This document shows positions 1 through 54,277 of a stretch of DNA of 54,277 bases, piece after piece. The translations under genes were made by a program, and so were the position numbers. Below the pieces are notes generated by a model. The model worked only from the letters and a program-made list of their open reading frames with translations, made no database searches and was not told the DNA's origin. Every line of letters begins with the position of its first letter. Within the stretch, counting starts at the first letter, position 1. This DNA comes from Bacteroidetes bacterium GWF2_35_48 (GTDB taxonomy: Bacteria; Bacteroidota; Bacteroidia; Bacteroidales; GWF2-35-48), in contig MEOG01000119.1 of the NCBI GenBank assembly GCA_001769125.1, positions 1-54,277 on the forward strand, in the 5' to 3' direction.

Positions 1-1
1 T

Positions 2-97
2 ATAAAAAAAATAAAAATTAATGGAAGCTGGTATCTCTCCGAAATTACTAAGCCGGTTAAAGCTCTCCTTGATAAGCTAAAATTAGATATTACGTAA
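2..97 (+). CDS. IS transposase, C-terminal fragment (contig-edge partial)
   Basis: An open frame enters from the left edge and ends at a TAA at 95-97. It encodes about 31 residues ending in WYLSEITKPVKALLDKL and a short tail. The same peptide is encoded, inverted, at the right edge of the window, so it belongs to a multicopy gene. A transposase is the natural reading because contigs often break at insertion sequences, but the fragment holds no catalytic motif and I cannot name the family. Confidence 0.5.
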   Translation: MKKIKINGSWYLSEITKPVKALLDKLKLDIT

Positions 98-124
98 AAA
101 AATGGCGGAGTTATGGTTTAATTT
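6..124 (+). mobile_element. IS end, left copy of a 119-bp inverted contig-terminal repeat
   Basis: Bases 6-124 match the reverse complement of 54159-54277 with one mismatch (A at 100 here, C in the other copy). The match covers the transposase tail and about 27 bp beyond its stop, ending at 124, which should be close to the 3' terminus of the element. The tip reads TGGCGGAGTTATGGTTTAAT. Target duplications cannot be checked because the other ends lie outside the window. Confidence 0.65.
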
Positions 125-406
125 GAGTATTACCGGTTAATGAAAATAAATTCAATAGTGCGGCGGTAGATGTTCAATAGGTGTACAATTGTTGATGCAA
201 TAAATGTTCAATTATTGATTCGATAGATGTTCAATTGTTAGTTCAATAGGTGTACAATTGTTTGTTCGGTAGATGTACAATTGTATTCCTACCGAATTTC
301 TATCGAATTTCTATTGTATTCCTATTGTATTCTTAATTCTTAATTCTTAATTCCTACATTTCGTAACCTGCCAGCCGAAAGCATGCAGGCTGATTCCTAA
401 TTTCTC
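98..406. other. Non-coding stretch between IS remnant and DUF4293 gene
   Basis: This 309-bp stretch holds the IS tip (to 124), an 11-bp-type repeat tract (about 149-330), four heptamer-like TTCTTAA units (about 330-352) and a short segment containing CCTGCC...GCAGG complementarity (about 370-391). No protein gene or tRNA is visible. Confidence 0.6.
149..330. repeat. 11-bp-type degenerate repeat tract, copy 1
   Basis: About seven units with the core CRRTAG followed by RTGTW (for example CAATAGGTGTA, CGATAGATGTT, CGGTAGATGTA) occupy 149-275. They are followed by units with the complementary core CTAYYG (ATTCCTACCGA, ATTTCTATCGA, ATTCCTATTGT) to about 330. The two halves are therefore inverted relative to each other. 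A larger tract with the same cores and the same left-right order lies at 11630-12218. Both tracts fill the gap between convergent genes. Confidence 0.75.
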
Positions 407-856
407 CTACCTTATCCTATCCAACGAGCGAACTAACTTCTCGTCTTTCTTTATATATTTATAAGAAAGCAATTGTAAAATTAATGCCAGAATTGGCAAA
501 ACAACAGACCATCTGAACTGAAATTCACTTGGCTTTAGTGTTTGAAAGTGAAAAACAATAAGACCAATGACTCCAATTAAAAGAATCGCATTCAGAATAC
601 AAAGTTTCATTTGAAGAACTCTTTTTTTGTAAAGGAAAATACAAACCAATGTAATGAATGCCGTAATCAGAATAATTAGCATCAGGGGTGTTGTGCTTAT
701 TCCTTTATTCAGTTCAAAAGCAATCGTTTTTATTCCAAAAGCTGAAAAAGAATAATCCTGACCATTAATTTTCAGATAGGCAAAATCTGTAAAACAAAAC
801 ACAATTGTTACTGTTGCCGCAAGGAGCAGGAAAATAGATTGAATTCTTTGTATCAT
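407..856 (-). CDS. DUF4293 family membrane protein
   Basis: This is a 149-residue protein with four hydrophobic segments (roughly residues 5-25, 55-75, 82-102 and 117-133) and a Lys/Arg-rich C-terminus. The opening MIQRIQSIFLLLA and the four-helix plan are typical of the DUF4293 proteins found almost only in Bacteroidota. The function is unknown. A promoter of the TTG-N19-TATTTTTG type lies just upstream (871-900). The gene runs toward the repeat tract at 149-330 and has no co-directional neighbour, so it is probably monocistronic. Confidence 0.8.
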   Translation of the reverse strand: MIQRIQSIFLLLAATVTIVFCFTDFAYLKINGQDYSFSAFGIKTIAFELNKGISTTPLMLIILITAFITLVCIFLYKKRVLQMKLCILNAILLIGVIGLIVFHFQTLKPSEFQFRWSVVLPILALILQLLSYKYIKKDEKLVRSLDRIR

Positions 857-870
857 AACGTTTTTTTTTG

Positions 871-900
871 CAAAAATATAAAAGCCTGTTGAAAAAACAA
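871..900 (-). promoter_or_regulatory. Bacteroidota-type promoter of the DUF4293 gene
   Basis: On the minus strand, TTG (900-898) and TATTTTTG (878-871) are separated by 19 bases. This matches the primary-sigma consensus TTTG-N19-TAnnTTTG, with the predicted start about 10 bases before the ATG at 856. Confidence 0.6.
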
Positions 901-912
901 TTTATAGTTTTA

Positions 913-990
913 TAAAAAAAAGAAAGGAAGCCTTTAGGCTTCCTTCGAGTTGGGTTAGTTTGTTAGTACAAAATTAAACCATTTAATTCT
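913..990 (-). ncRNA. Predicted small RNA with its own promoter and terminator
   Basis: On the minus strand a perfect TATCTTTG box (1002-995) is followed by a transcript region of about 75 nt that encodes nothing. It begins with a 7-bp hairpin, AATTAAA-TGG-TTTAATT (988-972). An A/C-rich unpaired stretch follows (about 970-947). It ends with a 10-bp hairpin AAGGAAGCCT/AGGCTTCCTT (945-924) and a T-rich tail (923-914). The only ATG gives a two-codon ORF (ATG GTT TAA) inside the first hairpin. I do not recognise the family. The alternative is an orphan promoter and terminator with no regulatory RNA. Confidence 0.45.
924..945 (-). terminator. Rho-independent terminator of the predicted small RNA
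   Basis: The 10-bp inverted repeat at 924-933/936-945 is followed on the minus strand by TCTTTTTTTT (923-914). The U-tract is on the minus-strand side only, so it terminates leftward transcription starting beyond 945, where no protein gene exists in that direction. Confidence 0.75.
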
Positions 991-994
991 GATA

Positions 995-1026
995 CAAAGA
1001 TACAACTTGAATGTCTTTTAACCAAT
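995..1026 (-). promoter_or_regulatory. Bacteroidota-type promoter driving the predicted small RNA
   Basis: On the minus strand ATTG (1026-1023), then 20 bases, then TATCTTTG (1002-995). The -7 box is a perfect match to TAnnTTTG. The predicted start falls at about 988-990, at the foot of the first hairpin. Confidence 0.6.
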
Positions 1027-1103
1027 GTCTTTCAATAGTTGTGTGTATATTTCATTACAGTTAAAAACCTATTAAAAAATAGGATTTCAATTAAAGAAAT
1101 TAT

Positions 1104-1111
1104 TATATTTG
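1104..1111 (+). promoter_or_regulatory. Possible -7 box (TATATTTG) abutting the crp-type start codon
   Basis: TATATTTG ends 5 bases before the ATG at 1117. No good TTTG box is seen 19-20 bases upstream, so the call is weak. If used, translation would start at or next to the first transcribed base. Confidence 0.35.
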
Positions 1112-1116
1112 ACGCC

Positions 1117-1809
1117 ATGAAACAGATAATTAATCGTTCAAATAGTTTGATTAATAATGAGATGAATTTATTCTTGAGTCACTTGACTGAAGAAGAGTTG
1201 GGCATTTATTGCAAGCATCGGGTTGAACTTAAATTTAAAAAGGGACAGGATATTTGCAAGCAGGGATCCTTTGCAAATCATGTTTTTTATTTAAAGGAGG
1301 GTTTGGTTAAATTATATACCGAAGGTGATAAGAAAAATATTATTCTCAGCGTATACAAACCTCCTGTTTATGTCGGATTACTTTCTCTTTTTGGCGAAAA
1401 TTTTTATCAGTTTTCGCTCTCTGCCCTTGAAGATTCAAAAGTTTGCCTTATCGAACTGGACTGGTTTAAAAAGCTTATTACCTTAAATGGAAATTTTGGA
1501 TTGGAAGTTATTACGTATTTGTCGCAATCTGCAAATTATATTCTGCATAATAAGATAAAAATGGGACAAAAACAGATGAGAGGAAAAGTTGCTTCGGTTG
1601 TCTTATTTTTTTATAGAAATATTTTTGAAAAACTTGATTTTACACTTCCCATAACCAGAAAAGAAATGGCTGAATTTGCAGGATTATCAACTGAAAATCT
1701 TATAACCGCTTTGTCTGAATTTCGTAAAGACAAGCTCATTGAAGTTGATGGGAAAAAAATTAATATTCTGAATGCAGCAGGTTTGGAAGAAATTAGTAAC
1801 CACTATTGA
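1117..1809 (+). CDS. Crp/Fnr family transcriptional regulator
   Basis: This 230-residue protein has a cyclic-nucleotide-binding-like jelly roll (about residues 30-115, with the GQDICKQG and FYLKEGLVK strands) and a C-terminal Crp-type winged helix (about 178-225, TRKEMAEFAGLSTENLI). No Cys cluster suggests an Fe-S Fnr. The Arg and Glu contacts for cAMP are not evident, so the ligand is unknown. The frame is open further upstream to an ATG at 1039. I chose 1117 because a TATATTTG box sits only 5 bases before it, which would give a leaderless or nearly leaderless mRNA. Its 3' end overlaps the stop of the convergent ABC gene by 7 bp. Confidence 0.85.
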   Translation: MKQIINRSNSLINNEMNLFLSHLTEEELGIYCKHRVELKFKKGQDICKQGSFANHVFYLKEGLVKLYTEGDKKNIILSVYKPPVYVGLLSLFGENFYQFSLSALEDSKVCLIELDWFKKLITLNGNFGLEVITYLSQSANYILHNKIKMGQKQMRGKVASVVLFFYRNIFEKLDFTLPITRKEMAEFAGLSTENLITALSEFRKDKLIEVDGKKINILNAAGLEEISNHY

Positions 1810-3530
1810 TCAACTGTTTCTGATATTTTTATTAAAGGAATAGCGCCAATAAGCTTTTTCGTGTATTCTTTTTCGGGAGAATTGTAAATCTGATCAGCCT
1901 CTCCCATCTCCTCAATCTGTCCATTTTGCATTACCACCATTCTGTCCGACATATATTTTACTACAGAAAGATCATGTGAAATAAATATAAAGGTAAGCTT
2001 AAATTCTTCTTTTAAAGAATTTAATAAATTCAGAACTTGTGCCTGTACAGAGACATCCAGCGCAGAGACGGATTCATCGCAAATAATAAATTCCGGTTGA
2101 ACGGCAAGTGCGCGCGCAATACCAATTCGTTGTCGTTGCCCTCCCGAAAATTCATGTGGATAACGAGCGTAATGAGAACTTTCTAATCCGACTTTCTGCA
2201 ATAATTCCAGTGCAATTTGTTTGCGATCATTATTGTTTTTTCCAATACCATGAACAATCATGGGCTCGGTAATCGTGTCGCCAACAGTGAGCCTTGGGTT
2301 CAGCGAGGAATAGGGATCCTGAAAAATAATCTGAATTTTTTTTCTGAATTTACGGATTTCAGTGCTGCTGAGTTTGTTTAACGCAATTTCATTGTAATGG
2401 ATATCTCCTTGCGCATTTTCTGTTAATTGAAGAATGGTTCTACCCAGAGTGGTTTTACCGCAACCTGATTCTCCGACCAATCCTAATGTTTCGCCTTTAT
2501 ATACATCAAAGCTGACATTATTGACTGCAATAAACTCTTTTGTTGTTTTGCCCATCATATTTTTTTTAACAGGAAAGACAACTTTCAGGTTTGTTATTTT
2601 CAGGATGGGGTCTTTTTCATAAATATTTTCATGAAATATTTTTCTTTCTTCATTAGAAATAATAATGGGAATATGTTCTTTGCCATCAAGAAAATCGGAT
2701 ACCACAGCAAGAGTTTTTACTCTGTTTACCGTTGATGGACGGCATGCAAGCAGACCCTTTGTATATGCATTCTGGGGGTTGGAAAGCAGGTCGCGGGTTT
2801 TTCCTTCTTCCATAATTTTTCCTTTATACATCACCAAAACCCGGTGGGCAATATCTGCAATCACTCCCAAATCATGAGAAATAAAAATAATACTCAAATT
2901 GTATTTTGCCTGCAGATTTTTCAGAAGTTCGAGTATTGTTTTCTGAACTGTTACATCAAGGGCAGTTGTAGGCTCATCTGCAATTATCAGCGAAGGATTA
3001 CAGCTCATGGCCATTGCAATCATCACACGTTGTTTTTGCCCTCCGGAAAGCTGAAAGGGATAACTGTTAAAAGCTTTTTCAGGATCGGGAAGCAATACTT
3101 CGGAAAATAAGTGCAGCACTTTTTCTTTTGCTTGTTTTTTTGAAATTTTATTGTGTGCAAGAATGGCTTCCACAACCTGATTACCGCATGTAAAGACAGG
3201 ATTCAGGGAGGTCATGGGTTCCTGAAATATCATTGCAATTTTATTCCCGCGTAAATGTCTTTTATAATTTTCATCGGCGTGTAATAAATTTATTTTATGT
3301 TCCTCGCTTTCGTGAAAAATAATTTCGCCTGATGAAATAATTGCCGATGGCGGAAGCAATCCCATAATTGCAAGAGAAGAAATAGATTTGCCCGAGCCTG
3401 ATTCCCCAACAATGCCAATAGTTTCTCCTTTTTTTAAAGAAAAAGAAAAATTAGTTACAGCATCAAATAATTGACCATCTACCGAAAACTGAATACTGAG
3501 ATTTTTTATTTCAAGAATCTGACATTTCAT
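1803..3530 (-). CDS. Oligo/dipeptide ABC transporter, fused dual ATPase
   Basis: This 575-residue protein carries two complete ABC ATPase domains, corresponding to fused DppD and DppF. The first has Walker A GESGSGKS (42-49), signature LSGGQKQRV and Walker B LIIADEPTTALD. The second has Walker A GESGCGKT, signature FSGGQRQRI and FIICDESVSALD. Each is followed by an oligopeptide-type C-terminal extension. It would power uptake of peptides or similar solutes on the cytoplasmic side of an inner-membrane permease. No permease or binding protein is adjacent, which is common for this fused form. The gene overlaps tail-to-tail with the Crp-type gene by 7 bp. Confidence 0.9.
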   Translation of the reverse strand: MKCQILEIKNLSIQFSVDGQLFDAVTNFSFSLKKGETIGIVGESGSGKSISSLAIMGLLPPSAIISSGEIIFHESEEHKINLLHADENYKRHLRGNKIAMIFQEPMTSLNPVFTCGNQVVEAILAHNKISKKQAKEKVLHLFSEVLLPDPEKAFNSYPFQLSGGQKQRVMIAMAMSCNPSLIIADEPTTALDVTVQKTILELLKNLQAKYNLSIIFISHDLGVIADIAHRVLVMYKGKIMEEGKTRDLLSNPQNAYTKGLLACRPSTVNRVKTLAVVSDFLDGKEHIPIIISNEERKIFHENIYEKDPILKITNLKVVFPVKKNMMGKTTKEFIAVNNVSFDVYKGETLGLVGESGCGKTTLGRTILQLTENAQGDIHYNEIALNKLSSTEIRKFRKKIQIIFQDPYSSLNPRLTVGDTITEPMIVHGIGKNNNDRKQIALELLQKVGLESSHYARYPHEFSGGQRQRIGIARALAVQPEFIICDESVSALDVSVQAQVLNLLNSLKEEFKLTFIFISHDLSVVKYMSDRMVVMQNGQIEEMGEADQIYNSPEKEYTKKLIGAIPLIKISETVDQ

Positions 3531-3647
3531 GATTTTTCAAAAATACAATAATTTTTGAGCTTACATGCTGAACTAAAGAAAATCCTGTTAATTTTGTGCA
3601 CCGAAATATCTTGTTTACAGAGAGTTTCAAGAAAAATAAATATTTTT

Positions 3648-3673
3648 GGGAACGTTTTAAAAAAACGATAGTC
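3648..3673 (+). promoter_or_regulatory. ECF-type promoter before the sigma factor gene
   Basis: GGGAAC (3648-3653) and GTC (3671-3673) are separated by 17 bases, with GTTTTAAAAAAA directly after the -35 element. This resembles the GGAAC-N16-GTC promoters read by many ECF sigma factors. A nearly identical copy is at 6023-6047. The predicted start lies about 10 bases before the sigma ATG at 3690, giving a very short leader. The position suggests autoregulation. Confidence 0.6.
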
Positions 3674-3689
3674 TATTGAATGGGAAATA

Positions 3690-4316
3690 ATGTATGACGA
3701 GGCGAAAATAATCGAAGGATGCAGGAAATACAACAAGCAGGCGCAAAAAATGCTGTATGAAAAATACGCGCCCATGCTTAGGGGGATTTGTCTTCGTTAC
3801 GTTAATAACCCACAGGAGGCTAAAGATATTGTACAGGACGGCTTTCTGAAAGTTTTTTCAAATATTTCCCAGTTTAAAGGGCAAGGTTCTTTTGAAGGTT
3901 GGCTTAAACGTATTTTCGTGAATACTGCGATTACACATTTTAATAAAAACAAAAAACATTATTATCATTCGGATATTACAGAAATACGCGAAACAAGCAT
4001 AAATAGTCAGGCAGAGGATACTGAGAATTCTTCAGAAATTGAAATTGATTTAAGCGATGTTGATGAAAATACTATTGATTACAATATGATAAAAAATGCT
4101 GAATTTTCTCAGGAAGAATTGCTCGAAGCCTTGAAAGTTGTTCCTGAAATGTTCAGAATCGTTTTTAATCTGTATGCTGTAGAAAATTATCAACACAAAG
4201 ATATTGCAGATGTGCTGAAGATTGACGAAAACACTTCAAGAACAAGATTATTGAGAGCAAAAAAAATTATCCAAAGAGAACTTTATAAAATGAGCATAAA
4301 AAAATTAGCAAAATAA
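3690..4316 (+). CDS. ECF RNA polymerase sigma factor
   Basis: This 208-residue protein has sigma-70 region 2 (about 22-95, with NPQEAKDIVQDGFLKVF and SFEGWLKRIFVNT) and region 4 (about 140-200, with ENYQHKDIADVLKIDENTSRTRL). Between them lies an acidic Ser/Glu/Asp-rich linker of about 45 residues, longer than in many ECF factors. It starts an apparent operon with the membrane protein (8 bp downstream) and the barrel protein. The shared promoter motif at 3648 and 6023 suggests that it drives its own operon and the secreted protein gene at 6092. Confidence 0.92.
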   Translation: MYDEAKIIEGCRKYNKQAQKMLYEKYAPMLRGICLRYVNNPQEAKDIVQDGFLKVFSNISQFKGQGSFEGWLKRIFVNTAITHFNKNKKHYYHSDITEIRETSINSQAEDTENSSEIEIDLSDVDENTIDYNMIKNAEFSQEELLEALKVVPEMFRIVFNLYAVENYQHKDIADVLKIDENTSRTRLLRAKKIIQRELYKMSIKKLAK

Positions 4317-4323
4317 TTGCTTG

Positions 4324-5040
4324 ATGATTGAAAAAGATCACATAGAAAATTTATACGAAAAATCTTTTGAGGATTTTTCTGATGCATCCGATGCCGGTGA
4401 TTGGGCTGCGCTTTCCGGTAAGGTTGCAAAGCAAAATTTCATGAAATTCGGATTGTCTCATTTTAATATCTATTACACGTTATTAATTGTTTCTGTTATA
4501 ACCATAGCAGGTGTTTTTTTCATGCAAAACAGCAAAAATGTTTCTGCTTCTTCTGAAAATTCTGTACCTGAAACACAAAACAAAGTTGTAGCACCTGCGG
4601 AAAATAAAACGAATGAAGACAATATTAAGGATGCAGCATTTGATGTCTCTATTAAAGAAAAAATTGAAAATGCTAATGAGGAAAGTGTAATTGAGAAGAA
4701 GACGAATTCAAAGAATAACTCAGAAATTATTTATTCAGCCCCTGACAAAAAACAAGTTCAGGAAAATAAAAATCTGAATCAAGAGAAAGTAAAGGATACT
4801 CCTGTTAAAGAAGAAATAATTAATAAAGAAAGTCCGGTTCAGAATAGTAAAGAAGAGCTTCCTGTTATTACACATCCAGAGGAAAATGCTAAAGATATTC
4901 CAGCCGATGTAAATCAAATAAAAGAACAAACCAAACCTGCTCCTGTCAGAAAAACGATAAGCATCGAACAGCATGATACAATATATAAAAATGATACGGT
5001 GATGGTAAAAGGGAAGTTAAAATTCAAGAAGAGGAATTAA
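4324..5040 (+). CDS. Single-pass membrane protein of the sigma operon (possible anti-sigma role)
   Basis: This 238-residue protein has a short N-terminal cytoplasmic domain (about 1-42, including DAGDWAALSGKVAKQNF). One membrane helix follows (about 48-64). A long Lys/Glu/Asn-rich low-complexity tail comes next, and the C-terminus contains HDTIYKNDTVMVKGKLKFKK. It starts 8 bp after the sigma stop at the ATG at 4324; a TTG at 4321 is in frame but less likely. Position and topology fit an anti-sigma factor, but I see no recognisable anti-sigma domain or zinc motif, so that role is inference. Confidence 0.75.
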   Translation: MIEKDHIENLYEKSFEDFSDASDAGDWAALSGKVAKQNFMKFGLSHFNIYYTLLIVSVITIAGVFFMQNSKNVSASSENSVPETQNKVVAPAENKTNEDNIKDAAFDVSIKEKIENANEESVIEKKTNSKNNSEIIYSAPDKKQVQENKNLNQEKVKDTPVKEEIINKESPVQNSKEELPVITHPEENAKDIPADVNQIKEQTKPAPVRKTISIEQHDTIYKNDTVMVKGKLKFKKRN

Positions 5041-5053
5041 ATTACCTACACAC

Positions 5054-6004
5054 ATGCCCACTAAAATTTTTATTTTGTTTGTTTCCTTTTCATGTTTGAT
5101 TTCTCCCGGCGTTTTCTCAAATGTTTCTGATGCTATTTATTGTTTCAATAATCCTTCTAAAGATACAATAAGGGCAAGCAATGATTCTGTGATATACGAT
5201 ACGGTATATGTAAAAAAAGAACCTGTATATGTAAGCAAAGAAATTAAAGTGGATGACCCTGCAAGTATTGTTTATCTATCTCTGGGGTTTTATGCTTCTC
5301 CATTATTTTCTGCAAATAATTATTCTGTCAAATCGGAAACTTACGAGTTATATAAATTGAAATTAAGAGATGCTGTTTCTGAACGAACAGGTTTTACCCT
5401 TGGAGCTTATGCTTTATTCTTTAACAGAAAATTCAGAACAGAAATCGGCTTTGCCATTACCCGCATCAATGATGATTTTTTTTACACTGCAAAGCAAACA
5501 CTGATTGATTCAAGTTTAACAATCATTACAGATACCTTGGATGTATATTATATTGTATCAGGAACAGATACTTCTGCTGTATACATAACAGAGAACAGAC
5601 AGTTCACCCTTATTGATACATTGCAGAAAAAATATGAATATGAGCAAAAAAATACGATTACTAATTTTGAAATTCCTGTTCTTTTCGGATATGAATTGAA
5701 TTATAAGAAATTTGCAATTACTCCAAAAATAGGAGCAATTCCGGGTTTTGTAATACAGAAAAATGGTTTGATTATTGATGTGAATGATACGCTTCAAACA
5801 AGTCCTATTCAAACATATTTGAGTAATTTTTCATTTTCAATCTTAGCCTCTTTTAATTTTTCTTATGATGTAAATACCCGTTTAAGAATTTTTGCAGAAC
5901 CTTTTTATCGGAAATGGCTTTTAAATACTTTTTCTAATTCGTTTATTTTAAAAAACAGACCTTCTGCTTTTGGCATAAAGACAGGGGTTGTATATAATTT
6001 TTAA
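5054..6004 (+). CDS. Outer-membrane beta-barrel protein of the sigma operon
   Basis: This 316-residue protein has an N-terminal signal peptide (about 1-22), a short spacer with YDTVYVKKEPVYV, and then alternating amphipathic strands ending in a terminal aromatic (GVVYNF). That end is characteristic of outer-membrane barrels assembled by BAM. It lies 13 bp after the membrane protein gene and is probably co-transcribed with the sigma factor. The YDTVYVKK segment resembles the C-terminal DTIYKNDTVMVK of the preceding protein, a small similarity that may reflect a shared periplasmic module. The specific function is unknown. Confidence 0.75.
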   Translation: MPTKIFILFVSFSCLISPGVFSNVSDAIYCFNNPSKDTIRASNDSVIYDTVYVKKEPVYVSKEIKVDDPASIVYLSLGFYASPLFSANNYSVKSETYELYKLKLRDAVSERTGFTLGAYALFFNRKFRTEIGFAITRINDDFFYTAKQTLIDSSLTIITDTLDVYYIVSGTDTSAVYITENRQFTLIDTLQKKYEYEQKNTITNFEIPVLFGYELNYKKFAITPKIGAIPGFVIQKNGLIIDVNDTLQTSPIQTYLSNFSFSILASFNFSYDVNTRLRIFAEPFYRKWLLNTFSNSFILKNRPSAFGIKTGVVYNF

Positions 6005-6022
6005 TTTTTTTTCATTTTTCTC

Positions 6023-6047
6023 GGGAACGTTTTAAAAAATGATGGTC
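6023..6047 (+). promoter_or_regulatory. ECF-type promoter before the first PKD/T9SS gene
   Basis: GGGAAC (6023-6028) and GTC (6045-6047) are separated by 16 bases. The first 17 bases from GGGAAC match the motif at 3648 exactly, and the -10 surroundings are GATGGTC here versus GATAGTC there. The predicted start is about 40 bases before the ATG at 6092. Confidence 0.65.
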
Positions 6048-6091
6048 TTATTACTAAAGAAACAAATTTATAAACTTAAATTTATTGTATT

Positions 6092-7684
6092 ATGAGAAAA
6101 ATTTTTACCATCGCAGTCATGTTGTTGTTCGGAATTGCAGCACAGGCGCAGAACTATTGTCAGGCAGGTTTTGTATATACACAAGATCCGAATGGTACTA
6201 TTACATTATATGACAGTTCGTATTATCAGGGACAATTGGTAAGCAGCACCTGGCAGTTATTAAATGGAACAACGCTGACCGGAACAATGGTAACATATAC
6301 CTACACAGGTACCAGTCCGCTTTACATTTGTCACACAATTAATTCAAGTGACAGTTGTTCCAGCACTATTTGCGACACCCTTTATTTTGGAAACACAGGT
6401 TGTCAGGCTTATTTTTCATATAGCAATTATAATTTAAATTGTGGCCCTTTATGTCTTGAGTTTTCAGATTATTCTTCTGCATCGGATATTTCAAGCTGGA
6501 GCTGGTCTTTCGGCGATAGTACAACAAGCACTCTCCAGAATCCTGTTCATACATTTCCTGGTTATGGCTCATATTATGTTTGCCTGACAATAGCCAATAA
6601 TAATGGTTGCACAGACACATACTGCACATGGATTACTATTCAGGATCCACAAGTAAATTGCCAAGCCTACGTTAGTGTTGATACAATGAATCTAAATTGT
6701 GGTCCGAATTGCTTCCAGTTCTACGGTAATGCAAATTATCCTGCAAATGTTGTTAGCTGGACTTGGAATTTTGGAGATGGAACTTTCGACACGATTCAAA
6801 ATCCTGTTCACACTTTTTCAGCAGCAGGCACATATCAGGTTTGTCTTACAATAACAACATCTGATAGTTGTACTTCTTCTTCTTGTACTTATGTTTATGT
6901 ACAGGGAACTACGAACCCCTGCAATGGTTTGTATGTAATAACAAATCAGTATCAGGATTCTATGCCAAATAATACCGGAATTATTGTTGCCAATGTTTAT
7001 GGCGGTACAGCTCCTTTTACATACTTATGGAGTAACGGTGCAATCGGAAATAATATTCAGGCTTTACAATCGGGAATTTATTGTGTTACTGTTATAGACG
7101 CATCAGGTTGTACGGCAAGTTCGTGCGAAAATGTTTACACGGAAGAGCCTGTTGATTCATTATATACTACCCCTTGGGATACTTGTATAACAGTTACTGA
7201 ATATTATGTTGATTCTGTAAATGTACTCGACTCAAACAATGTTCAGGTAACATGGGTTATTATTGATAACGGAGGAAATTCTGTAACGTATGTAACAACA
7301 TATCCTTACAATCAGAATGGTGTTGTAGTGGTTTATTTAACGATAAATTGTATCGGATCAAAAGCTGTTACGATTTTAGAAAATAAAATTCAGATTAATG
7401 GAATTACAGGAATTAAAAATGAAAATAGCGAAAACAGCTCCCTTTCTGTTTATCCAAATCCTGTTAAAGAAAATGTTAATTTGTCTTTCATCAATGCAAA
7501 TTCAAGTGTTGCTACTGTAAAAATAATCAACGCGGCGGGTCAGCTTATTGCAGAAAATAATTACAATCTGACAAAGGGCAGCAATCTAATCAATATAAAT
7601 ACTGCAGGTTTTAAAGCCGGAGTATATTTCATTCAATTGATATCAGAAAACGGAACTGTTGTAACAAAAAGAATGGTAAAATAA
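6092..7684 (+). CDS. Secreted PKD/SprB-repeat protein with T9SS sorting domain
   Basis: This 530-residue protein has a signal peptide (about 1-20, ending AQAQ) and three PKD-like domains (about 22-100, 104-184 and 188-272; WSFGDSTTS and WNFGDGTFD mark the last two). A SprB-type repeat follows (about 293-345, GGTAPFTYLWSNG). A T9SS type A C-terminal domain closes the protein (about 452-530, YPNPVKENVNLSF to VVTKRMVK). The PKD units carry paired Cys (LNCGPLC, NGCTDTYC) that likely form disulfides outside the cell. It should be exported by Sec and then moved across the outer membrane by T9SS. Its ECF-type promoter matches that of the sigma gene upstream. Confidence 0.88.
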   Translation: MRKIFTIAVMLLFGIAAQAQNYCQAGFVYTQDPNGTITLYDSSYYQGQLVSSTWQLLNGTTLTGTMVTYTYTGTSPLYICHTINSSDSCSSTICDTLYFGNTGCQAYFSYSNYNLNCGPLCLEFSDYSSASDISSWSWSFGDSTTSTLQNPVHTFPGYGSYYVCLTIANNNGCTDTYCTWITIQDPQVNCQAYVSVDTMNLNCGPNCFQFYGNANYPANVVSWTWNFGDGTFDTIQNPVHTFSAAGTYQVCLTITTSDSCTSSSCTYVYVQGTTNPCNGLYVITNQYQDSMPNNTGIIVANVYGGTAPFTYLWSNGAIGNNIQALQSGIYCVTVIDASGCTASSCENVYTEEPVDSLYTTPWDTCITVTEYYVDSVNVLDSNNVQVTWVIIDNGGNSVTYVTTYPYNQNGVVVVYLTINCIGSKAVTILENKIQINGITGIKNENSENSSLSVYPNPVKENVNLSFINANSSVATVKIINAAGQLIAENNYNLTKGSNLININTAGFKAGVYFIQLISENGTVVTKRMVK

Positions 7685-7698
7685 TTTTAACACTAAAG

Positions 7699-7735
7699 AA
7701 AAGGGCTGTGCTTAGGTTCAGTCCTTTTTCTTTTT
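7699..7735 (+). terminator. Rho-independent terminator after the first PKD gene
   Basis: AAAAGGGCTG (7699-7708) pairs with CAGTCCTTTT (7719-7728) with one G-T wobble and is followed by a T-rich run to 7735. It separates the 6092 gene from the second PKD gene, which then needs its own promoter or read-through. Confidence 0.7.
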
Positions 7736-7772
7736 AAATTGATTAAATTCGGCTCGTAATAGGCATCATAAA

Positions 7773-10298
7773 ATGATAAAAAAAATATTTTTCATAAATT
7801 ATTTTTTACTTTCTTTTGTTTTGTATTCACAGGCACAAAGCTGCTTTGCCGGATTCACATACAGCAACAATCAGGGAGCTGTTAGTTTTGCTGATTCTTC
7901 ATTTTATACGGACAGTCTTTTAAATGCAACATGGGATTTTGGTGATGGCTCTGGTGGTACAGGGTTAAATGCGACACATACTTTTATTGCTTCTGGAGGC
8001 TATTATGTTTGTTATACAATTCAGACAAATTCTTGCACAGATACATTTTGTGATTCCATTTATATTTCCATTCCCGTTATTTTATGTACTGCTGATTTTT
8101 CTTTTGTAGTAGCTAGTTCAGATAGTTTATTATACACTTTTGCCGATAATTCGTCTGTAAGCGATTCTATTTATTCTTTGATATGGACTTCTAATGGAGA
8201 TACCATATCATTTCAAAATGTATTTACATTTTTATTTTCTGATACAGGATTGTATAACGTATGTTTAAGAATTTCAAGTAATAATTGTGATGATTCAATC
8301 TGTCAGACGATACATATTATTCAAAATAATTTTCCATGTCAGGCATATTTTGTTGTGGATTCCGGACTTAATTGCGGTCCTTTTTGTTATCAGTTTATAG
8401 ATTCGTCTACTCTTTCCCCTTCAGAGCAAATTACAAGCTGGCAGTGGAATTTTGGAGATAATAATACAGATACTGTTCCGAACCCTGTTCATGTTTTTCA
8501 AAATGAAGATACGTTTAATGTTTGCCTTACGATAATAACTTCCGGGAATTGTACAGATACTTATTGTTCTCAAGTTGAAATTATATCAACACCTGTTTGC
8601 AATGCTGTGTTTGTTATTGATTCTATTACTCCGAATTGTGGGGCGGGATGTATTTTATTTTCAGATATTTCTTCTGGTTCTTCCCCAATAGTTCAAAGAA
8701 ACTGGATATTCAGCGATGGTTTCACTTCATCGGATAGCAGTTTTACTCGTACGTTTACAAGTTCCGGAACTTACACAGTTTGTTTGTATATAACATCTTC
8801 GACAGGATGCACAGATTCAATTTGTCAGACTATAATTGTAAATATACCGTTGATTTGTTCTGCAAGTTTTTCGTTTAGCAATACAAACTGCGAAAATTGT
8901 TATGATTTTTCAGGGTATTCTCCCGACACAGTCGTCTCGTGGCAATGGAATTTTGGAAACGGGGCTACTTCGAATTTACAGAATCCTTCTTATATTTTTG
9001 CAGATTCTGGTTTGTACATAGTATGTCTGACCATTGTTACATCAACAGGCTGCACATATACTGTATGTCAGAATATATATGTGAATCTTACTCCCTCATG
9101 CAATGTTGATTTTACATTCAGCAATAATGTTTGCCCAAACTGTTTTAATTTTAATGATATTTCTGAAGGAACTATTATTTCGCGGGCTTGGGATTTTGGT
9201 AATGGCGAGACTTCTTCTTTGCAAAATCCTTATTATGTTTTTCCTGATTCTGGCAATTATAATGTGTGTTTAACTGTTCAAAAAACAGTTGGAAGCGATA
9301 CCCTGACTTGTTCTGAATGTTATACGATTTATGCATCTGAAAATAATATTTCTTTATTTTATCTGAAAGGAAAAGTACATGCAGGGAGTACTTTGCTGAA
9401 TGAAGGAATGGCAATTATTTTTAAAGAGCAATCGGGATATTATGTGCCTGTGCAATATCAGAAATTAAACAGCGGAACATTTGATTTTCGCCAATTAGTG
9501 CAAGGAAAATATATTGTTTTTGCATTACCTGAGCCCAGTGCAGAGCAGCGTTATTTTGCTTCTTATTTTGTTAATAAATTATCGTGGGAAAAAGCTACAG
9601 AAATAAATGTTTACGCGAATATTATTGATTTGGATATTTACTTACAACCCAAACCTGCAAATCAAAATGGTTCAGGAGTTATTAGCGGAATAATATATTA
9701 TGAAGACATTTTGCGCTATGAAAAATATATTTTTGGCTGTAATTGGTTTGGAGAAAATACCGTGGAAATTCCGGGTAATTACGCAAGAAATATTCCTGTA
9801 TATTTGTATAATACTATTACAGGAGATTCGCTACAATGGGCTTTATCAGACGCAAGCGGACGTTTTACTTTTTCAGGAATAGAGGAAGGAACTTATAAAA
9901 TAAATGTACAAAAGCCCGGGATTTTGCAAAATGTATCTCCGCTTATTTCGATTTCAAATACCAATCCTGTTAACTCCAATATTGCTGTAACTCTAAGAAC
10001 AAATGATGTTCACTTTAATTTATCAGGAGATGCAGAAATGAACTTTAAGAATGCAATTAATATATACCCCAATCCGGTTCAGACAAAATTAACAATTCAA
10101 TTTAAAACCGATATAATGTTTGATGAAGTATCTATTTCCATTATGAATACAATTGGTCAGCTCATTTATTTTGAAAATAATCTTTATATTAATTCGAATC
10201 AATCAATTACTATTCCCACCAATAATCTTAGTACGGGCATTTATCTTATCAAGATTCAAACCGGAAATAAAATGTATATTTCTAAATTTCAGAAATAG
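7773..10298 (+). CDS. Large secreted multi-PKD protein with T9SS sorting domain
   Basis: This 841-residue protein has a signal peptide (about 1-22) and about six or seven Cys-paired PKD-like domains over residues 23-520; clear cores are WDFGDGSGG, WNFGDNNTD, WNFGNGATS and WDFGNGETS. Next come a region with no clear match and a Cna/SdrD-type fold (about 675-745, with GRFTFSGIEEGTYKINVQ). The T9SS type A domain ends it (about 763-841, YPNPVQTKLTIQF). It resembles the 6092 product and is probably a paralogue. The 88-bp gap upstream has a terminator but no ECF-type motif, so its regulation may differ. Likely an adhesin or surface matrix protein; the ligand is unknown. Confidence 0.87.
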   Translation: MIKKIFFINYFLLSFVLYSQAQSCFAGFTYSNNQGAVSFADSSFYTDSLLNATWDFGDGSGGTGLNATHTFIASGGYYVCYTIQTNSCTDTFCDSIYISIPVILCTADFSFVVASSDSLLYTFADNSSVSDSIYSLIWTSNGDTISFQNVFTFLFSDTGLYNVCLRISSNNCDDSICQTIHIIQNNFPCQAYFVVDSGLNCGPFCYQFIDSSTLSPSEQITSWQWNFGDNNTDTVPNPVHVFQNEDTFNVCLTIITSGNCTDTYCSQVEIISTPVCNAVFVIDSITPNCGAGCILFSDISSGSSPIVQRNWIFSDGFTSSDSSFTRTFTSSGTYTVCLYITSSTGCTDSICQTIIVNIPLICSASFSFSNTNCENCYDFSGYSPDTVVSWQWNFGNGATSNLQNPSYIFADSGLYIVCLTIVTSTGCTYTVCQNIYVNLTPSCNVDFTFSNNVCPNCFNFNDISEGTIISRAWDFGNGETSSLQNPYYVFPDSGNYNVCLTVQKTVGSDTLTCSECYTIYASENNISLFYLKGKVHAGSTLLNEGMAIIFKEQSGYYVPVQYQKLNSGTFDFRQLVQGKYIVFALPEPSAEQRYFASYFVNKLSWEKATEINVYANIIDLDIYLQPKPANQNGSGVISGIIYYEDILRYEKYIFGCNWFGENTVEIPGNYARNIPVYLYNTITGDSLQWALSDASGRFTFSGIEEGTYKINVQKPGILQNVSPLISISNTNPVNSNIAVTLRTNDVHFNLSGDAEMNFKNAINIYPNPVQTKLTIQFKTDIMFDEVSISIMNTIGQLIYFENNLYINSNQSITIPTNNLSTGIYLIKIQTGNKMYISKFQK

Positions 10299-10328
10299 AT
10301 TTTTGTTTTTTTAGTCCCTAAAATCAAA

Positions 10329-10359
10329 TTTGCCTTTTTCATTTTTTTTGCTAACTTTG
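10329..10359 (+). promoter_or_regulatory. Bacteroidota-type promoter of the PFK-like gene
   Basis: TTTG (10329-10332), 19 bases, then TAACTTTG (10352-10359) is a full match to the family consensus. The start is predicted about 20 bases before the ATG at 10385. Confidence 0.75.
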
Positions 10360-10384
10360 ATTTTTATATAAATATATATCAATT

Positions 10385-11620
10385 ATGGCAATCAAAGGCA
10401 GAATATTTGAGGGTAAAACTTTAGCAATTTTAACAGGAGATGGCGATACTCCCTCCATGAATGCAAGTATAGAAGCAGTAAAATGTCGTGCGTCTGTGCT
10501 GGGATACCAAGTTTATGGAGTAAGGAAAGGCTGGAAAGGTTTGCTTGGAGATGGCGATATTGTTGATCTTTCAAATCAACCTTACGATGGCTGGTATGGA
10601 GGAACTGCGCTTCGCACAACGAGGACGAATCCCTTTCCTACAGAGAAAAATCCGATTAGCAGAGTAGAAGAAATTGTAAGAAATATTAAGAAGTATAAGA
10701 TAGATGTGTTAATTATTGTCGGAGGTTTTGATTGTTTAAATGTTGCAAAAAAAATTGTTGAAATTTATGGCATTCCGATTATTGCTATACCAAATACTAT
10801 TGAAAATAATATTCGTACAGGAACTATTCATAATTATAACGGACAAGAAATAGAATCTGCCTCATGTCCCGGTTTTCCTTCCGGAGCAAAAGGTATTGCT
10901 GATTTTACTTCCAGAGTTTGTACAACTGCTGAATCTCATTCCCGGATTATAGTTCTTGAAATGCTTGGCAAGTCTTTCGGTTGGCTTACCGGAGCCGCAA
11001 TGATGGGTGGCGCAGAAATCGCTCTCATTCCTGAATTTCCTGTAACCAAAGCCCTGAAAATACCTTTTTTCGAAAAAGTAACTGAAGTTTATAATAAGAT
11101 AAAGAAAAAATATTTAGTTATTGCAGTTGGGGAGGGAACAAAGTGGCATGAAGAAAAGTCTGATAGTATTGTGTTATGTAAGCAATATATGGATACTGAT
11201 GAATTTAATAATTTAAGATATGGCGGTATTTCCAGTTTAGTTGCAGAGGAGATAGAACGTCATACAGGTATTCAGGCGCGTGCGCAACAAACTGCTTACT
11301 ATTCACGTTCCGGTGATTGCCGAAAATACGATAAACGTTTGTGCGGATTATTTGCAGATAAAATGATTGATGTTTTATTACGTGAAGATTATGGAACTTT
11401 AATTGTTGTAAGTAAATTATCAACTTATCAGGAAATTGAAGAATACAATATGGGAACTATTCCCTTGTCCACATTAGAACCTTTTAATGTCCCAGCACAG
11501 TATTATGATCAGGAAAATTTTCATTTTAATGAAAAATATTTTGATTTTATAAGCTATTACGCAGAAAGACCAAAAGGAATTTATTTCAACTATAATTTTC
11601 CGAAAGTTTTACCTAAGTAA
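10385..11620 (+). CDS. Phosphofructokinase-superfamily protein with altered active site
   Basis: This 411-residue protein follows the PFK fold from end to end: TGDGDTPSMN, YGGTALRTTR, IIVGGFDCLN, AIPNTIENN, SHSRIIVLEMLGK and RYGGISS can be aligned with the canonical motifs. Several catalytic positions differ. GGDGS reads GGFDC. TIDND reads TIENN, replacing the catalytic Asp by Glu and the next Asp by Asn. MGR reads LGK. There is also an insertion after TIENN. It could be a divergent ATP- or PPi-dependent 6-phosphofructokinase, or a relative with another substrate. Membership of the superfamily is firm; the reaction is not. It has its own strong promoter and is followed by the 11-bp repeat tract. 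Confidence 0.75.
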   Translation: MAIKGRIFEGKTLAILTGDGDTPSMNASIEAVKCRASVLGYQVYGVRKGWKGLLGDGDIVDLSNQPYDGWYGGTALRTTRTNPFPTEKNPISRVEEIVRNIKKYKIDVLIIVGGFDCLNVAKKIVEIYGIPIIAIPNTIENNIRTGTIHNYNGQEIESASCPGFPSGAKGIADFTSRVCTTAESHSRIIVLEMLGKSFGWLTGAAMMGGAEIALIPEFPVTKALKIPFFEKVTEVYNKIKKKYLVIAVGEGTKWHEEKSDSIVLCKQYMDTDEFNNLRYGGISSLVAEEIERHTGIQARAQQTAYYSRSGDCRKYDKRLCGLFADKMIDVLLREDYGTLIVVSKLSTYQEIEEYNMGTIPLSTLEPFNVPAQYYDQENFHFNEKYFDFISYYAERPKGIYFNYNFPKVLPK

Positions 11621-11629
11621 TTAATTTTT

Positions 11630-12218
11630 CAGTAGATATTCAATTGTGCGACAATAGATGTTCAGTAGTGCTACAATAGATGTTCAGTAGATGTACAGTT
11701 GTTAATTCGATAGTGCAACAATAGATGTTCGGTAGATGTGCAATAGATGTTCGATTGTTAATTCAATAGTGCAACAATTGTATCCCTATCGTATTCCTAC
11801 TGAATTCCAATTGTATTTCTATTGAATTCCTATCGTATTTCTATTGAATCCCTATCGTATTCCTACTGAATTCCAATTGTATTTCTATTGAATTCCTATC
11901 GTATTTCTATTGAATCCTTATCGTATTCCTACTGAATTTCAATTGTATTTCTATTGAATTCCTATCGTATTTCTATTGAATTCCTATCGTATTCCTATTG
12001 TATTTCTATCGTATTCCTATTGTATTCCTATCGTATTCCTATCGTATTTCTATCGTATTCCTATTGTATTCCTATCGTATTCCTATTGTATTTCTATCGT
12101 ATTCCTATTGTATTCCTATCGTATTTCTATCGTATTCCTATTGTATTCCTATCGTATTCCTATTGTATTTCTATCGTATTCCTACTGTATTCCAATTGTA
12201 TTCCTACTGAATTCCTAA
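11630..12218. repeat. 11-bp repeat tract, copy 2, with three 66-bp higher-order units
   Basis: Left part (about 11630-11780): degenerate units with core CRRTAG plus RTGTW or TGCAA. Right part (11782-12218): about 40 units of 11 bp, consensus ATTYCTAYYGW, that is the inverted core. A six-unit block of 66 bp is repeated three times (11782-11847, 11848-11913, 11914-11979), the first two identical and the third differing at two positions. Because 11 is not a multiple of 3, all three forward frames stay open and read as YRIPIVFLSYS-like peptides; these are not genes. The tract fills the gap between the convergent PFK-like and M23 genes and touches the M23 stop codon. Unit differences are mostly C/T. 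Confidence 0.9.
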
Positions 12219-12896
12219 TTATTTCAACTGCCCAATATAATCATACGGAATAAGGTTTTCTCCATCGGTTTTTAGAACAGTAAAATGTAAATGAGTAGGA
12301 GATCTTTTAGGAAAAGCATTTTTTCCGCTTCGTCCAAGAGTGGCAATGGCGGTTCCTTTTTTGCATAAGTCTCCGTTTTGAACCTTTATAGAATCAAGAT
12401 GTGCAAAGTAAAAGAACAATGCAGCTTTAGGGTTAAAAGCCCAGATATAATTTCCGCCACGAATATCAGAGCCTTCTTTCCATCCGAAATTATGAGATAA
12501 AATAATCAGGTCAACCGGAGCATAAATATTTACAGGCTTCTTTGTTTTATCGTGGAGGCAGTCTTGATTATTATCCCGAATAAAAATGTCGTAGGCTGCA
12601 TGACCTCTATGTTTGTTCCCATCATAGAAATTATATCCTTTTGGAAGAAAACCACCTTTCCCGACATCATTCATTGATGCGCCTTCAACAGGAAAAACCC
12701 AATTGTCGTTATTCAAAAAAGATTTAGTAGCGCAGAATTCAAGCAGCTCCTTGTATAATACTGAAAACTGTTTTTTTGCTTCCGTTTTATAAATTTTCAG
12801 ATCGCGTACGTTTTTTTCAAAAACATTCCACTTTTCAATAGAGTCTGATTTGATGAGGAAAAAAGCAAATGCAATGCTGATAATTTTTTCAATCAT
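12219..12896 (-). CDS. M23 family metallopeptidase
   Basis: This 225-residue exported protein has an N-terminal hydrophobic segment (about 1-17). Its LytM/M23 domain shows the zinc ligands HRGHAAYD and THLHF, plus the typical ANIYAP-like strand VNIYAPVD and the GKKGTAIATLG-like turn CKKGTAIATLG. Active members cut peptide bridges in peptidoglycan in the periplasm. The start overlaps the stop of the DUF4846 gene by 4 bp (ATGA), so the two are translationally coupled. The stop codon directly borders the 11-bp repeat tract. Confidence 0.87.
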   Translation of the reverse strand: MIEKIISIAFAFFLIKSDSIEKWNVFEKNVRDLKIYKTEAKKQFSVLYKELLEFCATKSFLNNDNWVFPVEGASMNDVGKGGFLPKGYNFYDGNKHRGHAAYDIFIRDNNQDCLHDKTKKPVNIYAPVDLIILSHNFGWKEGSDIRGGNYIWAFNPKAALFFYFAHLDSIKVQNGDLCKKGTAIATLGRSGKNAFPKRSPTHLHFTVLKTDGENLIPYDYIGQLK

Positions 12897-13624
12897 GGTA
12901 TAAATCTTTTATATATTGCTTTCCCGAAATTTAGGTTTTCATCTAAATATTTATTGTATCCATCAAGGGTAAACCATCCGTCAATGCCATAACCTGACTG
13001 TGCTTTTTCAATATGGAATTCCTGCGCCGGCATAAAGCTGTAGCCAACAAGATATAATTTGTCTCCTTTCGTATTCTTACAAATATCAACTATCACAGAA
13101 ACGTGCCCAATACCTCCTGTTTCATTTTGCACAAACATATCTCCCGGCTGAAGTTCTTTTTCAGAAACTGTTTTACATCCCCGCTTCATTGATGAAGAGT
13201 TGGAATATGCAAATGCGTGTTGCAAAAAACCTTTGTAATCTTTTTTCTGTTTTTTAAAATATACTCGATTTCCACTGTAGTCAAATAAATAGAGTTCGTT
13301 AAGCTTGTCGTTTTGCTTATGATACTCTGCCCATATTCTCATGCTGTAGTCTGCGCATTGTTCAATATCTGATTTAAACAATAAAGGAAAATCAACTACT
13401 CCCCATATTTTATAAAGGGAATTTGAAATATTTTTCCCGGATGCTGCTTTTATTGTTTTATCTTTTTTAAGTGGCATTGATTGCACAAATGCAGCGTAGG
13501 TTTCTTTGTCATATTCAATCCTGTTGTAACCTGACGGGACAGGAAATTCTGTTTTAATTATTTTTTGTTGCGCGAAATTTACCAATGGAAAAATTATAAA
13601 CAGGAATAAATAATTCATTTTCAT
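12893..13624 (-). CDS. DUF4846 domain-containing exported protein
   Basis: This 243-residue protein has a signal peptide (about 1-18, ending NFA). The fold is that of DUF4846, with motifs CADYSMRIWAEY, GDMFVQNETGGIGHVSVIVD and GYSFMPAQEFHI. The Cys, the later HVSVIVD and the hydrophilic pattern resemble papain-like NlpC/P60 enzymes, so a cell-wall amidase or peptidase role is plausible, but this is inference. It is coupled to the downstream M23 peptidase. No separate promoter is clear; the palindrome at 13703-13754 lies about 80 bp upstream and contains TATATTTG on this strand. Confidence 0.75.
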   Translation of the reverse strand: MKMNYLFLFIIFPLVNFAQQKIIKTEFPVPSGYNRIEYDKETYAAFVQSMPLKKDKTIKAASGKNISNSLYKIWGVVDFPLLFKSDIEQCADYSMRIWAEYHKQNDKLNELYLFDYSGNRVYFKKQKKDYKGFLQHAFAYSNSSSMKRGCKTVSEKELQPGDMFVQNETGGIGHVSVIVDICKNTKGDKLYLVGYSFMPAQEFHIEKAQSGYGIDGWFTLDGYNKYLDENLNFGKAIYKRFIP

Positions 13625-13702
13625 TATATATATTTTTTAAGTGTACGTCTTTATTTCTATCTGTGGTAGTGCATTTGCGTTTGTATCATATTTATTTTAA
13701 AA

Positions 13703-13754
13703 TTTATATTTGGCGGAATGTAGTAAATTTTATATAGATTCCGCCAAATATAAA
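13703..13754. repeat. Palindrome at the 3' end of the AAA ATPase gene
   Basis: Perfect 17-bp arms, TTTATATTTGGCGGAAT (13703-13719) and its reverse complement (13738-13754), are separated by 18 bp. The last base lies one base from the stop codon of the ATPase gene (13756-13758). The element is a direct repeat of the palindrome at 15213-15262; the right arms and flank are identical over 25 bp. Confidence 0.9.
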
Positions 13755-13755
13755 A

Positions 13756-15201
13756 TTAGTATTCCCCTTCTTCGAACAGAACTTCTATGGTCAAATCATT
13801 CTCTACAATGCTTGTTTTGTGCATATTATTTTTTACTCCAAAGGTACTTATAAATGTAAGCATCATACTCTTTTTTGTTTTAGATTTCAACTGAAAATTG
13901 TTTATTTTTCTTCTTAGAATATTTGCATAAGCCTTATCAATAGTAAATTCTCCGGAATGGAATTTGATTTCGCAAATGTTTATAACATCATCGCTGCGAT
14001 CTATTAAAAGGTCAATCTGAAAGCCATTTTCATATTCATTACCTTTATAGATGTAACTGGATTCTTCGGTATATACGCCGCTTATCCCTAAAGCCTTTTT
14101 AATGTTTTCTGTATGTTTCATGCAGATGTTTTCAAATGCAAAGCCGCTCCAGCTTTTCCATTGTTGAGATTGGATTAATTTTGGCCATATATTCATTCCC
14201 GGTTTTGCTTGTTTTTCTATAAAATGAATATAGAAAAGAGAGTATTCATCGGTAAGTCTGTACAGGGTTTCTTTTTTCTTTTTATCAAAAGGAAAGTAGG
14301 ATGAAACAAAACCCGATGATATTAATTCCGATAGAATACGCGTTAAGCTTCCACCGTCTTTAATCTTGCTTTTAGTAATTATTTCAGTTCTTGTTAAGCC
14401 TTTCCATTTCGAAGCGAGTGCCCTTATAATATTTATATGTTTCTCTGCTTTTTCAAATAAAGCCGGATATAATTTATCAAATTCATCACGTAACAAACCA
14501 TTTTTCCTGAAGCAAATTGTATCAATATTTTGTGCAGCGCTTAATCCGGGTTTTATTTCTTTGAGGTAATGTGGAACTCCTCCCATAGCCATGTACAACT
14601 GGATTGTTTGATAGTGATCCATTTTTATGTTTCTGCTTTTCAAATATTTTTTTGTTTCGGCAAGAGTAAATGGTGCAAGATTAATAAGCTTTGTTATTCT
14701 GTTGTGCAAGCCACCTTTATTATGCACTACTTTGTTTATCATCCATGATGCCGAGGATCCGCATATAACAACAATAATATTTTGTTTGCTTGCCCACGAA
14801 TTCCAGAAATGACCAAGAGCTGTTAAGAATCCCGATTTTCGCGATGCAAGCCAGGGGAGCTCATCAAAAAATAATACTTTTTTTTTCTTTGTTTTTATCT
14901 TTTCGAGCGCAGTTGATAGTTGAAAAAAAGCTTCAAGCCATGATTCAGGAATGCTTGTTGTTTTTTTATTACCGGATATTTTATTCAGTTGTGTTGCGAA
15001 ATATTCTAATTGTTGCTTTGCGCTTGCCTGTTGAATTCCTGTTATCTCAAAATTAATATAATCCCTATAAACATTTCGTACAAGATAGGTTTTTCCAACT
15101 CTTCTTCTTCCTATTACCGCAAGCATTTCAGGGTGTTTGTTAAATAACAAATCTGTCATCATGCTTATCTCTTCAGTGCGTCCGATGATGTTTTTATTCA
15201 T
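13756..15201 (-). CDS. Solo AAA+ ATPase with C-terminal PD-(D/E)XK (DUF234-type) domain
   Basis: This 481-residue protein has an AAA+/STAND-like ATPase core: Walker A GRRRVGKT (31-38), Walker B VLFFDE (109-114) and a sensor-like VVICGSSASWM. A winged helix follows (about 265-320). The C-terminal domain has a nuclease-like core, D397 in QIDLLID and E411-I-K413 in CEIKFH. This matches the ATPase_2/DUF234 family common in archaea and Bacteroidota, whose role is not established. Both gene ends are bracketed by copies of a long palindrome (13703-13754 and 15213-15262). No partner gene is co-transcribed. I see no frameshift or missing motif, so it looks intact. Confidence 0.88.
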   Translation of the reverse strand: MNKNIIGRTEEISMMTDLLFNKHPEMLAVIGRRRVGKTYLVRNVYRDYINFEITGIQQASAKQQLEYFATQLNKISGNKKTTSIPESWLEAFFQLSTALEKIKTKKKKVLFFDELPWLASRKSGFLTALGHFWNSWASKQNIIVVICGSSASWMINKVVHNKGGLHNRITKLINLAPFTLAETKKYLKSRNIKMDHYQTIQLYMAMGGVPHYLKEIKPGLSAAQNIDTICFRKNGLLRDEFDKLYPALFEKAEKHINIIRALASKWKGLTRTEIITKSKIKDGGSLTRILSELISSGFVSSYFPFDKKKKETLYRLTDEYSLFYIHFIEKQAKPGMNIWPKLIQSQQWKSWSGFAFENICMKHTENIKKALGISGVYTEESSYIYKGNEYENGFQIDLLIDRSDDVINICEIKFHSGEFTIDKAYANILRRKINNFQLKSKTKKSMMLTFISTFGVKNNMHKTSIVENDLTIEVLFEEGEY

Positions 15202-15212
15202 ATTAAAAAATA

Positions 15213-15262
15213 TTATATTTGGCGGAATCTATGCAAATTTATATAGATTCCGCCAAATATAA
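15213..15262. repeat. Palindrome at the 5' end of the AAA ATPase gene
   Basis: Perfect 20-bp arms (15213-15232 and 15243-15262; the left arm is TTATATTTGGCGGAATCTAT) surround a 10-bp spacer. It ends 11 bp before the ATPase start codon. On the minus strand it contains the possible -7 box TAAATTTG in its centre, so it could be an operator over the gene's own promoter. It repeats, in direct orientation, the palindrome at the other end of the gene. Confidence 0.9.
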
Positions 15263-15363
15263 AAATTATCTGAAGAAAATTTATTAGCAATTTAAATATA
15301 ATTTTGTTTAGTATCATTTTTTTGATACGTATTGCGCTTCCAGTCTTGCAAAGAGGTTATTCC

Positions 15364-16323
15364 TTAATTAAATATTTTTTTGTATGTATGGCAATAAGGG
15401 CGGCTTCCTTTTTTTGAATAGTAATCCTGATGATAGTTTTCAGCTTTCCAGAATTTTGTTGCCGGAGTAATTTTTGTTGCTACTTTATATCCTTTTTGAT
15501 TTAATTGTTCAATAATGCTTTCTGCTTTTAATTTTTGATCGGGAGTTGTGTGAAAAATTTCCGAACGGTATTGTTCCCCAACATCGGGACCTTGTCTGTT
15601 TACTTGAGTAAAATCGTGAATTTCAAAAAATAGTTTCGCAAGTTTTTCATAGTTTATGATTTGCGTATCAAAGATAATTTCTACTGCCTCTGCATGACCT
15701 GTATTTTCTTCGCACACATCTTCGTATGTTGGGTTTTCTTTTTTTCCACCAATATATCCTACAGAAATTTTTTTGATACCTGCAATGTTTTTAAATAGAT
15801 ATTCCACACCCCAGAAACAGCCTCCGGCAAAATATGCAATCTCATCATCTTTCCCGGTAAGCGAAGGAATAAATTTTAATGATATAGAATTAACACAATG
15901 CCGCACATTTTTTTTGGTTAGATTTTCACCCGTAAAAACGTGTCCCAGATGCGCATTGCAATTTGTGCATATTATTTCTGTTCGTTCTCCATCAGCGTCA
16001 GGTATTTTTTTTATTGCGCCCGGTATCTCGTCATCAAAACTTGGCCAGCCACAATTCGAATCAAATTTATCGTATGAATGATAAAGCGGTGCATCGCATT
16101 GCTTGCAAATATAAGTGCCTTTTTCTTTACTGTTCCAGTATTCTCCGCTGTAAGGTCTTTCTGTGCCTTTTTGAATAATCACGTATTCTTCCTCCGAACT
16201 AAGTTTGTTATATTTCATAGTATCTAGATTTGTATTTCCTTTACAGGAAATAATTAAAACAAGTAATAATATTTCAGGTTTAAACAACATATTACAAATA
16301 ACGTATTTATTCATGATATGCAT
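15364..16323 (-). CDS. msrAB: Bifunctional methionine sulfoxide reductase, MsrB-MsrA lipoprotein
   Basis: The 319-residue protein is a fusion in the order B then A. The lipobox LIISC (Cys27) marks it as a lipoprotein. The MsrB half (about 38-152) has four zinc Cys (73, 76, 119, 122) and catalytic Cys143 in RHCVNSISL. The MsrA half (about 162-312) has catalytic Cys169 in GGCFWG plus GYIGG and GHAEAVEI. Together they would repair both diastereomers of methionine sulfoxide in periplasmic proteins. Start at 16323; a second ATG three codons in is equally possible. It stands alone, and no clear promoter box is visible upstream. Confidence 0.92.
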   Translation of the reverse strand: MHIMNKYVICNMLFKPEILLLVLIISCKGNTNLDTMKYNKLSSEEEYVIIQKGTERPYSGEYWNSKEKGTYICKQCDAPLYHSYDKFDSNCGWPSFDDEIPGAIKKIPDADGERTEIICTNCNAHLGHVFTGENLTKKNVRHCVNSISLKFIPSLTGKDDEIAYFAGGCFWGVEYLFKNIAGIKKISVGYIGGKKENPTYEDVCEENTGHAEAVEIIFDTQIINYEKLAKLFFEIHDFTQVNRQGPDVGEQYRSEIFHTTPDQKLKAESIIEQLNQKGYKVATKITPATKFWKAENYHQDYYSKKGSRPYCHTYKKIFN

Positions 16324-16474
16324 GTTGTTGGTATATTTGACTTATATCATAATTTATAAAGAATTATTTGTGTTTATCTGTTTTACGACTTTGTTTATCG
16401 CTGTCATTTTTTGCATTATGCTCATATTTAAATACAGGCTTTATATACCAATTCTTAATAGATTTCCGATGGTT

Positions 16475-16642
16475 ATTGAGCGAAGCGTCGCACAGCGTTG
16501 CGCTGAGCTGGTCGAAGTGAGCTTGCCGAAGTGTCGAAATAAAGGAAAGATATTTAGAAGCTGGTTATACTTCGACAAAGCTCAGCACAAGTACTGAGCG
16601 TATGAATTTCAAATATTTCGGAAACTCATGTAGTCGAAGTAT
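16475..16642. repeat. Dispersed TCGA/CTGAGC-type intergenic repeat cluster
   Basis: Several copies of complementary words occur: GCTGAGCTGGTCGAAGT (16502-16518), GAGCTTGCCGAAGTGTCGA (16519-16537), ACTTCGACAAAGCTCAGCAC (about 16569-16588), GTACTGAGCG (16591-16600) and AGTCGAAGT (about 16632-16640). The first and third are near reverse complements and could form a long imperfect hairpin. Words of the type TTCGACAAGCTCAG are widespread in Bacteroidota intergenic DNA. A shorter relative sits in the terminator loop at 32369-32396. Confidence 0.65.
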
Positions 16643-16651
16643 AAAATAGAT

Positions 16652-16682
16652 TTTGGAAATCATTTCTACAGGGGTATATTTG
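16652..16682 (+). promoter_or_regulatory. Bacteroidota-type promoter of mazG
   Basis: TTTG (16652-16655), 19 bases, then TATATTTG (16675-16682); the start codon is at 16714. Full consensus match. Confidence 0.75.
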
Positions 16683-16713
16683 CCAAAATAATAAAGCAGA
16701 TAAATAATTTGTT

Positions 16714-17502
16714 ATGCATTCAAAAGACGAAAAGTTAGAGAGTATAGGAAAGCTTCTTGATATTATGGATAAGCTCCGGGAGTCCTGCCCCTGGGATAAG
16801 AAACAGACATTTGAAACGCTTCGAAATCTTACGATTGAAGAGACGTATGAATTGGCAGATGCAATAATTGAAAAGGATATTGAAGGAATCCGTACTGAAT
16901 TGGGAGATTTATTGCTTCATATTGTTTTTTATGCAAAGCTTGGATCTGAAACAGGTTCTTTTGATATTAAATCTGTAGCTGAAGGAATAAATAAAAAGTT
17001 AATACATAGGCATCCTCATATTTTCGGAGATGTTGTTGTGAAAGATGATGAAGACGTTAAAAAAAACTGGGAAGCGTTGAAATTAAAAGAAGGGAAAAAG
17101 ATGGTTTTGGAAGGCGTTCCGGTTTCTCTTCCTTCAATGGTAAAAGCAAAACGAATACAGGAGAAAGTAAGAGGAGTGGGGTTCGATTGGGATAAACGCG
17201 AGCAGGTTTGGGATAAGGTTCAGGAGGAATTACAAGAATTAAAAGTTGAGATTGAAAATAATGATTTAGACAAAATTGAAGCTGAATTTGGAGATGTTTT
17301 TTTCTCATTAATCAATGCTGCGAGACTTTATAATATTGACCCGGACAATGCGCTTGAAAGAACCAATAAAAAATTTATCAGCAGGTTTAATTATCTCGAA
17401 CATGAAACGCTTCATAAGGGTAAATCTTTACACGATATGACTCTTGATGAGATGAATGAAATTTGGGAAGCAGCTAAAAAAATGGATAAAAATATTGAAT
17501 AA
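16714..17502 (+). CDS. mazG: Nucleoside triphosphate pyrophosphohydrolase MazG
   Basis: This 262-residue protein has two tandem MazG all-alpha domains. The first (about 20-110) carries LRESCPWDKKQTFETLRNLTIEE and the metal site EETYELADAI...ELGDLLLHIVF. The second (about 140-225) carries the EVEIEN...EAEFGDVFFSLINAARL pattern. It hydrolyses NTPs to NMP and PPi, cleansing damaged nucleotides and tuning the stringent response. Length fits the E. coli enzyme. The stop overlaps the start of the next gene by one base (TAATG), so the two are coupled. Confidence 0.93.
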   Translation: MHSKDEKLESIGKLLDIMDKLRESCPWDKKQTFETLRNLTIEETYELADAIIEKDIEGIRTELGDLLLHIVFYAKLGSETGSFDIKSVAEGINKKLIHRHPHIFGDVVVKDDEDVKKNWEALKLKEGKKMVLEGVPVSLPSMVKAKRIQEKVRGVGFDWDKREQVWDKVQEELQELKVEIENNDLDKIEAEFGDVFFSLINAARLYNIDPDNALERTNKKFISRFNYLEHETLHKGKSLHDMTLDEMNEIWEAAKKMDKNIE

Positions 17503-18353
17503 TGAAATTCAGAATTTTTCTTCCTTTTTTAATCGGATTATCCATTGCTTTTTTGCTTTATTTTTTATTTCATTGGTGGGGATTTTTAGTTATTTTTCCA
17601 TGGATAGGTTTTGCTATTTCATTAGGAAACATTATTTCGCGAACACAAAAAGGAATAAAAAAAAATATTGGACGAAAAATTTCGGCATTGCTCATAATGC
17701 CATGTTTGCTACTGTTTGTGCCTATTATCAATAATGAAAATTTTCAGTTAGAGGGTGTTGCTTTAATTGTAATGGCAGGATTTTTCGGAAAAGGTTTTAT
17801 TCATTATGCCATTGCAAAAATATTCGGACCTTTAATTTGGGGACGTGGATTTTGCGGATGGGCGTGTTGGTCGGTAGCAATTTTTGAATGGCTGCCAGTG
17901 AAAAATAATAAAAAGAAAATTTCGGATAAAATAAAAAATATTCGTTTTTTAGTTTTGATAATTTCTTTGCTTCTGCCTGCTTTTTTAGTTTTTGTTTTAA
18001 ACTACGATGTCCGCAGGGACTACATTTACAAACAGGAGATGCTATGGATGTTTGCGGGCAATGGTATCTATTTTTTATTGGGTATTCCTCTTACATTAAT
18101 TACCAACGACACCCGTTCGTTTTGTAAAATTATTTGTCCCGTTTCACTAGTTATGAAATTACCTACGCAATTTGCTGCTATAAAAATAAAAACACAGGGA
18201 GCCAATTGTACCAGTTGTGGTGCCTGCAATAAAAACTGCCCCATGGATGTGGATGTGATGAAATATGTGAAAGGAAACAAGCCCATTACCGATTCTGAGT
18301 GCGTGTTGTGTAACGATTGCAAACATGTTTGTCCGCATGGGGTTTTAAAATGA
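17502..18353 (+). CDS. Membrane polyferredoxin-like 4Fe-4S protein (NapH/CcoG type)
   Basis: This 283-residue protein has about five to six membrane helices. Between helices lies GRGFCGWACW, the CxxxC motif typical of NapH/NosR/CcoG-like proteins. A second Cys pair is in SFCKIICPVSLV. The soluble C-terminus holds two [4Fe-4S] motifs, CTSCGACNKNCPMD and CVLCNDCKHVCPHG. It should pass electrons across or along the inner membrane; the partners are not encoded nearby. Coupling to mazG by a one-base overlap is clear, but I know of no functional link between them. Confidence 0.85.
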   Translation: MKFRIFLPFLIGLSIAFLLYFLFHWWGFLVIFPWIGFAISLGNIISRTQKGIKKNIGRKISALLIMPCLLLFVPIINNENFQLEGVALIVMAGFFGKGFIHYAIAKIFGPLIWGRGFCGWACWSVAIFEWLPVKNNKKKISDKIKNIRFLVLIISLLLPAFLVFVLNYDVRRDYIYKQEMLWMFAGNGIYFLLGIPLTLITNDTRSFCKIICPVSLVMKLPTQFAAIKIKTQGANCTSCGACNKNCPMDVDVMKYVKGNKPITDSECVLCNDCKHVCPHGVLK

Positions 18354-18403
18354 TTTAATTATGCGAAAATATTTCAGTAATAATAATAATAAATAAAAAT
18401 AGT

Positions 18404-19504
18404 ATGTCTCTAAAATGTGGAATTATTGGCGTTGCGAATATCGGGAAAACAACCTTGTTTAATTGTATGTCGAGTACAAAAGCTGAAGCTTCGAGAGTTG
18501 CTTTTGCTTCAAATAAAACAAATATAAGTGTTATTAATGTTCCTGATGCGCGACTTGCTGTAATAGAAAAATATCAACCTACAGATCGTACCGTTCATGC
18601 TACTGTTGAGATTTCAGATATACCGGGTTTGACAAAAAGCTCAGGAAAAGGTGATGGTTCAGGAAATAAATTTCTTGCAGATATCCGAAATACTGATGCG
18701 TTGATTCATGTGCTTCGTTGTTTTGACGACGAGAGTCTGCCCCATATAGATGGATCTGTTGACCCTGTGCGGGATATTGAAACAGTTAATTTTGAATTGC
18801 AGGTAAAGGATTTAGAATCTATTGAAAAAAAGATTTTAAAAACGGAAAAGCTTGCAAAATCAGGAGGCGATAAAGAAGCAAAAAAATGCCTTGAGGTTCT
18901 TTTGGTTTTAAAAAATCATCTGGAGGATTTTCAGAATGTACGTACTGCGCCTGTTTCTGCAGAAGATCTTAAGCATGTAGCAGATCTTTTTCTTCTTACA
19001 TTAAAACCTGTTTTATTCGTTTGCAATGTGGATGAAGCGTCTGTAATCTCAGGCAATAAGTATGTTGAAAAAGTTAAAGATTTTCTGAAAAATGATGCTT
19101 CTGATGTTTTGGTTATCGGTGCAAAAATTGAAGAAGAAATTGCAGAGCTTGAAAGTGAAGAAGACCGTCTGACTTTTTTAAAGGATATTGGTCTTGAGGA
19201 GCCCAGCGTGAATAAATTGATACGATCAGCTTATGAAATGCTGAATCTGATTTCTTTTTTCACGATTGGTCAAAAAGAAAACAGAGCATGGACAATAACA
19301 AAAGGGATGACCGCACCACAAGCTGCAGGAGCTATTCATAGCGATCTTGAAAGAGGTTTTATTCGTGCTGAAGTTATGAGATATAATGATTTTATTTCTT
19401 TAGGATCAGAGCAGGCGTGCAAGGACAAGGGCAAATTTCATGTAGAGGGAAAAAATTATGTTGTTGAAGATGGAGACATTTTGCATATTCGATTTAATGT
19501 GTAG
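18404..19504 (+). CDS. ychF: Redox-regulated ATPase YchF (OLA1 family)
   Basis: The 366-residue length is typical. Walker A reads GVANIGKTT, where most YchF proteins have GLPNVGKST; the P-to-A and S-to-T changes are mild. DIPGL (G3), FVCNVDE (the NxxE motif giving ATP preference) and the C-terminal TGS domain (about 282-365, WTITKGMTAPQAAGAIHSDLERGFIRAEV) are present. It binds the ribosome and acts in translation and stress control. It follows the polyferredoxin gene by 50 bp on the same strand. Confidence 0.92.
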   Translation: MSLKCGIIGVANIGKTTLFNCMSSTKAEASRVAFASNKTNISVINVPDARLAVIEKYQPTDRTVHATVEISDIPGLTKSSGKGDGSGNKFLADIRNTDALIHVLRCFDDESLPHIDGSVDPVRDIETVNFELQVKDLESIEKKILKTEKLAKSGGDKEAKKCLEVLLVLKNHLEDFQNVRTAPVSAEDLKHVADLFLLTLKPVLFVCNVDEASVISGNKYVEKVKDFLKNDASDVLVIGAKIEEEIAELESEEDRLTFLKDIGLEEPSVNKLIRSAYEMLNLISFFTIGQKENRAWTITKGMTAPQAAGAIHSDLERGFIRAEVMRYNDFISLGSEQACKDKGKFHVEGKNYVVEDGDILHIRFNV

Positions 19505-19741
19505 CTTTTGATTAATTTGCTTATTCGCTAAAAAAAGTTTCAAGTTGCAGGTTGCATTTCGACTACTGCTAAAGCAGCACCATGCAAAGCTTGCCAGGCA
19601 GGTCTGCTCAATGTCCAACCTGTAACTTGCAACCAAATAATGCATCCACAAAAATGAAGAATAACATTTAATCTAATATTTGTTAATAAAAAGTTCATAT
19701 TTATTCTGATAATCGTTCAATAAATACCTTAAATTTGTAAA
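19505..19741. repeat. Intergenic inverted heptamer arrays between ychF and the thi leader
   Basis: Left arm: CAAGTTG CAGGTTG (19541-19554). Right arm: CAACCTG TAACTTG CAACC (19616-19634). The arms are heptamer units of one consensus in opposite orientation, with about 60 bp between them that include GCTTGCCAGGCAGG-type words. The structure may fold as a hairpin behind ychF. The remaining bases up to the riboswitch are AT-rich and contain the -7 box TAAATTTG at 19730-19737. Confidence 0.65.
19730..19737 (+). promoter_or_regulatory. Promoter -7 box of the thiamine operon
   Basis: TAAATTTG lies 4 bases before the first paired base of the TPP riboswitch, so transcription should begin at the foot of stem P1. 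The -33 element is poor (TCTG near 19705). Confidence 0.55.
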
Positions 19742-19818
19742 AAACTTTTGGGGTGCCAGGAGGCTGAGATTACACCCATTGAACCTGATGCGGATAATAC
19801 CGACGCAGGAAAAAGTTT
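19742..19818 (+). promoter_or_regulatory. TPP riboswitch (THI element)
   Basis: The conserved blocks GGGGTGCC, CTGAGAT, ACCC, GAACCTGATGCGGATAATAC and CGACGCAGGAA are all present in order. They are enclosed by P1 arms AAACTTTT (19742-19749) and AAAAGTTT (19811-19818). It binds thiamine pyrophosphate and should repress the thiS-to-thiH genes downstream. About 105 bases separate it from thiS; no strong terminator hairpin is seen there, so control may be on translation or on another fold. Confidence 0.97.
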
Positions 19819-19922
19819 CTTAAAGCCTTCTCTCTTTTTATTCCAATCGTTTTAATTATACCTTGTGTTAATATGCAAACTGTAAATTACAATATGCATT
19901 TTAATACACTTAATAAAAAAAT

Positions 19923-20126
19923 ATGACAGTATACGTAAATAACGAACCCATAAATATTGACAATCCGATAACAATAACAGGCTTATTAACACAATTAAAA
20001 GTTGAACATACAAGAGGTTCTGCAATTGCTGTTAATCATAAAGTAATACCCAAAATATCATGGGAAATGCATCGTTTGTTTGAGGGGGATAAAATAATAA
20101 TAATTAAAGCAATACAAGGCGGATAA
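19923..20126 (+). CDS. thiS: Sulfur carrier protein ThiS
   Basis: This 67-residue ubiquitin-like protein ends in GG, the site that is adenylated and thiocarboxylated to deliver sulfur to ThiG for the thiazole ring. It is the first gene after the TPP riboswitch. The adenylating enzyme ThiF is not encoded in the window. Confidence 0.95.
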   Translation: MTVYVNNEPINIDNPITITGLLTQLKVEHTRGSAIAVNHKVIPKISWEMHRLFEGDKIIIIKAIQGG

Positions 20127-20164
20127 GTAGTATTATAAGTGTCGTATCATAACCAGGCATGTAA

Positions 20165-20184
20165 AGACGTTGCATGTAACGTCT
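20165..20184. repeat. REP-like palindrome between thiS and thiC
   Basis: AGACGTT (20165-20171) and AACGTCT (20178-20184) flank GCATGT. It belongs to a dispersed family with core ACGTTGCA/TGCAACGT also found at 22101, 22139, 24153, 24218 and 42162. Confidence 0.7.
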
Positions 20185-20192
20185 AACATTAA

Positions 20193-22055
<1,863 letters not shown>

Positions 22056-22100
22056 TGATAGATTTTGGGTACATAAATCTCTTGCATGATTGGCATGTAA

Positions 22101-22156
22101 ATACGTTTCACGCAACGTTTCATATATCGTCACGTAAATACGTTGCACGCAACGTA
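22101..22156. repeat. Two REP-like palindromes between thiC and the thiE-like gene
   Basis: The first, ACGTTTC-AC-GCAACGT (about 22102-22118), has one mismatch. The second, TACGTTGC-AC-GCAACGTA (22139-22156), is perfect. Both are preceded by GTAAA or CGTAAATA, suggesting a tandem duplication of one unit of about 40 bp. Confidence 0.75.
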
Positions 22157-22174
22157 TAATTAAAATAAAAAAAA

Positions 22175-22795
22175 ATGAAATTAATAATAATATCAAACCC
22201 TGATTATACAGAGCATGAGTTTGAAAATATTAATATTCTGTTTGAACACGGAATGGAATGTTTTCATATACGAAAGCCTGATTATACAGAGAATCAGTTA
22301 TCGCAGGTGTTACTGAATATTGCTTCTGAATATAGAAACAGAATTGTGTTGCACGATCATTATTCTTTAGTGTATAAATATAATCTGAAAGGTATTCATT
22401 TAACAAGTAAATTTAAAAGCCGTAATCCATGGTCTGTTGTGAATGAAGAAATTTCTACAGCAAAAAATAATGGAAAAACCTTGAGCACTACCGCGCATAC
22501 TACTGACGAATTAGTGAAATTATATGACCCGTATGATTATGTTTTTTTAAGTCCGGTTTTCGATAGTATTTCTAAAACATTTCATAAAAGCGCGATAAAG
22601 CTTGCAGAGGTAAAAAAAATATTGAAAAATAAACCGTACGAGTTTAAAGTCATTGCACAGGGAGGCATTGATGAGAAAAATATTTCAGATATTAAAAATG
22701 CAGGATTTGATGGTGTGTCTATCTTAGGGGCTTTGTGGAGGAATCCGGATTTAGTAAGCAAGTTTGAATCAATCAAGAAAAATCTTTATGGCTGA
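22175..22795 (+). CDS. ThiE/TenI-like protein, first of two in the operon
   Basis: This 206-residue TIM-barrel protein has the ThiE-like order: MECFHIRKPDYTENQL, RIVLHDHYSLV, GIHLTSKF, LSTTAHTTDEL, VFLSPVFDSISK, VIAQGGIDEKNI and GFDGVSILGALW. Compared with true ThiE it has HLTSKF in place of HLGQSD and FLSPVF in place of GLGPxF. It is therefore probably the TenI-like thiazole tautomerase or a divergent thiamine-phosphate synthase. The canonical ThiE is encoded at 23555. Overlaps the start of thiD by 8 bp. Confidence 0.8.
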   Translation: MKLIIISNPDYTEHEFENINILFEHGMECFHIRKPDYTENQLSQVLLNIASEYRNRIVLHDHYSLVYKYNLKGIHLTSKFKSRNPWSVVNEEISTAKNNGKTLSTTAHTTDELVKLYDPYDYVFLSPVFDSISKTFHKSAIKLAEVKKILKNKPYEFKVIAQGGIDEKNISDIKNAGFDGVSILGALWRNPDLVSKFESIKKNLYG

Positions 22796-23555
22796 ATTGA
22801 AGAAAAAAATAAAGCGTCCCTATGTTCTTTCTATTGCAGGGTTTGATCCTTGCGGAGGCGCTGGAGTACTTGCAGACATAAAAACGTTTGAATCTTTTAA
22901 AACGATTGGATTGGGTGTGAGTACATGCATTACTTATCAGCATGAAGATGTATTTGAAGGAGTAGACTGGCTTACTTCAGATCAAATTATTAAACAGGCA
23001 GAAATTTTATTTTCACGATATAAAATTGATTTTGTCAAAATAGGTTTGATAAAAGATTTTGATACGCTTGAATTTGTGTGTTCTTATTTATTAAAACAGA
23101 ATCCTGCAATTAAAATTATCTGGGATCCTATTTTGAAAGCGAGTGCTGGTTTTGATTTTCATAAAGATATATCAGCGAAAAGGCTTATGGAAATTTGCGG
23201 TAAATTATTTTTAATAACCCCGAATCTGAATGAAATTATGGCAATTTTTCCTGGAAAAAAAAATGATGAAGGAGCCGGCGAATTAAGCAAGTCTTGTAAT
23301 GTTCTTTTGAAAGGAGGACACAGCAGCGAGAGAAAAGGCTACGATATGTTGTTTCATAAAAATAAAATTCAAACTTTTCGACCCAAATTAGTAACAAATA
23401 TTGAAAAACATGGATCGGGTTGTGTTTTATCTGCTGCTATATTAGCAGGTCTTGCAAGAGAAAAACATTTGCCAAGGGCTGTTATGGATGCCCGCGATTA
23501 CATTTACAAGTTTTTGATCAGCAGTAATACAAAATTGGGATTGCATAAGTTTTAA
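22788..23555 (+). CDS. thiD: Hydroxymethylpyrimidine (phosphate) kinase ThiD
   Basis: This 255-residue ribokinase-fold enzyme has SIAGFDPCGGAGVLADIKTF near the N-terminus, ITPNLNE in the middle, and the anion-hole/catalytic region EKHGSGCVLSAAILAGLA near the C-terminus. It phosphorylates HMP and HMP-P for coupling to thiazole phosphate. The frame is open to 22764, but the ATG at 22788 gives the normal N-terminus. It overlaps the preceding gene by 8 bp and the next by one base (TAATG). The region after GKLFLITPNLNEIMAIFPG is shorter than in E. coli ThiD. Confidence 0.92.
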   Translation: MAELKKKIKRPYVLSIAGFDPCGGAGVLADIKTFESFKTIGLGVSTCITYQHEDVFEGVDWLTSDQIIKQAEILFSRYKIDFVKIGLIKDFDTLEFVCSYLLKQNPAIKIIWDPILKASAGFDFHKDISAKRLMEICGKLFLITPNLNEIMAIFPGKKNDEGAGELSKSCNVLLKGGHSSERKGYDMLFHKNKIQTFRPKLVTNIEKHGSGCVLSAAILAGLAREKHLPRAVMDARDYIYKFLISSNTKLGLHKF

Positions 23556-24211
23556 TGATTTCAAAATTACAATATATAACACAGGATATTCCCGATAGAA
23601 CACATGCAGAATTAGCCGGGGAAGCTTGTTTGCATGGAATAAGCTGGGTGCAGTTCCGCTCAAAATTATTGAAAGGAGATGACTTGATTAAATCGGCTTT
23701 GGATGTTAAGAATATTTGTACGTATTATAAAAGTATATTTATTATTAATGATTACGTACGACTTGCCAAAGAGATAAAAGCAGATGGAGTGCACCTTGGG
23801 AAGTCAGATATAACACCCATTGAAGCCCGCAAAATTTTAGGTTCCGGTTTTCTTATTGGGGGAACAGCAAATACTTTTGAAGATATTCTGAGTTTACATG
23901 AACAGGGTGTAGATTACATCGGGCTTGGTCCTTTTCGGTTTACAGAAACAAAAAAAAATCTGAGTCCCATATTAGGGATTGACGGATATAAAGAAATTGT
24001 AAGCAAGTGCAGGGAGCATGAAATAGATATTCCCATCATTGCAATAGGTGGGATTATTGAAAGCGATGTAGAGGAAATAATGCAAACCGGAGTTTACGGA
24101 ATAGCCGTTTCATCTGTAATTACAAATAGCAGCAATAAAAAGAAAACCGTTGCATCGTTGCATGCAACGATGAATACGATGAATACGTTGTTGAGGAATA
24201 TAAAATTTTGA
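23555..24211 (+). CDS. thiE: Thiamine-phosphate synthase ThiE
   Basis: This 218-residue TIM barrel joins HMP-PP to thiazole phosphate. Motifs: WVQFRSK, FIINDYVRLAKEI, GVHLGKSDI, GGTANTFEDI, YIGLGPFRFTETK, IIAIGGI and GVYGIAVSSVI. The last ~25 residues (from KKTVASLHATMNTMNTLL) are not typical of ThiE. They are encoded partly by a perfect 20-bp REP-like palindrome at 24153-24172, so the C-terminus appears to have been extended by a repeat. Confidence 0.93.
   Translation: MISKLQYITQDIPDRTHAELAGEACLHGISWVQFRSKLLKGDDLIKSALDVKNICTYYKSIFIINDYVRLAKEIKADGVHLGKSDITPIEARKILGSGFLIGGTANTFEDILSLHEQGVDYIGLGPFRFTETKKNLSPILGIDGYKEIVSKCREHEIDIPIIAIGGIIESDVEEIMQTGVYGIAVSSVITNSSNKKKTVASLHATMNTMNTLLRNIKF
24153..24172. 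repeat. REP-like palindrome inside the thiE coding sequence
   Basis: CATCGTTGCATGCAACGATG is a perfect 20-bp palindrome translated as part of the ThiE tail. The same 20 bases recur 65 bp downstream inside the larger palindrome 24218-24257. Confidence 0.9.
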
Positions 24212-24217
24212 ATTGGA

Positions 24218-24257
24218 AAAACGGGGACATCGTTGCATGCAACGATGTCCCCGTTTT
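24218..24257. terminator. Perfect 40-bp palindrome, terminator-like, after thiE
   Basis: Twenty-base arms without a spacer, from AAAACGGGGACATCGTTGCA (24218-24237) to its complement (24238-24257). The G/C-rich stem with A-run in front and T-run behind would terminate in both directions. It splits the thi operon before the ATPase gene, so thiG and thiH may depend on the ATPase promoter or on read-through. Its core is a REP-like unit of the same family as in thiE. Confidence 0.7.
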
Positions 24258-24303
24258 AGGAATATTTTAAATGATTATATTTCAATTTTTTATAAAATTT
24301 ATA

Positions 24304-24402
24304 CCTTGTGTTTTTAAATTAAAAATATTATTTTTGCCTTGTATTTTTAAATTAAAATAGATATTTAAACCTTGTATTTTTAAATTAATATAAATGAACA
24401 GA
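24304..24402 (+). repeat. Three 33-bp direct repeats upstream of the DUF4143 ATPase gene
   Basis: CCTTGTRTTTTTAAATTAA recurs at 24304, 24337 and 24370, exactly 33 bp apart; the third reaches the start codon at 24394. The first copy supplies TTG (24306-24308), which with TATTTTTG (24329-24336) forms a promoter with 20-bp spacing; the second copy covers the predicted start site. The arrangement looks like an array of binding sites over the promoter. Confidence 0.85.
24306..24336 (+). promoter_or_regulatory. Promoter of the DUF4143 ATPase gene within the repeats
   Basis: TTG (24306-24308), 20 bases, TATTTTTG (24329-24336). Both boxes fall within the first 33-bp repeat unit. Confidence 0.55.
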
Positions 24403-25692
24403 CTGTTTTATAGCGATTTGGTGAAATGGATGAAGTCTCCAAGGAGAAAGCCATTGCTTGTTCGCGGAGCAAGGCAGGTCGGTAAAACATATCTTATTAA
24501 AGAATTTGGTTCCAGAGAATTTAAAAATATTGTATTTATAGATTTTGAAAGGAGTCCTGAATTAAAAAAGATATTTATAGATAAACGTGATCCGGTTGAA
24601 ATAGTAAGGGAAATAGAGCTGGTAAAGAATGTCCGCATTGTAGCAGGAGAAACTTTATTGTTTCTGGATGAATTGCAGGAGTGTCCGGATGCAATAATAA
24701 GCATGCGCTATTTTTATGAAGAAATGCCTAAATTGCATGTAATAGGAGCAGGTTCGCTTCTTGAATTTGCTTTTTCTTCTATTTCTGTGCCTGTCGGAAG
24801 AATTCAAACCCTGCAAATGTATCCATTAACTTTTCACGAATTTCTTCTGGCAACAGGTAATACACGTTTGGCTGCTTTGTTAAATGAAGGATCAAAGGCG
24901 GTTTCTGATACAGTACACGAAAAATTTTTGCAATTATTACGGACTTATTTTATTGTTGGCGGAATGCCTGAAAGCGTGAAGGTTTTTGCAGAAACATCAT
25001 CACTGAAAGAAGCAACAGATGTGCTTTCAGATCTTGTTAATACCTACAGACTTGATTTTTCTAAGTACACGCCATCGGTTGACAAAACCTGTCTTGATCA
25101 TGTTTTTTCATCTTGTGCAGCAAAAGTAGGTGCGCAAACAAAATATGCAAGTTTAACCGATAATTTTTCAAACCCTACAATAAAAAAAGCTTATCATTCA
25201 TTAACATTGTCAAAAGTTATTGCGCAGGTAAAATCTGTGAACCCGCCTGTAATTCCTTTCGATGCATCTGCTTCCGATAAAATTTTCAAAACGATTTTAC
25301 TTGATGTTGGGATTATGAATTTTTTATCGGGTATGCCGGTAATGCGGGAATATTTAAAGGAAGATGTTTCTTCATTTTACAGGGGAGCTATTGCAGAGCA
25401 ATTTGTGGGTCAAGAATTGATGGCTTCCATGGGACATGTGTATTATTGGTCAAGAAATGAAAAAAGCAGTACAGCAGAGGTGGATTATTTAATTCAGAAC
25501 GATGGGAAAATATTTCCGGTTGAGGTGAAGAGTTCTGATACCGGTAGATTTGTAAGCTTGAAAATGTTTTTAGATATGTTCAAATCAGAAGAAGGCTATG
25601 TATTATCAGCAAGAAAATATTCGGTTTCTTCGCAAGGAAAAATAAAGTTTATTCCCTTATATTTTGCAGGTCATTTAATTTCCAAAAAATGA
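24394..25692 (+). CDS. Solo AAA+ ATPase with DUF4143 (PD-(D/E)XK-like) domain
   Basis: This 432-residue protein has an N-terminal AAA_14 ATPase: Walker A GARQVGKT (25-32), Walker B LLFLDE (88-93) and [12 protein letters not shown] as sensor. The C-terminal DUF4143 domain has a nuclease-like core, E362-V-D364 and E377-V-K379 (VEVKSS). Such genes are abundant, patchily distributed and of unknown function. Here it sits between thiE and thiG with no role in thiamine synthesis that I know of. Its stop overlaps the thiG start by 4 bp (ATGA), so thiG translation may now be coupled to it. It brings its own promoter and three 33-bp repeats. It looks intact. Confidence 0.88.
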
Positions 25693-26462
25693 ATAATAAA
25701 TTACAAATTGCAGGAAAAACATTTAATTCCCGTTTATTTACAGGAACAGGAAAATTCAGCTCCAGCGAGCTTATGGAAAAGGCCTTGCTTGCTTCGGGTT
25801 CTGAACTTGTAACCGTTGCATTGAAGCGTGTTGAAATGGGTAATAAGGAAGATGATATTTTGAAACATTTAGCGCATCCGCAATTTAATATATTGCCAAA
25901 TACGAGTGGTGTGCGTACAGCTAAAGAAGCCGTATTTGCAGCGCAATTAGCACGTGAAGCACTTGAAACGAATTGGGTAAAACTTGAAATTCATCCCGAC
26001 CCAAAATACCTGATGCCCGATCCTATTGAAACGCTATTAGCAACGGAGGAGCTTGTAAAATTGGGGTTTATCGTAATGCCGTATATTCATGCAGATCCGG
26101 TTTTGTGCAAACGACTTGAAGAAGCAGGCGCTGCTGTAGTAATGCCTTTAGGCTCGCCTATTGGCTCCAATAAAGGATTATCTACGATTGATTTTTTGCA
26201 GATTATCATTGAGCAAAGTAAAATACCGGTTGTGGTAGATGCAGGTATCGGCGCACCTTCTCATGCTGCTGCGGCAATGGAAATGGGTGCTGATGCGGTA
26301 CTTGTAAATACGGCTATTGCTGTTTCTGAAAACCCGGTTCAAATGGGAATTGCATTTAAAATGGCAGTGGAAGCAGGTCGTATGGCTTTTGAAGCAAAAC
26401 TCGCGAAAGCAAAAAATTTCGCAGAGGCAAGCAGTCCGCTTACATCTTTTTTAGATGAGTAA
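25689..26462 (+). CDS. thiG: Thiazole synthase ThiG
   Basis: This 257-residue TIM barrel makes thiazole phosphate from DXP, ThiS thiocarboxylate and dehydroglycine. Motifs: [20 protein letters not shown] with the Schiff-base Lys, [66 protein letters not shown]. The start overlaps the ATPase gene stop by 4 bp and no other start is better. Confidence 0.97.
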
Positions 26463-27263
26463 ATGAAGTTTATTTTTATAAATACAATTTTATATTTTGT
26501 TTTAATTCATAGCGTGAAAGCGCAGACGGGTAATTTGCAGATATATTGCAAACCCGGTGTGAATATTTATGTTAATGATCAGTATAAAGGAAAAACCAAT
26601 GCTGATATGTCGGGTTTACTATTAGAGAATATTTCTGCAAAAGATATAAATATTAGGGCGGTTTGTACTGGCTGTATCACTCAAAATATAATAATAAAAA
26701 TTGAAGAAGGTAAAACAATCGAATTAAAGATTGATGTAGAAAAAGAAAAATTTACCTATGAAAGAATTACAGGTGTAGCGTTTCATTTCGGTACTTTTGG
26801 TCTTTTTAATGTAAATAATGTTTTTACGAAAGCAGATTATTCAGCAGGGTTTACACCATTTTTTGATATAAAATTTCATCCGTATTTTGCTGTCGGCTTT
26901 GAAGTAATGAGTATCTGGGGAAAGCCTCAAACAAACGATGCTGCAAGGTTAATGGTAAATCCGAATTTTAGAATACGAACAATTTTCAGTCCGGTAAATA
27001 ATATAAATATTGATATTTTGATTGCAAGTGGCCTTGCTTTCTGGCCAAAAAAATCAGGAGAAGCATTTTTAACACCAACATTTAATGAACAACGAATAGG
27101 ATGGGATTTCAGAGCTGCCGCAGGAGCTGAGTTTCTGTTCACGAAAAAAATTGCATTGATGTTAAATTTTGGGTACTGGGCATCAAGCAGTACAAGCGAT
27201 AATATCGTATGGATTACTCATGACAGTATGATCTTGAGTCTTGGACCTGTAATTAGATTTTAA
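26463..27263 (+). CDS. Unknown exported protein, PEGA-like domain plus outer-membrane barrel
   Basis: This 266-residue protein has a signal peptide (about 1-20, ending VKA), then a PEGA-like beta domain (about 22-92, with LQIYCKPGVNIYVNDQYKGKT). A strand-rich region follows (about 98-266) ending in SLGPVIRF, consistent with an outer-membrane barrel. It begins on the base after the thiG stop codon and lies 9 bp before thiH, so it is surely translated from the thiamine mRNA. I know of no thiamine enzyme with this fold. A role in thiamine or precursor passage across the outer membrane is a guess; a chance operon member is equally possible. Confidence 0.75.
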   Translation: MKFIFINTILYFVLIHSVKAQTGNLQIYCKPGVNIYVNDQYKGKTNADMSGLLLENISAKDINIRAVCTGCITQNIIIKIEEGKTIELKIDVEKEKFTYERITGVAFHFGTFGLFNVNNVFTKADYSAGFTPFFDIKFHPYFAVGFEVMSIWGKPQTNDAARLMVNPNFRIRTIFSPVNNINIDILIASGLAFWPKKSGEAFLTPTFNEQRIGWDFRAAAGAEFLFTKKIALMLNFGYWASSSTSDNIVWITHDSMILSLGPVIRF

Positions 27264-27272
27264 AAAAATATT

Positions 27273-28385
27273 TTGGATACATTTACATCACAATATAAAA
27301 GCATTTCATCTGATACGATCAAAGAGAAAATTTACAATTCTTCTGCTTTGGATGTTGAAAATGCTCTTGCACGCAAAAAGCGCACGCTCGACGATTTTAT
27401 CGCTTTAATTTCCCCGGCAGCATCTTCTTACATTGAAGAAATGGCGCGCTTAAGCCAACTGGCAACGCTCAGGCGTTTTGGAAAAACCATTCAAATGTAT
27501 AATCCGCTTTATCTTTCAAATGAGTGTAATAATTGCTGCACTTATTGCGGATTTAATCATAAAAATGAGATTGAACGTCTTACTTTGAGTGAAGATCAAC
27601 TATTAAAAGAAGCTTTGGCTCTAAAGAAATTTGGTTATGAGCACATTCTTTTAGTTACAGGAGAATCGCCCAATAAAGCCGGTTTTGAATATCTAAAAAG
27701 AGCGTTAGAAATAGTGAAACCTCATTTTTCTCTTGTATCTATGGAGGTTCAGCCATTACACACAGATGAATACAGAGAGCTCGTGGCTATGGGGTTAAAT
27801 ACAGTCTATATTTATCAGGAAACTTATCATCATGAGCATTATAAAAATTATCATCCCGCAGGGAAAAAAGCAGATTTTACATGGAGGCTTGAAACCCCTG
27901 ATCGCTTGGGAATAGCGGGCGCATATAAAATCGGTCTGGGAATTTTATTAGGTCTTGAAGATTGGAGAGTTGACAGTTTTTATCTTGCAGCTCATTTATC
28001 GTGGCTTGAAAAAAATTATTGGAAATCGAAATACTCGGTTTCATTTCCACGCTTGCGCCCTGCTACAGGGATTTTAGAACCGAAATATCCTGTTTCCGAT
28101 AAGGAGCTTGTTCAGTTGATTTGCGCGTACAGATTATTAAATGAAGAGCTGGAATTATCAATATCTACAAGAGAAAGCGAAAAGTTCCGTAATAATATTA
28201 TTAAATTGGGTATTACTTCTATGAGTGCCGGTTCAAAAACAAATCCCGGTGGTTATACATTAAATAATAACAGCCTTGAACAATTTCATATTGCAGATGA
28301 AAGAAGCCCTGAGGAAATTGCCGCAATGATTAAGTTTCAAGGGTATGAAGTTGTCTGGAAAGACTGGGACTCTGTTTTGCAATAA
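27273..28385 (+). CDS. thiH: 2-iminoacetate synthase ThiH
   Basis: This 370-residue radical SAM enzyme cleaves tyrosine to dehydroglycine for ThiG. The cluster motif is CNNCCTYC (CX3CX2C, near residue 87). Later motifs HILLVTGESPNKAG, YQETYH, FPRLRPATG and TRESEKFR fit ThiH. The start appears to be TTG at 27273, the only sensible start near the expected N-terminus; no in-frame ATG lies upstream of the conserved domain. Last gene of the operon, followed by a terminator. Confidence 0.94.
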   Translation: MDTFTSQYKSISSDTIKEKIYNSSALDVENALARKKRTLDDFIALISPAASSYIEEMARLSQLATLRRFGKTIQMYNPLYLSNECNNCCTYCGFNHKNEIERLTLSEDQLLKEALALKKFGYEHILLVTGESPNKAGFEYLKRALEIVKPHFSLVSMEVQPLHTDEYRELVAMGLNTVYIYQETYHHEHYKNYHPAGKKADFTWRLETPDRLGIAGAYKIGLGILLGLEDWRVDSFYLAAHLSWLEKNYWKSKYSVSFPRLRPATGILEPKYPVSDKELVQLICAYRLLNEELELSISTRESEKFRNNIIKLGITSMSAGSKTNPGGYTLNNNSLEQFHIADERSPEEIAAMIKFQGYEVVWKDWDSVLQ

Positions 28386-28392
28386 ATGAATA

Positions 28393-28414
28393 AAGGCAGC
28401 CCGGAGGCTGCCTT
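28393..28414. terminator. Bidirectional terminator between thiH and the DHOD-like gene
   Basis: AAGGCAGCC (28393-28401) pairs with GGCTGCCTT (28406-28414) over a 4-base loop. It lies between two convergent genes and can serve both, although the T-runs are short. Confidence 0.7.
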
Positions 28415-28436
28415 GAAGGCCCGAAAAGAAGTAAAT

Positions 28437-29420
28437 TTAGGTGTGCATTAGGATATCAACATATTGGGCCCTTTTGTATACGTAAGGATCTTTAATTTCC
28501 TTTTTTGATAAAATTCCTCTGAAATCATCAATTGAATTGTAATTTTTAACAAGCATCCATTCTTCAAGCTCATTTAGAATTTTACTTATAAGCTCAGGAC
28601 CCTGGCGGTAAACAGCGCTTACTATCTGAACCGTATTTGCTCCAGCAAGAATTAGTTTTATTACATCTTTTGCAGAATACACCCCATTTGATGCGCAGAT
28701 TTCAGCATTTATTTCATTATATAAAATACCTGCATAGCGGAGAGAATGACGAATGTCTGAGGGAGCGCTGAATTTGTAAGGAATGATATGCTTTTGCGAA
28801 TCAATATCAATATCAGGTTGGAAAAAATTGTTGAACAAAACAACAGCATCCACACCGATTGTATCAATTTCTTTCACAACAGAAAATACATTGGTAAAGT
28901 AGGGACTGAGTTTAACACTTACAGGAATCTGAATAGCATCCTTTATCTTTTTAATATTTGAATACATTTCATCTTCAATTTCTTTTGCGCTTTTGGTATG
29001 ATCTAAGGGAACAGAATAAAAGTTTAATTCCAGCGCATCAATTCCTGTTTTTTCAAGCAGTTTCGCATACTCGAGCCAGGAATCTGAATTGATTGCATTT
29101 AGACTTCCGATTACCGGGATAGAAAGTGACTTTTTTAGTTTTTCAAGGTTTAATAAATGTTCTTCAGGTCCGGCATGCTCAATTTGAGGAAAAATTCGTC
29201 CGATTTCTGCATGAATAAAATCGTTTTCTTCTGACTCTGCCTGATGTTGTATTTTATCCAGTATTATTTGTTCTTCAAAAAGTGATTTATATACAATAGC
29301 TGAAGCACCGGCATCTTCTAATTTTTTTGCATTATCAAGATTCGTAACATAATTACTTGAACCGAAAATTAATGGATTTTTTAATTTTAATCCTGAATAG
29401 TGGGTTTCTATATTTGCCAT
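28437..29420 (-). CDS. Dihydroorotate dehydrogenase-like flavoprotein
   Basis: This 327-residue FMN TIM barrel has the DHOD-like order: GLKLKNPLIFGSSN, GASAIVYKSLFEEQI, IPVIGSLNA, ALELNFYSVP, IPVSVKLSPYFTNV, VLFNNFF and the phosphate-binding AGANTVQIVSAVYRQG. The usual NxSCPN segment that carries the catalytic Cys or Ser is replaced by NFYSVP, so true dihydroorotate oxidation is doubtful. No pyrimidine genes are adjacent. An unusually clear Shine-Dalgarno, AAAGGAGA, precedes the ATG on the minus strand (about 29427-29434), which is rare in this phylum. A promoter candidate lies at 29460-29493. Confidence 0.82.
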   Translation of the reverse strand: MANIETHYSGLKLKNPLIFGSSNYVTNLDNAKKLEDAGASAIVYKSLFEEQIILDKIQHQAESEENDFIHAEIGRIFPQIEHAGPEEHLLNLEKLKKSLSIPVIGSLNAINSDSWLEYAKLLEKTGIDALELNFYSVPLDHTKSAKEIEDEMYSNIKKIKDAIQIPVSVKLSPYFTNVFSVVKEIDTIGVDAVVLFNNFFQPDIDIDSQKHIIPYKFSAPSDIRHSLRYAGILYNEINAEICASNGVYSAKDVIKLILAGANTVQIVSAVYRQGPELISKILNELEEWMLVKNYNSIDDFRGILSKKEIKDPYVYKRAQYVDILMHT

Positions 29421-29459
29421 GATGTTCTCCTTTCTTAAATATTATTATTATTTCTATTG

Positions 29460-29493
29460 CAAAAGTACTTACATAAAACATTGTATTTTCAAA
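29460..29493 (-). promoter_or_regulatory. Promoter of the DHOD-like gene
   Basis: On the minus strand TTTG (29493-29490) and TACTTTTG (29467-29460) are 22 bases apart, slightly longer than the usual 19-20. Confidence 0.45.
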
Positions 29494-29565
29494 AAGCAGT
29501 ATGATAAATATTATATTCGAATATGATAATGTATAGTTTATTTGGGGGATATGGGAGATAAATTT

Positions 29566-29646
29566 GGGATTAAGGATTAAGAAGTAGGAGTAGGATTAAG
29601 GAATTTACCATCCAGTCTTTAATCCTTAATCTTTAATCTTTAATCC
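29566..29646. repeat. Inverted heptamer arrays GGATTAA / TTAATCY
   Basis: Left arm: GGATTAA at 29567 and 29574 and again at 29593. Right arm: four contiguous heptamers TTAATCC, TTAATCT, TTAATCT, TTAATCC (29619-29646). The arms are complementary and could fold as a long hairpin. The design, short tandem units in two opposed arms, parallels the 11-mer tracts and the CAAGTTR arrays. Confidence 0.8.
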
Positions 29647-29738
29647 CCGATTGTTCATTACTCCTTTATAAATATCATTAATTTATTTTTGTGGTTTATA
29701 AGGATTATTTTATTTTTAATTCCTGAAAAAAATGTTTG

Positions 29739-30407
29739 ATGGATCATTTGCAAACGCTCCCGACAGGGAAAGATAAAATAAAATTTTTGGTAATCGAAGG
29801 CAACATCGGTGCTGGAAAAACTTCACTTGTAACTAGAATTGCCGATTTGTATAATGCAAAAAGAATTTATGAACGCTTTGCAGACAATCCTTTTCTTCCT
29901 AAATTTTATGAGAATCCGGAGCGTTATTCTTTTTCCCTCGAACTATCATTTCTTGCAGAGCGCTACCATCAGTTAAAAAAAGAATTAGAGAATCTTGATT
30001 TATTTTCAAGTTTTACCATAGCTGATTACTATTTCATGAAATCTCTTATTTTTTCACGCTCTACCTTGCAAGATGATGAGTACAGCCTTTACAGGCAATT
30101 GTTTAATATTATTTATGGTACCTTGCCCAGACCCGATTTGTATGTCTATCTGCATGTAAGTGTTGAAAATCTCATGAAAAATATTAAAATCAGGGGAAGG
30201 AGCTATGAACAAAACATCCAGGCAGAATATCTTTTTAGTATTCAGGAAGGGTATTTGAATTTTTTTAAGCAGCAGTCAGACCTTGCTATTTTGGTAATTG
30301 ATACTAATAATCTTGATTTTGTTAACAATCCAGATCATTTTAATAATATAATGAAAACTATTTTTGAGAAGAAATATCCTTTAGGAATAACATCTGTAAC
30401 ATATTGA
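29739..30407 (+). CDS. Deoxynucleoside kinase
   Basis: This 222-residue P-loop kinase has Walker A GNIGAGKT (21-28), ERFADNPFLPKFY as substrate region, and a lid with RGRSYEQNI. The family phosphorylates deoxyadenosine, deoxyguanosine or deoxycytidine for salvage. The usual DRS of the catalytic segment reads DYYFMKSLIF here, as in many Bacteroidota dAK/dGK-like members. I start at the ATG at 29739; a TTG at 29736 precedes it. Monocistronic. Confidence 0.87.
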   Translation: MDHLQTLPTGKDKIKFLVIEGNIGAGKTSLVTRIADLYNAKRIYERFADNPFLPKFYENPERYSFSLELSFLAERYHQLKKELENLDLFSSFTIADYYFMKSLIFSRSTLQDDEYSLYRQLFNIIYGTLPRPDLYVYLHVSVENLMKNIKIRGRSYEQNIQAEYLFSIQEGYLNFFKQQSDLAILVIDTNNLDFVNNPDHFNNIMKTIFEKKYPLGITSVTY

Positions 30408-30452
30408 TAAATAGTTTTTTCTAAAAAAAACAATGTGTTTTATATCAGAAAG

Positions 30453-30482
30453 TTTGTTTTTCACAAAACATTATTATTTTTG
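30453..30482 (+). promoter_or_regulatory. Promoter of the OmpA/TPR lipoprotein gene
   Basis: TTTG (30453-30456), 18 bases, TATTTTTG (30475-30482), 49 bp before the ATG at 30531. Confidence 0.65.
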
Positions 30483-30530
30483 TAAATCTATTTTTTAAAA
30501 TTCGATAATTAAATAAACAAATAAATTATT

Positions 30531-32339
30531 ATGAAAAAGTCCAGGTTTTTTAATGTCTTGTTAGTATTTGCTGTTGCCCTGCTGATTTCAAGTTGCGGTG
30601 GTTTAAAGAAAATGTTAAAAGAAGAAGGTAAGATAACTTACACAGTAGATCCTCCGGTTCTTGAAATGCATGGTGATTCAGTAAAAGTTACTATCACAGG
30701 AACAATTCCTCCAAAATATTTCCACAAAAAGGTTGTTGTTGAAGGAACTCCTGTATTGGTTTTTGAAGGTGGTGAGAAAGCCATGAAAACTGAAATCTAT
30801 CAGGGAGAAAAAGTTCAGGGAAACAACAAGGTTATTAAATACGAATCCGGTGGTTCATTTAATTTTACAGATGTTCTTCCTTACGAAGAGGGAATGAGAA
30901 TGTCGAAGCTTGAAGTTCGTGTCAAGGGATATAAAGGGAAAGATGCTGCTAAAGAAGACAAAAAAGTTGTTGACTTTACTAAAAAAGAAGTAGCCAAGGG
31001 GGTAATTTCCACTCCTACAATGTTTGTTTATGAAGGTAAAGTAATTTCTGCAAAAGATAATTTTGTAAGAACAACAAGTGAAGCGATAGATGCTTCAATT
31101 CTTTTTGAAATGCAGAAATCCAATATCCGCGATAAAGAATTGAAAAAAGATGATATCAAAGCTTTGCAGGAATTCATTGAAAAAGCTCAAAACGGAGAAA
31201 GACATGTTTATAAAGGAATGGATGTAAGCGGACAAGCTTCTCCTGATGGACCTGTTCAGTTGAACGATAAACTTTCTCAGGACAGAGCAAAAGCAACTGA
31301 AGGCTTGATGGAAAAGGAAATGAAAAGTCAGGAAAAGAAAGAAAAAGACGAATTTGCAAAAGAAAATAAAAAAGATAAAGAAGCTATAAAAAAATTCGAG
31401 CCTAAACATTTTGATTTCAAAACAAGTTTCAAGAAAGCTGCAAAAGGGCAAGACTGGGAAGGTTTCAAATCGGCTATTCAGTCATCAGGCATACAGGATA
31501 AAGATCTTATCGTGAAAGTTCTTTCAATGTATTCAGATCCTGACCAGAGAAATAAAGAAATTAAAAATCTGAAAGAAGTTTTTAAATCCTTGAAAGATGA
31601 TGTTTTCCCGGAACTCAGAAAATCTACTATTAAATTAAATGTAGACATTGAAGGCTATACAGATGAAGAATTATTAAAATTGGCAGAATCTAATCCTGAT
31701 ACATTAAAAATTGAAGAGATTATGAAAGCTGCTACTGTTACTCAAGATGTAGCAAGGCAAAATGCTATTTATAAATCCGCTGCAAAAAAATTCCCTGAAG
31801 ACTGGAGAACTCATAATAATGTTGGATACACAGCCTTTAAATTGAAAAACTATGATGAAGCTAAAAAATCCTTTGAAGATGCAAAAGCTAAAAAGGCAGA
31901 AGCAATGGTGTTCAACAACCTTGCAGCAGTTGCTATGCAGGAAAAAGATCTGACAAAAGCGCAGGAATATATTACAACAGCAGGAGGAAGCCCTGAATCA
32001 AATTATATGCAGGGTATCATCCAAATTAAAAAAGCAAAATATAAAGAAGCTGTTTCAAGTTTTGGTTCTTATAATACTGCTAATGTTGCTTTGGCAAAAC
32101 TTCTTAGCGGTAATCCGGATGATGCAATTAAAACTCTTGATATTGCAGAAGACAAAGACGAAGCCATTGCTTTTTATTTGAAAGCTGTTTGCGGCGCAAG
32201 AAAAGCAAATACAGATTTAATTTTTAATAATCTTCGTTCTGCAATTGGAAAAGATGCAGGTCTTTCTCAAAAAGCTAAAACAGACATGGAATTTGCTAAA
32301 TGGTTTGAAGATGATACTTTCAAATCTATTGTAAAATAA
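30531..32339 (+). CDS. Lipoprotein with OmpA-like and TPR regions
   Basis: This 602-residue protein has a lipobox LISSC (Cys22). A beta-rich N-terminal region (about 35-170) is followed by an OmpA-like segment. That segment has FEMQKSNIRDKELKKDDIKAL (about 193-213) and, with VSGQASPDGPVQLNDKLSQD (about 234-253), the peptidoglycan-binding pattern. It is interrupted by a Lys/Glu-rich stretch (about 262-300) before GYTDEELL. The C-terminal third (about 405-590) has TPR units with NNVGYTAFKLKNYDEAKKSF and NNLAAVAMQEKDLTKAQEY. Likely a periplasmic outer-membrane-anchored protein that binds the wall. Followed by its own terminator. Confidence 0.8.
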   Translation: MKKSRFFNVLLVFAVALLISSCGGLKKMLKEEGKITYTVDPPVLEMHGDSVKVTITGTIPPKYFHKKVVVEGTPVLVFEGGEKAMKTEIYQGEKVQGNNKVIKYESGGSFNFTDVLPYEEGMRMSKLEVRVKGYKGKDAAKEDKKVVDFTKKEVAKGVISTPTMFVYEGKVISAKDNFVRTTSEAIDASILFEMQKSNIRDKELKKDDIKALQEFIEKAQNGERHVYKGMDVSGQASPDGPVQLNDKLSQDRAKATEGLMEKEMKSQEKKEKDEFAKENKKDKEAIKKFEPKHFDFKTSFKKAAKGQDWEGFKSAIQSSGIQDKDLIVKVLSMYSDPDQRNKEIKNLKEVFKSLKDDVFPELRKSTIKLNVDIEGYTDEELLKLAESNPDTLKIEEIMKAATVTQDVARQNAIYKSAAKKFPEDWRTHNNVGYTAFKLKNYDEAKKSFEDAKAKKAEAMVFNNLAAVAMQEKDLTKAQEYITTAGGSPESNYMQGIIQIKKAKYKEAVSSFGSYNTANVALAKLLSGNPDDAIKTLDIAEDKDEAIAFYLKAVCGARKANTDLIFNNLRSAIGKDAGLSQKAKTDMEFAKWFEDDTFKSIVK

Positions 32340-32355
32340 TTTCTAATTTTATTTT

Positions 32356-32409
32356 AAAAAGGTGGCTTCTAGTATTTCGACAGGCTCGATTACCAAAAGC
32401 CACCTTTTT
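32356..32409. terminator. Bidirectional terminator with a TCGA mini-hairpin in its loop
   Basis: AAAAAGGTGGCTT (32356-32368) pairs with AAGCCACCTTTTT (32397-32409). The 28-base loop contains TTTCGACAGGCTCGA, a word of the dispersed TTCGAC family. It serves the lipoprotein gene on the plus strand and abuts the stop codon of the TrmH-type gene on the minus strand. Confidence 0.85.
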
Positions 32410-32939
32410 TATTGCAATTTATTGAACAAATCCCACAATACTATTCCTGCGCTTACAGATACATTAAAGGAATGTTTAGTGCCAAATTGCGGAATTTCAA
32501 TGCAGGCATCGCATTGATCTATCACTTCTTGTTCAACCCCTCTAATCTCATGCCCGAAAATGATTGCATATTTTTTTTCAGGGGCAATTGAAAAGTCATT
32601 TAAAGCAATACTGTTTTCAACCTGTTCGACAGCAATAATGAAATAAGTTTCTTGCTTTAATTTTTGAATTGCATCTGAAGTTTTTTCACAGTAGCTCCAC
32701 TCCATGCTTTCTGTTGCTCCCAATGCCGTTTTGCTGATTTCTTTGTTTGGGGGAGTACCCGTAATGCCACAAAGAATAATTTTTTCTATTGCAAAAGCGT
32801 CTGCCGTTCTGAAAATGGAGCCAATGTTGTTTAAACTGCGTACATTGTCCAATATAAGTACAATTGGTGTTTTTTCTTTTGTTTTAAATTCTTCAAGGCA
32901 AGGTCTGCCAAGTTCTTCATTTTTTAATTTCCGCATCAT
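32409..32939 (-). CDS. TrmH/SpoU family RNA 2'-O-methyltransferase
   Basis: This 176-residue SPOUT protein has motif 1 NNIGSIFRTADAF, motif 2 IIFGHEIRGV and motif 3 HSFNVSVSAGIVLW, which build the trefoil knot and the SAM pocket. It methylates a ribose in tRNA or rRNA; the target cannot be read from sequence. The N-terminal substrate-binding domain of larger SpoU enzymes is missing, as in TrmL-like members. Two consecutive ATGs start the gene. Confidence 0.9.
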   Translation of the reverse strand: MMRKLKNEELGRPCLEEFKTKEKTPIVLILDNVRSLNNIGSIFRTADAFAIEKIILCGITGTPPNKEISKTALGATESMEWSYCEKTSDAIQKLKQETYFIIAVEQVENSIALNDFSIAPEKKYAIIFGHEIRGVEQEVIDQCDACIEIPQFGTKHSFNVSVSAGIVLWDLFNKLQ

Positions 32940-33007
32940 ATTCCTGCTTTTTTACTTCGTAAATATCTAAATTTTTATTTATTTAGTGAAAAATTTAATA
33001 CATTAAC

Positions 33008-33015
33008 TATTTTTG
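33008..33015 (+). promoter_or_regulatory. Promoter -7 box before sucC
   Basis: TATTTTTG lies 24 bp before the ATG at 33039; the -33 region is weak. Between the box and the gene sit two heptamer-like TTCTTAA/TTCCTAA words. Confidence 0.45.
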
Positions 33016-33038
33016 TTAATTCCTAATTCTTAATTCTT

Positions 33039-34229
33039 ATGAACATCCACGAGTACCAGGCAAAGGCATTACTGAAAAATTACGGTGTTTATGTTCCCGA
33101 AGGATTTGTCGCAGACACTCCGGAAGCAGCAATACAGGCGGCAATGCTTGTAAAAGATAAAACCGGTATTGATAACTGGGCTGTCAAAGCGCAAATTCAT
33201 GCGGGTGGAAGAGGAAAAGGCGGAGGCGTTAAAATTGCTAAAAATATTGAGGAGGTTCAGAAATATGCGAAGGATATTTTAGGGATGAATCTTGTTACGC
33301 ATCAGACCGGTCCGCAGGGAAAAAAAGTTCATAAGATTTTGATTGAACAAAGCATTTATTTTCCGGGTCCTAGTCCTGTGAAAGAATATTACATGAGTAT
33401 TTTGCTAAACCGCCAAACAGGGCGTAATATAGTAATGTATTCCACCGAAGGCGGTATGGATATTGAAGCGGTTGCAGAGAAAACTCCACATCTGATTTTT
33501 ACAGAAGAAATTCATCCGGGAGTGGGAATTCAACCTTTTCAAACAAAACGAATTGCTTTCAATCTTGGGTTAGAAGGAAAAGCTTTTAAACAAATGACAA
33601 AATTTGTTGAAGCCCTTTGTACTGCTTTTGAAGAAAGTTATGCTACACTCATAGAAATTAATCCCGTTTTTAAAACTTCAAATGATGTTATTATTGCAGC
33701 AGATGCCAAAATAGCACTCGACGACAATGCCTTGTTCAAACACCCTGAATATGCCAATTTGCGCGATTTTCATGAAGAAGATCCAACTGAAGTAGAAGCA
33801 AGTCAGCAGAACCTGAATTTTATAAAACTTGACGGAAATGTTGGATGTATGGTTAATGGTGCAGGTCTTGCAATGGCAACAATGGATATTATTAAATTAT
33901 CTGGTGGAGAGCCTGCTAATTTCCTTGATGTTGGAGGTTCTGCAAATGCTACTACTGTTGAAGCCGGATTTAAAATTATTTTGAAAGATCCGAAAGTTAA
34001 AGCTATTCTGGTAAATATTTTTGGTGGAATCGTGCGCTGCGACCGCGTTGCATCTGGAATAGTGGAAGCGTATAAGAATGTTGGAGAAATTAAAATCCCG
34101 ATTATTGTTCGCCTGCAAGGAACCAATGCAGAAAAGGGTAAAAAAATTATTGATAATTCAGGGCTGAAAGTTTATTCTGCAATAACGTTGCAGGAAGCTG
34201 CCGATCTTGTTAAAAAGGTTGTGAAGTGA
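33039..34229 (+). CDS. sucC: Succinate-CoA ligase, ADP-forming, beta subunit
   Basis: This 396-residue protein has the N-terminal ATP-grasp domain (NIHEYQAKALLKNYGV, AQIHAGGRGKGGGVK, LIEINPVF) and the C-terminal CoA-ligase domain (FLDVGGSANATTVEAGF, VNIFGGIVRCDRVA). It interconverts succinyl-CoA and succinate with ATP formation in the TCA cycle. The alpha subunit gene sucD is not adjacent and not in the window, an arrangement seen in other Bacteroidota. Confidence 0.96.
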   Translation: MNIHEYQAKALLKNYGVYVPEGFVADTPEAAIQAAMLVKDKTGIDNWAVKAQIHAGGRGKGGGVKIAKNIEEVQKYAKDILGMNLVTHQTGPQGKKVHKILIEQSIYFPGPSPVKEYYMSILLNRQTGRNIVMYSTEGGMDIEAVAEKTPHLIFTEEIHPGVGIQPFQTKRIAFNLGLEGKAFKQMTKFVEALCTAFEESYATLIEINPVFKTSNDVIIAADAKIALDDNALFKHPEYANLRDFHEEDPTEVEASQQNLNFIKLDGNVGCMVNGAGLAMATMDIIKLSGGEPANFLDVGGSANATTVEAGFKIILKDPKVKAILVNIFGGIVRCDRVASGIVEAYKNVGEIKIPIIVRLQGTNAEKGKKIIDNSGLKVYSAITLQEAADLVKKVVK

Positions 34230-34311
34230 TGTGTTGATGTGATAATTATTTTTCAAATTTTAAATTATTTATTAAAATTCATAATTCATAATTCGTAATT
34301 TGTAATTCTCT

Positions 34312-34746
34312 ATGCCTTACACCTACGATTATCCCCGCCCTATGGTTACTGTTGACATTCTTGTGTTTTCAAAATCGCAGGATGCGGATACTGAAATTTT
34401 ACTGATACAGAGAAAACACAATCCATATAAACACTGCTGGGCTTTGCCGGGTGGCTTTATTGAAATGGATGAAACGCTTGAACAATCTGCCTTAAGAGAG
34501 CTTGAAGAAGAAACAGGTATAACCGACGTTTCGCTTTCCCAATTTTATACATTCGGAAATCCGGGCAGAGACCCTCGTGGACGAACCGTTTCAGTGATTT
34601 TTTATTGCTTTTCAGATAGGAAAAAGTTGAATGCAAAAGCCGGCGATGATGCTGCCCATCTCGACTGGTTTGATATTTCTAAACTCCCTGAGCTGGCATT
34701 TGATCATACTGATATTGTTAAAAAGGCTATTGTGGAATTGCTTTAG
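34312..34746 (+). CDS. Nudix hydrolase
   Basis: This 144-residue protein has the complete Nudix box, GGFIEMDETLEQSALRELEE followed by ETGI (about residues 46-69), which binds Mg and cleaves nucleoside diphosphate-X bonds. The opening YDYPRPMVTVDILVF resembles members near NrtR or ADP-ribose pyrophosphatase, but no C-terminal winged helix is present. Heptamer-like ATAATTC words (about 34280-34303) lie directly upstream. Substrate unknown. Confidence 0.9.
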   Translation: MPYTYDYPRPMVTVDILVFSKSQDADTEILLIQRKHNPYKHCWALPGGFIEMDETLEQSALRELEEETGITDVSLSQFYTFGNPGRDPRGRTVSVIFYCFSDRKKLNAKAGDDAAHLDWFDISKLPELAFDHTDIVKKAIVELL

Positions 34747-34834
34747 ATGGTTTTATTATATCGTTTAACTTTTATTAAATAATACCTCATACATCCTTTT
34801 TCCTTTTTTTGCGTCTATAGAAAAATTACAGGTT

Positions 34835-37207
34835 ATGAAGAACGTATTTTTATTTGTTATAAGTCTGATCCTTTGCGCATCTTTGTTTGCGCAGCAACCC
34901 AAATACTCTCGTGTGAAAATTCTGATGAACGGTAGGGAATTAAACGACCTTGCCCGTTTGGGTCTCAATGTAGAAAATGGTTCATATAAAAAAGCTGCAT
35001 ATTTTATCGCCGAATATTCTGCAAAAGATATTGATTTGTTAATTCAAAATGGATTTCAGATAGAGGTTTTGATTGACGATATGACAAAATATTATAAAGA
35101 AAGAAATAAAAATTCTAAACCTGAAACAAAAACAAAATCATCAAGTGAATATTCTGTTCCTTCACATTTCAAACTTGGCTCTATGGGCGGGTTTTTAACT
35201 CATGATGAAATGATTCAGGAATTGGACTCCATGCGTATTTTATATCCCAATCTTATTTCTGTGAAACAGGTTGTCTCGAATATTCCGACTTATGAAAATC
35301 GCTATATTTATTATGTGAAAATTTCAGACAACCCCGATGTTGATGAACAGGAATCGGAGGTTTTGTATACAGCACTGCATCATGCAAGGGAGCCTGCCGC
35401 TATGCAACAGATGATTTATTATATGTATTATTTGCTGGAGAATTATTCGACCAACGACGAAATAAAATATCTCGTTGATAATCTTGAGATGTATTTTGTT
35501 CCTTGCGTGAATCCTGATGGTTACATTTATAATGAAACAACAGAACCTGAAGGTGGCGGCATGCATAGAAAAAATTTGAATCCGAACGGGACAAGCAATC
35601 CGGGTGTTGATTTAAACAGAAATTATGGCTACGAGTGGGGCTATGACAATACCGGTTCTTCAAATGATCCATCACAGGATACCTATCGGGGCACTTCGGG
35701 TTTTTCTGAATCTGAAACACAGGCAATGAAATCTTTTTGTGAAAATCATTCTTTCAAACTTGGCATAAATTTTCATTGCTACAGCAATCTTTTGATTTAT
35801 CCATGGGGCTATATACCCGATTACGAAACGCCTGACTCTTTGCTCTTCCGGAAATATTCTCAGCTTATGACTGCTTCAAATAATTATTTGTATGGAACAC
35901 CAAGCCAGACGGTAAATTATTCAGCCAACGGAGGTTCAGACGACTGGATGTACGGCGAACAAACCACAAAACCAAAAATTATTTCTTTTACCCCTGAAGC
36001 CGGCAATGTGAACGATGGTTTCTGGCCTGAAATAAACAGAATAGAAGATATTTGCCGGGTAAATATGGATATGAATTTTTATATAGCGCGTTTTGCTTTG
36101 AAATATGCAGAGGTAAGTGAAATTTCTTCTGATTTTATTCCCGGTTTAAATGGAAATTTGAAATTGCAGATTCAATGTTTGGGGTTGGATGTACCTGCTG
36201 ATTTTACAGTTTCTGTAACTCCTCTAAGCCTAGAAATAATATCTGTTGGCAATGCTATTTCATTTATCGGAATGCAAACATTGGAAGAAAACAGTGACTC
36301 AATAAATTTTACTCTTGATTCAACTGTGCAAACGGGGCAAATAATAAAGTTTTTGATTACTGTTGATAATGGAATGTATCAGCATTCAGATACAATAAGT
36401 AAAATTTTCGGACAAGCACAGTTAGCTTTTATTGATTCGGGAAATACCATTTCAAATTGGACAAGTTCTGGCTGGAATACTACCAGTTCAACGTATCATT
36501 CACCTTCAGATTGTATTACCGATTCTCCAGATGGCGAGTACAGTATTTCTCCTGTAAATTCTTCAATTACCTTAACACAGTCCATTGATTTGTCCGAAGC
36601 CAGTCATGCGTATCTTTCTTTTTGGGCCAAATGGGATATCAATCCTGCACAGGATTATGTACAATTGAAATTATCAACAAACAATGGTGTTTCATGGATA
36701 CCCGTTAATACTACAAATACGCAGGCTTCTATAGTAACAAATATTGCAGGGCAACCTGTTTTTACCGGATATAACGGGCAATGGCATCAGGAAACTGCTG
36801 ATTTATCAGCCTGTGTCGGTCAAAATATTAAGTTTATGTTTACATTGAAGAGCGGCTGGAATTATATGTATTCTTATGATGGTTTTTATTTTGATGATTT
36901 TTCTGTTTCTTTAATGCAAACAGGCACTTCGGGTATTATTAAGACTTCCGATGATTATTTTGCAGATGTAGCCTATCCCAATCCGGCAAAAAGTTTTGTA
37001 ATCATTCCTGTACCAGAAAACATATCATTCCCTTGTAAATTATTATTACATAATTCAGCAGGTCAATTAATGTCTGAAATTATACTAAACAAGCCGGAGT
37101 CTGAAATTTTCTTTTCTGTAAGGAATTTAGGCAGTGGAATTTATTCTTACCGGTTTTCTGATAATTATAAATCCTCAAACCCGAGAAAGCTTATAATTAT
37201 AAAATAA
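34835..37207 (+). CDS. Secreted M14 zinc carboxypeptidase with T9SS sorting domain
   Basis: This 790-residue protein has a signal peptide (about 1-19, ending LFA). The M14 domain (about 120-430) has zinc ligands in HHAREP (near 181-186) and in INFHCYSN (near 311), substrate residues in GVDLNRNYG, and the catalytic Glu in FTPEAGN. A beta-sandwich region follows (about 535-690, with the WAKWDINPAQDYVQLKLSTN adhesion-type fold). The T9SS type A domain (about 710-790, YPNPAKSFVIIP) closes it. It should digest peptides at the cell surface or outside. Confidence 0.92.
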   Translation: MKNVFLFVISLILCASLFAQQPKYSRVKILMNGRELNDLARLGLNVENGSYKKAAYFIAEYSAKDIDLLIQNGFQIEVLIDDMTKYYKERNKNSKPETKTKSSSEYSVPSHFKLGSMGGFLTHDEMIQELDSMRILYPNLISVKQVVSNIPTYENRYIYYVKISDNPDVDEQESEVLYTALHHAREPAAMQQMIYYMYYLLENYSTNDEIKYLVDNLEMYFVPCVNPDGYIYNETTEPEGGGMHRKNLNPNGTSNPGVDLNRNYGYEWGYDNTGSSNDPSQDTYRGTSGFSESETQAMKSFCENHSFKLGINFHCYSNLLIYPWGYIPDYETPDSLLFRKYSQLMTASNNYLYGTPSQTVNYSANGGSDDWMYGEQTTKPKIISFTPEAGNVNDGFWPEINRIEDICRVNMDMNFYIARFALKYAEVSEISSDFIPGLNGNLKLQIQCLGLDVPADFTVSVTPLSLEIISVGNAISFIGMQTLEENSDSINFTLDSTVQTGQIIKFLITVDNGMYQHSDTISKIFGQAQLAFIDSGNTISNWTSSGWNTTSSTYHSPSDCITDSPDGEYSISPVNSSITLTQSIDLSEASHAYLSFWAKWDINPAQDYVQLKLSTNNGVSWIPVNTTNTQASIVTNIAGQPVFTGYNGQWHQETADLSACVGQNIKFMFTLKSGWNYMYSYDGFYFDDFSVSLMQTGTSGIIKTSDDYFADVAYPNPAKSFVIIPVPENISFPCKLLLHNSAGQLMSEIILNKPESEIFFSVRNLGSGIYSYRFSDNYKSSNPRKLIIIK

Positions 37208-37603
37208 ATTTGGTTATTCGACATTTTTAGTGGAAAATAATTTTATATAGGGTTGCAAGTTACAAGTTACAAGTTGTTTTCGACCTGCAACCTGGGTTTC
37301 GACTCCGCTCAACCTGCGGTTACCCAATAACCTGCAACTTGTAACTTGTATATTTAACATGCCCATTAAAAACTTCAATTAATTTTAGCGAATTACCATA
37401 AATTTTCTGCTTATTGTTTTATTATAAAGGTTTTCAGAATAGTTTTTCTTTCATTTTTTTTATTTCTGAAAAAAATATTTATTTTTACACCTTTAGTTTA
37501 GGATGTCATATTTATTTTTGAATGATTAAAATTCAATAATATTTATGATTTCAGATTATCAAACATATAGTTTTAATAAATAAACCGGGTAATATATATA
37601 ACT
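37208..37603. other. Non-coding stretch before the PorE-like gene
   Basis: This 396-bp stretch contains inverted heptamer arrays (37256-37348) and, nearer the gene, a possible TATTTTTG box at 37513-37520 with a leader of about 75 nt. No coding frame or tRNA is visible. Confidence 0.55.
37256..37348. repeat. Inverted heptamer arrays CAAGTTR / YAACTTG
   Basis: Left arm: CAAGTTA CAAGTTA CAAGTTG (37256-37276). Right arm: TAACCTG CAACTTG TAACTTG (37328-37348). Between them are TTTCGAC and CTGCAACCTG words. Same design as at 19541-19634; a one-sided relative lies at 40955-40979. Confidence 0.8.
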
Positions 37604-39661
37604 ATGAAAATTTACAAATATCTGTGTTTTTTAATGCTTTTCTGTTTAACATCAGGAGTATTTGCTCAAAAGGATTATGAAAAAGCTGAAGAATCGTACG
37701 CGAATTATGAATACCTGAAAGCAATAGATCTTTATAAAAAGGCATTCATGAAAAATGCCAATAACAGACCCAAGCAGGCAGAAATAACTTTTAAAATTGC
37801 CGAATGTTACAGGCGTATGAATATGACGCAGGAAGCAGAACTTTGGTATAAAAAAGCAATTATGGTCAAATATCCCGATCCTGTTACTGTTTTATATTAT
37901 GCTGATATGCTGAAAATGAATGCTAAATACGAGGATGCGATGGTAGAATATCAGAAATATTTAGAACTGATACCAGATGACCCACGTGGAAAGGTTGGCG
38001 TAGAGTCTACACAGATTGTTCAGAAATGGAAAGATAAACCTACAAGATATGAAGTAGAGAATATGGCATTTTTTAATTCAAAAGATGCAGATTTTTGTCC
38101 TATTTTTACAAAGAAAGATTTTAAAGAAGTTTTATTTACATCTACCAGAGAAAGTGGAAAAGGAACAAAAGTGAATTATGTTTCAGGTCAGAATTTTGCT
38201 GATTTATACTCATCGAGCATGGATAGAAAAGGAAACTGGAGTGTTCCGACTCCTGTTCAGGGCGGTGTAAACACTGAACACGATGAAGGCGCATCCTCTA
38301 CTTCTCCTAAGGTTTCAACCTTATATTTTACACGTTGTAAGGTTGAAAAGAAACAAGACTTAAATTGCAAAATTTATGAAGTTGTGAAAAAAGGTATTGC
38401 CTGGGGCGATCCCGAAGAACTTAAATTAGGTTCAGACAGTTTTTCTTTTGGGCATCCTGCTATTTCTGCCGATGAGCTTACACTTTATTTTGCTTCAAAT
38501 ATGCCCGGAGGTTATGGAAGTAATGATATCTGGATGGTAAAAAAAGAAAAGAAAAATGCTCCATGGGGAAAAGCTGTAAATGTGGGAGCTGAAATTAATA
38601 CTTCAGGGAATGAAGTTTTTCCTTATTCTAGAATAAATGGATTCCTTTATTTTTCCTCTGATTTTCATCCGGGTTTGGGTGGCTTGGATGTCTTTAAAGC
38701 AGTTCAGGATAAAAAAACTACCCGATGGACAGTTGATAATCTTAAATACCCTATCAATTCAGAGAGTGATGATTTCGGAATTTGTTATGAAGGTACACAG
38801 GAAAAAGGATACCTTACCTCTAAAAGAAGAGGTGGAAAAGGAATGGAAGATATTTGGAAATTCTATTTGCCAGCTATTGAGTTTACTTTAATTGGTATTG
38901 TTAAAGACGAGAAAACCGAGCAAATTATAACCGGAGCTACAGTGAAACTTGTAGGCAGCGATGGTTCAACTGTTGAAGCAAAATCCGAGGCAGACGGTTC
39001 TTTTAAATTCAAACTGAATCCACAAACTGATTATATGGTTGAGGCTAGCAAAGAAAATTATTTAGCCGGTAAAGGAAAAGAAACAACCAAGGGTATTGAA
39101 GAATCAAAAGAATTTAAAATGGAACTTTTACTCCGTCCTGCTAAAAAGGGCGATGTGTACGAACTTCCCAATATTTACTACGATTTTGCTAAAGCAACAC
39201 TTCGTCCCGAATCTATGGTTGCGCTTGATAAATTGTATGAATTGTTAAGTGAAAATGAAAATATCACGGTAGAGCTTGCAGCGCATACCGACTTCCGCGG
39301 AAAAGACGAAACCAATATGAAATTATCACAAGACAGAGCGCAATCTGTTGTTGATTATCTTATTGGTAAAGGCATAGAAAAAGAACGTCTTGTACCTGTT
39401 GGATATGGAGAATCGAAGCCAAATGTTATTAATAAAAAAATGGCTGAAAAATATCCAGGTTTCCTTCAGGAAGGACAGGTTTTAAGCGAAGATTTTATTA
39501 AAGAACTTTCTACGGTTGAAGAGCAGGAAGTAGCTCATCAGATAAACAGACGTACTGAAATGAAGATTTTATCTACCGACTATCAACCTAAACCAAAAAG
39601 CCAGGCTCCGGGAGGAACAGACGAAAATCCAGATACTGAAAAAGAAGTTCAACCCGAGTAG
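37604..39661 (+). CDS. PorE-like T9SS-associated OmpA protein (TPR, beta-propeller, CRD, OmpA)
   Basis: This 685-residue protein has a signal peptide (about 1-22, ending VFAQ), TPR units (about 23-155) and a PD40/WD40-like propeller (about 165-425, with repeats such as GGYGSNDIWMV and GLGGLDVFKAV). A carboxypeptidase regulatory-like domain follows (about 427-512), then an OmpA C-terminal domain (about 520-655, IYYDFAKATLRPES, AHTDFRGKDETNMKLSQDRA). This domain order is that of PorE of the type IX secretion system, which links the apparatus to peptidoglycan, though P. gingivalis PorE is a lipoprotein. Other OmpA proteins share the plan, so the name is probable rather than certain. Confidence 0.8.
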   Translation: MKIYKYLCFLMLFCLTSGVFAQKDYEKAEESYANYEYLKAIDLYKKAFMKNANNRPKQAEITFKIAECYRRMNMTQEAELWYKKAIMVKYPDPVTVLYYADMLKMNAKYEDAMVEYQKYLELIPDDPRGKVGVESTQIVQKWKDKPTRYEVENMAFFNSKDADFCPIFTKKDFKEVLFTSTRESGKGTKVNYVSGQNFADLYSSSMDRKGNWSVPTPVQGGVNTEHDEGASSTSPKVSTLYFTRCKVEKKQDLNCKIYEVVKKGIAWGDPEELKLGSDSFSFGHPAISADELTLYFASNMPGGYGSNDIWMVKKEKKNAPWGKAVNVGAEINTSGNEVFPYSRINGFLYFSSDFHPGLGGLDVFKAVQDKKTTRWTVDNLKYPINSESDDFGICYEGTQEKGYLTSKRRGGKGMEDIWKFYLPAIEFTLIGIVKDEKTEQIITGATVKLVGSDGSTVEAKSEADGSFKFKLNPQTDYMVEASKENYLAGKGKETTKGIEESKEFKMELLLRPAKKGDVYELPNIYYDFAKATLRPESMVALDKLYELLSENENITVELAAHTDFRGKDETNMKLSQDRAQSVVDYLIGKGIEKERLVPVGYGESKPNVINKKMAEKYPGFLQEGQVLSEDFIKELSTVEEQEVAHQINRRTEMKILSTDYQPKPKSQAPGGTDENPDTEKEVQPE

Positions 39662-39685
39662 CTTCAGTATGATTTAATTTTACAG

Positions 39686-39714
39686 GCGTTCTGCTAATTG
39701 CAGAACGCTTTTTT
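39686..39714 (+). terminator. Rho-independent terminator after the PorE-like gene
   Basis: GCGTTCTGC (39686-39694), loop TAATT, GCAGAACGC (39700-39708), then six T. Confidence 0.9.
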
Positions 39715-39737
39715 ATTGTTTCAAAAGATATTTAATT

Positions 39738-40907
39738 ATGGTTACAGAACAGCGATATAACTCACGGGGCGTTTCTGCGTCTAAAGAAGACGTACACAAT
39801 GCAATAAAAAATATTGACAAGGGACTTTTCCCTCAGGCTTTTTGTAAAATAATTCCTGATATACTTTCCGGAGACCCTGATTATTGCAATATAATGCATG
39901 CAGACGGAGCCGGTACAAAATCTTCTCTTGCTTATCTGTACTGGAAAGAAACCGGCGACTTGTCTGTGTGGAAAGGAATAGCTCAGGATGCCATTGTTAT
40001 GAATATTGACGATTTGCTTTGTGTTGGAGCTGTTGATAACATCATGCTTTCTTCATCTATTGGTCGTAATAAAAATTTAATCCCGGGTGAAGTTGTCAGT
40101 GCGTTGATTCACGGAACTGCTGATTTTATTAGCGAAATGGCTGAGCTTGGCGTGAACATTATTTTTACGGGAGGAGAAACTGCTGATGTTGGTGATTTGG
40201 TTCGTACTGTTATTGTTGATTCTACTGTTGCCTGTCGTATGAAACGCAGTGAGGTAATTTCTAATGATAAGATAAAACATGGCGATGTAATTGTGGGACT
40301 TTCATCTTATGGACAGGCGATTTATGAAAAGGAATACAATGGCGGCATGGGCAGCAATGGTCTTACTTCTGCACGCCATGATGTTTTTGCAAAGTATCTG
40401 GCTGAAAAATATCCTGAAAGCTTCGATAGCCTTATTCCTGCGAGTCTGGTGTATTCCGGCAATTATAAACTTACAGATGCTGTTGAAGAAGTAAATATGA
40501 CAATGGGAAAACTCGTTCTTTCTCCAACCCGCACTTATGCTCCGATAATAAAAAAAGTACTCGACAATTTTAGAAATGATATCCACGGAATGGTGCATTG
40601 TTCGGGCGGTGCGCAAACAAAAGTTTTAAATTTCATTGAAAATATTCAGGTTGTAAAAAATAATATGTTTCCGGTTCCTCAGCTTTTCAGAATTATTAAA
40701 GAACAAAGCAATGCAAGTTGGGAAGAGATGTACAAGGTTTTTAACATGGGACACAGGTTTGAAATTTATGTTCCGGAAAAAATTGCCGGTGATATAATTA
40801 AAATATCAGAATCATTTAATGTTGAAGCGCAAATAGTAGGAGAATGTGTGGCTGCAGATAAAAAGAGTGTCGTAATAAAAAGTGAATTTGGGGAATTTTG
40901 TTTTTGA
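39738..40907 (+). CDS. purM: Phosphoribosylformylglycinamidine cyclo-ligase PurM
   Basis: This 389-residue enzyme closes the imidazole ring of AIR in purine synthesis. Motifs: HADGAGTKSSLAY, DAIVMNIDDLLCVGA, FTGGETADVGDLV, VGLSSYGQAIYEKEYNGGMG, and the C-terminal HRFEIYVPE and VGEC. It is about 40 residues longer than E. coli PurM, usual for Bacteroidota. No other pur gene is nearby; pyrF is two genes downstream. Confidence 0.93.
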   Translation: MVTEQRYNSRGVSASKEDVHNAIKNIDKGLFPQAFCKIIPDILSGDPDYCNIMHADGAGTKSSLAYLYWKETGDLSVWKGIAQDAIVMNIDDLLCVGAVDNIMLSSSIGRNKNLIPGEVVSALIHGTADFISEMAELGVNIIFTGGETADVGDLVRTVIVDSTVACRMKRSEVISNDKIKHGDVIVGLSSYGQAIYEKEYNGGMGSNGLTSARHDVFAKYLAEKYPESFDSLIPASLVYSGNYKLTDAVEEVNMTMGKLVLSPTRTYAPIIKKVLDNFRNDIHGMVHCSGGAQTKVLNFIENIQVVKNNMFPVPQLFRIIKEQSNASWEEMYKVFNMGHRFEIYVPEKIAGDIIKISESFNVEAQIVGECVAADKKSVVIKSEFGEFCF

Positions 40908-40954
40908 TTGTTTGTTGGTCTTTTATGTTGTAGCATCGAAATTTGCAACTCTAT

Positions 40955-40979
40955 TAACCTGCAACCTGCAACCCTGCAA
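40955..40979. repeat. Heptamer words TAACCTG/CAACCTG between purM and prfA
   Basis: TAACCTG CAACCTG CAACCCTG forms a single right-type arm of the heptamer family; no left arm is present here. Confidence 0.6.
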
Positions 40980-41043
40980 TATAGTAATATAACATCACTT
41001 TAGATAAGAAAAAGTAAGTTCATAAATACAATAAATATTTTAT

Positions 41044-42129
41044 ATGAGTAATCCATTATTTTTAGAAAAATTGCATTCGTTAAAATCAAAATATGAAGAC
41101 ATCGGTCAGGCATTAACTGATCCGGATATCATGTCGGACATGAAGCGCTATGTAAGGTTGAATAAAGATTATAAAGATTTACAACCTATAATAGAAGCTT
41201 TTGAAGAATATAAAAATATTTTAAGCAATATTGACGATGCGAAAAATCTTTTGGCAAAAGAGAAGGATGAGGAGATGAAAGAAATGGCGCGTGCCGAATT
41301 GGATATTTTAAATGAAAAAGTTGTTCCTCTGGAAGATAAAATAAAATTATTGCTGCTTCCTGCCGATCCTCAGGATTCAAAAAGCGCGATCCTCGAAATC
41401 AGAGCCGGCACAGGTGGCGATGAAGCCAGTATTTTTGCAGGCGATTTATACAGAATGTATACGAAATATATAGAAATAAGGGGATGGAAAATGGAGCTTA
41501 CTAGTTTTTCAGAGGGCACTGTAGGAGGTTACAAAGAAATTATATTAAATGTCAAAGGCGATAGTGTGTATGGAATTATGAAATATGAATCGGGCGTACA
41601 TCGTGTGCAGCGTGTACCCCAAACAGAAACACAGGGAAGAGTCCACACTTCTGCTGCTACTGTTGCTGTTTTGCCCGAAGCCGATGATGTGGATATTGAC
41701 ATAAAAATGGATGATATTAAAAAAGAAACTTTCTGTTCATCGGGTCCGGGCGGGCAATCTGTAAACACAACCTATTCTGCTGTGCGCCTTACGCATACTC
41801 CTACCGGAATTGTGGTTTCTTGTCAGGATCAGAAATCTCAGATAAAAAACATGGAGAAAGCCATGAATGAACTGCGTACCCGAATTTACAATCTGGAGCA
41901 TCAAAAATATCTTGATGAAATTGCTTCGAAAAGAAAAACTATGGTTTCTACAGGTGATCGTTCTGCAAAAATCCGTACTTATAATTATCCACAGGGTCGC
42001 GTTACAGATCATCGAATTAATATGACACTTTATAATCTTCCGCACATTTTAAATGGGAATATTCAAGAACTGCTCGACCAACTTCAAATGGCAGAAAATG
42101 CAGAACGATTAAAAGATAGTGAGATATAG
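41044..42129 (+). CDS. prfA: Peptide chain release factor 1
   Basis: This 361-residue protein has the PxT anticodon-like motif as PQT (about 190-192) and the GGQ motif in SSGPGGQSVNT (about 235-237), defining RF1, which reads UAA and UAG. GGDEASIFAGDLYRMY and RTYNYPQGRVTDHRIN are typical. Usual length. It lies 91 bp before pyrF. Confidence 0.97.
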   Translation: MSNPLFLEKLHSLKSKYEDIGQALTDPDIMSDMKRYVRLNKDYKDLQPIIEAFEEYKNILSNIDDAKNLLAKEKDEEMKEMARAELDILNEKVVPLEDKIKLLLLPADPQDSKSAILEIRAGTGGDEASIFAGDLYRMYTKYIEIRGWKMELTSFSEGTVGGYKEIILNVKGDSVYGIMKYESGVHRVQRVPQTETQGRVHTSAATVAVLPEADDVDIDIKMDDIKKETFCSSGPGGQSVNTTYSAVRLTHTPTGIVVSCQDQKSQIKNMEKAMNELRTRIYNLEHQKYLDEIASKRKTMVSTGDRSAKIRTYNYPQGRVTDHRINMTLYNLPHILNGNIQELLDQLQMAENAERLKDSEI

Positions 42130-42161
42130 AAATTCTTTGTATACATGCTTTTGTATTGTAA

Positions 42162-42182
42162 ATACGTTGCAATGCAACGTAT
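42162..42182. repeat. REP-like palindrome in the pyrF leader
   Basis: ATACGTTGCA (42162-42171) and TGCAACGTAT (42173-42182) around a single A. Same family as the palindromes of the thi operon. Confidence 0.8.
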
Positions 42183-42216
42183 CAACATACAAAACATAAC
42201 AGAAAAACATTACATA

Positions 42217-43032
42217 ATGAACACAGAAACCCTTTATCAAAACATAAAATCGAAAGGCAGCTTCCTTTGTGTGGGTCTTGATACAGACTTGTCAAAAATA
42301 CCGCCATTTCTCTTGAAACATGAAGATCCTGCTTTTGAATTCAATAAAAGAATAATTGATGCTACGCATAAATATGCAGTAGCGTATAAACCCAATCTTG
42401 CATTCTATGAATCAATGGGATTGAAGGGGTGGAGGAGTCTTGAAAAAACTGTAGAATACATTCGTCTGAATTATCCGGGCATTTTTTTAATAGCAGATGC
42501 CAAGCGCGGAGATATTGGAAATACATCTAAAATGTATGCAAAAACTTTTTTTGAAATAATGGATTTTGATGCAGTAACTGTCGCTCCGTATATGGGCGAA
42601 GATTCTGTTACTCCCTTTTTATCTTACTCTGGAAAATATGTGATTTTGCTTGCGCTGACATCCAACAAAGGCGCAGAGGATTTTCAATATGCTTTTGATT
42701 GCAAAGCGCAGATGTGTTTGTTTGAAAAAGTCATAAAAAAATCTAAAGAATGGGGCAGCCCAGAAAATATGATGTATGTTGTAGGAGCTACCCAGGCAAA
42801 CATGTTGCTGCGTGTGCGAAATATTATTCCCAATCATTTTTTATTAGTTCCTGGTATAGGTGCGCAGGGAGGGAGTCTTAATGATGTTGTAGTAAATGGC
42901 ATGAATGAGAAATGCGGACTTCTGGTAAATTCATCAAGAGAAATTTTATACGCATCGCAGCACGAAGACTTTGATACAGCTTCTGCGGATAAGGCTTTAG
43001 AAGTGAAAGAAGCAATGAAAAAATATTTATAA
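42217..43032 (+). CDS. pyrF: Orotidine-5'-phosphate decarboxylase
   Basis: This 271-residue enzyme makes UMP from OMP. It has [25 protein letters not shown], the catalytic [11 protein letters not shown] (about 95-105), and [11 protein letters not shown] near the phosphate site. The length and KRGDIG motif place it in the longer type 2 OMPDC group. The frame is open to 42145, but the conserved N-terminus begins at 42217, and the extra codons would be encoded by the REP-like palindrome. Confidence 0.95.
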
Positions 43033-43072
43033 TTATTTTTTCATTGCTTGCCTATTTTCTGTTTTCTTTTTA

Positions 43073-44026
43073 TTATTTCCTTTCCACCACTTTAAGCACT
43101 GCCTCCACAATATCCGGCACATCAAGATGGTATTTTGCCAGCAGTTCTTCGGGTTTTCCGCTTTCGCCAAAATGATCATCAACTGCAACCATTTCTACAG
43201 GAACAGGCATTTTCCGGACAAGCAATTGTGCGATACTGTCTCCCAAGCCTCCATTTCTGAAATGCTCTTCTGCCGTAACAACGGCTTTTGTTTTAGCAAC
43301 TGATTTTAGAATTGCTTCTTCATCGAGAGGTTTTATCGTGTGGATATTTATTATTTCTGCGGAAATTCCTTTTGATTCTAAAATCTCACAAGCCTCTAAT
43401 GCTTTCCATACAAGATGACCGGTCGCAAAAATACTAACATCTTTTCCTTCATTTAACAAAAGTGCTTTTCCTATTTCAAACTCCTGATTTTCGGAAGTGA
43501 AATTTGGAACTGCAGGTCTGCCGAACCGAAGATAAACCGGACCATTGTAACGACCTGCTGCTAAAGTTGCAGCTTTGGTTTGATTGAAATCACAGGGGTT
43601 AATAACTACCATATTGGGCAGCATTTTCATTAACCCAATATCTTCCATAATCTGATGCGTTGCGCCATCTTCGCCAAGTGTGAGCCCTGCGTGAGATGCA
43701 CAAATTTTTACATTTTTATTGGAGTATGCAACGCATTGGCGTATCTGGTCGTATACTCTTCCTGATGCAAAATTGGCGAAGGTGCCTGCAAATGGAATTT
43801 TTCCTCCGATAGTCAAACCAGCAGCCATTCCTATCATATTGGCTTCAGCAATTCCTGTCTGTATAAAACGTTCGGGAAACTCTTTTATGAAAGCATCCAT
43901 TTTTAGAGAGCCAATGAGATCTGCGCACAAAGCAACAACTTCATTATTCTCTTTTGCTATTTCCAAAAGCCCGACTCCAAAGCCCGAGCGTGTATCTTTA
44001 TTGCCTGTGTTTGTATAGAGTTGCAT
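43073..44026 (-). CDS. Transketolase, C-terminal (pyrimidine/C) subunit
   Basis: This 317-residue protein covers the pyrimidine-binding and C-terminal domains: IQTGIAEANMIGMAAGL with the conserved cofactor-activating Glu, PFAGTFANFASGRVYDQIRQ, HAGLTLGEDGATHQ, YLRFGRPAVP, and a C-terminal domain with VVTAEEHFRNGGLGD. Together with a separate N-terminal subunit it would form transketolase of the pentose phosphate pathway. The N-terminal subunit gene is not in the window, although in many genomes the two are adjacent. Confidence 0.9.
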   Translation of the reverse strand: MQLYTNTGNKDTRSGFGVGLLEIAKENNEVVALCADLIGSLKMDAFIKEFPERFIQTGIAEANMIGMAAGLTIGGKIPFAGTFANFASGRVYDQIRQCVAYSNKNVKICASHAGLTLGEDGATHQIMEDIGLMKMLPNMVVINPCDFNQTKAATLAAGRYNGPVYLRFGRPAVPNFTSENQEFEIGKALLLNEGKDVSIFATGHLVWKALEACEILESKGISAEIINIHTIKPLDEEAILKSVAKTKAVVTAEEHFRNGGLGDSIAQLLVRKMPVPVEMVAVDDHFGESGKPEELLAKYHLDVPDIVEAVLKVVERK

Positions 44027-44046
44027 AATTTTAATATAATGTTGGT

Positions 44047-45498
44047 TTACTTTAAAATAATTGTGGATGTAATTCCAGAAATAACTTTAAATGATTTATC
44101 AATAGAAGCAGCTGTGATTTTAATATTTTTGCTGCGGTATATAACTTTGTATTTGCCCGGTAGTAACGACAATGTTTCACTTCCCGTATTTTGTGAGAGA
44201 TTGCAAACCCATTCTAAGTTGTTATCTTTTTCAAGAAAAATACTGCCGTAACCTGTTGTTGGCATTGTAAATTTTATTACTCCGAGTTTGGGTATTTCTA
44301 TAGTTGTGGTATAACTTTGTTTTAGGTCAACATCATTAATCAACAGGCGGGGAAGTGTTAAAATTTCAAGATCGTATTTACCGACAATGTATTTTTCTGT
44401 TTTATTTATTTCCTGAATATTGAGTGTTTGCATTTCTCCTTTTTTGCGAATTATTGCATTGATAGGTTTTGTTTGATTGTACATGTCCATTTTAAAGGAA
44501 AGATTTCCCTGCGGACAATCAGCCGCAATGATGTTGTGTTTGCCTGGTACAAGAGAAATACTATCTACATAAACAGGAGGAATGGAATGTACCATCAGTT
44601 TGTATTTAACCAATGGATCCAGTTCAATCGTATCAGGGTTACCGCGGTGATTCAGCGTGTGAATAAAATTGTATTTTATATTGCCCGACAGGTTATCAAA
44701 CAAAGTAAACGCAACATCTGTTTCTGTAGGTTGATTTGCTACATCAAGCAAGTTTACCTGAGCTGTTGTTGAATTTAAAGCCTGTGAAATAACAACACTG
44801 AGTACTTCACTGAATTGTTTTTCTGTGTTGGCATCATAGTAACTTCCCATACACTCAAACTGGCTTCTGAATTTAACATCTAAGCCTACTCCGATTACAA
44901 AAGGTTTTAATACAATTCCTTTTTTTTGCAGTTCCCACGATACAGCGCAAGGGTCTCCACTGCATTCTTCAATTCCGTCTGTTATTAAAATGATAATATT
45001 TCTTCCAACATTTGATTCAGGAAAATCAGTAGCAGCCTGTAGCAATGATTGTGCAATCAGCGTTGTTCCTTTTGGTTGTAAACTGAATAATTTTTGTTTG
45101 ATAAGCGGAACATTGTCTCTGCTGAAAGGTACTTCGAGTTTTGTGTCATTGCAATCCTGAGAACCATAAGGTGGCGCGAGGCTTTGCGACCCAAAAACTC
45201 TGAAAGCAACTTGAACATTATCTATTCTGCTCAGGCTGTCGAGCATATTTGAGAGTAGTTTTTTTGAGGCATCCATACGGTTTGTTTTTTCAAACTTATT
45301 GGTCATGCTGTTGGATGCATCCATTATAAATAAAATTCTTGAGAGGGTTTTGTTTTGTTTTTTTACTTGTGAGAAGGAGAGTGCAGAGAAAAAAAGAAAA
45401 ATGATTGTGAACAATGATATTTTCCCTAATAAATTTCTGACCCAAGATTTTTTTTTAATTGTAGAATTAGAAGTAATATTATTATTTTTTAAAGTCAT
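44047..45498 (-). CDS. von Willebrand factor A domain protein
   Basis: This 483-residue protein has a long N-terminus with one hydrophobic segment (about 26-44) that ends in SFSQ, likely a signal peptide. The vWA domain (about 53-245) has an intact MIDAS, DASNSM (60-65), with GTTLIAQSLL and ILITDGIEECSGD. The rest (about 250-483) is beta-rich with no family I recognise, in repeats resembling PDTIELDPLVKYKLMVHSIP. Probably periplasmic. Upstream lie two TPR genes on the same strand; vWA and TPR proteins often act together, as in the BatA-D group. Confidence 0.85.
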   Translation of the reverse strand: MTLKNNNITSNSTIKKKSWVRNLLGKISLFTIIFLFFSALSFSQVKKQNKTLSRILFIMDASNSMTNKFEKTNRMDASKKLLSNMLDSLSRIDNVQVAFRVFGSQSLAPPYGSQDCNDTKLEVPFSRDNVPLIKQKLFSLQPKGTTLIAQSLLQAATDFPESNVGRNIIILITDGIEECSGDPCAVSWELQKKGIVLKPFVIGVGLDVKFRSQFECMGSYYDANTEKQFSEVLSVVISQALNSTTAQVNLLDVANQPTETDVAFTLFDNLSGNIKYNFIHTLNHRGNPDTIELDPLVKYKLMVHSIPPVYVDSISLVPGKHNIIAADCPQGNLSFKMDMYNQTKPINAIIRKKGEMQTLNIQEINKTEKYIVGKYDLEILTLPRLLINDVDLKQSYTTTIEIPKLGVIKFTMPTTGYGSIFLEKDNNLEWVCNLSQNTGSETLSLLPGKYKVIYRSKNIKITAASIDKSFKVISGITSTIILK

Positions 45499-45515
45499 AT
45501 TTTATAAATCCGAAT

Positions 45516-46787
45516 TTATTTCTTCAATTTCTTTTCCATCTCAACTCCCTTTTCGGTCATTTGCATTATCTGATAAATACTTGCTAATATCTCAATAACG
45601 TTTTTATTACCGGGTTCGTATTTATGCGCATCTTCAAAAAATGGAATTGCTTTGTTGAATAATTCTTTATATTTTGTTTCATTTAACACTTGGTTTTCTT
45701 TATAAAGCGCGGTAGCAGGTTTGTAATATAAAATAGCCGCGTTGTAATTATAGGTGTACAGAAATTTTTTATCCGTTGTCATTGTACATATTTTTCTGTA
45801 AGTTTCGGCAGATTTATCCCTGTATTCAACAGCACTGGAAGCATAACCCGAACTTTCCATTTTGTCTGACAATTTACTGTAAGATGTTGCCAGATTAGAA
45901 TAGATGCTGATATTGTTTGGTTGAATCTGTAAAATTCTTTCAAAAATTTTCACTTGTTCTTCCGGACTTTCTGTTTTTTTAGAAAGCTCAATTGCAATAG
46001 AAGGCAGCTCTTTACTTTCAGGATATAATTCTAATCCCCTGTCAAGGATTTTTGTGGCTTCTGAATATATTTTTTCATCAATTAGCAAACCCGTGTAATA
46101 GTAATATGCAAGCAAAGAACCTTTTTGTTTTGCGGTTTCAGCATCGCTTGTATAATCAATGGCATTGTGATAATATTTTTTTGCCTTTTCATTATCATTT
46201 ATTTGTTGTGCGCAGAATGCAGCAAAATAATTAATGGAATGAACATTTATTTTATGAAATTTTAAAAGGTGAACAGATATTTCTTTATCATCATCTAAAG
46301 TTTCTAAAACATCTTTAAATTTTTCAAAATTATAAAGTGCGGTTTTATAAAAATCTGCGCTTTTAGGATTTGGTTTTCCTCCAACAGGTTTCAGTTTTGT
46401 AGCTTCATTATAGGCTGCAATTCCATCATTATAAAAAAGCGGACTCAGATCGAACAAAATATTGATAAGTTTATTCCATAAATCTTTTCTCGGATCCAGT
46501 TCTTTGCATTTCTGCGCCGCGGCAAGAGATTCATCCCCGACATTCGAGAATTTCTTCTTGTGAACCGCGCTTTTCATCATTTCTTTATACACATAGGCCT
46601 TTAGATACCACGAAACCGGATCTGTTTTGCCTGCTTCTGTTTTACATTCTGCATCAGCAGCCATTTTTGCTTTTTCAAGATTCGGATCTATCTGGCGCAT
46701 GAGGTTATCAATATTCTGTATGCGGCTTTGCGCCTGAGTAAATGTTATAACAATCAAAGCGGCGACTAATAATGTTAAATGTTTCAT
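45516..46787 (-). CDS. Exported TPR protein, first of two related copies
   Basis: This 423-residue protein has a signal peptide (about 1-19, ending TQAQ) and TPR-like helices throughout, clearest at 245-330 (EQVKIFERILQIQPNNISIYSNLATSYSKL as a region) and at the C-terminus (FEDAHKYEPGNKNVIEILASIYQIMQMTEK). The end resembles that of the TPR protein at 47087, so they look like tandem paralogues. The 17-bp gap to the vWA gene suggests one transcript. Confidence 0.85.
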   Translation of the reverse strand: MKHLTLLVAALIVITFTQAQSRIQNIDNLMRQIDPNLEKAKMAADAECKTEAGKTDPVSWYLKAYVYKEMMKSAVHKKKFSNVGDESLAAAQKCKELDPRKDLWNKLINILFDLSPLFYNDGIAAYNEATKLKPVGGKPNPKSADFYKTALYNFEKFKDVLETLDDDKEISVHLLKFHKINVHSINYFAAFCAQQINDNEKAKKYYHNAIDYTSDAETAKQKGSLLAYYYYTGLLIDEKIYSEATKILDRGLELYPESKELPSIAIELSKKTESPEEQVKIFERILQIQPNNISIYSNLATSYSKLSDKMESSGYASSAVEYRDKSAETYRKICTMTTDKKFLYTYNYNAAILYYKPATALYKENQVLNETKYKELFNKAIPFFEDAHKYEPGNKNVIEILASIYQIMQMTEKGVEMEKKLKK

Positions 46788-46799
46788 AATTATTATTGT

Positions 46800-47009
46800 T
46801 TATTTTGTAATTCTTTTTCTATTCCCTATGTCTTTTTTTTCAGCCTCATATTTTTTTTTCATATTTATACATGCTTTCCATTCCATGTAGTCATCCCATT
46901 CAGAAAATATTTCTTTTTTACTGCTATTTATTTTTTTTTCGAATTCTTTGAAAGAAATACGATAACGAATACGGAATAGCTTTAGTTTTTCTTTTTCGAT
47001 TGTTAACAT
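46800..47009 (-). CDS. Small hypothetical protein, antitoxin-like
   Basis: This 69-residue protein is rich in charged residues. The order RYRISFKEFEKK then EWDDYMEWKAC resembles small proteins (xxYxMSFEEFEKK...DDYxEWKA) found beside toxins in archaea and bacteria. The last ~20 residues (KKKYEAEKKDIGNRK) look simplified. No toxin-like gene is adjacent. It lies between the two TPR genes, 12 bp before the 46787 start on the same strand. It may be an orphan antitoxin; a chance ORF is possible. Confidence 0.5.
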   Translation of the reverse strand: MLTIEKEKLKLFRIRYRISFKEFEKKINSSKKEIFSEWDDYMEWKACINMKKKYEAEKKDIGNRKRITK

Positions 47010-47030
47010 GTTATTATTTATTATTTACAC

Positions 47031-47058
47031 AAAAAGAGAAGACAGGGCTTCTCTTTTT
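47031..47058. terminator. Terminator downstream of the second TPR gene
   Basis: AAAAAGAGAAG (47031-47041), loop ACAGGG, CTTCTCTTTTT (47048-47058). It ends leftward transcription from the 47087 gene and works in both directions. It separates that gene from the small ORF and the first TPR gene. Confidence 0.85.
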
Positions 47059-47086
47059 GCATTTAATATTTTTAAATAATGCAAGG

Positions 47087-48337
47087 TTATTGCCCTAATT
47101 TTTTCTTTATTTCATCGTATTTATCAGTCATCTGAAGTTTGTAATAAATGGTTTTTAATGTATTTATTACATGAACATCTTTTGGATCAAGTTCGTGAGA
47201 TTTTTCCATATAGGGAAGAGATTTTTTAAATTCGTCTTCAGATTTTAGTTTTAATTCGTCATATTTTTTCTGATCTTGTTCATTGTTCGCATCATTTGCA
47301 ATGTCAGCAGCTCGATTGTAATGAAGAACACCTAGATTATAATTTGCGTCAAGAAAATTTGGATCAAACTGAATTGCTTTTTTATAGCTTTCTTCTGCTT
47401 TATCCCATTCTTTCGTTCCTTCTAATAAAGCTCCTTTTGCGAAATAATAGGTTGGGTTTTCCGGGCTTTTTTCTATAGCTATATTAATGTAATCAAGTGC
47501 TTCTTTTGATTTATTTGATTGCAAGTAATAATTTATAAGTTCTGCAATTACATTCTGACAATCGTTTGGATAAAGAGAAATACCTTTTTTCAGGGTTTCA
47601 ACATATTTAATTGTGTCTTTAGTATTTTTAAAGGCATTTGCCAGATAAAAATACATGTTTGCTTTTTCTTTTTTATCCGCACCGTATTTTACAAGAGTTA
47701 ATTTACCATACAGGCTCACAGCTTTCGGGAAATTGCTGGATTTTTCAGCAGCGAGCGCAGCATAATAAATAATTGGAGTGTCAACACGAAATGCAAGTCC
47801 TGACAGTCTGAGTGAGCTTTCAAAATAGGTCAGTGCTTTTGCATAATCTTTTTTGTCTTTGTATTCAATTACGCCTTTATTGACAAACACATTTGCAAGA
47901 GCTGGTAATCTTACTACAATAATATCCTGAAGAATATCTTCATCAACATATTTGGTGTTTTTGTCCATAATCAGTTTGAAGAATTTTTCTAAATCCTCAT
48001 TTTTATTCAAATCAATAGATTTATTTGCGGGATCTTTAAAATTCAATACAATAGCTTTTAAATAGGAATCGTAAGCTTTGGTTGCAGGATCCGGATCTAA
48101 TTCTTTGTATTTTGCTTCTTTGGTAGTCTGAATGGCATGATAGGTGTTTCCTCTGTAATACCAGGTCTTGGTCTCGTTCATTGTTTTTTCGTGCTGCAGG
48201 GCTGCTTCAATAGCTTCTTTAGCCTTATCTAATTCGCCATATTTTAAGTAGTTCCAGCAACTTGTAACTTTTGCAGGCTGCGCAAAAATTGATATTGAAA
48301 AAACACTGAAAAATAAAACAATAAATAACTTTTTCAT
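47087..48337 (-). CDS. Exported TPR protein, second of two related copies
   Basis: This 416-residue protein has a signal peptide (about 1-19, ending FAQ) and TPR units, clearest at 275-345 (EALDYINIAIEKSPENPTYY, GTKEWDKAEESYKKAIQFDP, NYNLGVLHYNRAADI). The C-terminal MEKSHELDPKDVHVINTLKT matches the plan of the 45516 product. A promoter TTTG-N18-TATTTTTG lies upstream at 48372-48401 and a terminator follows, so it is probably a single-gene unit. Confidence 0.85.
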   Translation of the reverse strand: MKKLFIVLFFSVFSISIFAQPAKVTSCWNYLKYGELDKAKEAIEAALQHEKTMNETKTWYYRGNTYHAIQTTKEAKYKELDPDPATKAYDSYLKAIVLNFKDPANKSIDLNKNEDLEKFFKLIMDKNTKYVDEDILQDIIVVRLPALANVFVNKGVIEYKDKKDYAKALTYFESSLRLSGLAFRVDTPIIYYAALAAEKSSNFPKAVSLYGKLTLVKYGADKKEKANMYFYLANAFKNTKDTIKYVETLKKGISLYPNDCQNVIAELINYYLQSNKSKEALDYINIAIEKSPENPTYYFAKGALLEGTKEWDKAEESYKKAIQFDPNFLDANYNLGVLHYNRAADIANDANNEQDQKKYDELKLKSEDEFKKSLPYMEKSHELDPKDVHVINTLKTIYYKLQMTDKYDEIKKKLGQ

Positions 48338-48371
48338 CGGATTAAATTTTAATTATTCTTTTTTAATTTTT

Positions 48372-48401
48372 CAAAAATATATATTTCTTAGAATTATCAA
48401 A
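48372..48401 (-). promoter_or_regulatory. Promoter of the second TPR gene
   Basis: On the minus strand TTTG (48401-48398), 18 bases, TATTTTTG (48379-48372); 35 bp before the ATG. Confidence 0.65.
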
Positions 48402-48411
48402 AATTTATTCA

Positions 48412-51057
48412 TCAGGCTTCCGGTTTTTCATTTTCTTCTTCAGATTCATCGTCTTCAATTATTTCGTCATCTTCTTCGTCCCCATCCTCATCAATAATTT
48501 CATCATCTCCCAAATCTTCATCCAGTTCTTCACCTTCTTCGAGTTCTGTTAAATTTTCAATAGGTTCTGTATTTTCTAACGTGATATTTTCAATTTCATT
48601 ATCCCTGCCAATTTCTTTCTGCTCTTCAATATAGGCAACAGCCGCGATAGCATCATCCTCTTTCAGGTTAATAAGTCTTACTCCCTGTGTTGCTCTACCC
48701 ATAACTCTCAGGTCTGCTACCCCAAGGCGAATTGTAAGACCTTTTTCTGTAATGATCATCAAATCGTCGGTATCTAAAACTCCTTTTATTGCAATAAGCT
48801 TGCCGGTTTTTGGGGTAATATTCAGGGTCTTAACTCCTTTACCTCCTCTGTTTGTTACAGGATAATAATCAATTTTTGATCTTTTCCCATATCCGTTTTC
48901 TGAAACTACGAGGATGTCTTCGCTTTGTCCTTCTATACAAACCATTCCTATTACTTCGTCTGCAGCATTAGAAAGTCTGATGCCACGAACTCCGGAAGCT
49001 GTTCTTCCCATGGGTCTTACTTTGCGTTCGGGGAAGCGTATTGCTCTGCCGGAGCTTATTGCAATCATAATTTCGCTTCTGCCGCGTGTCATTTTTGCTT
49101 CTAAAAGTTCATCTCCTTCGCGTACATTAATTGCAATAATACCCGATTGTCTGGGTCTTGAATATCCTTCAAGCGAAGTTTTTTTAATGATTCCTTTTTT
49201 CGTGCATAATAAAATGTAATTCGACTTAATGTATTCTTCGTCTGTGAGTTTTTTTACATTAATATATGCTTTAACTTTATCATCGGGTTCAATATTAATA
49301 AGATTTTGAATTGCTCTTCCTTTTGACAATCTTGAACCTTCAGGGATTTCCCAAACTTTTAGCCAGAAGCAGCGTCCTTTTTCTGTAAAAAAAAGCATGG
49401 TGTTGTGCATTGAGGCAATATAAAGGTGTTCGAGGAAATCCTCTTCACGGGTTTCTCCTCCTTTGCTTCCAACGCCGCCTCTGTTTTGTTTGTGGAATTC
49501 TGTAACGGGTGTTCTTTTAATGTAACCGAGATGCGAAATCGTAATTGCTACATCTTCGTCTGCATAAAAATCTTCAGGGTTGAATTCTTCAGATGCATAG
49601 ATAATGTCTGTTTTGCGTGCATCGCCGTATTTATCGCGTATTTCAAGCGTTTCATCTTTAATAATCTGCATTCTGAGTACTTCATTTGCTAAAACATCTT
49701 TCAGGTGCGCAATTAGTTTCATCAATTCATCGAATTCTGCTTTCAGTTTATCACGTTCTAACCCTGTAAGACTTCTGAGGCGCATATCAACAATTGCTCT
49801 AGCCTGAACATCTGAAAGGTTGAACTTTTCCATCAGACCTTCGCGCGCATCGTCCACTGTTTTGGATGAACGGATGAGGGCAATAACTTCGTCAATATGG
49901 TCGAGGGCAATAAGAAGACCTTCTAAAATATGCGCACGTTTTTCTGCTTCGCTGAGTTCGAACTGTGTTCTGCGTATGATAACCTCGTGCCTGTGTTCCA
50001 CGAAATAAGCTATCATTTTCTTGAGGTTCAGCATTTCCGGTCTTCCCTTAACGAGTGCGATGTTGTTTACATTAAAGGATGATTGAAGTTGGGTTTCTTT
50101 GTATAAAATATTGAGCACCACATTTGCTACTGCGTCTCTTTTTAAATCAACAACAATGCGCATTCCATCACGATCCGATTCATCATTAACATCAGAAATC
50201 CCTTCTATTTTTTTCTCATTTACTAATTCGGCAATTCTTATGATTAATTCTGCTTTGTTAACGATATAGGGAATTTCAGAGATAACGATTTTTTCCCTTC
50301 CATTGGAATCTACTTCGATATTCGATTTTGAACGCAGAACAATTCTTCCTCTTCCTGTTTCAAAGGCTTCTTTGACTCCCTGATAGCCATATATCGTACC
50401 CCCGGTTGGAAAATCAGGAGCAGAAATATATTTCATGAGTTCAGGAATTTCAATCTCATTATTTTCAATATAGGCAATAATTCCATTGCATATTTCGGTA
50501 AGATTATGCGGAGGCATATTAGTAGCCATACCTACAGCAATACCAGAAGCTCCGTTTACAAGAAGCAAAGGTACTCTAGTCGGAAGCACTGTTGGCTCCT
50601 GAAGTGTATCGTCAAAGTTGTTTTGAAAATTGACGGTATTTTTTTCAATGTCGGAAAGTGTTTCTTCAGCAATCTTGCTCATGCGCGCTTCTGTATAACG
50701 CATTGCTGCTGGATTATCACCGTCAACAGATCCGAAGTTTCCCTGACCGTCAACAAGGGGGTAACGCATTGCCCAGGGCTGTGCCATACGAACCATCGCG
50801 AAATATACGGAAGAGTCTCCGTGAGGATGGTATTTACCCAGCACTTCCCCTACGATTCTGGCTGATTTTTTATAAGGCTTGTTTGAAAAAGTTCCAAGCT
50901 CATTCATCCCGTATAAAATACGACGATGAACCGGTTTCATTCCGTCTCGCACATCAGGTAAAGCTCTCGACACAATAACAGACATTGAATAATCAATGTA
51001 TGCCGATTTCATCTCATCTTCGATATTTACCTTTATGATTTTTCCCGCTTCTGTCAT
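48412..51057 (-). CDS. gyrA: DNA gyrase subunit A
   Basis: The 881-residue subunit has catalytic Tyr121 in AMRYTEARM and the DNA-gate region [16 protein letters not shown]. Six C-terminal beta-pinwheel blades follow, with the gyrase box [11 protein letters not shown] (about 525-535) that supports negative supercoiling, and a strongly acidic tail (about 830-881, mostly E and D). At the quinolone region, E. coli Ser83 corresponds to Ser82, but the Asp87 position is Phe86 (GDSSVYF). It lies divergent from clpC; gyrB is not in the window. Confidence 0.97.
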
Positions 51058-51189
51058 TTTATAAATATTAGTGTTTTGAAAATTAATAAGTTATGTTTTG
51101 AGAAAATAGAGGTCTAATGTAGATATTTACTTTTGAAACAAAAAATAAAACAGCATGATTTATTAACATGTTTATGTTTATAAAAAAGC

Positions 51190-51219
51190 TTTGAAGTATT
51201 GGATTTTTAGTTATTTTTG
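51190..51219 (+). promoter_or_regulatory. Promoter of clpC
   Basis: TTTG (51190-51193), 18 bases, TATTTTTG (51212-51219), 33 bp before the ATG at 51252. A further TACTTTTG lies at 51128-51135. No CIRCE or CtsR-like operator is evident. Confidence 0.65.
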
Positions 51220-51251
51220 ACCAATTTAGAAGATTGATTTTTTAACAATTT

Positions 51252-53807
51252 ATGGACGCAAAATTTTCACAGAAAATAAAGGATGTAATAACCTTTAGCA
51301 GGGAAGAAGCTGTAAGACTTGGAAACAGCAACATTAGTATCGAGCACCTTTTCCTGGGAATTCTCAGGGAAGGAGATGGCGTGGCAGTGGACGTGCTGAC
51401 TTCGTTGGGCATTGAAATGAACGACCTCAGGAAATTTATTGAAGCCCGGCTGAAAACCGATAAAAACATTGCTCTTTCTGAAATGGACAAGCTGCCTCTT
51501 TTAAAAGTTACGGAAAAAGCATTGAAGTTTATATACCTTGAAGCAAAGCATCTAAAAAGTCAGGAAATAAATACTGGTCATTTATTATTGTCAATTTTGC
51601 GTGATGAAAATAATATGGTGTCTTCTTATCTTTTAGATAAAAGCATAACATATATGACCATAAAGCAAAGTATTATGCCTGCTGCTCCCGAAGCTGCATA
51701 TAATCAAAATGACGACGATGATGCCCATGAAAATTACAGCCAGGGTAGTGGTTCGGGTTCCGGTTCAGGCTCCAAACAAACACAGAAAACAACATCTGAT
51801 ACTCCGGTTCTGGATAACTTTGGCATTGACCTTACTAAAGCAGTTGAAGAAGGCAGGCTCGATCCAATCATTGGAAGAGAAAAAGAAATCGAACGTTTAG
51901 CGCAGATTCTCAGCCGTCGTAAAAAAAATAATCCGATTCTTATCGGAGAGCCGGGTGTTGGGAAGTCTGCAATTGCAGAAGGTCTTGCAATTCGTATTAT
52001 TCAGAAAAAAGTTTCACGTGTGCTTTTCGGAAAAAGAATTGTTGCGCTTGACCTTGCTTCTATTGTTGCAGGAACAAAGTATCGCGGACAGTTTGAGGAG
52101 CGTATGAAAGCAATTTTAAATGAGCTTTCAAAAACCAGCAATGTCATTCTTTTTATTGATGAGATACACACAATAGTTGGCGCGGGTGGCGCGGCAGGCT
52201 CTCTTGATGCTGCAAACATGCTGAAACCGGCTCTCGCGCGTGGCGAAATCCAATGTATCGGTGCTACCACACTCGACGAATACCGCCAGTATATTGAGAA
52301 AGACGGCGCTCTGGAACGCAGGTTTCAGAAAATAATGGTTGAACCAACCACGGCTGAAGAAACGGTTGAAATCTTAAATAACATCAAAGAAAAATACGAA
52401 GCGCATCATAATGTAATGTATACTCCTGAGGCAATCAAAGCCTGCGTTTCATTAACAAATCGTTACATTACAGATCGTTTGTTGCCCGATAAAGCAATTG
52501 ACGCTTTGGATGAAACCGGTTCAAGAGTACACATTTCAAATATTCATGTTCCGAAAAATATTCTGGAGCTTGAAAAACAAATTGAAAATGTTCGCTCAGA
52601 AAAATTAAGAGCAATAAAGAGTCAGAATTTTGAGCTGGCTGCAAATTTCAGGGACAAGGAAAAACAATGCCTCGAGCAAATTGAGCAGGAAAAAGTAAGG
52701 TGGCAGAAAGAGCTTTCCATGCATAGGGAAATTGTTTCTGAAGATAATGTTGCGGAAGTCGTGGCAATGATGACCGGCGTTCCTGTTCAAAGAATAGCGC
52801 AGGCTGAAGGGAACAGGTTGCTCTGTATGTACGATGATCTAAAAGGCAGTGTTATTGGTCAGGATGATGCCATTAAAAAGATTGTTCAGGCTATTCAGCG
52901 CAACAGAGCAGGTCTTAAAGATCCGGACAAACCTATTGGAACTTTTATTTTCTTAGGTCCCACGGGTGTTGGAAAAACACAGCTTGCCAAGGTTCTTGCA
53001 GAATTTTTATTCGATAATAAAGACAATCTCATTCGTATTGACATGAGCGAGTACATGGAGAAATTCTCTGTTTCCCGCCTTGTTGGAGCACCTCCAGGAT
53101 ATGTCGGGTATGAAGAAGGCGGACAGCTTACAGAGAAAGTACGCCGTAAGCCCTATTCTGTCGTGCTGCTTGATGAAATTGAAAAAGCGCATCCGGATGT
53201 GTTCCACATTCTTCTTCAGGTACTCGACGAAGGCCGCCTGACAGACAGCCTTGGCAGACGCATTGATTTCAGAAATACAATTCTGATAATGACTTCCAAC
53301 ATTGGAACGCGACAGCTTTCTGAATTTGGAAAAGGAATGGGCTTTGAATCTAAAGCAAAAGAAAGTTACGTGGAACAGCAATCCCAAAGTATAATTCAGA
53401 ATGCGCTGAAAAAAACATTTGCGCCAGAGTTCCTCAACAGAATTGATGATGTAATTATTTTCAACGGTTTGAAGCGTGAAGATATTCATAAAATTATTGA
53501 TATTGAATTGAAAGGTTTGTACGACCGCATTAAACAAATGGGCTATGAAATGAGAATTTCTGCTGCTGCAAAAGATTATGTTGTTGAAAAAGGCTTTGAT
53601 GAAAAATTCGGGGCAAGACCATTAAAACGCGCCATTCAAAAATATCTTGAAGATGCTATTGCGGAAATCATCATCAAATCTCCCCTTTCAGAAGGCGACG
53701 TGATATCAATTGGCTTTGATAAGAAAAAAGAACAAATAAAAATCAAACTCCGAAAAGAAAAAGAAGCAAATATGCAGGAGCTTGAAGAAGAAACTTCGGA
53801 GAATTGA
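51252..53807 (+). CDS. clpC: ATP-dependent Clp protease ATP-binding subunit ClpC
   Basis: This 851-residue class 1 Hsp100 protein has double Clp N repeats (about 1-145) and a Gly/Ser linker (about 165-176, SGSGSGSGS). AAA-1 has Walker A GEPGVGKS (about 232) and Walker [13 protein letters not shown]-containing middle region (about 435-485, [17 protein letters not shown]) distinguishes ClpC from ClpB. AAA-2 has Walker A GPTGVGKT (about 570) and [11 protein letters not shown]. It unfolds substrates for ClpP. Followed by the MITE-like element six bases after its stop. Confidence 0.95.
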
Positions 53808-53812
53808 TTTTA

Positions 53813-53956
53813 AGTGTCTGTCCATAAAGTCCGATTTCTGCGTTATGCTTACATTTTAAATTAGTCATTTACGGAAGTAAACTCCTAATCTAAAATGATT
53901 CACATGCCTTGAACTCGAACTTTCTGAATCAGACACTGACTTTAGAGACAAACACT
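53813..53956. mobile_element. MITE-like hairpin element
   Basis: Terminal inverted repeats of 19 bp, AGTGTCTGTCCATAAAGTC (53813-53831) and the complement of 53938-53956, match at 16 positions. Inside, CATTTTAAATTAG (53852-53864) pairs with CTAATCTAAAATG (53884-53896) with one mismatch, and TTTAC-GGAA-GTAAA makes the tip loop (53868-53881). The whole 144 bp can fold as one long hairpin with no coding capacity, as expected of a miniature element. The TGTCTGTCCATAAAGT end looks like an IS end. No target duplication is clear. Confidence 0.6.
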
Positions 53957-53976
53957 AAGAATATTTTTTTTGAGAG

Positions 53977-54006
53977 AAACGTCAGGCTTTTGGTCTGGCG
54001 TTTTTT
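53977..54006 (+). terminator. Rho-independent terminator downstream of clpC
   Basis: AAACGTCAG (53977-53985) pairs with CTGGCGTTT (53995-54003) with one wobble, followed by T to 54006. It lies beyond the MITE-like element, which suggests that the element was inserted between clpC and its terminator. Confidence 0.8.
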
Positions 54007-54158
54007 ATTGAGATTGAATCAATGTTTTATAGGCTTGCCGTAATATGTAATAACCATATAACACCCCTGCTTACGCTCGACTTAGTCGAGTGTTAACAGT
54101 AGAGTCCTGTTTGCCCGCATATTTGCCTGAACAGAGACGAGTGCGAACTTTGGGAAAG

Positions 54159-54277
54159 AAATTAAACCATAACTCCGCCATTGTTTTACGTAATATCTAA
54201 TTTTAGCTTATCAAGGAGAGCTTTAACCGGCTTAGTAATTTCGGAGAGATACCAGCTTCCATTAATTTTTATTTTTT
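54159..54277 (-). mobile_element. IS end, right copy of the 119-bp inverted contig-terminal repeat
   Basis: Reverse complement of 6-124 with one mismatch. It reads inward from the right edge and stops matching at 54159, which should be near the true 3' terminus of the element. Confidence 0.65.
54186..54277 (-). CDS. IS transposase, C-terminal fragment (contig-edge partial, second copy)
   Basis: The minus-strand frame enters from the right edge and stops at 54186-54188. It encodes the same last ~30 residues as the fragment at 2-97. Only the C-terminus is seen, so the family and the intactness of the gene are unknown. Confidence 0.5.
   Translation of the reverse strand, partial: KIKINGSWYLSEITKPVKALLDKLKLDIT

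Follow-up and report, generated by a model that had tools for sequence, protein, structure and literature searches.

A PDC-S27-family ATPase-nuclease gene bracketed by palindromes that its own winged helix very probably recognizes

REP palindromes and RAYT provide a known case of one gene flanked by palindromes that are read by its product. ATPases of the ORC and STAND types act as switches, and Orc1 is a reader of origin sites. The gene described here belongs to PDC-S27, a phage-defence candidate in PADLOC in which a single gene encodes an ATPase domain fused to a PD-(D/E)XK domain (PMC12988326). In the accessible text of that source PDC-S27 is a candidate by embedding only, experimental validation is pending for most such candidates, and 3503 instances were counted in Archaea and 4562 in Bacteria (PMC12988326); further counts are given in PMC13356809. 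No report of palindromes beside PDC-S27 genes was found in the accessible parts of the literature, including PMC12988326, PMC5760070 and PMC13356809.

The window (the whole stretch of DNA analysed, 54,277 nt) contains a 481-aa gene bracketed by two 44 bp palindromes. The features of the locus are listed below, the limits of the palindromes being the canonical half-site limits.

13756-15201, minus strand: AAA+ ATPase/winged-helix/PD-(D/E)XK protein of the PDC-S27 family, 481 aa; start codon 15199-15201, stop codon 13756-13758
15216-15259, no strand: upstream palindrome with a 12 bp gap, formed by TATTTGGCGGAATCTA and its reverse complement as half-sites (15216-15231 and 15244-15259)
13707-13750, no strand: downstream palindrome with the upstream core and a 12 bp gap (half-sites at 13707-13722 and 13735-13750)
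15234-15241, minus strand: TAAATTTG in the upstream spacer, matching TAnnTTTG (window sequence)

The motif TAnnTTTG is the Bacteroidota -7 promoter box. In the orientation of the gene, the upstream palindrome has perfect 20 bp arms and ends 11 bp ahead of the start codon; the downstream palindrome starts 1 bp past the stop codon and has 17 perfect arm bases followed by a mismatch. These arm lengths and distances had been given in the original prediction and were confirmed by reading and by a repeat search. The two palindromes are direct repeats of each other, as also predicted, with 88% identity over 57 nt (repeat search and direct reading) and with 25 identical bases common to both copies within the palindrome. 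The pattern ATTTGGCGGAAT-N10..25-ATTCCGCCAAAT gave two matches in the window and none in 100 shuffled windows. Its exact matches in the 5.98 Mb genome of the organism were the same two places in the window only (diverged copies would escape this search), and among 40 genes of the window, including the ATPase gene, the canonical hits were the two bracketing palindromes only. Elsewhere in the window, copies of 11628-12225 occur in diverged form on numerous contigs of this genome, and its frame reads as a repeated peptide; 25054-25536 encodes a DUF4143 ATPase domain, one of 21 matches in the genome, without a canonical palindrome nearby.

The window protein matched the PADLOC PDC-S27 profile over its full length (E = 1.1e-200; residues 2-476 on profile positions 2-473 of 474). 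In Pfam it matched ATPase_2 (PF01637) at 66.9 bits (curated cut-off 33.2), and at E <= 0.001 only AAA families were returned, with no DUF234 (PF03008), Y1 transposase or repeat sensor domain; the assignment to the DUF234 class in the original prediction is corrected accordingly. A distant relative in the same genome (L005) matches DUF234, and the paralogue L004 does so only at E = 0.004. None of the NCBIfam profiles scored above its cut-off for the window protein, and a sequence search of solved structures gave no match at E <= 1. The nuclease-like domain that had been proposed is borne out by a PD-(D/E)XK motif visible in the alignment. Apart from T38, each of the ATPase and nuclease residues is kept in at least 169 of the 171 proteins aligned.

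15088-15111, minus strand: Walker A motif GRRRVGKT, residues 31-38 (alignment; G31, G36 and K37 in 171/171, T38 in 168/171)
14860-14871, minus strand: Walker B motif FFDE, residues 111-114 (alignment; D113 and E114 in 171/171)
14254-14448, minus strand: winged-helix domain, residues 252-316 (AF2 model)
14317-14358, minus strand: residue 282 plus recognition helix 283-295 (covariation of 282 with half-site position 8 and of 285 with position 5)
14272-14274, minus strand: wing residue K310 (covariation with half-site position 10)
13963-14019, minus strand: PD-(D/E)XK motif QID...E-x-K, residues 395-413 (D397 in 169/171, E411 in 170/171, K413 in 170/171)

An AF2 model of the window protein was obtained from seven sequences (mean pLDDT 82.6). 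In the model residue 282 directly precedes the recognition helix (283-295), and the wing, flanked by strands 299-302 and 313-316, contains residue 310. Fold comparison with VIA-align, the rows of which cover mainly residues 1-345 (the AAA+/winged-helix part, not the nuclease domain), gave SSO1545/PABY2304 (Z = 18.7 and 18.9, rmsd 4.2, about 300 residues aligned) and CED-4 and plant RPP1 (Z = 17.0 and 16.4, rmsd 4.4-4.5); Orc1 on origin DNA (2qby) was matched with Z = 12.8, rmsd 6.7 and 295 residues aligned. The modelled fold is thus closest to SSO1545/PABY2304, the STAND ATPases and Orc1/Cdc6.

Relatives were drawn from 60, 395 and 393 genomes, in partly overlapping sets, and from genome stretches. 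Among the matches listed, a relative was present in 11 (1e-50), 21 (1e-60) and 64 (1e-80) genomes; in the 395- and 393-genome searches at most four candidates were scored per genome among the matches listed. The set numbered 158 full-length proteins before and 143 after removal of truncated and identical proteins, and at most six of the 143 were found through the palindrome itself (L013, L014, L017, L023, L024 and L026). Two of the 36 rows of an early comparison (L030 and L045) were truncated-gene artefacts.

An inverted repeat with a score of at least 14 was present upstream in 92 of 141 relatives versus 1 of 423 shuffles. Compared with window control genes, such plain inverted repeats were found upstream in 41/57 relatives versus 2/39 controls; downstream the figures were 13/52 and 6/39, with no clear enrichment. 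Alignment of the arms gave a 16 bp half-site, approximately TATTTnGCnAAAwCTA, with a variable core. When all gaps from -4 to 24 were scored equally, a well matching half-site pair was found in 113 of 141 upstream regions, and the gap was 11 or 12 in 96 of these 113. The canonical palindrome was defined as two 16 bp half-sites with a gap of 11-12 bp. A downstream copy is present in 40 of the 143 relatives and absent from 103, and 34 have copies on both sides; dinucleotide shuffles gave 0/710 for each side. In genes with both, the downstream core equalled the gene's own upstream core in 31 of 34 cases, versus 173/3774 in comparisons with the cores of other genes. The bracketing at both ends that had been noted for the window gene holds there and is no rule for the family, because the downstream copy is the exception. 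Relatives without any flanking palindrome, which had been named as evidence against the proposal, are not the pattern within the subfamily, where 112 of 143 have an upstream copy and 31 lack a canonical one. The same palindromes were also considered as a rule for the DUF4143 and PF09820 ATPases and rejected (upstream 3/24 and 1/24, downstream 1/24 and 0/23; 60 loci taken, 12 without a usable ORF dropped).

Several of these features are those of a plain autoregulator, in which the palindromes would be operators of an ordinary chromosomal gene, with no mobile unit, and the downstream copies would be side effects of a duplication or of tandem operators recombining. Upstream copies outnumber downstream ones by far (112 versus 40 of 143), and tandem upstream copies are frequent (two in 40 genes, three in five). 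The motif TAnnTTTG occurs in the start-proximal upstream spacer in gene orientation in 43/112 cases versus 8 reversed; the downstream spacers contain it in 9/40 and 3/40 cases, respectively. We regard this explanation as a serious possibility, somewhat doubtful as a full account; points against it arise from the edges of the unit, which are described below.

Covariation was calculated for 86 proteins with less than 75% mutual identity, taken from 101 with a canonical upstream site, skipping positions at which the two half-sites of a gene differ. With two near-invariant columns set aside, the mutual information peaked at residue 282 with half-site position 8 (Z = 24.6) and at residue 285 with position 5 (Z = 13.2); residue 310 gave peaks at positions 10 (Z = 12.8) and 12 (Z = 12.6). 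Ser, Asp and Asn at residue 282 accompany C (29/29), G (18/20) and T (14/19) at base 8; Thr and Ser at residue 285 accompany A (18/21) and G (12/12) at base 5; Lys and Arg at residue 310 accompany A (40/41) and T (16/19) at base 10. Each of these three covariations was reached by 0 of 5000 shuffles. A contact of Asp or Asn with C or A on the opposite strand would be a usual one. G164 and W133 also seemed to co-vary with DNA position 7, which was discarded as an artefact of near-invariant columns. In a nearest-neighbour control, with pairs picked on the remainder of the protein, the same residue 282 went with the same base 8 in 48/51 pairs and a different residue with a different base in 23/34; for the control residue 300 the base differed in 19/61 same-residue pairs.

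The rules were then applied to 70 held-out proteins (seven plasmid relatives plus 63 loci drawn anew from the class, not thinned among themselves), eight of which have 70-90% identity to a training protein and none higher. A canonical palindrome was present upstream in 52 of the 70, downstream in 15 and on both sides in 13, with matching cores in 12 of these 13. Leaving out residues unseen in training (2, 1 and 1), base 8 was predicted correctly from residue 282 in 46/50 cases, compared with 27/50 using the commonest training base; the corresponding figures were 31/48 and 12/48 for base 5 from residue 285 and 45/46 and 42/46 for base 10 from residue 310. Where even the closest training protein was less than 65% identical, 40/44, 27/41 and 38/39 predictions were correct for bases 8, 5 and 10, versus 21, 12 and 35 by the commonest base. 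In the held-out set the predictive power of residue 285 is moderate, and residue 310 adds little beyond the majority rule. Five of the seven plasmid-borne relatives, all with about 39% identity or less, lack a canonical site, so the palindrome-reading model covers a subfamily and not all of PDC-S27. The relative in Emticicia oligotrophica DSM 17448 (WP_015026319.1) carries upstream a palindrome with the core of the window gene and agrees with the window protein in the three residues (D, S and K). Given the covariation of the core with residues of its own winged helix, the ATPase very probably binds the palindromes that bracket it, and the original prediction of a target or operator of the ATPase gains support from this covariation. 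The upstream palindromes probably serve autoregulation.

When genome contigs were scanned with TTTGGCGGAAT-N6..30-ATTCCGCCAAA, the result was 21 stretches with the exact core of the window palindromes. Six adjoin an ATPase relative (40-48% identical; Verrucomicrobia, Fibrobacter, Bacteroidota and Clostridia), and on a Tannerella contig (L024) the palindrome is present on both sides of the relative. Twelve of the 21 have the 39-40 bp length of the family. Two of these adjoin another ATPase-nuclease family, with the palindrome upstream of an AAA_14/DUF4143 gene in L011 and downstream of a partial PF09820/PDDEXK_9 gene in L025, and in five (L007, L010, L016, L019 and L020) no relative was found by tblastn at E = 1e-3 within the stretch searched. 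The occurrence of the palindrome mostly away from such genes had been named as a further objection; on this point the outcome is mixed, with 6 of 21 stretches adjoining a relative in the scan as a whole and 5 of 12 at the family length, where the two just mentioned lie beside the other family. In a Muribaculaceae contig (L020 4680-4776) two canonical palindromes lie side by side, with no ATPase relative in the 8 kb covered. Four stretches of viral contigs match a palindrome pattern, and none of them encodes a relative.

Some stretches of the scan with other spacings directly follow dnaK (L009) and secA (L012), the names being read by eye, as terminators would. This fits an account in which the palindromes have nothing to do with the protein and are terminators, REP-like repeats or hairpins arising by chance. 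The rigid gap of 11-12 bp, the position upstream of start codons, the residue-to-base covariation that predicts held-out genes and the presence of only two exact copies in the organism's own genome all speak against such an origin, which we consider extremely improbable.

Cores were compared within and between genomes for 81 members from 28 genomes (sampled paralogues only; identical proteins had been removed earlier from the training set). None of 124 within-genome pairs was alike at eight or more of the nine core positions, versus 137/3116 between-genome pairs, a result equalled by 9 of 2000 label shuffles. The mean core identity was little lower within genomes (4.76/9) than between them (5.02/9; 87 of 2000 shuffles as low).

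In genus g251, the pairs L247/L250 and L243/L250 share the gene together with a double-palindrome array on each side, and the similarity ends at the outer edges of the arrays; five other genomes match the g251 unit from query position 493/496 to 2145/2150. At the same site the gene is missing from genome G729, where a single array is present. The upstream flank and array of G729 match the filled genome G576 (85% over 560 bp), and its array and downstream flank match the filled genome G788 (95% over 1650 bp). The far downstream flank of G576 also matches G729 (214 bp at 89%), with different DNA between, and the upstream flank of G788 differs from that of G729; a direct match to the empty genome is thus limited to a single side in each filled genome. 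The last half-site of the orphan array in G729 looks decayed by eye, from which we infer that gene loss is favoured over a pre-insertion state. A dispersed repeat of about 66-160 bp (L250 273-425) occurs in dozens of places in g251 genomes.

Proteins L037 and L222 are 97% identical and come from hosts of two different families with different flanks; the loci share 172 bp upstream, a few dozen bases downstream and a displaced 98 bp downstream match. A 20 bp direct repeat with one mismatch surrounds L222. These proteins, together with the shared DNA that ends at the outer palindrome edges in both g251 pairs, the same edges in five other genomes and the single array at a gene-free site, argue against the plain autoregulator.

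In genus g118 related copies lie in different contexts. Empty counterparts exist for an insertion beside asd (gene read by eye), and 14-30 bp are present twice at the filled site. The g118 insert does not begin and end at palindromes, contrary to what a simple terminal-repeat model would require, and the L060 copy is without a canonical downstream palindrome. The 3' end of asd looks like an insertion hotspot, the gene end being repeated beyond the insert (L060 1417-1446 and 3145-3174; L082 2980-3051). L129 (1426-1792; G244) contains pieces of what looks like a degraded ATPase unit. Genome G001, from the genus of the window's organism, has no ATPase relative at E = 1e-50.

For the insertion in the window itself no empty site was found, the flanks matching only in separate pieces in 20 relatives. 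The suggestion that the palindromes are the boundary of a mobile unit gains support from the g251 edges, which fall at palindromes, and none from those of g118; a single leftover palindrome array, the sign proposed for a site without the gene, was found in G729 and not for the window's own site. Overall, these sequence comparisons suggest that the gene can be gained and lost as a unit delimited by its brackets.

Sharp edges, related copies at different sites and the single leftover array are also what an autonomous transposon would leave, with the palindromes as element ends and the ATPase-nuclease cutting and pasting its own unit. In Tn7 the PD-(D/E)XK part is TnsA and the AAA+ part is TnsC, and a transposon of this kind would distantly resemble both fused in one protein. 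The 14-30 bp duplicated at the filled g118 site and the direct repeat around L222 fit such an element. Against it stand the 103 of 143 members without a downstream palindrome, the Pfam matches to AAA families only, duplications that vary in length and lie away from the palindromes, and the two exact palindromes in the genome of origin. We consider it unlikely.

The reading that we favour, and judge to be probable, is that of a single-protein, self-recognizing ATPase-nuclease that reads its own palindromes, is autoregulated, forms a unit marked by its brackets and uses private codes. In a first step, which the sequences support well, its own winged helix would read the palindrome, two subunits occupying one half-site each; the bases would be chosen by residues 282 and 285, where the recognition helix begins, and by residue 310 of the wing. 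Secondly, the upstream copies, which would overlap the promoter, may allow the protein to control its own level, and the nuclease may be restrained by ATP-driven assembly on the palindrome. The plain autoregulator shares these two steps, so that the probabilities of the two explanations overlap. Thirdly, as seen at one site and suggested at others, two-sided palindromes could delimit what is gained or lost as a unit, with a copy staying behind where the gene is absent. Finally, private palindromes may prevent cross-action between sister copies of the same genome; private cores would be expected of an autoregulated, possibly selfish or defensive, nuclease. Dimeric docking, autoregulation, restraint of the nuclease by docking, and defence or selfishness are what we infer here from the pattern of sites and residues. 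As a tentative and rather unlikely generalization, the large class of solo ATPase-nucleases may consist of selfish or defensive single-gene cassettes in which docking on their own palindromes restrains the nuclease and marks the unit for gain and loss, the codes diverging within a genome to avoid cross-reaction.

The window protein has in common with PDC-S27 a full-length profile match and the ATPase and PD-(D/E)XK active-site residues; the accessible description of PDC-S27 makes no mention of palindromes, a binding code or unit edges (PMC12988326). For this subfamily the predicted cognate DNA site and the three-residue code make direct bench assays possible. With the archaeal ATPases SSO1545/PABY2304 and the Orc1/Cdc6 initiators it shares, by fold comparison, the AAA+ and winged-helix fold, to which it adds a PD-(D/E)XK domain. 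The AAA+ winged-helix core is likewise common to the STAND/NLR ATPases (CED-4 and the plant resistosomes), whereas the winged helix of the window protein appears to read DNA and no Pfam repeat sensor domain was matched. With the subfamily an ORC/STAND-like ATPase would be added in which the winged helix has apparently acquired many specificities, the geometry of the site remaining fixed. In contrast to REP/RAYT, the window protein matches AAA-type families only and no Y1 (HUH) transposase, and in place of many dispersed palindromes there are two exact copies in 5.98 Mb, a count that diverged copies would escape. Of the features of insertion sequences and transposons, related ends on both sides occur in part of the family (palindromes on both sides in 34 of 143 relatives, cores alike in 31 of the 34), and a duplication of variable length (14-30 bp) was seen at one g118 site. 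If these genes are indeed selfish or defensive cassettes with a private code, they would represent a new kind of system that is neither restriction-modification, toxin-antitoxin nor transposon.
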